NCBI GenBank assembly: GCA_026709725.1 | Contig: JAPOSK010000082.1 | Coordinates: forward strand, 1 to 6,498 | Direction: 5' to 3' | From: Paracoccaceae bacterium | GTDB taxonomy: Bacteria > Pseudomonadota > Alphaproteobacteria > Rhodobacterales > Rhodobacteraceae | DNA length: 6,498 bases | Part shown: in pieces, positions 1-6,498 of the stretch | Layout of the letters: every line of letters begins with the position of its first letter | How positions within the stretch are numbered: position 1 is the stretch's first letter | Position numbers and translations under genes: made by a program | The notes under the pieces: generated by a model | The model's input: only the letters and a program-made list of their open reading frames with translations | Told to the model about the DNA's origin: nothing | Databases searched by the model: none

Positions 1-2
1 CG

Positions 3-71
3 CCACCGCCGCCGCCTCCGCCGCCACCGCCGCCGCCTCCGCCGCCACCGCCGCCACCGCCGCCACCGCCT
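3..71 (+). repeat. Polyproline tract 1 (at least 23 Pro, cut by window edge)
   Basis: All 23 codons are CCG, CCA or CCT. Two copies of a 21-bp unit (CCA CCG CCG CCG CCT CCG CCG) are followed by 9-bp CCA CCG CCG units. The tract continues beyond the left edge. Confidence 0.95.
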
Positions 72-1046
72 GTGGAGGAGTGTCAACCGACTTGTGGAAC
101 TTGGAGTCCGTTTGGGCCTTGGAGTGCCTGTGTAAATGGAACCCGATCGCAAACTAGAACCAGAAGGTGTGTTTACGATCCAGAGCCTGGGCAAGATTGT
201 CCACCTGACTATACAGAGACAGATACTCAAACGGAAAATTGCACGGCTCCGCCGCCTCCACCTCCGCCGCCACCACCGCCGCCACCACCTCCGCCACCGC
301 CACCGACATGCACTTATTCGGCGTGGGTAAATGACGGAGCGCCCTATAGTTGCGAAAACATAGGACGGGGAAGACAAGAATGTCTACAAGATCAAACCCG
401 AACCGTTCTAACAGGAACAAATTGTCCCGGGCCTTTGACCCAGACAATTTCAGTGTTCTCGGGAACTCCGCCTCCGCCTCCGCCGCCTCCGCCGCCACCG
501 CCGCCGCCTCCGCCGCCACCGCCGCCGCCTCCGCCGCCACCGCCGCCGCCTCCAACGTGTACAAGAGGCCCGTGGACAAACTCAGGCGCTCCGTATGGGT
601 ATTCTCCCGCAACAAGCACAGTGTGTTCTGGAGAAACGTTCACCCAGACTGGAAGTCAAGATCAGACACGAACTGTTTCTAGTGGCTGTCCTGCCAACAC
701 ACCAACAAGCAGGACGGTGAGGGTGACAAGATCAGCTACGGGCACAAGAAATTGCCCACCACCTCCGCCGCCACCGCCGCCACCGCCGCCACCGCCGCCT
801 CCGCCGCCACCGCCGCCTCCGCCGCCGCCTCCGACTTGCGTTACGGGCGCATGGGTTCTTGGTTCTCCTTACGATGTGGAAACCGGATTTGGACCTTGCA
901 TTAGGGGCATTCAAAGGCAAAACATACAAGTGCTGCGAGACGATACGCGCACCGTGACCCCCGCCGGATGCGCAGACAGCAGAAGAACCGTGCAAGTTAC
1001 CCGACGGGTGGAAACCAGAAGTTGCAGCGATGACGGATTGGATTAG
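3..1046 (+). CDS. Polyproline-rod protein with TSP1-like cysteine modules (5' partial)
   Basis: The frame is open from the window's left edge to the TAG at 1044-1046, so the N-terminus is missing. The GTG at 72 is not the start: the 23 codons before it (3-71) are all proline in the same frame. Layout: Pro rod (at least 23), module 1 (72-248), Pro19, module 2 (306-467), Pro29, module 3 (555-755), Pro26, module 4 (834-1043). Module 1 has the thrombospondin type 1 look: W-x5-WSAC, then TRTRRC, then spaced cysteines. Modules 2-4 share a C-x4-W opening and a D[QD]TRTV segment followed by a cysteine. Polyproline forms a stiff PPII helix, so a beads-on-rods extracellular or virion stalk is likely. 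Host EF-P would probably be needed to translate it. The function is inferred; a bacterial surface protein is the alternative. The reading frame is certain, the role is not. Confidence 0.88.
   Translation, partial: PPPPPPPPPPPPPPPPPPPPPPPVEECQPTCGTWSPFGPWSACVNGTRSQTRTRRCVYDPEPGQDCPPDYTETDTQTENCTAPPPPPPPPPPPPPPPPPPPTCTYSAWVNDGAPYSCENIGRGRQECLQDQTRTVLTGTNCPGPLTQTISVFSGTPPPPPPPPPPPPPPPPPPPPPPPPPPPPPTCTRGPWTNSGAPYGYSPATSTVCSGETFTQTGSQDQTRTVSSGCPANTPTSRTVRVTRSATGTRNCPPPPPPPPPPPPPPPPPPPPPPPPPPTCVTGAWVLGSPYDVETGFGPCIRGIQRQNIQVLRDDTRTVTPAGCADSRRTVQVTRRVETRSCSDDGLD
249..305 (+). repeat. Polyproline tract 2 (19 Pro)
   Basis: Nineteen proline codons lie between TSP1-like module 1 and module 2. The codon order is less regular than in the other tracts, which suggests an older or more diverged array. 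It contains no CCC codon. Confidence 0.95.
468..554 (+). repeat. Polyproline tract 3 (29 Pro, 21-bp period)
   Basis: Twenty-nine proline codons. From 486 the unit CCT CCG CCG CCA CCG CCG CCG is repeated three times exactly (CCT at 486, 507, 528 and 549), which indicates recent tandem expansion. It is the longest rod in the window. Confidence 0.95.
756..833 (+). repeat. Polyproline tract 4 (26 Pro, 9-bp period)
   Basis: Twenty-six proline codons, mostly as 9-bp CCG CCG CCA or CCG CCG CCT units. It separates cysteine modules 3 and 4 and contains no CCC codon. Confidence 0.95.
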
Positions 1047-1066
1047 ATTTGCAAATTGGTTATACT
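1038..1066 (+). promoter_or_regulatory. Candidate sigma70-type promoter
   Basis: TTGGAT (1038-1043, 4 of 6 to the -35 consensus) and TATACT (1061-1066, 5 of 6 to the -10 consensus) are separated by exactly 17 nt. The site overlaps the stop codon of the polyproline gene. Transcription would begin near 1073, leaving a short leader before the Shine-Dalgarno and ATG at 1108. It would drive the Ig-like, dioxygenase and glycosyltransferase-like genes. This is sequence match only. Confidence 0.45.
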
Positions 1067-1095
1067 AGATGTTAATTAAAAGTTGCCAACGCAAC

Positions 1096-1100
1096 AGGAG
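1096..1100 (+). promoter_or_regulatory. Ribosome binding site fixing the start at 1108
   Basis: AGGAG sits 7 nt before the ATG at 1108. The upstream in-frame ATG at 1069 has no such site and overlaps the predicted transcription start zone, so 1108 is preferred. Confidence 0.8.
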
Positions 1101-1107
1101 ACCAAAA

Positions 1108-1647
1108 ATGATTCAAATTGAAGAAGGCAATTATGTTTATTGGAGGCATCGTCCTTCGGCGGATGTTGTAACATCAAACGATGTTGCAATTTGCACAGTG
1201 GAAGATGTGCCAGAATCAAGCGCGGATCATAGCGAGGGATTGCGCATATTGCGAGGCGTTTCTTCCGGAAAAACCACTCTCACCTTAGCGTTTAACAACA
1301 ACGACCCCGACGTTGTTATAGATGTTGTTATCGAAAGCCAAAGGGATCAACAATTGATTCTTCCCACTATTCAAATTAACGGACCAACCACATTGCAGGT
1401 CGGAGAGACGGGCAATTATACCTGTCAAGTTGTGGGAGGACGTTACACCAGTGTTATTCTCTATAACTGGAGTTGTTTGGGAACAGGTCAGAGTGGACCC
1501 AGCGCCAGTGTGGATACAACAGGACGAAGAGAAGGCACGTATCAGCTTTGTTGCACTGTTCAACTGCAATTAGATATTGAGGGAGAATTGCCAATTATAA
1601 GAAGCACAGCCGGAAGCGTTCTTGTTTTAATTGAGGAACCCGATTGA
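1108..1647 (+). CDS. Ig-like domain protein, probable virion or surface accessory
   Basis: 179 aa from the ATG with the strong Shine-Dalgarno. Two beta-rich parts are visible. Residues about 1-77 resemble a bacterial Ig-like (BIG2-type) fold, with an LRILRGVSSGKTTLTL segment like the usual 'G..sG.atit' turn. Residues about 86-177 look like a second Ig/PKD-type domain: PTIQINGPTTLQVGETGNYTC, then W121, then GTYQLCC, giving the classic C...W...Y/C core with Cys106 and Cys148/149 positioned for a possible B-F disulfide. There is no signal peptide or membrane segment. The stop overlaps the next start by one base, implying translational coupling to the dioxygenase gene. Ig-like domains often decorate phage particles and aid surface binding. 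That role is inferred from the family, not shown here. Confidence 0.85.
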   Translation: MIQIEEGNYVYWRHRPSADVVTSNDVAICTVEDVPESSADHSEGLRILRGVSSGKTTLTLAFNNNDPDVVIDVVIESQRDQQLILPTIQINGPTTLQVGETGNYTCQVVGGRYTSVILYNWSCLGTGQSGPSASVDTTGRREGTYQLCCTVQLQLDIEGELPIIRSTAGSVLVLIEEPD

Positions 1648-2756
1648 TGGCTATTGACTTACTCAAAATATCTGACTCTTGCGGTTGGCATATCGAAACC
1701 GGAACACAAAAGCGGGAGTGGTTAAACAATCACGCCTACAAATGCGGGCCGATATTGGATGCCAACAAATCCTGTCTCAACATGGTGCTGGATGAAGATA
1801 TTGTGTGTGAGTGGAATGGAGGCCCCAATCAGAACGATGCAAAAGTCCTGCAAGGGCCAGCCGATGCCAAGTTTGGCGTTGGAACAATTACCCTTCATCA
1901 ATCCTGGATTTGGAAAACCACTATCGACAAAGCCATCTTGCTGGGACCGCCCCCCAACCACGATGAGGTGGATTGGCGGATGATGGATGCCTGGGTTGAT
2001 TCCCACAAGTTGAATTATCCTTGGTTCCCAACCATACGCCTGCTCAAGCCGGGGAAACACACTATTCCCAAAGGCTCAGTGATAGGCGCAATTCGCGAAG
2101 TGTCCCCCCATTCCGCCCCGCCCTACTTTCTTGAAAAAAAAGCGGATGAGATCACTTCTCAACGCCACAAAAGGCTGGGGGCGAATCGAACCTCGGGAAG
2201 GGGCGCACCTGGATTCGTATGGCGCAAGCAAGCCCGCCGCCATGCAAATCTGGAACGCACGGGTGTTTGGCTTGATGTTTTGCAGGGCGACAAATGGCTG
2301 GAAAGGGATGAATGTGAAAACCTGATAAAGGGTTTTACCGACACAAACACGCAATGGCGGGAAAATGTTGAGGTTTGGTGGCCGGATAAAACCAAATACA
2401 GTTATCTTGCGGAAGCGTTTGACGATATTGGACTGGCTATCGAATCTGTTACGGGCATACCAGTTCAAATTGATAACCCCCATGTGGTCAGATGGAAGCC
2501 CGGCTCTTTTATGCCATTGCATATTGATATAGATGGGGGATATGAGCAACGTCAATGGGGCAGTTTGATATATCTAAACACCACTAAATCAGGAGGATTG
2601 ACAATCGTGCCAAGCAGAGAAATAGAGTCAACCCCGTTTATGGGCAGAATGATGGCGTGGCCCGCCGGAACAACGCCCCACAGCGTTACCGAAGTTGAAC
2701 AAGACCGCTACACCGCCATTTGCTGGTGGGGGGCAAAACCCGTTAAGGTGAAATGA
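1647..2756 (+). CDS. DUF6065-like / 2OG-Fe(II) dioxygenase (prolyl-4-hydroxylase-like) fusion
   Basis: 369 aa from the ATG at 1647. The TTG one codon earlier is the weaker start; GAGGA at 1633-1637 lies 9 nt before the ATG. Residues about 1-155 resemble DUF6065 proteins: a CEWNGGPN segment (54-61), KFGVGTITLH (75-84), a GPPP turn (100-103) and a late beta stretch. A basic linker (about 164-205) follows. Residues about 205-363 form a double-stranded beta-helix dioxygenase: RWKPGSFMPLHID gives the HxD iron ligands His292 and Asp294, then SLIYLNTTKSGGLTIVP, then the distal His345, and Arg354 nine residues later for 2-oxoglutarate. The distal-His-to-Arg spacing equals that of prolyl hydroxylases. 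All catalytic residues are present. The substrate is unknown; the neighbouring polyproline protein is a candidate. Confidence 0.88.
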   Translation: MAIDLLKISDSCGWHIETGTQKREWLNNHAYKCGPILDANKSCLNMVLDEDIVCEWNGGPNQNDAKVLQGPADAKFGVGTITLHQSWIWKTTIDKAILLGPPPNHDEVDWRMMDAWVDSHKLNYPWFPTIRLLKPGKHTIPKGSVIGAIREVSPHSAPPYFLEKKADEITSQRHKRLGANRTSGRGAPGFVWRKQARRHANLERTGVWLDVLQGDKWLERDECENLIKGFTDTNTQWRENVEVWWPDKTKYSYLAEAFDDIGLAIESVTGIPVQIDNPHVVRWKPGSFMPLHIDIDGGYEQRQWGSLIYLNTTKSGGLTIVPSREIESTPFMGRMMAWPAGTTPHSVTEVEQDRYTAICWWGAKPVKVK

Positions 2757-2757
2757 A

Positions 2758-3462
2758 ATGATTAAGTACACGAACTATCTTAGTCCTTTTCATCATGAGT
2801 TTAATAACCTAGCTCCTGGAACAGTGCTATCGGCCATTGATTTGGGAATGGAAGTGATAATAGACTGCCACCCTGACTTTCATATTCCCAGCCATATTAG
2901 GTCATTGCGGGGCTTAACCATACGCCCTCGAAAAATTGAAGATTATTCTAGCGTTACCACAAACTTCACTATTCCACGGTTTCTTGAGTTACCCGCCTTG
3001 TTGCGGGAGCATGGTGATGTTTTGCTAACCGATTTTGATACGGTGCTGCGTTGTGTGCCGCCCAAGGAAAACAGGCTTGTGTTTTGGAATAACAGCAATT
3101 TCGATGAAGATCCGAGATGCAATTTGAGCACATGGGAAGGCGAGGGCCATAGAATTATGGCGAATCATGTTTCAATGGTGGGCAAGGTGGGTTTGGCTTT
3201 TGCGGAAGCGGTTGTTGAAACCATACACGAAATGCCGCGGAGGGACAGGGATAGGTGGTATTCCGATCAAGTCGCCTTGTGGCGGGCTTGGGCAAACAAG
3301 GGGCCGTGGCCGGACATTCACCACCAGCCAAATGCTTACTTCGGATTGGAGTTCAAAGACCGCCCCGGTGTGCCTTTGACGCATCCCAGAACTCACCAAG
3401 AGAAACATGGGGGGCCGTGGGTTGAATACACCCGCGAGTATCAAGATCGCTGGCACAGATAG
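2758..3462 (+). CDS. Putative GT-A-like glycosyltransferase with DXD motif
   Basis: 234 aa. AAGGTG (2745-2750) precedes the ATG by 7 nt, and the gene starts one base after the dioxygenase stop, so the two are almost certainly co-translated. The N-terminal half reads as an alpha/beta domain: TVLSAIDLGMEVIIDCH (22-38), then DVLLTDFDTVLRCVP (87-101), a hydrophobic strand ending in the DFD motif at 92-94, as in nucleotide-sugar GT-A enzymes that bind a metal through DXD. WYSDQVALW (167-175) resembles the downstream 'D-Q' segment seen in many such enzymes, and several histidines lie near the C-terminus (H209, H213, H217). It is short for a complete GT-A enzyme but within the range of small ones. 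There is no membrane anchor. The family call rests on motifs alone; an unrelated DXD-bearing fold is possible. Confidence 0.7.
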   Translation: MIKYTNYLSPFHHEFNNLAPGTVLSAIDLGMEVIIDCHPDFHIPSHIRSLRGLTIRPRKIEDYSSVTTNFTIPRFLELPALLREHGDVLLTDFDTVLRCVPPKENRLVFWNNSNFDEDPRCNLSTWEGEGHRIMANHVSMVGKVGLAFAEAVVETIHEMPRRDRDRWYSDQVALWRAWANKGPWPDIHHQPNAYFGLEFKDRPGVPLTHPRTHQEKHGGPWVEYTREYQDRWHR

Positions 3463-3465
3463 CCC

Positions 3466-3476
3466 AACCCTTTGAT
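3466..3476 (+). repeat. 11-bp direct repeat, copy 1 (AACCCTTTGAT)
   Basis: It lies just after the stop of the glycosyltransferase-like gene and just before the AAGGAG ribosome site of the next gene. An identical 11-mer occurs at 3841-3851, also at a gene end. Its function is unknown. Confidence 0.6.
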
Positions 3477-3488
3477 AAGGAGTTTATC

Positions 3489-3842
3489 ATGAGCACACAC
3501 AGAACAGACGCGGGCAGCATAACCCCCCCCCCCTTATCCCGCCCAACGCACTGGTTAAAATGGACCGATGCCCGTGGCGGCGAGTTTGAATTGCAACGGA
3601 TTAACTACAACCAAGCGCCCGATCGCTGGTACGAGGTGGTTTGCAACGGGCATCATCCGTGGGAGATTCGCTGCCACCTATCACACAGACAGGGAGTAAG
3701 CGATTTGCAATGGCAAAGCCGCGCAAGCGGCGGACAGTGGAGGGCTTTAACCCAATCAAATGAAATCTTTGGGGTGAACACGAGCACTCTCGGTTTGCTC
3801 TCACTGCCCCCAAATACGGAGTATCGCTTGGTTGTAAGCTAA
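3489..3842 (+). CDS. Small hypothetical protein with a poly-C tract near its start
   Basis: 117 aa. AAGGAG (3477-3482) lies 6 nt before the ATG, so the gene is well supported although I do not recognise it. It has many Trp, His and Arg residues (HWLKW, DRWYEVVCNGHHPWEIRCH, LQWQSRASGGQWRAL) and ends in SLPPNTEYRLVVS, which looks like the last strands of a fibronectin type III-like fold (L-x-P-x-T-x-Y). The two cysteines, at 52 and 62, could pair. There is no signal peptide or membrane helix. Codons 12-15 (Thr-Pro-Pro-Pro) are read through an 11-C homopolymer. One C fewer or more would end translation after about 22 or 33 residues, so expression could be switched by slippage. The Fn3 resemblance is weak; a role as a small virion accessory is inference. 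Confidence 0.75.
   Translation: MSTHRTDAGSITPPPLSRPTHWLKWTDARGGEFELQRINYNQAPDRWYEVVCNGHHPWEIRCHLSHRQGVSDLQWQSRASGGQWRALTQSNEIFGVNTSTLGLLSLPPNTEYRLVVS
3523..3533 (+). repeat. C11 homopolymer inside a coding region
   Basis: Eleven consecutive C bases span codons 12-15 of the small protein gene. With 10 C the frame reaches TAA at 3556-3558; with 12 C it reaches TGA at 3587-3589. Tracts of this kind are typical of slipped-strand phase variation but are also prone to sequencing error. Confidence 0.9.
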
Positions 3843-3851
3843 CCCTTTGAT
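3841..3851 (+). repeat. 11-bp direct repeat, copy 2 (AACCCTTTGAT)
   Basis: It is identical to 3466-3476 and overlaps the stop codon of the small protein gene (TAA 3840-3842). Both copies sit at gene ends. Confidence 0.6.
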
Positions 3852-3975
3852 TTCAAATCGCTTTTTCTCCCCACAACTTTTTTTTGCAAAAATCGCTTGC
3901 ATCGAAATCCCGTCCGCGTTAGGCTAAAGCCAACTTCACTCTTTCAGTGCGCATTGCGCTCGGGGATCGCAAGTT
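3843..3975. other. Intergenic gap, composition boundary, no clear promoter or terminator
   Basis: This is the longest non-coding stretch in the window. It holds pyrimidine-rich runs (a T8 run at 3878-3885), a perfect 12-nt palindrome TTTTTGCAAAAA (3881-3892) and an 11-nt palindrome GCGCATTGCGC (3949-3959). The best promoter-like pair, TTGCAT (3897-3902) with TAGGCT (3920-3925) at 17 nt, matches only 3 of 6 in each box. No GC-rich hairpin precedes a T run, so there is no convincing intrinsic terminator. Genes before the gap look AT-richer than those after it. Confidence 0.5.
3949..3959. promoter_or_regulatory. Short palindrome upstream of the Ig-like gene
   Basis: GCGCA-T-TGCGC is a perfect 11-nt inverted repeat ending 16 nt before the ATG at 3976. 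It could be a protein-binding site or a small RNA hairpin affecting that start, or it could be chance. Confidence 0.25.
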
Positions 3976-4614
3976 ATGAGCCGCTCGAATTGGACACCGG
4001 GGATTGAGACAACAGCCCACCCGATTCGCTTGCTAAGCGCGGCCATCCCCGCGGGCGGGCAGGCCCTTTTGGACATTCGCTCCTGCGGATGGAGCGCCCA
4101 TGCCCCGGGATGGACCCTGACCACCGACGACAGCGCAACCGCCACCCTGTTCGGCAGCAATGTCGAATCCCCCGGAGATGATGATTGGATTCCAAGCGCA
4201 ACCAACGACACCGTAAAGCCGGGAGAACAAATTCAAGACGTTGAGGCAGGCCCCGTTGCCTGGCTGCGCTTTGCCAGCGAGGGCGGCGTGTCAACGCTCA
4301 ATTTTGCGTACCTGGGCGATGTTAAAAGCTACCTGTCAAACGTCGGTCCGGTTTTATCGCTAACAGAAAGCGCGTTGTCCATCCCAAATGACATACCGTA
4401 CGATCTGTCAGTGCATGACTTCCTCGACAGCGACCAAGCGAATTTAGTCTTTGCAATCTCAACAAGCGATAGCGGCGTGTTTACCGTTCTGACGATCGGC
4501 GACACCACAACCATCACCCCAAGAAATCCGGGAACCGCGAACCTGCTAATCCTGGGAACAAACATCGCGGGCGGTTCAACGTCTGTGCAAATTGAAGTAA
4601 CGGTTGAGGCTTAG
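3976..4614 (+). CDS. Ig-like domain protein, probable virion structural protein
   Basis: 212 aa. The ATG at 3976 is the only reasonable start: no start codon lies between it and the in-frame stop at 3925. The ribosome site is weak (GGGGA at 3962-3966, 9 nt away). Residues 1-120 are an unrecognised beta-rich part (LSAAIPAGGQALLDIRSCGW, then TTDDSATATLFG, then an EAGPVAWLRFASEGG stretch). Residues about 126-212 look like a complete Ig/cadherin-like domain: VLSLTESALSIPND, PYDLSVHDFLDSDQANL, VFTVLTIGDTTTITPRNPGT, ending QIEVTVEA. This matches the general bacterial pattern in which a 'D-x-D' turn, a 'sVftv' strand and an 'itp...GtA' strand are followed by a final strand. It is followed two bases later by the large repeat protein gene, so the two are probably co-expressed. 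Its role as a decoration or attachment protein is inferred. Confidence 0.83.
   Translation: MSRSNWTPGIETTAHPIRLLSAAIPAGGQALLDIRSCGWSAHAPGWTLTTDDSATATLFGSNVESPGDDDWIPSATNDTVKPGEQIQDVEAGPVAWLRFASEGGVSTLNFAYLGDVKSYLSNVGPVLSLTESALSIPNDIPYDLSVHDFLDSDQANLVFAISTSDSGVFTVLTIGDTTTITPRNPGTANLLILGTNIAGGSTSVQIEVTVEA
4606..4609 (+). promoter_or_regulatory. Ribosome binding site for the large repeat protein
   Basis: GAGG lies 7 nt before the ATG at 4617, inside the last codons of the preceding gene. It supports 4617 as the start of a frame with no visible stop. Confidence 0.7.
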
Positions 4615-4616
4615 CG

Positions 4617-6498
4617 ATGTCTTTTTATCCCAGACGAGACGGGGCCGGAAGCGGCATTGGATCCGGCGCTTTCGGCGGTCTCCTAAAGCAGGCAAACAGC
4701 GATTGCGGCTTGTTCCTGTACACCCGGGACTCCAATCCCTCCTGGCACCTTCGCGGTGTTCTGCGGCGGGCGGATGAGCCCGTCTCCATCACCGTTGTTG
4801 GGGATGATGACGACCTGCCGGAAGGTTCTGATAAGTACATTGAAGTTCGCTACGATCCAGCAGTAGATACGCAGCAGGACATTGTGGATGCGGGCGAGGC
4901 TAACAGGGATGTTGAGGTCGGTTGGCTCTATGGAACCGACTTAGCTGAGCCTTCTGAGCCCACGGGCTTTGACTACCGCAAGTTCTATCCAGAAGGCGGT
5001 GGTTCCGGTGTTTTTGGGGCGGTCATCTCCCAGGCCACATCGGACGTTCCGGCTATCCCCGCCGTTCCCCGCCGCACTGATCCTGTTCAACCCATACCCC
5101 CTGACGCAGCTTCGGATTCCTGGGACAGGTCTTTTGGAGCCACCCTGCCGGGGGAAGGGGCGACCGTCCGGTTGCAAGACACGAACAACGTCGATATTGT
5201 TATCGTTACTTTTGATTCTGGCGTTGAGAATAACGGCGCAACGGTTAGGGTTCAGGGAGATTCCAGCGCAAGCGGCTACGATGCTGAAACACAGACTCTC
5301 ACCATCCCCAGCGGCACCACCCGCGATGATGCCATATTTTTTGTTAACAGCCTTAATGGGTTTCCCGGCCGGGCTACCCATGTTCCAAACACGTTCAGCA
5401 CCGGCTTGAGAAACCAGTCCCGCACATCCGCTGGCGGAACTGACGATCGCTACTTCTCCCAGGTCATTGTTATAAACAACCTCGGCGTTGGTGAAGACAG
5501 CAACATCAGCATCGTGACGGCTCCGGCTGACAGCACAAACGCCGCTTTCACTGTGGATTGGGATGCCGACAACCGGGTGCTGACGCTGTACTTTTCTACT
5601 GATCCCGTGGGCCAGTTTGACCTGCAAACCGTTGCGGCGAACATCTTGGCCGTGCTTCCGACCATCGGAATTATCGGCGGTGGCGACGGCGACGACACGA
5701 CCGCCATCACCCACGCCGGCTTGGTTTACGCAACTGGCCAGCGCATTGATTTCACTGGCGGGCGGGATGCTGAAACCGTCTTTGCCGCTGAAGATCGTGG
5801 CTTGTTTGTCTATACCAATGACAGCACCCCCGAGTGGAACTTGCGGTTGCGGGAGCGTCAGATTGAGGTTTTGGCGGTTCGCGCGGGCCTAACCTTTTCC
5901 GGAAGCGGGGATGCCGGCCTTCGCCTTCAATTTGGAGATACCGACCGCAACGACCGGCGCACCCAAATTGTGGGAACCAGCGACTATGCGGAGCCGCGGG
6001 GCATAAGCGACAACTGGTCTCTGGCCTACAACGAAGTTGACGATTGGCGCGGGGCCAAAGCCCGATACGCCGTTGGCTCAACCGTTGTTTTCTCGGCAAG
6101 TGATATTGGTGTCGCCGGCAACGCCCATTCAGTTCGCTTGGTAGAGGGCGGCGGGGCCGTGGCCGGGGTTGCGGCAACCCTTGATTGGCAGAACACCCGT
6201 TTCTCCGCAGCCGGTGTGGGCGCAATCGGCAATGCCCTGGATGTGCTGGTGACCGAGGGAACTCCGGCAACATCAGGAGTAACCGCGATTGCCTCCATAG
6301 CCTCTCTTGTTGATGGGGGCACCCGCCTTGTTGAAATTGAGTTTCCCACCACCGACGCTGCCGACTTTAACGGGCAGCGCGTTCAAGTGGGTGCGCCTAG
6401 AACCGGACCGGGCACGGCGGCTTCTGCATCAATTACAGTCGGTAGCAGAGTGTTTACTTTTACCGCCGTGGACGCGGGTGCTGCGGGCAATGATATTG
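4617..6498 (+). CDS. Large modular beta-repeat protein, probable phage fibre/appendage (3' partial)
   Basis: The frame stays open for 627 complete codons from the ATG at 4617 to the window edge, so the C-terminus is missing. Layout by residue: Gly-rich start (9-21); head segment 1 (about 18-100) containing GLFLYTRDSNPSWHLR at 31-46; a loop and proline-rich hinge (about 144-162, VPAIPAVPRRTDPVQPIPP); beta modules A (about 192-250) and B (about 280-350); head segment 2 (about 382-463) containing GLFVYTNDSTPEWNLR at 395-410; then beta modules C (about 487-560) and D (from about 605). Modules B-D carry variants of a G-[VA]-[GAI]-x-[GD]-[NS] turn such as GVAGN and GAAGN, a pattern I associate with repeat modules of phage tail and fibre proteins. 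There is no signal peptide. A bacterial adhesin is an alternative. The gene is certain; the role is inferred. Confidence 0.85.
   Translation, partial: MSFYPRRDGAGSGIGSGAFGGLLKQANSDCGLFLYTRDSNPSWHLRGVLRRADEPVSITVVGDDDDLPEGSDKYIEVRYDPAVDTQQDIVDAGEANRDVEVGWLYGTDLAEPSEPTGFDYRKFYPEGGGSGVFGAVISQATSDVPAIPAVPRRTDPVQPIPPDAASDSWDRSFGATLPGEGATVRLQDTNNVDIVIVTFDSGVENNGATVRVQGDSSASGYDAETQTLTIPSGTTRDDAIFFVNSLNGFPGRATHVPNTFSTGLRNQSRTSAGGTDDRYFSQVIVINNLGVGEDSNISIVTAPADSTNAAFTVDWDADNRVLTLYFSTDPVGQFDLQTVAANILAVLPTIGIIGGGDGDDTTAITHAGLVYATGQRIDFTGGRDAETVFAAEDRGLFVYTNDSTPEWNLRLRERQIEVLAVRAGLTFSGSGDAGLRLQFGDTDRNDRRTQIVGTSDYAEPRGISDNWSLAYNEVDDWRGAKARYAVGSTVVFSASDIGVAGNAHSVRLVEGGGAVAGVAATLDWQNTRFSAAGVGAIGNALDVLVTEGTPATSGVTAIASIASLVDGGTRLVEIEFPTTDAADFNGQRVQVGAPRTGPGTAASASITVGSRVFTFTAVDAGAAGNDI
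4707..4754 (+). repeat. Internal protein repeat, head motif copy 1
   Basis: It encodes GLFLYTRDSNPSWHLR (residues 31-46). It matches copy 2 at 5799-5846 at 11 of 16 positions, with weaker similarity continuing downstream (KYIEVRYD versus AGLRLQFG). Confidence 0.75.
5190..5366 (+). repeat. Beta module A
   Basis: It encodes residues 192-250. The order is a hydrophobic strand (VDIVIVTFDSG), GATVRVQG, then DAETQTLTIPSGTTRDDAIF. The last part parallels DADNRVLTLYFSTD in module B, so the two look like diverged copies. Confidence 0.5.
5454..5666 (+). repeat. Beta module B
   Basis: It encodes residues 280-350: QVIVINNLGVGEDSNISIV, then DADNRVLTLYFSTD, then a helix-like DLQTVAANILAVL. The order (strand, G-x-x-x-[NS] turn, strand, strand, helix) is that of module A. 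Confidence 0.5.
5799..5846 (+). repeat. Internal protein repeat, head motif copy 2
   Basis: It encodes GLFVYTNDSTPEWNLR (residues 395-410), 364 residues after copy 1. The DNA has diverged more than the protein, suggesting an old duplication kept by selection. Confidence 0.75.
6075..6296 (+). repeat. Beta module C
   Basis: It encodes residues 487-560. It has two Gly-Asn turns, GVAGNAHSVRLVEG and GAIGNALDVLVTEG, 37 residues apart, which may themselves be a half-module duplication. Confidence 0.5.
6429..6498 (+). repeat. Beta module D (cut by window edge)
   Basis: It encodes residues 605-627: SITVGSRVFTFTAVDAGAAG, then NDI. It opens like module C and is cut right after the Gly-Asn turn, so more modules probably follow. 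Confidence 0.5.

Follow-up and report, generated by a model that had tools for sequence, protein, structure and literature searches.

Prolyl 4-hydroxylases (P4H) of the collagen, plant and algal type carry a lysine at position +10 past the distal histidine; the enzyme of PBCV-1, a virus that infects algae, is collagen-type, and the P4H of plant extensins is Lys-type. We know of no DUF6065 in the PBCV-1 enzyme and of no pairing of its gene with a tail-fibre gene. In the Skp1 pathway, PHD-type prolyl hydroxylation is followed by glycosylation, with a glycogenin-like GT8 enzyme in Toxoplasma. Hydroxyproline has been reported in the viral proteins of PBCV-1 (Eriksson et al. 1999, cited in PMC9301287), and passages of PMC7864055 describe the PBCV-1 enzyme vCPH (5C5T), PhyA as the Skp1 prolyl hydroxylase of Dictyostelium and Toxoplasma, and Pseudomonas PPHD (4IW3/4J25), which acts on EF-Tu. 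Plant extensins, defined by Ser-Pro3-5 repeats (PMC4769139), are modified by P4H and then by the arabinosyltransferases HPAT1-3, RRA1-3 and XEG113, with HPAT listed under GT8 (PMC4132260). For bacterial viruses, collagen-like tail proteins are described in E. coli prophages (PMC3368898), and the functions of phage 2OG oxygenases "have not been specifically investigated", in the words of one passage of PMC9602691.

The locus described here lies on a 6498-bp contig that was analysed whole (the window). Its tetranucleotide profile correlated with that of its bin at 0.66, versus 0.90-0.98 for 12 other contigs, which marks it as foreign to the bin; the DNA is probably a viral fragment and likely part of a phage tail-fibre locus. 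Like the plant extensin system it combines a proline-rich protein, a 2OG hydroxylase and glycosyltransferases (putative here), and as in PBCV-1 the prolyl hydroxylase (predicted here) would be the virus's own; it differs from the extensins in having rods of pure proline rather than Ser-Pro3-5 repeats, in a compact, probably viral setting with an Arg-type enzyme. We propose that phages carrying a DUF6065-2OG cassette, a term defined in this analysis, likely hydroxylate polyproline fibres, because related enzyme genes adjoin polyproline proteins in other phage fragments, and that they may then glycosylate them, much as plants do. The proposal is based on which genes are present and in what order, on intact catalytic residues and on a recurring order of polyproline protein, 2OG gene and DUF6065; further, 2OG/DUF6065 fusions occur in two opposite orders, and the window oxygenase groups with the enzymes from those loci.

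Gene 1 (3..1046, + strand; 5' end cut by the contig) encodes four polyproline rods that alternate with four Cys-containing modules. The rods (nt 3-71, 249-305, 468-554 and 756-833) are pure proline, as the original prediction had described, with runs of 23, 19, 29 and 26 residues that hold 97 of the 115 prolines in the protein; they are bordered by A, T, C and V, are written with CCG (59), CCA (22) and CCT (16) codons, and sit within CCG/CCA-type tandem repeats in an open frame of 347 codons. Collagen-like tail proteins from E. coli prophages are also proline-rich and extended, but have collagen-type repeats in place of pure proline. We considered classifying gene 1 as an extensin or hydroxyproline-rich glycoprotein by Ser-Pro3-5 repeats and rejected this, the rods being pure proline; module 1 is weakly TSP1-like (PF00090, E 0.0019), and its 18.8 bits fell under the 21.6 cut-off, so that gene 1 was not taken as a TSP1 repeat protein either. 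No relative of gene 1 was found among the phages searched.

Between the rod gene and the enzyme lies a small gene that the original prediction had passed over. This gene 2 (1108..1647, + strand) has an ORF of 179-192 codons, depending on whether it starts at ATG 1108, which follows an AGGAG, or at ATG 1069, where the frame opens; its stop codon overlaps the gene 3 start. It matched a Hoc-like head decoration family weakly (phrog_1149, E 0.001) and had no relative among the phages searched. A candidate promoter separating the rod gene from the enzyme genes, also part of the original prediction, had to be abandoned, as the 900-4100 region contains 2 promoter-like sites, fewer than the 4.1 expected in shuffles.

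Gene 3 (1647..2756, + strand) encodes a DUF6065 fused to a C-terminal 2OG-Fe(II) oxygenase. The N-terminal part (nt 1683-2024) matched PF19541 with an E-value of 3.4e-12 and 46.8 bits against a cut-off of 26.6, spanning profile positions 10-132 of 236. Searched as the piece 2295-2753, the oxygenase matched PF13640 at 41.3 bits against a cut-off of 27 (about 2481-2729), a family that did not come up at E<=1 with the full-length protein, and it gave profile matches to the phage 2OG families phrog_2297 and phrog_61. Its catalytic set, read correctly in the original prediction, is complete (H292-x-D294, H345 and R354) and is identical in two related proteins, P0002 and P0003, which have the same fusion. 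One search of the PDB found 4iw3 (PPHD; E 0.002), and another with the alignment of the enzyme gave five chains at E <=10, all prolyl hydroxylases, of which one was significant: PPHD 4iw3 (0.0012), followed by the prolyl 4-hydroxylase 6iuq (0.14) and three EGLN1 chains (0.56-1.4). PPHD, the best match, shares with gene 3 the HxD...H arrangement with Arg at +9; this match covers the 2OG part only, and no DUF6065 match was seen in the 229-residue PPHD chain. Since gene 3 has Arg at +9 rather than Lys at +10, the latter being found in 100 of 119 phage enzymes with a P4H motif, we rejected an assignment to the collagen, plant and algal type; the Arg and the mostly weak PDB matches are consistent with an Arg-type, PHD/PPHD-like oxygenase. 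The original prediction of a prolyl-4-hydroxylase-like enzyme stands as regards the 2OG part and its prolyl hydroxylase relatives, but it had overlooked the DUF6065, and the enzyme is Arg-type (PHD/PPHD-like) rather than Lys-type. An AlphaFold2 model of gene 3 had low confidence (mean pLDDT 42).

Phylogenetically, the window oxygenase fell in a 34-member clade (support 0.98) that contained 29 cassette enzymes and one of the 60 P4H-motif enzymes used. Its closest neighbour outside its own family was gp219 of S-RIM50 (support 0.90), the sole phage in which gene 3 had a relative (30% over 39%, 2OG part only). Marine T4-like phages share the 2OG profile families with gene 3, and in S-RIM50 the 2OG gene lies near tail-fibre genes without proline-rich stretches, unlike gene 1 of the window, a point against the proposal. 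No relative of gene 3 was found in viral contigs, genome contigs or plasmids. Searching with the gene 3 alignment, we obtained matches in 39 of 385 genomes of the class, the window's own included, with no further full-length relative, and in 394 genomes of the family the window alone; 14 neighbourhoods from the class matches held one 2OG gene and no proline-rich genes. Across the viral, genome, phage and plasmid collections, the window's own genes had no related locus besides the DUF6065-like L004, in which gpJ-like genes and minor tail genes ending in PTPP repeats lie ahead of a clear 2OG gene and one for a DUF6065-like protein.

A scan of IMG/VR viral contigs, for which two phage DUF6065 proteins were aligned as the query, identified 51 loci, including the two seeds (L145 and L225). 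A 2OG gene was present in 44 of these (local HMM) and lay directly 5' of DUF6065 in 34, with gaps of -147 to +3 bp between the longest ORFs; in L338 the two are fused in the order opposite to that of gene 3. The window has both elements of the cassette, a DUF6065-2OG fusion and, one gene off, the polyproline protein of gene 1. When the loci were grouped into 28 sequence clusters, 8 had a polyproline protein encoded by the next gene upstream of 2OG, no more than 48 bp away in 7 of these, and a ninth (L351) had it two genes upstream; in L145 and L309 the rod gene lies on the other side of 2OG. A collar/tail-fibre gene is found upstream in L354 (PF07484, E 5e-18). None of 50,697 phage records gave a tblastn match to the two phage DUF6065 proteins, which leaves the cassette without a named isolate, and the term DUF6065 was absent from the literature searched. 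These loci bear on the reading that the enzyme targets a host protein, such as EF-Tu, or a small molecule, as moron-type cargo. We regard this as improbable: the best PDB match is indeed an EF-Tu prolyl hydroxylase and 2OG genes can be abundant cargo, with 24 in one cyanophage (according to passages of PMC7864055 and PMC9602691, respectively), yet one would not expect a cargo gene to keep company with polyproline proteins or to show such regular overlap with DUF6065.

Proline runs of at least 13 occurred in 19 of the 51 DUF6065 loci (679 kb of DNA) and in none of the 120 listed matches to the phage P4H motif YLNxxxxGGET used as a control (1030 kb; Fisher 6e-12, loci taken as independent); for runs of at least 8 the counts were 19/51 and 3/120 among the listed matches (5e-9, likewise treating loci as independent). 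Clustered at 80%, the figures for runs of at least 13 were 11/28 versus 0/103 among listed control loci (7e-9, clusters taken as independent; 2e-8 without the two seeds). Two broader rules were thereby rejected: that any phage prolyl-hydroxylase-like gene accompanies polyproline, given the 0/120 and 3/120 above, and that polyproline proteins generally accompany a hydroxylase, given that a 2OG gene was present in 2 of the 120 (CCN)14 viral loci listed, which also means that polyproline does not need a DUF6065-2OG enzyme. A scan with the reversed motif gave 4 stretches, too few for use. The co-occurrence that the original prediction proposed to check therefore holds for DUF6065-linked oxygenases and fails for the ordinary P4H-motif genes listed; because none of the latter loci has a run of at least 13, the pattern it had named as counting against it applies to phage 2OG genes generally but not to the DUF6065-linked subfamily.

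It is also conceivable, if rather unlikely, that DUF6065-2OG modifies something else in the fibre or virion, for instance the Cys-rich or Ig modules or a different tail protein, the rods being unmodified spacers. Such a target would agree with the 32 of 51 cassettes that have no polyproline in the available sequence (some loci end just upstream), with the lack of a 2OG gene in 118 of 120 listed polyproline-codon loci, and with related 2OG genes adjoining tail-fibre genes in general; what speaks for the rods instead is the 19/51 versus 0/120 listed for runs of at least 13, the several rod proteins that share polyproline only (those of L309, L323, L325, L334 and L352 had no BLAST match to the others with rods masked), and a prolyl hydroxylase as the sole significant PDB relative of gene 3. 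Shared ancestry has to be weighed as well, as single-linkage clustering left 14 clusters at 60% identity (6 positive) and 3 at 50% (1 positive). That the association is inherited synteny only, from one phage lineage that happened to have a polyproline fibre and the gene pair without a functional link, nonetheless strikes us as very improbable, since the rod proteins vary in modules and length, from 93 aa (cut) to 1795 aa, and yet retain their rods, the rod gene changes sides in L145 and L309, and the window adds one more, very distant case.

Glycosyltransferase-like genes were found in 28 of the 51 DUF6065 loci, 14 of them GT8-like and 14 of another family. The GT8-like genes, whose profile matches glycogenin (E 6.5e-8), follow in 14/51 DUF6065 loci compared with 0/120 listed in each of two other sets; the second family appears glycosyltransferase-like from a reading of its sequence. 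In the window an orphan, gene 4 (2758..3462, + strand), begins one base past gene 3 and carries the motifs DFDTVL (DFD being residues 92-94) and SDQVALW. From its DXD motif it is a putative GT-A glycosyltransferase. It had no match in Pfam, NCBIfam or the PDB, a single PHROG match at E 0.33 (phrog_26055), no match to the GT8-like cassette family by hhalign (0.2%), and no relative in viral contigs, genome contigs, phages or plasmids; one relative was found (P0005, 62%), to which a third protein search added none, and the AlphaFold2 model was of low confidence (mean pLDDT 38). As for the three-gene set first proposed for this DNA, the polyproline/2OG link and the glycosyltransferase-like genes extend beyond the contig, and the one-base gap and DXD of gene 4 are present, while the profile searches do not support reading it as a glycosyltransferase.

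On balance we favour a tail-fibre locus in which DUF6065-2OG is predicted to hydroxylate the rod prolines and a neighbouring enzyme probably adds sugar. The oxygenase would act on the polyproline rods in the fibre protein encoded nearby, yielding hydroxyproline to which sugar would then be attached, and DUF6065 would probably partner it, either by holding the substrate or as a second modifying domain. The putative substrate, rods of 13-45 prolines across the phage loci, differs from the folded eukaryotic protein that PhyA modifies. The rods themselves may be stiff polyproline-II spacers between receptor-binding modules. More tentatively, these genes could form a phage-run hydroxyproline-glycoprotein pathway, in which a PHD-type oxygenase with DUF6065 acts first, before the rods are coated with sugar by glycosyltransferases of the GT8-like or orphan kind. 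The association provides a concrete candidate substrate for one subgroup of phage 2OG oxygenases. It also gives DUF6065 its first functional context, which would become a first function if the glycoprotein pathway is true. In that case polyproline modification in bacterial viruses would resemble that of plants and algae, and their fibres would be stiff, glycosylated and extensin-like, with consequences for the way in which tail fibres get to receptors and hold them, and for the origin of hydroxyproline-glycosylation enzymes.

Downstream on the + strand, genes 5 (3489..3842) and 6 (3976..4614) had no match. Gene 7 (4617..6497) encodes a large protein truncated where the contig ends; it had no relative in viral contigs or phages and a relative of 34% identity on another contig of the same bin, C376. 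Genes 3 (P0001) and 4 (P0004) occur as well on a 14,909-bp contig.

The 6498-bp contig (C138) that makes up the full window belongs to a 3.15-Mb genome bin of 634 contigs, and all of its genes described here lie on the + strand. Gene 1 (3-1046), whose 5' end is missing, encodes pure proline runs of 23, 19, 29, and 26 residues interleaved with four modules of 54-70 residues containing 4-6 Cys each, the first module giving a sub-threshold TSP1 match. It is followed by gene 2 (1108-1647), which has a weak Hoc-like match, gene 3 (1647-2756), which encodes DUF6065 and a 2OG-Fe(II) oxygenase, and gene 4 (2758-3462), an orphan with a single relative (62% identity) and a putative glycosyltransferase role suggested by a motif alone. 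Family searches with genes 5-7 gave no significant match. The tetranucleotide correlation of window 1051-6498 with the bin was 0.66, versus 0.90-0.98 for 12 other contigs with the rest, marking C138 as foreign to the bin. The 6498-bp window has no hallmark capsid or terminase gene; foreign composition, the Hoc-like match, and matches to phage 2OG families nevertheless point to a phage origin. A relative of gene 7 (34%) occurs on contig C376 of the same bin (locus L308, G000:C376, 2327-3355), whose composition is also unusual (0.71); there it comes after a 538-aa protein that has no family match, and the GC content is 61%, versus 53% in window 1051-6498.

When scanned alone, the C-terminal domain of gene 3 matched PF13640 (41.3 bits, cut-off 27), and both gene 3 homologues retain the iron-binding residues H292, D294, and H345 as well as R354, the basic residue. 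A PDB search with the gene 3 sequence found 4iw3 as the sole match (E 0.002), and a search with its alignment gave five matches with E-values of 10 or less, i.e., 4iw3 (0.0012), the prolyl 4-hydroxylase 6iuq (0.14), and three EGLN1 chains (0.56-1.4). PMC7864055 identifies 4iw3 as PPHD, the EF-Tu prolyl hydroxylase of Pseudomonas. The alignments place R354 at +9 from H345, a spacing shared by 4iw3 and 6iuq. Collagen and plant prolyl hydroxylases have Lys at +10, and Lys +10 was found in 100 of the 119 phage enzymes with the P4H motif (YLNxxxxGGET) examined among the matches listed. For 33 2OG proteins from 27 representative DUF6065 loci, Arg +10 was read in 25 and Lys in 3, with a few misread by the pattern.

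We compared three IMG/VR scans, sets 1 and 2 each having 120 loci among the matches listed (at least 120 in all). Set 1 comprised loci with (CCN)14, and set 2 loci with the P4H motif; set 2 is a control of 2OG loci and not of tail-fibre loci. Among the 120 loci listed, set 1 had polyproline ORFs of at least 100 aa in 31 and 2OG (local HMM) in two (L145 and L168), and set 2 had 2OG in 119. The order in L145 was DUF6065, two putative glycosyltransferase-like genes, a nucleotidyltransferase-like gene, 2OG, and the start of a polyproline protein, while L225, from set 2, had DUF6065 between two 2OG genes. Set 3 came from a scan with the alignment of these two DUF6065 sequences (51 loci, both seeds counted). 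2OG was present in 44 of the 51, and lay immediately 5' of DUF6065 in 34, overlapping it in 32 of these by longest-ORF coordinates. Locus L338 (8144-9514) carries a 2OG-DUF6065 fusion in reverse order to window 1647-2756; such opposite-order fusions are a Rosetta-stone sign, from which we argue that DUF6065 and the oxygenase would work jointly.

Open-frame proline runs of at least 13 were found in 19/51 set 3 loci versus 0/120 set 2 loci listed (Fisher 6e-12), and runs of at least 8 in 19/51 versus 3/120 listed (5e-9). With 80% clusters the counts for runs of at least 13 were 11/28 versus 0/103 among the loci listed (7e-9; 2e-8 minus both seeds); the clusters share ancestry, 60% identity leaving 14 (6 positive) and 50% leaving 3 (1 positive). 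For 8 of the 28 clusters the polyproline protein was the next gene 5' of 2OG; the gap was 5-48 bp in seven of them and 186 bp in the other. A ninth cluster had it two genes 5'; in L145 and L309 it lay downstream, ~4 kb off in L309. No rod gene was visible in 32 of the 51 cassettes. A tblastn search of 50,697 phage records found no isolate phage with a DUF6065 cassette. Bacterial DUF6065-like or 2OG-like proteins occurred in 38 other genomes among 385 of the window's class; in 14 neighbourhoods read from these genomes there was no proline-rich gene, and a 2OG gene in one.

Cassette rod proteins measured between 93 aa, in one truncated at a contig end, and 1795 aa, with longest runs of 13-45 prolines and Cys-rich or beta-rich-looking modules between rods. 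In BLAST searches with rods masked, five of these and the window's matched no other rod protein. Upstream of the cassette in L354 are a collar/tail-fibre gene and more tail-fibre-like genes. The independent siphovirus-like contig L004 encodes gpJ-like and minor tail proteins with PTPP-repeat ends, then a gene row with a DUF6065-like gene (tblastn 2e-26 to the window, Pfam score under cut-off), a clear 2OG gene (PF13640 E 4e-15), and further genes matching phrog_2954/phrog_3531, as the clear 2OG gene does. Pure proline runs also stand beside Cys-rich stretches in viral contigs L049, L057, L078, L088, L098, L101, L130, and L165, with no 2OG gene within the locus DNA examined; Cys frequency was 2.4% flanking the proline runs of all 31 set 1 ORFs listed, versus 1.0% across all ORFs.

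A tree built with FastTree from oxygenase domains (6 named sequences, the 33 enzymes from 27 representative loci, and 60 of the 119 P4H-motif enzymes) placed the window enzyme in a clade of 34 members (support 0.98) holding 29 cassette enzymes and a single P4H-motif enzyme, which may be that of L225, a member of both sets. Closest to the window enzyme were the gene 3 homologues P0002 and P0003, then gp219 of phage S-RIM50 (0.90). The latter adjoins other 2OG genes, and the tail fibres near it are not proline-rich, which argues against polyproline as the only target. Both RefSeq and PHROGs label this 2OG-Fe(II) oxygenase (L169:8974-9444, phrog_2297) a 'DNA endonuclease', which is likely an annotation error that has spread.

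Gene order, domain identity, intact catalytic residues, recurrence, and adjacency are established; in the mechanism we propose, the rods would be polyproline-II spacers, the Arg-type oxygenase would hydroxylate them, DUF6065 may assist it, and glycosyltransferases could act on the new hydroxyls. The Skp1 path includes glycosylation steps. This path with its PHD-type enzyme (PMC7864055) and the plant extensin path (PMC4132260) are working precedents, although the window system is a member of neither family. Among the open-licence literature matches listed (e.g., best 15 of 855, best 10 of 1,449) there was no phage polyproline with a linked hydroxylase, and viral use of prolyl 4-hydroxylase 'remains cryptic' according to PMC9301287.

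GT8-like proteins were encoded in 14 of the 51 set 3 loci versus 0/120 loci listed in each other set. A profile built from five of these 14 loci matched glycogenin in the PDB (E 6.5e-8), with the DXD motif kept in its ten members. The 'SGQPRN' family (phrog_13607; e.g., L145:6547-8108), putatively glycosyltransferase-like by sequence, was found in 14 loci other than the GT8-like ones, directly after DUF6065 in 11 of the 51 and farther off in 3. In L343 (17156-20714) and L354 (15700-16968), the row of hydroxylase, DUF6065, and glycosyltransferase genes downstream of the polyproline tail gene is followed by radical-SAM/SPASM genes, hinting at a wider fibre-modification cluster.
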